From assembly GCA_946412445.1 (NCBI GenBank), contig CAMKHH010000015.1, forward strand, positions 1 through 10,506: a stretch of 10,506 nt of DNA. Reading direction: 5' to 3'. Made by a program: the position numbers and the translations under genes. Positions 1 through 10,506 of this stretch are shown in pieces. Each line of letters begins with the position of its first letter. Position 1 is the stretch's first letter. This DNA comes from an uncultured Eubacterium sp. GTDB taxonomy: Bacteria > Bacillota > Clostridia > Lachnospirales > Lachnospiraceae. The notes beneath the pieces were generated by a model, which worked only from the letters and a program-made list of their open reading frames with translations, was not told the origin of the DNA and made no database searches.

Positions 1-1531
1 GCTAATGATCCTTGCATTTACAACTCTTACCGGCTGTGCTGAAAGTAAGACAGAGGTCCCCGATAAGGCGGAAGGCAGTATCACAATTGGAGTGACCAGT
101 TTTGCAGACACCCTGGAACCGACAGAACAGTATTTCAGCTGGGTTGTGTCCCGGTATGCAATCGGCGAAACCTTAGTGAGGTTTGACAAGGAGGGTGAGC
201 TGGTGCCTTCTTTAGCAGAATCCTGGACGATAAGTCCAGATCACAAAACCTGGACTTTTAAGATCAGGGAAGGGGTCAAATTTTCCAATGGGGACGATAT
301 GACGCCTGAATTGGTAAAAACTTCTTTAGAACGTACTTTTCAGATGGCGGATCGGGCCGAAACCTTTTTTGTACCGGTTTCTATGACTGTGGAAGGGCAG
401 GATTTAGCGATTACAACAGAAGAACCGGTGGCAATTTTACCGGGAAGCCTTGCTGATCCTCTTTTTTTAATTGTTAATACAAAAGTGGATACTTCTGCCT
501 TCGCTATGGATGGACCGGTTTGTACGGGACCGTATATGGTAGAGAGCTTCAGCCCGACAGATACTTGCGTTGTGGTAAAGAATCCACATTACTGGGGCGG
601 CGAAGTGCCGTTTGAAAAGGTTAACTTTAAATGCATTAACGATCAATCCACACGTTCTTTGGCATTACAGTCCGGCGAAATTGATATTGCATATAATTTA
701 AAGACAGAAAATGTCGTGGAATTTGAAAATATGGATTCTGTTGAAATACAGCGATTACAATCTCTTCGATCAACGTATGCTTTTATGAATCAGAATGGCG
801 CACTGAAAGATTTAGCGCTTCGTCAGGCACTTATCCGTGGATTAGACAGGGGAAAGTATTGTGATACATTATTACAAGGCGGAGCAACTGCGGGAAAGGC
901 TCCGATTCCGCCGACCTTAGATTTTGGATTTGATGAACTGAAGGATGAAAATGCCTATGACCCTCAGGGAGCAAAAGAACTTTTGAAAAATGCCGGATAC
1001 GTGGATGTGGATGGAGATGGATATGTGGAAACGCCTTCTGGAGATAAGCTGGATCTTCAATTTGTAATATACACCAGCCGTGAAGAGCTCGGTGTATATG
1101 CGCAGGCAGCACAGGCCAATCTGAAGGATATTGGAATTCGTATGACACTTAAAACGGTCAGTTACGAAACTCTTTTGGATATGAGAGATTCCGGTACTTA
1201 CGACCTGCTGATTTGGAATGTTTTGGTTGCCAATACAGGGGATCCGGAAAAGTACCTCCGGGAAAACTGGTATAGCGAAGCCCAGACAAATACCGCTGGC
1301 TATAAAAATGATACCGTAGATAAGTTGTTGGATCAGATGTCCGCGGAATTTGATGAAAAGACCAGAAGAGATCTCGCTATTCAAATTCAGCAGCTTATCA
1401 TGGATGATGCCGCAACGGTATTTTTCGGATATGAGACCACCTACCTGTTCTCTTCTAAAGCACTTCAGGGCGTGGCATTATATCCAATTGATTATTATTG
1501 GCTGACAACAGAAATCGATTCGGTAAAATAG
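1..1531 (+). CDS. Peptide/nickel-type ABC transporter solute-binding lipoprotein (5' end cut)
   Basis: Extracellular substrate-binding component of an Opp/Dpp/Nik-type importer (SBP_bac_5 family), which delivers ligand to the membrane permeases. The first ATG in the window is at position 5, but the frame stays open to the left edge. The visible leader has only ten residues and no basic residue before the lipobox LTGC, so the real start is probably upstream of the window. Numbering from that ATG, Cys11 is the predicted lipidated residue. Family features follow: the ETLVRFDKEGELVPSLAESW segment (55-74), TGPYMVESF (174-182), the NPHYWGG block (193-199), LRQALIRGLDR (272-282) and a C-terminal YYWLT end. 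The length of about 508 residues fits the family. Residues 334-342 (DVDGDGYVE) resemble a calcium-binding loop. The stop codon overlaps the ribosome binding site of the next gene, so it is cotranscribed with the two ATPases. Whether the ligand is a peptide, nickel or a metallophore complex cannot be read from the sequence. Confidence 0.9.
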   Translation, partial: LMILAFTTLTGCAESKTEVPDKAEGSITIGVTSFADTLEPTEQYFSWVVSRYAIGETLVRFDKEGELVPSLAESWTISPDHKTWTFKIREGVKFSNGDDMTPELVKTSLERTFQMADRAETFFVPVSMTVEGQDLAITTEEPVAILPGSLADPLFLIVNTKVDTSAFAMDGPVCTGPYMVESFSPTDTCVVVKNPHYWGGEVPFEKVNFKCINDQSTRSLALQSGEIDIAYNLKTENVVEFENMDSVEIQRLQSLRSTYAFMNQNGALKDLALRQALIRGLDRGKYCDTLLQGGATAGKAPIPPTLDFGFDELKDENAYDPQGAKELLKNAGYVDVDGDGYVETPSGDKLDLQFVIYTSREELGVYAQAAQANLKDIGIRMTLKTVSYETLLDMRDSGTYDLLIWNVLVANTGDPEKYLRENWYSEAQTNTAGYKNDTVDKLLDQMSAEFDEKTRRDLAIQIQQLIMDDAATVFFGYETTYLFSSKALQGVALYPIDYYWLTTEIDSVK

Positions 1532-1540
1532 GAAATCATT

Positions 1541-2326
1541 ATGCTGAAAATCAAAAACTTATCCATTCAATTCGGACAGCAAAAGCCGGCGGTTGAGGAT
1601 TTTAATCTGATGATGGAAGAGGGCGAAATCGTCAGTATTGTCGGAGAGAGTGGAAGTGGTAAAACCACATTAGCCCGTGCCATATTGGGAGCCTTGCCAG
1701 GTACGGGTCATATTACCTCCGGGGATATTTTATTTCATGGAGAGTCCCTGAAAGAAAAACATAATCAAAAATGGCAGAATCTGAGAGGAACAAAAATTTC
1801 AATGATTTTCCAGGATTGTGGGGTTACCCTCAATCCGATCCGGAAAATCGGCTCTCAGTATATGGAATACATACGAATTCATAGCAGCTTATCCAGGCAG
1901 GAAGCCAGGGATAAGGCGATGGACATGCTGAATAAAATGCGGCTTTCTGACAGTGATAATATCATGAACAGCTATCCGCACCAGCTCAGCGGCGGCATGC
2001 GCCAAAGGGTGGGCATTGCTATGGCAATGACATTTCAGCCGGAACTTCTGTTGGCAGATGAGCCTACCAGTGCGCTGGATGTTACTACGCAAGCTCAAAT
2101 TGTTCATGAAATGATGACATTACGGGAGGCGTTTGGTACGGGGATTCTTTTAATCACCCATAATCTTGGCGTCGCATCTTTTATGTCGGATAAGTTGATT
2201 GTGATGCAGCATGGAAAAATTGTAGATCAGGGAATTACAAAAGAGGTGATTACAAATCCTTGCAGCGATTATACAAAAAAATTGCTCAATTCAGTTCCGG
2301 AAATAGGGGGAGAGCGTTATGTCTGA
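1541..2326 (+). CDS. ABC transporter ATP-binding protein, OppD/DppD/NikD type
   Basis: First of two ATPases that power the importer at the inner face of the membrane. Of its 261 residues, 35-42 are the Walker A motif (GESGSGKT), Gln91 is the Q-loop residue, 149-153 are the signature LSGGM followed by RQR, 169-174 are Walker B (LLLADE) with the D-loop SALD after it, and His207 is the switch histidine in LITHN. The start ATG lies 7 nt after an AGGA that overlaps the TAG stop of the binding-protein gene. The protein is short for OppD/DppD (usually about 320-350 aa) because it ends soon after the ABC domain. It lacks the C-terminal oligo_HPY extension with clustered cysteines that its partner carries. 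This shorter form is common among NikD-like proteins, which weakly favours a nickel-type system. Its end overlaps the next gene by 8 bp, suggesting translational coupling. Confidence 0.93.
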   Translation: MLKIKNLSIQFGQQKPAVEDFNLMMEEGEIVSIVGESGSGKTTLARAILGALPGTGHITSGDILFHGESLKEKHNQKWQNLRGTKISMIFQDCGVTLNPIRKIGSQYMEYIRIHSSLSRQEARDKAMDMLNKMRLSDSDNIMNSYPHQLSGGMRQRVGIAMAMTFQPELLLADEPTSALDVTTQAQIVHEMMTLREAFGTGILLITHNLGVASFMSDKLIVMQHGKIVDQGITKEVITNPCSDYTKKLLNSVPEIGGERYV

Positions 2327-3278
2327 ATTATTATTGGAAACCAGGCATCTGGTCAAGGAATATCCTGCATCCTACGGGAGAATCCTTACTGCATGCAATG
2401 ATATTAATTTGAAGCTCTATAAAGGGCAGACATTAGGCATCGTTGGGGAAAGCGGATGCGGTAAGTCCACCCTTATCAGAATGCTGTCCCAGCTGGAAAA
2501 GCCTACCAGAGGGGAAATTCTTTATCTTGGAAAGAATATTGAGCATTTAAAATCCAGGGAGCAACGCTTGCTGCATCAGCATATGCAAATGATTTTTCAG
2601 GATCCGCTGGCTTCTTTAAATCCCAGGATGAAGATCATCGATCTTTTGACGGAACCCTTGATGAATTATGGAAGGCTGAAAAAAGGAGAAAAGGAAGAAA
2701 AAGCCAGAGAACTTTTGCGCATGGTAGAGCTGCCGGAAGGTATTCTGTACCGCTATCCCCATGGGATGAGCGGAGGGCAGCGGCAGCGTATCTGCATTGC
2801 ACGGGCTCTTTCCCTGGAACCGGAAATCTTAATTTGCGATGAAGCAACCTCTGCCCTGGATGTATCCATTCAAAAAAGCATCATTATGCTTTTGACGAAG
2901 CTACAAAAAGAAAGAGAAATCAGCATTATATTTATCTGTCATGATTTAGCGCTTATTCAGTTGTTTGCTCATCATGTTGCGGTGATGTATCTGGGAAACA
3001 TCGTGGAGACCCTTCCCGGAGGTTCGGTAAATGGACAGGCAAAGCATCCTTATACAAAAGCCTTGTTAGAATCTGTTTTTTCTGTATCTGCCGGTAGGTC
3101 GAAAAATAGGAGAACCATAGGCGGAGAGATTCCCAGTCCGCTGAACATACCTGCAGGATGCCCGTTTGAGCCTCGCTGCAGGGAGTGCAGTCATGAATGC
3201 AAGGAACATCGTCCGACTCTGATTCATGCAGAAGAAGATCACCTGGTGGCCTGCACCAAAGCTGTACTTTCTCCATAG
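2319..3278 (+). CDS. ABC transporter ATP-binding protein, OppF/DppF type, with C-terminal Cys cluster
   Basis: Second ATPase of the importer, expected to pair with the preceding one. Visible motifs over 319 residues: Walker A at 43-51 (GESGCGKST), Q-loop Gln94, signature MSGGQRQR at 150-157, Walker B ILICDE at 170-175, and switch His208 in FICHD. The C-terminal oligo_HPY extension is present, with Cys281, Cys287, Cys294 and Cys312 in the usual C-x5-C-x6-C-x17-C spacing. In some Dpp/Opp ATPases this kind of cluster holds an iron-sulfur centre. Cys290 is an additional cysteine inside the cluster. The start ATG at 2319 lies inside the end of the upstream ATPase gene, after a GGGGGAGAG purine tract. 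The 3' end overlaps the oppositely oriented hydrolase gene by 40 bp, and no hairpin terminator is evident there. Confidence 0.93.
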   Translation: MSELLLETRHLVKEYPASYGRILTACNDINLKLYKGQTLGIVGESGCGKSTLIRMLSQLEKPTRGEILYLGKNIEHLKSREQRLLHQHMQMIFQDPLASLNPRMKIIDLLTEPLMNYGRLKKGEKEEKARELLRMVELPEGILYRYPHGMSGGQRQRICIARALSLEPEILICDEATSALDVSIQKSIIMLLTKLQKEREISIIFICHDLALIQLFAHHVAVMYLGNIVETLPGGSVNGQAKHPYTKALLESVFSVSAGRSKNRRTIGGEIPSPLNIPAGCPFEPRCRECSHECKEHRPTLIHAEEDHLVACTKAVLSP

Positions 3279-4210
3279 GCCAGCAAGGTATCTCCTTTCA
3301 GAACGCAGAGACTTCCGACCTGATAGAGTAATATTCCGTCTGTATCCGCCGCGTATGTTTCCAGCGTATTCCCAAAATAATCCTTGATTTCCCCGAGCCG
3401 ATCTCCCTTTTTAAAGGAATCCCCCGGCCGAAAACAGGGATACCAGCAGCCGGTCTGTCCGGCGCTGGGGTAGAAAACAGTATGAAGCTCAACAGAATCA
3501 CATTCTTTAGGGGCCGTTTCTCTGGTCCATACTCCCAGGTGATGCAATATACGATACACGTCTTCCTTGTAAGACACCACTTCAAAAGGATTCCATGCGC
3601 CCATGCACCCCCTTTCGATAAGGATGCTTGGGATACCGCAGGATGCGGCATAATTGTAAGCACCGCCGGTAGCCGTTGCCGAACGAACCAGATAAGGCAC
3701 ATTTACCTGCTCTGCCATAGCTTTGGAGCAGGCAGAAACCTCAGGTGCGGCGGCGCCGGCATAATATACATAAGGAGTAAGGGACTCAAATCCATCTCCG
3801 CCGTGAAGATCAATGTAATAATCTGCTTTACTTTGCAGATGCCGAACCACAGTATATGCAATTTTATCCGACAGGGTACCGTCTGCGGATCCCGGAAATA
3901 CTCGATTCAGGTTCTTGCCGTCTTCCGGTACAAGGCTCATGGAGCGCTGTTCGAAGCCTGTTGGATTCATCAGTGGAAGCAGGATAATATCTCCATGGAT
4001 ATCCTCCGGTTCCAGTTCCGATGACAGTTCAATGCCTGTCTGAATGCTCACATATTCTGCACAATGTACTCCGGCTGTAATCAAAACAGTTGGTCCGGGT
4101 TTTTTTCCTGCGATCAGGGTGATTGGCAATTTGACATTTGTACCGTCTATTCCGATGTATTCAGCTGTTTTTTTTCCGGGAAGTACGTTCTGATCCTTAA
4201 TTTGTAACAT
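3239..4210 (-). CDS. Succinylglutamate desuccinylase/aspartoacylase-family zinc hydrolase
   Basis: A predicted zinc-dependent carboxypeptidase-like amidohydrolase (M14-related AstE/AspA superfamily), probably cytoplasmic because no signal peptide is seen. The start chosen is the ATG at 4208-4210, giving 323 aa (MLQIKDQN...), because AAAGGAG sits 7 nt upstream. The frame can be opened 45 codons further, but that stretch covers the AT-rich promoter region and does not look like protein. Zinc ligands are His49 and Glu52 in GVHCAEY and His136 in IDLHGGDG. Glu199 in SILIERG is the likely catalytic base, and Asn100/Arg103 in DGKNLNRVFPG match the substrate-binding block. Residues from about 255 (FRPGDSFKKGDRLGEI) form the usual C-terminal beta-barrel domain. 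The true substrate, an N-acyl amino acid or related amide, is unknown. The gene is convergent with the transporter operon and shares its last 40 bp, so a link between them is only positional. Confidence 0.9.
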   Translation of the reverse strand: MLQIKDQNVLPGKKTAEYIGIDGTNVKLPITLIAGKKPGPTVLITAGVHCAEYVSIQTGIELSSELEPEDIHGDIILLPLMNPTGFEQRSMSLVPEDGKNLNRVFPGSADGTLSDKIAYTVVRHLQSKADYYIDLHGGDGFESLTPYVYYAGAAAPEVSACSKAMAEQVNVPYLVRSATATGGAYNYAASCGIPSILIERGCMGAWNPFEVVSYKEDVYRILHHLGVWTRETAPKECDSVELHTVFYPSAGQTGCWYPCFRPGDSFKKGDRLGEIKDYFGNTLETYAADTDGILLYQVGSLCVLKGDTLLAYGESTALVQATR

Positions 4211-4331
4211 GATTCGCTCCTTTGTTTTTATTGTACATGATATTAGTATATAGTATAATAGCAGATAAAAACAGACAAATATAAATTTTTCGGGAAGTAT
4301 GGAACTGCCGGGAGACCAGAGGGAACGAGGG
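4211..4331. promoter_or_regulatory. Divergent promoter spacer between the hydrolase and acetyltransferase genes
   Basis: AT-rich 121-bp spacer between two divergent genes. On the + strand a perfect TATAAT lies at 4254-4259, with a weak -35 candidate TTGTAC at 4231-4236 (17-bp spacer, 3 of 6 matches to TTGACA), in position to drive the acetyltransferase gene. On the - strand, TATACT-like -10 candidates overlap the same stretch, but no good -35 was found. The hydrolase ribosome binding site (complement of CTCCTTT, 4217-4223) also falls here. The + strand promoter is plausible; the - strand one is only assumed. Confidence 0.45.
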
Positions 4332-4868
4332 ATGAATATGAACATTGCTATAAGAGAGTTTCGTAAAGATGATATAAGTAAAATGATTTCTATTTGGAAT
4401 GATATTGTAGAAGAGGGGATTGCTTTTCCTCAGACAGAAATGTTGGATACGGACAGCGGACTTGATTTTTTCTCCCGGCAATCCTTTACAGGTGTTGCCG
4501 TGGATACCGATAATAATGAAATCCTCGGGTTATATATTTTGCATCCAAACAATATCGGCCGATGTGGGCATATATCCAATGCAAGTTATGCAGTCGCACA
4601 AAATCGGAGAGGCTTACATATCGGTGAAAAATTAGTTTCTCACTGTTTGCAGAAAGCAAAGGAGACCGGGTTCAGAATATTACAATTCAATGCGGTTGTC
4701 AGTACAAATTATGGGGCGCTCCATCTTTATAAAAAGCTGGGCTTTATTCAGCTTGGAATCATCCCGGGCGGCTTTTTATTAAAGGACGGGACGTATCAGG
4801 ATATTATACCTCATTATAAAATTCTTTCAAATCACACTTTGTGCTCTCAGAAAGCTGAGTATATCTGA
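4332..4868 (+). CDS. GNAT-family N-acetyltransferase
   Basis: A predicted acetyl-CoA-dependent acetyltransferase of 178 aa acting on an amine; the substrate cannot be inferred. The protein opens with the usual beta strand (IAIREFRKDDI), followed by an acceptor-side region with EEGIAFPQT. The acetyl-CoA pyrophosphate-binding motif A is at about 90-99 (QNRRGLHIGE), with His96 at the place often taken by Gly in R-G-x-G-x-G. Motif B follows, with NYGALHLYKKLGF at 126-138. The start could be ATG 4332 (AGAGGG 8 nt upstream) or ATG 4338 (AGGG 6 nt upstream); both fit the family, and the ATG at 4299 lies before the ribosome binding site. The 3' end overlaps the convergent TfoX-domain gene by 65 bp. 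The tail after HYKILSN may therefore be constrained by both genes. Confidence 0.88.
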   Translation: MNMNIAIREFRKDDISKMISIWNDIVEEGIAFPQTEMLDTDSGLDFFSRQSFTGVAVDTDNNEILGLYILHPNNIGRCGHISNASYAVAQNRRGLHIGEKLVSHCLQKAKETGFRILQFNAVVSTNYGALHLYKKLGFIQLGIIPGGFLLKDGTYQDIIPHYKILSNHTLCSQKAEYI

Positions 4869-5058
4869 CATTTTCAATTGCACCCTGAATGCCATAAAGC
4901 ATATGCAGGCAGGCTCCTTCATCAACACTTAGCCTGATGCGGATAAATGCCTCCTTGCTTCCCATCTGTATAAGCTGCTCTGCGGTATGAATGCCTATCG
5001 CATTCAGGTTGCTTTCTAAAACCCTGCCCACATTTGGCAAGGATGACAATTCACTCAT
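4804..5058 (-). CDS. Small protein with a stand-alone TfoX C-terminal domain
   Basis: An 84-residue protein made only of the TfoX C-terminal-type domain, a helix-hairpin-helix-like fold. The LPNVGRVLESNLNAIGI block (7-23) is the hairpin, followed by TAEQLIQMGSKEAFIRIR and a helical tail with LHMLYGIQGAI. In TfoX/Sxy this domain follows an N-terminal domain and the protein governs competence genes. The stand-alone version is common in Clostridia and Bacilli, and its role is not established. The start ATG has AGGTGA 7 nt upstream, overlapping the TAG stop of the zinc-ribbon gene. It is therefore the third gene of the TetR operon and probably translationally coupled. Confidence 0.8.
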   Translation of the reverse strand: MSELSSLPNVGRVLESNLNAIGIHTAEQLIQMGSKEAFIRIRLSVDEGACLHMLYGIQGAIENVRYTQLSESTKCDLKEFYNEV

Positions 5059-5068
5059 AAAAATTCAC

Positions 5069-5314
5069 CTATTCAAAATAATTTTTCCATGCCGGGAGTT
5101 TTTTCATATTACTTTCGGCTATTTCTCTGGCGGCTTTTTCATCAAAGCCCTGAGTTTTGAATATAAAGTGCGCCATAGCCTCTTTCTTTTCCTCAAATGA
5201 CTGCATAGAGCCATCCGGATGCGCACAATGCACGCAATAGTCTTTACCTGTATCCCCATTTGGGTAGTCAGAAATTTTCTGCATGGGCATCCCGCAAGAT
5301 ATACATATCTTCAT
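5069..5314 (-). CDS. Small zinc-ribbon protein
   Basis: An 81-residue protein with two CxxC knuckles, CISC near residues 4-7 and CVHC about 20 residues later, spaced as for one structural zinc. It matches the putative zinc-ribbon domain family that carries the ISCGMPM and DYCVHCA...DG signature. The C-terminal half is helical and charged (FEEKKEAMAHFIFKTQGF, then AAREIAESNMKKLPAW), also typical of the family. The start chosen is the ATG at 5312-5314, 8 nt after AGGAGG. A GTG two codons earlier lies only 2 nt from that AGGAGG and is too close. The TAG stop of the upstream TetR gene is part of the ribosome binding site. The function is unknown; a role in nucleic-acid or protein binding is a guess. 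Confidence 0.83.
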   Translation of the reverse strand: MKICISCGMPMQKISDYPNGDTGKDYCVHCAHPDGSMQSFEEKKEAMAHFIFKTQGFDEKAAREIAESNMKKLPAWKNYFE

Positions 5315-5326
5315 TTTCACAGCCTC

Positions 5327-5908
5327 CTATTTCTCAATTAACTTTAAAAATGTTCCAATAAGTTCTTCGCTATACCTGTCAATAAGCGGATTCTCCGGTG
5401 AAAAAAACTCTTTGTTCTGAAGGTAGTAGTGAACCAGTCCCATCCATGTGTTGAACAGCAGGTGTGTCGGAATATTTTTAATCGTCTGCTTTTCATATTC
5501 TTGTTCAATTATTTTACTAAAGTGATAGGCAGCGACTGATTGTAAATTTACAAAACTGATCTTTGCTTCCTCCGGCAGCTGATTCTTTTCGGCCACTAAT
5601 CGGCGATAGAAGTTTTCGTGCTTCGCTAGAATATCCAAATGTGTTTTCAGCAATTTTCTGATATCGCTGTTATTTTCTGATAAATCGTGCAGTTCAAGTC
5701 CCAGCCTGTCTCCAAAATCACCTATCACAGCGCATAACAAGTCATCTACGGATGGGAAATGTACAAAGATCGTGCCATGTGACACACCTGCTTCTTTTGC
5801 AATGGCAGCGGTTGCTGTAGAAAATCCCTGTTTAGAATACATAATATAAGCGGTTTCAATGATTTTATTTCGTGTATTCTCTTTCTGTTGTTGCCTTTTT
5901 GAATCCAT
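5327..5908 (-). CDS. TetR-family transcriptional regulator
   Basis: A 193-aa one-component regulator. The N-terminal DNA-binding domain is clear: TRNKIIETAYIMYSKQGF (12-29), then the helix-turn-helix with IAKEAGVSHGTIFVHF (36-51). This is followed by VDDLL and a helical ligand-binding/dimerisation domain with no recognisable ligand signature. The start ATG has GGAGG 7 nt upstream. It is the first gene of a three-gene minus-strand operon with the zinc-ribbon and TfoX-domain genes. The promoter just upstream contains palindromic half-sites at the transcription start, which suggests autorepression. It is also divergent from the pilus operon, whose start is about 210 bp away; control of the pilus genes is possible but not shown. 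Confidence 0.9.
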   Translation of the reverse strand: MDSKRQQQKENTRNKIIETAYIMYSKQGFSTATAAIAKEAGVSHGTIFVHFPSVDDLLCAVIGDFGDRLGLELHDLSENNSDIRKLLKTHLDILAKHENFYRRLVAEKNQLPEEAKISFVNLQSVAAYHFSKIIEQEYEKQTIKNIPTHLLFNTWMGLVHYYLQNKEFFSPENPLIDRYSEELIGTFLKLIEK

Positions 5909-5921
5909 ATAATGACCTCCA

Positions 5922-5941
5922 ACTCATTGAGTTAACACTCA
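5922..5941 (-). promoter_or_regulatory. Candidate TetR operator (inverted repeats at the transcription start)
   Basis: Three 5-bp half-sites are packed together on the + strand: ACTCA (5922-5926), TGAGT (5928-5932) and ACTCA (5937-5941). They form two overlapping inverted repeats, one with a 1-bp and one with a 4-bp centre (TGAGT-TAAC-ACTCA). The site covers the predicted transcription start and touches the -10 box, where a bound repressor would block initiation. Binding by the adjacent TetR protein is inferred from position. Confidence 0.55.
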
Positions 5942-5969
5942 TTATAAAACAGAGGGTAATAAATGTCAA
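5941..5969 (-). promoter_or_regulatory. Consensus vegetative promoter of the TetR operon
   Basis: On the minus strand, TTGACA (5964-5969) and TATAAT (5941-5946) are both exact sigma-A consensus hexamers separated by exactly 17 bp (5947-5963). The predicted transcription start is near 5934, leaving a 5' leader of about 25 nt that contains the GGAGG site of the TetR gene. Confidence 0.85.
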
Positions 5970-6121
5970 GATAATATTTCTTCAGAATTAATAATAGAAT
6001 GCAATCGAAATTCAGTACATCAAAACGCCATTTCAGTACATGCAAGAGGGGAAATGCGTACCTGCATGTTAACCTATTATAGATTGTACACATTTTTTTG
6101 AGTACGCAAAAAAAGGATAAT
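5970..6121 (+). promoter_or_regulatory. Leader and probable promoter region of the pilus operon
   Basis: AT-rich spacer before the first pilus gene, with no convincing ORF. A TATTAT at 6075-6080 (5 of 6 to TATAAT) is the best -10 candidate, and no good -35 lies at the right distance, which fits an activator-dependent promoter. A 7-bp inverted repeat, ACATGCA (6038-6044) and TGCATGT (6063-6069), brackets the expected -35 zone. The AAAGGA at 6112-6117 serves as ribosome binding site for ATG 6122 or ATG 6128. The promoter call is tentative. Confidence 0.4.
6011..6061 (+). repeat. Phased GTAC-centred repeats upstream of the pilus operon
   Basis: TTCAGTACAT occurs exactly twice, at 6011-6020 and 6032-6041, with starts 21 bp apart. 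A degenerate third copy around GTAC at 6058-6061 continues the phase 22 bp later (GTAC cores at 6015, 6036 and 6058). Two helical turns between copies would put all three on one face of the DNA, as expected for a regulator binding site array. Confidence 0.5.
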
Positions 6122-8221
6122 ATGAGCATGGTACATAGAAAAATAAAGTATCCAGGAAATAAGAATAGTTTCCGCTGGCTGGCAGTCGTTCTCGTTTTCT
6201 TTTTGCTGGTCTCTATCTTGCCGGCTTCAGGACTTACGGCCGAGGCAGCAAATACCGCCGGTGAAGAAGATGCCCTCGCATACTCTGAGGAATCTGTGAC
6301 GCAGATTGCCGGAGCTGCAGGTACAGAGCCTTCCGAATCTCCGCCACCTGCATCGCCGGTGACGGAAGGGGAAGATGAGAAAAGCAATCATGTCCTCATT
6401 CTTTCTTTCGATGAGCTGGATTCCCTCTATGCAGAGGAGCTGGCTGTAGCAACAGGTACCGACCTTGCCAACTTATCATTGCCTGCCGAATTAGGTGCTG
6501 TGGTGGAAAGGGATGGGTCTGCCGCTTCTGAAAAGGTTCCGGTAACCTGGATATCGAACCCTGACTACGATGGGAATGTCACAGGCAGCTATCTGGTCAC
6601 ACCGGTTTTAGAAGAAGGCTATACACTGGCAGAGGGTGTGGAGCTGCCGCACGTTGCAGTCAGGGTAATAGACTCGGAGGGGCTGATCCAACCGTTTGCC
6701 GGAGGAACAGTCATTATTAACGGCTCCATGAGTGAAGCACAGATTCAAACTGCAATCCAGAATGAATTAAGCAGCTATAGCTCCGTAATAGTTCTCGGCG
6801 CAAAGACGAATGCGGCGGCAGAGTTGTCCCTGACAATTCCGCAGGGGAAGAAAGTGATTTGGAAAGCAAAGTATGAATCGGGCCCGGCTTTATCGGGTGC
6901 AATGCTTATGCTTCCGAACTTTTCAGGAACATTTGAAGTAAGCGCGGGCGGCAGCATTGTGGGGAATCACAGCGGCGCGGCTATCAATATGAATGGAAAT
7001 ACTTTCTCCGGGCATGTTGTTGTCAACGGAGGAACCGTCACGGCGAATGGTCTGGGGATTTACACCAATGGAGCAAGCGTTACGGTCAGTGGCGGGGGCA
7101 GTGTTGCTTCGCAGAATTCACAGGCCATTTTTCTTGTCCCGGCCGTTAATCCCACAAGTATTACGGTCAGTGGAGGCACAGTGAGTTCCGCTTCCTCCGG
7201 GGCGATTCGGGTCATAGGAGTTAACGCTCAGGTAACGGTCAGTGGAACCGGAGAAGTGATTGCAGCAACGGGAAGCACCATCCAAAGTACCGGAAATGTT
7301 ACGGTTCAGGACAGTGGTAAGGTGATGAACACAGGGAGCGGCAGTGCAATCAGTGCGAAAGATATTCTGGTCAGCGGCGGCCTGGTCTTTGCCTCTGCCG
7401 GAGGGATAAGCGGTACGGGAAATGTTGTGAGTCCTTCCGGCACTTTTTCGGTCACAGGGGACGGAGTGGTGATCGGCTGGGATGAGGACCAGGGTGTACG
7501 CCAGTACCTGCAGTATAAAAAGAAGGATATTTCGCTGAGGACCAGTGAAGATACTGCTGCTGCGGCCAGAGCTTACTGGGATTTTGGCTCCGGTCACGGC
7601 TCCGCTATGGATGGTATTGCTTATAGTAACGGCGCCAACAGCGGCTTCATTCCGCTGCCTGTTACACTGATTAATATGGTATCGGTTACCTTATCGAAAG
7701 AAATTGAAGGAACATATGCCAATATGCAGGAGCAATTCACCTTTAAACTGATATTTACGAACAGCTCCGACGGCTCACCGGTTACAACCCGACCGGTCTT
7801 CACCTACACCGGCGGAACACTTCCCGGCACAGGTGCAGCAGCTCCGCCAGGCGTCTCCATCACCCTTGATGAGAGCGGTACAGCAACCGTTACTCTGGGG
7901 CATGGGCAGACGATCATTCTGGCGGTTCCGCTGGGATACGGACTGGAGGTTCAGGAGCTTCTGCCTCAGGGCAGCATGTATACACCGTCTGTTCAGACCG
8001 ATATAGGGGGTGTGGAGGACAGTATAACAGGTGCTCCGACAATCGGCTCGCAGGAAATCGACGATAACGCAGTCATAGCCTATGTCAATCGGTTTGAAGA
8101 GATTGTTCCGACCGGCATAACACCGGGGGCGGATACGATATGGATTCTGCTTCTTTCCGCAGGACTTCTGGCCTTGACAGCTGCCGTGCCGGAAGTAATC
8201 CGCAGACACAGACGGGGGTGA
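6122..8221 (+). CDS. Accessory/tip pilin with beta-helix repeats and PTG-type sorting signal
   Basis: Large secreted, wall- or pilus-linked surface protein of 699 aa. A basic N-terminus and hydrophobic segment (about 17-37) form a signal peptide, probably cleaved after AEA at 42. Residues about 87-184 resemble a bacterial Ig-like domain. About 195-450 is a low-complexity repeat region with VTVSGG-like rungs every 22-27 residues, as in pectate-lyase-like beta-helix adhesins. A conserved WDEDQG...GFIPLPVT linker follows. The last domain (about 515-660) resembles the second Spy0128 pilin domain, with a candidate isopeptide triad Lys526 (LSKEIEG), Glu612 and Asn656 (YVNRF). The protein ends with IVPTGI (661-666), a hydrophobic span and RRHRRG. 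There is no cysteine. The position first in the operon, before SipA and the major pilin, matches the Cpa adhesin of streptococcal FCT loci. The TTG at 6098 is rejected as start because it lies before the ribosome binding site; ATG 6128 is an alternative. Confidence 0.85.
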   Translation: MSMVHRKIKYPGNKNSFRWLAVVLVFFLLVSILPASGLTAEAANTAGEEDALAYSEESVTQIAGAAGTEPSESPPPASPVTEGEDEKSNHVLILSFDELDSLYAEELAVATGTDLANLSLPAELGAVVERDGSAASEKVPVTWISNPDYDGNVTGSYLVTPVLEEGYTLAEGVELPHVAVRVIDSEGLIQPFAGGTVIINGSMSEAQIQTAIQNELSSYSSVIVLGAKTNAAAELSLTIPQGKKVIWKAKYESGPALSGAMLMLPNFSGTFEVSAGGSIVGNHSGAAINMNGNTFSGHVVVNGGTVTANGLGIYTNGASVTVSGGGSVASQNSQAIFLVPAVNPTSITVSGGTVSSASSGAIRVIGVNAQVTVSGTGEVIAATGSTIQSTGNVTVQDSGKVMNTGSGSAISAKDILVSGGLVFASAGGISGTGNVVSPSGTFSVTGDGVVIGWDEDQGVRQYLQYKKKDISLRTSEDTAAAARAYWDFGSGHGSAMDGIAYSNGANSGFIPLPVTLINMVSVTLSKEIEGTYANMQEQFTFKLIFTNSSDGSPVTTRPVFTYTGGTLPGTGAAAPPGVSITLDESGTATVTLGHGQTIILAVPLGYGLEVQELLPQGSMYTPSVQTDIGGVEDSITGAPTIGSQEIDDNAVIAYVNRFEEIVPTGITPGADTIWILLLSAGLLALTAAVPEVIRRHRRG
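6932..7480 (+). repeat. Protein-coding beta-helix repeat array in the accessory pilin
   Basis: Eight degenerate units starting near 6932, 7013, 7079, 7157, 7226, 7295, 7364 and 7442 encode a beta strand of the type V-T-V-S-G-G followed by a variable turn. Spacing is 22-27 codons and three consecutive units are exactly 69 nt apart. At DNA level the core ACGGTCAGTGG recurs at three of them. The pattern is that of right-handed parallel beta-helix rungs; the boundaries are approximate. Confidence 0.65.
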
Positions 8222-8225
8222 GCTT

Positions 8226-8750
8226 ATGAGTGATGTACCGATGCAGCGGCCGCGGGCACCTACGGTGCTTTGGGAGCTGTTACTGCTGATGATAAAAATT
8301 GCAGCGATTGTATGTGCCCTTCTGTTGATTTTTACCTTTATTTTCGGGATGTTCCGCAACACTGATCCGGATATGTCGCCGGCGGTGGCAGACGGGGATC
8401 TGGTGTTCTTCTATCGCCTGGATAAGAACTATGCCTCACAGGATACGCTCGTTTTGAAGGTCAAGGGGCAAAAGCAGGTACGCCGTGTGGTGGCTGCAGC
8501 AGGCGATACGGTGGATATTACAGAAGATGGGCTGATCGTCAACGGTGCAGTCCAACAGGAAATGAAGATTTACGTTCCTACCCGGCCCTATGAAGAGGGA
8601 GTCCGTTTTCCGCTTACGCTTAAGGAGGGGCAGGTATTCGTGCTTGGCGATAACAGGACGAATGCCACGGACAGCCGTGTATACGGCGTGGTAGAGAACA
8701 GGGATACTTTAGGTAAGGTGATGGCTATCCTGCGGCGCAGGGGGATATAG
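8226..8750 (+). CDS. sipA: SipA-like signal peptidase I homologue lacking the catalytic dyad
   Basis: A 174-aa protein of the type I signal peptidase (S26) fold with one N-terminal membrane segment (about 14-42). The box that normally reads SMxPT is D49-M-S-P-A, so Asp replaces the nucleophilic Ser. In the box that normally reads KRVVG, the sequence is R86-R-V-V-A, so Arg replaces the general-base Lys. The GD at 57-58, GDTVDI and the LGDNRTNATDSRVYG box (140-154) are kept. S. pyogenes SipA, as I recall, likewise has Asp and Gly at these positions and is needed for pilus polymerisation as an accessory factor rather than a protease. The location between the two pilin genes is the same as in FCT loci. 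The gene starts 4 nt after the preceding stop with a GGGGGTGAG site upstream. An automatic annotation would probably call it signal peptidase I; I consider an assembly chaperone more likely. Confidence 0.85.
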   Translation: MSDVPMQRPRAPTVLWELLLLMIKIAAIVCALLLIFTFIFGMFRNTDPDMSPAVADGDLVFFYRLDKNYASQDTLVLKVKGQKQVRRVVAAAGDTVDITEDGLIVNGAVQQEMKIYVPTRPYEEGVRFPLTLKEGQVFVLGDNRTNATDSRVYGVVENRDTLGKVMAILRRRGI

Positions 8751-8795
8751 CACAGACAATACCTTCTCACATCATATTATATGGAGGAATTCAAA

Positions 8796-10031
8796 ATGAA
8801 ACTCACAAAAAAACACGCATTCCCTAAGGCGTTTTTTGCGCTGACACTCGCCCTCACTATGTGTCTGGGCGGCCTGACTACCGTATTTGCAGCCGGTGAC
8901 CCTGTTGAGGGAAACGAAGCAACCATTAAAAAGGTACTGCAGATGCCGGAAGGCACTTCTACACCGGCAGCAACGTTTACATTCCACTTCGAGAAGAAAA
9001 GCTACAACGACAATGCGGCCGACAAGGCGAAACTACCGACCATCACCGACAAGAACATTTCTTTTTTAACATCGGAGAACGGTTCTACCAGCAATGGTCT
9101 GAAAATCGTATCAAAGGAATCGGCAGACTTCTTTAGTGGCATCTCATTTCCAAATGCAGGAGTCTATACTTATACATTGACAGAAACATCGGGGACATAC
9201 GGTGGGACAGAGCTGCATCATATGGACTATTCCGGTGCAGAGTATGAGATTAGAGCTTATGTAGAGAATGGTGCAGGCGGGCCTGAGCTGAAAAAAATCA
9301 GTGCGGTTATTGTAAAAAAGGACGGTTCCCATGACGGCACCGTGAATGTCGGGGATAAGGTGAATCCGACCCCTGGTCAAAGTACCCTTGTATTTACGAA
9401 TAGCTATACGAAGACTCCGGGCGGTGGTTCTCCATCTGATGGTGCGCTTGCCATCAGCAAAACAGTTGCGGGCAGCATGGGCGACCAGACAAAATACTTC
9501 CCCTTTACCGTGAAAACAAAAGCTGCGGGAACCCAGAGTGGTACAGTGACCTATAAAGCGTATCTCATGGAAAACAGTTCTGTTATTACACCTGCTGCCG
9601 AAAACGGTACATTTACAACCGGAACTGACGGATCAGGAACCTATATTAAAGTGACAGCCGGGACCGATCTTTCCATTAACCTGAAGCATGGACAGAGTCT
9701 GGTATTTACGGATCTTCCGGTTGGTGCCTCTTTTGAGGCCGAAGAAGATGCGGTCCCCAATTATGCGCCCAGCGTTGTCCTGACGGTCAATGACAATTCT
9801 GTCACCGTCCCCGGCGGTACAGTAGGTACATCACTGTCTACCAGTGAACAAATGATTGGCGAAAAGGAGAACAGTGCGGCATTCACCAATACGTTTGATA
9901 CCTCCATCACGCCTACGGGTATTTCCATGAACGATCTGCCGTTTATTATGATGATCGCACTGGCAGCCGGAGCATTGGTGCTGTTTGTGGTCGTTAAATC
10001 CCGCAAAAAAGCCGATGCGTTCAGACGCTGA
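8796..10031 (+). CDS. Major pilin, Spy0128/FctA-like, with two isopeptide domains
   Basis: Predicted backbone subunit of a covalent pilus, 411 aa. The signal peptide runs to about Ala33 (TVFAA). Domain 1 (about 40-204) has Lys46 (IKKVL), Glu130 (YTLTE) and Asn202 (FTNSY). Domain 2 (about 215-367) has Lys222 (ISKTVAG), Glu317 and Asn365 (FTNTF). Both sets match the Lys-Glu-Asn triads that form internal isopeptide bonds in Spy0128. Lys188 (GDKVN) is a candidate intersubunit linkage lysine by position before the Asn202 strand. A PGGGSP-type linker separates the domains. The sorting signal is ITPTGI (371-376), then a membrane span and KSRKK. The mature protein has no cysteine. The start is ATG 8796, 8 nt after GGAGG; the ATG at 8781 lies before that site. 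The sortase gene begins within its last 17 bp. Confidence 0.9.
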   Translation: MKLTKKHAFPKAFFALTLALTMCLGGLTTVFAAGDPVEGNEATIKKVLQMPEGTSTPAATFTFHFEKKSYNDNAADKAKLPTITDKNISFLTSENGSTSNGLKIVSKESADFFSGISFPNAGVYTYTLTETSGTYGGTELHHMDYSGAEYEIRAYVENGAGGPELKKISAVIVKKDGSHDGTVNVGDKVNPTPGQSTLVFTNSYTKTPGGGSPSDGALAISKTVAGSMGDQTKYFPFTVKTKAAGTQSGTVTYKAYLMENSSVITPAAENGTFTTGTDGSGTYIKVTAGTDLSINLKHGQSLVFTDLPVGASFEAEEDAVPNYAPSVVLTVNDNSVTVPGGTVGTSLSTSEQMIGEKENSAAFTNTFDTSITPTGISMNDLPFIMMIALAAGALVLFVVVKSRKKADAFRR

Positions 10032-10506
10032 GAAGATTGCAGGAAAAGCAATCCATGCAGCAAATGGCATCGTAAATCTTATGGTGTTGGGCATAATCCT
10101 GTTGTTCATCGCATTCAGCGGTTATGCCCTGTGGGATTCCAGGCAGCTTTATAATGCGGCGGATTCCGCGCAGTATGAGATTTATAAGCCGGAGGTTGGG
10201 AAGGAGACAGAATCCTTTGAGGAGCTTCGGGGAATGAATGAGGAGGTCTTTGCCTGGCTCACGGTTTATGGTACGAACATTGACTATCCGGTGACGCAGG
10301 GCGGGGATAACGCAAAGTATATCAATACGAATGCCTATGGGGAGTACTCCCTTGCAGGCTCCATCTTCCTGGATTACCGGAACCATGCGGATTTTCAGGA
10401 TTTCAACAGCATTCTCTATGGGCACCATATGGAAAGACAGGAGATGTTCGGGGAAATTGGCTATTTCGGAGACAAGGACTATTTTGACAGCCATCCGTAT
10501 GGGAAC
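10015..10506 (+). CDS. srtB: Class B sortase, N-terminal part (3' end cut)
   Basis: Membrane-anchored transpeptidase expected to cleave the PTG signals of the two pilins and polymerise them. The window holds the first 164 residues. An N-terminal membrane segment spans about 19-40 (VNLMVLGIILLFIAF), followed by the class B block NEEVFAWLTVYGTNIDYPV (75-93), the KYINTNAYGEYSLAGSIFLD stretch (101-120) and the active-site histidine region LYGHHM (134-139, His137 as catalytic residue). The catalytic Cys (TLxTC) and Arg would lie beyond the right edge. The start ATG 10015 overlaps the pilin end by 17 bp and has only a weak purine tract upstream, so translation probably depends on coupling to the pilin gene. 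ATG 10081 is internal to the membrane segment and less likely. S. pyogenes FCT pili are also built by a class B-type sortase. Confidence 0.88.
   Translation, partial: MRSDAEKIAGKAIHAANGIVNLMVLGIILLFIAFSGYALWDSRQLYNAADSAQYEIYKPEVGKETESFEELRGMNEEVFAWLTVYGTNIDYPVTQGGDNAKYINTNAYGEYSLAGSIFLDYRNHADFQDFNSILYGHHMERQEMFGEIGYFGDKDYFDSHPYGN

Follow-up and report, generated by a model that had tools for sequence, protein, structure and literature searches.

Layout of the operon and its surface proteins

The window, that is, the whole stretch of DNA analysed here, is an entire contig (C15) of 10,506 bases from a genome bin that is 58.65% complete. Bases 1–5908 carry peptide/nickel-type ABC transporter genes and others with no visible link to pili. 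TetR, GNAT and AstE/AspA-type genes and two small ORFs lie to the left of the pilus operon; a succinylglutamate desuccinylase/aspartoacylase-type metallohydrolase gene (3242–4210, minus strand) sits beside the oligopeptide/nickel-type ABC transporter. A sigma-70-like promoter with a 12/12 match is found on the minus strand at 5928–5969, ahead of the TetR gene and adjoined by the palindrome-like TGAGTTAACACTCA, an arrangement that looks like TetR autoregulation. In the sigma-70 scan as a whole, sites were no commoner than in shuffled sequences, and none was convincing upstream of the pilus operon.

From position 6122, four plus-strand genes follow each other, almost abutting: those for a 699-aa surface protein, a SipA-like protein, a pilin and a sortase. 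A sequence-only reading of this DNA had proposed the order large surface protein, degenerate signal peptidase, two-domain pilin and class B sortase; all four were found by family or PDB matches, which confirms the gene set as described. All features of the operon given below are on the plus strand.

The first gene (6122–8221), an ORF with an AAGGA ribosome site, encodes a tip-like (ancillary) pilin of 699 aa, made up of a signal peptide, a β-helix head, a DUF7601/CnaB-type stalk domain and a VPTGI sorting signal. The stalk domain (residues 522–634, 7685–8023) matched Pfam DUF7601 with 43.7 bits (cut-off 27), and the VPTGI sequence (VPTG codons at 8105–8116) is followed by a hydrophobic stretch and a basic tail. 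The C-terminal part of the protein aligns with domain 2 of the backbone pilin, and by eye the Lys, Glu and Asn are seen at the corresponding positions; in the AlphaFold model, the DUF7601 part has low confidence, with pLDDT < 50 for residues 599–699. A right-handed parallel β-helix was predicted for residues of about 190–490 (6689–7591). A Foldseek search with the model gave no match at E ≤ 0.001, and the assignment of the β-helix head is based on the predicted model together with its VIA structural neighbours. The latter include polygalacturonases, alginate lyases, inulin lyases and depolymerases, as would suit a pectate-lyase/polygalacturonase-type enzyme that cleaves glycans while displayed on the pilus, rather than an adhesin. 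However, non-enzymes (pertactin, Vag8) are found among the same neighbours, residues 231–450 contain just 7 Asp/Glu in 220, and no catalytic family was matched at E ≤ 0.01 in Pfam or NCBIfam, so that we regard an enzymatic head as unlikely. Searches for a vWA domain (Pfam and NCBIfam, E ≤ 0.01) and for a thioester domain (Pfam) gave no match in this protein. From the place of its gene and the shared PTG-I type signal, we infer that the 699-aa protein occupies the tip.

The third gene (8796–10,031) encodes the backbone pilin of 411 aa, which consists of an FctA domain (44.7 bits, cut-off 22.1) and a DUF7601 domain (52.4 bits, cut-off 27) and ends in a TPTGI sorting signal (9909–9920). An upstream ATG at 8781 would give a protein of 416 aa; the ribosome site favours 8796. 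PitB was the best match both in sequence (PDB search, E = 1.1e-20) and in structure; this match, like those of the SipA-like protein and the sortase in the PDB, is far beyond chance. Comparison of a predicted structure with Spy0128 had been suggested by the sequence-only reading, and the model indeed contains two Spy0128/PitB-type domains, both with a Lys–Glu–Asn triad (numbered here from the ATG at 8781). The triad in domain 1, Lys51 (8931–8933), Glu135 (9183–9185) and Asn207 (9399–9401), is invariant in 43/43 rows of alignment A3, and its residues are present in 47, 48 and 48 of 51 pilins, respectively. For domain 2, comprising Lys227 (9459–9461), Glu322 (9744–9746) and Asn370 (9888–9890), the corresponding counts are 41, 42 and 43 of 43 rows, and 47, 49 and 50 of 51 pilins. 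(Two ORFs, L069 8990–10369, which was judged to be tip-like, and L085 3–1151, were left out of the 51.)

The fourth gene (10,015–10,506) is the N-terminal half of a class B sortase, cut by the end of the contig and with an uncertain start codon. The cut gene scored 148.2 bits (E = 2.4e-43) with TIGR03064, just below the cut-off of 153.75, and 23.6 bits with PF04203, below the cut-off of 26.6; in the PDB it matched 4y4q, an SrtB-family sortase (E = 2.5e-38). The first His of the YGHH sequence (10,423–10,425), presumably the catalytic His, is present in 53/53 sortases from the related loci (aligned with second sortases included). The motif Cys, with an Arg eight columns on, was found in 52/52 readable copies, the window copy being the unread one because the contig ends at 10,506. 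When the assembly was searched for the missing half with the sortase from genome G271, places were found on contigs C155, C15 and C72 only. C155 belongs to a second operon, described below, and the right flank of the window was therefore not found in this incomplete assembly.

The SipA-like protein and its catalytic positions

The second gene (8226–8750) encodes a 174-aa SipA-like protein that we classify as a signal-peptidase pseudoenzyme. It matches Peptidase_S26 with 77.5 bits (cut-off 22.9), and the nearest solved structure is that of S. pyogenes SipA (PDB 4n31, E = 5.2e-23). According to the residue tables, the Ser position is occupied by Asp49 (8370–8372) and the Lys position by Arg86 (8481–8483), which bears out the earlier description of the protein as catalytically degenerate. 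Another signal peptidase in the same genome has both Ser and Lys intact. This protein scores 69 bits with the SipA profile, showing that the profile is not selective for dead copies.

In a six-frame reading of the pilus loci, the catalytic Lys was kept in 0/49 SipA copies, being replaced by Gly (29), Arg (11), Ala (4), Ser (2), Gln (1), Asp (1) or Leu (1), while Ser was kept in 12/48 readable copies. The best 120 of 1099 database homologues, a set biased by nearness to the Arg-bearing query, have Arg at the Lys position in 120/120 cases and kept Ser in 68. The signal-peptidase fold and the Gly-Asp and Asp-Ser-Arg columns are conserved. These retained features, together with a homologue in S. 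suis and S. agalactiae in which the dyad is apparently intact (PMC4049620), could reflect an active signal peptidase, dedicated to the pilus, that cuts the pilins using an unusual dyad of Ser or Asp with Arg. However, not one locus copy or best-120 homologue has the Lys, the Ser has been replaced variously by D, G, A, T, E, Q, N, R and F, and the genome encodes the separate intact enzyme; furthermore, the S. pyogenes protein was reported to be without peptidase activity, with its Asp/Gly playing no part in activity (PMC4049620). An active peptidase is thus very unlikely in our estimation, and we favour a non-cutting protein. FCT-2/3/4 pili require SipA, whose exact function is given as unknown (PMC7900414, PMC4049620). 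In pull-downs, SipA bound neither FctA nor the sortase (PMC7900414), so that even in S. pyogenes its role as a scaffold is yet to be proven.

Among the matches listed, SipA homologues that bear names are called forms of “signal peptidase I”, and the named relatives include Lacrimispora and “Clostridiales bacterium”. The window protein itself passes the NCBI “signal peptidase I” model with 94.3 bits (cut-off 47). It is likely that the Lys-less homologues carrying this name in public databases are misannotated. One SipA-like ORF, L080 8600–9757 (G483), has 385 aa, about twice the usual length.

Related loci and their sorting signals

The same genome (G000) contains a second operon of the same type, located on L025 310–6350 (contig C72) and L035 3–2738 (contig C155); within the sortase gene, the two contigs overlap by 16 identical bases. 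The operon encodes a 1372-aa surface protein, SipA, a pilin and a class B sortase, as well as an FctA-domain protein of 373 aa bearing a KTGDD signal. Its second sortase (L035 1956–2738) also matches the class B profile. A small FctB-like anchor pilin had been predicted to follow the window sortase beyond the right edge; a protein of this kind, encoded after the sortase, exists in the second operon. Two further clusters, L033 and L034 (contigs C90 and C247), have LPXTG-like surface proteins and several sortases with high PF04203 scores, taken as class C references by assumption; this genome may have pili of more than one type.

Related loci were collected from near-full-length pilin matches in searches of the family, genus and class, together with three partial ones. 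Matches spanning at least 365 of the 392 model positions occurred in at least 31 of 397 family genomes and at least 13 of 391 class genomes, and any pilin match in at least 68 and at least 28 of these genomes, respectively, all four figures being lower bounds since at most four candidates were scored per genome. Eleven of the 13 class genomes fall outside the family of the window and are spread over eight other families. Kin of the pilus genes thus occur in several families of Clostridia.

Gene order was counted for 52 pilins, with all loci read in six frames and L069 8990–10369 left out. Of the 49 pilins with sufficient flank, 41 have SipA directly upstream (same strand, < 400 bases); a class B sortase lies directly downstream in 43 of 49 eligible cases, and for 43 of 48 pilins an FctB-like gene is found no more than 1.7 kb downstream. 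At 36 of 45, all three neighbours were present, and the gene order that the sequence-only reading had proposed to look for in related genomes does recur there; these rates describe this family and not a random sample, because the loci were picked for good pilin matches and loci of the same order served to build the profiles. Ten of the 52 pilins are without one or more of the three neighbours where visible. They comprise second pilins of tandem operons (L026, L080), reordered loci (L059, L067, L074, L077, L091), L075 with a divergent SipA and no FctB-like gene, L089 with no FctB-like gene, and L078, for which the six-frame reading found neither SipA nor an FctB-like gene. In L026 4354–19324 (G271), the second of the tandem operons includes genes for a tip protein, SipA, a pilin, a sortase and an FctB-like protein. 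The first has those for the tip, pilin and FctB-like proteins, with neither SipA nor a sortase found; the two operons may therefore share their machinery. In L027 7777–8472 (G037), an in-frame stop splits the FctB-like gene into 112 and 118 aa.

An automatic parse of the sorting signals gave I, V, L, F or Y after the G in 51/51 pilins, with T before the G in 49/51. FctB-like proteins (two fragments under 150 aa left out) have D or E after the G in 32/39 and K, Q or R before the T in 35/39. Tip-like proteins have I, V, L or M after the G in 25/30, the rest having G, A or Q or giving no parse. The difference between pilin and FctB-like signals is as expected if the former were polymerising and the latter anchoring, and the sequence patterns would fit a scheme of two signals, one for each purpose. 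This bears on a simpler arrangement, in which the surface proteins are anchored to the wall separately and do not form a polymer. Class B sortases do also anchor single wall proteins (PMC7900414), and such could be the only role of the one encoded here; but against this stand the two distinct kinds of signal, the two-domain pilin of PitB type, and a pilin lysine, Lys193, that is kept in 42/43 near homologues. We therefore consider separate anchoring to be highly improbable. The operon very probably encodes a SipA-dependent covalent pilus of the PI-2/FCT type, polymerised by a class B sortase. This reading, which the sequence-only reading had reached as well, is supported by the families and PDB matches, the pilin model, the conservation of triads and sorting signals, the gene order in relatives, the sister operon and the published roles of SipA and SrtG1 (PMC10548224, PMC7900414, PMC4049620). 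Neither of the two outcomes named beforehand as counting against it was seen in the parts that the sequences cover.

Relation to streptococcal pili and proposed assembly

The pilin tree was made from 51 clostridial and four streptococcal rows, with no other Bacilli and with T13 and Spy0128 incomplete. The four streptococcal rows were named after trees with a single streptococcus had been made and before the four-row tree; this test was made because single-streptococcus trees cannot show nesting. Both PitBs and the window pilin fall in a 20-row clade with a support of 100/99, whereas the two S. pyogenes FCT pilins are on the other side of the tree, beside L063. Forcing the four streptococcal pilins together costs 34.4 log units (p-AU 0.019). 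After removal of nine rows that were long or doubtful (L063 included), p-AU was 0.0014, and a 17-row clade was supported at 100/99. The separation of PI-2 and FCT pilins is independent of rooting. A SipA tree, with one streptococcal row and mostly weak forks, settles nothing. Judged by the pilin tree, the window pilin belongs with PI-2 (PitB) and not with the FCT pilins.

PI-2 has the gene order pitA-sipA-pitB-srtG1-srtG2, which agrees with the window as far as the first sortase, as does the class of that sortase. It sits between pepT and hemH, whereas the left neighbour of the window operon is a TetR gene. The place of its second sortase, SrtG2, would be beyond the end of the window contig; in the sister operon, a second sortase is present. 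The PI-2 of Streptococcus pneumoniae and S. oralis, with the genes sipA, pitA, pitB, srtG1 and srtG2, resembles the window in having an ancillary pilin, SipA, a two-domain backbone and a sortase (PMC10548224, PMC3178606). PitB is polymerised by SrtG1 and SipA through VTPTG (PMC10548224), which compares with ITPTG in the window pilin. PitA has a vWA domain as its head (PMC3178606), whereas the head of the window protein is modelled as a β-helix. The available parts of PMC10548224 and PMC3178606 list no FctB-like protein for PI-2; by contrast, such a protein is present in most relatives of the window.

The likeness to the S. pyogenes FCT region claimed by the sequence-only reading held in part. 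The FCT-2/3/4 order cpa-sipA-fctA-srtC-fctB (as given in that reading, parts in PMC7900414), up to the sortase, and the two Spy0128-type domains do correspond to those of the window, but the pilin groups with PitB and the tip head is not Cpa-like: Cpa carries a thioester domain (PMC5817068). The dyad positions of FCT SipA are Asp/Gly (PMC4049620), as opposed to Asp/Arg in the window. We found no paper describing pili with SipA or a class B sortase in Lachnospiraceae or elsewhere in Clostridia in the open-licence literature, which was covered mostly by listing; “clostridi” is absent from the main text of PMC4049620, and “sipa” from the available text of PMC5817068.

Class C sortase pili (SpaA/RrgB type) are likewise sortase-built and covalent, with isopeptide pilins, but differ in sortase class and pilin domains and are not known to include a SipA.

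In the assembly that we propose, the 411-aa pilin would be exported and its two domains would lock themselves by Lys–Asn isopeptide bonds. The class B sortase would cut the TPTG-I signal and join the Thr covalently to a lysine in the following pilin subunit, for which Lys193 is a weak candidate by its conservation in near homologues. The VPTG-I β-helix protein would be added first and so sit at the tip, and SipA may bind the pilin or the sortase without cutting, as a scaffold. The polymer would end with a downstream FctA-domain protein whose signal is of the KTGD type, and another sortase would anchor this protein to the wall.

A PI-2/FCT-superfamily pilus operon in a gut-type Clostridia genome, closest to PI-2 and with a candidate β-helix-headed tip, is well supported by these data. 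More tentatively, and with somewhat less than even confidence, the observations may be joined into one history. The streptococcal FCT and PI-2 pili would be two separate branches of a family with its main diversity in Clostridia, implying at least two streptococcal uptakes; SipA would have lost its catalytic lysine before this spread and been a pure scaffold since; and the window would encode a pilus of the PI-2 lineage with its head exchanged for a β-helix. If true, the β-helix head would represent a pilus tip of a new kind.

Work on streptococci has yet to explain why FCT pili need a dead signal peptidase (PMC7900414, PMC4049620). The clostridial loci, in which the lysine is gone but the fold columns are kept, offer natural variation with which to test SipA binding, and many database entries named “signal peptidase I” may represent scaffold proteins of pili. 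An adhesive organelle, here with a β-helix head, may have gone unrecognised in Clostridia.
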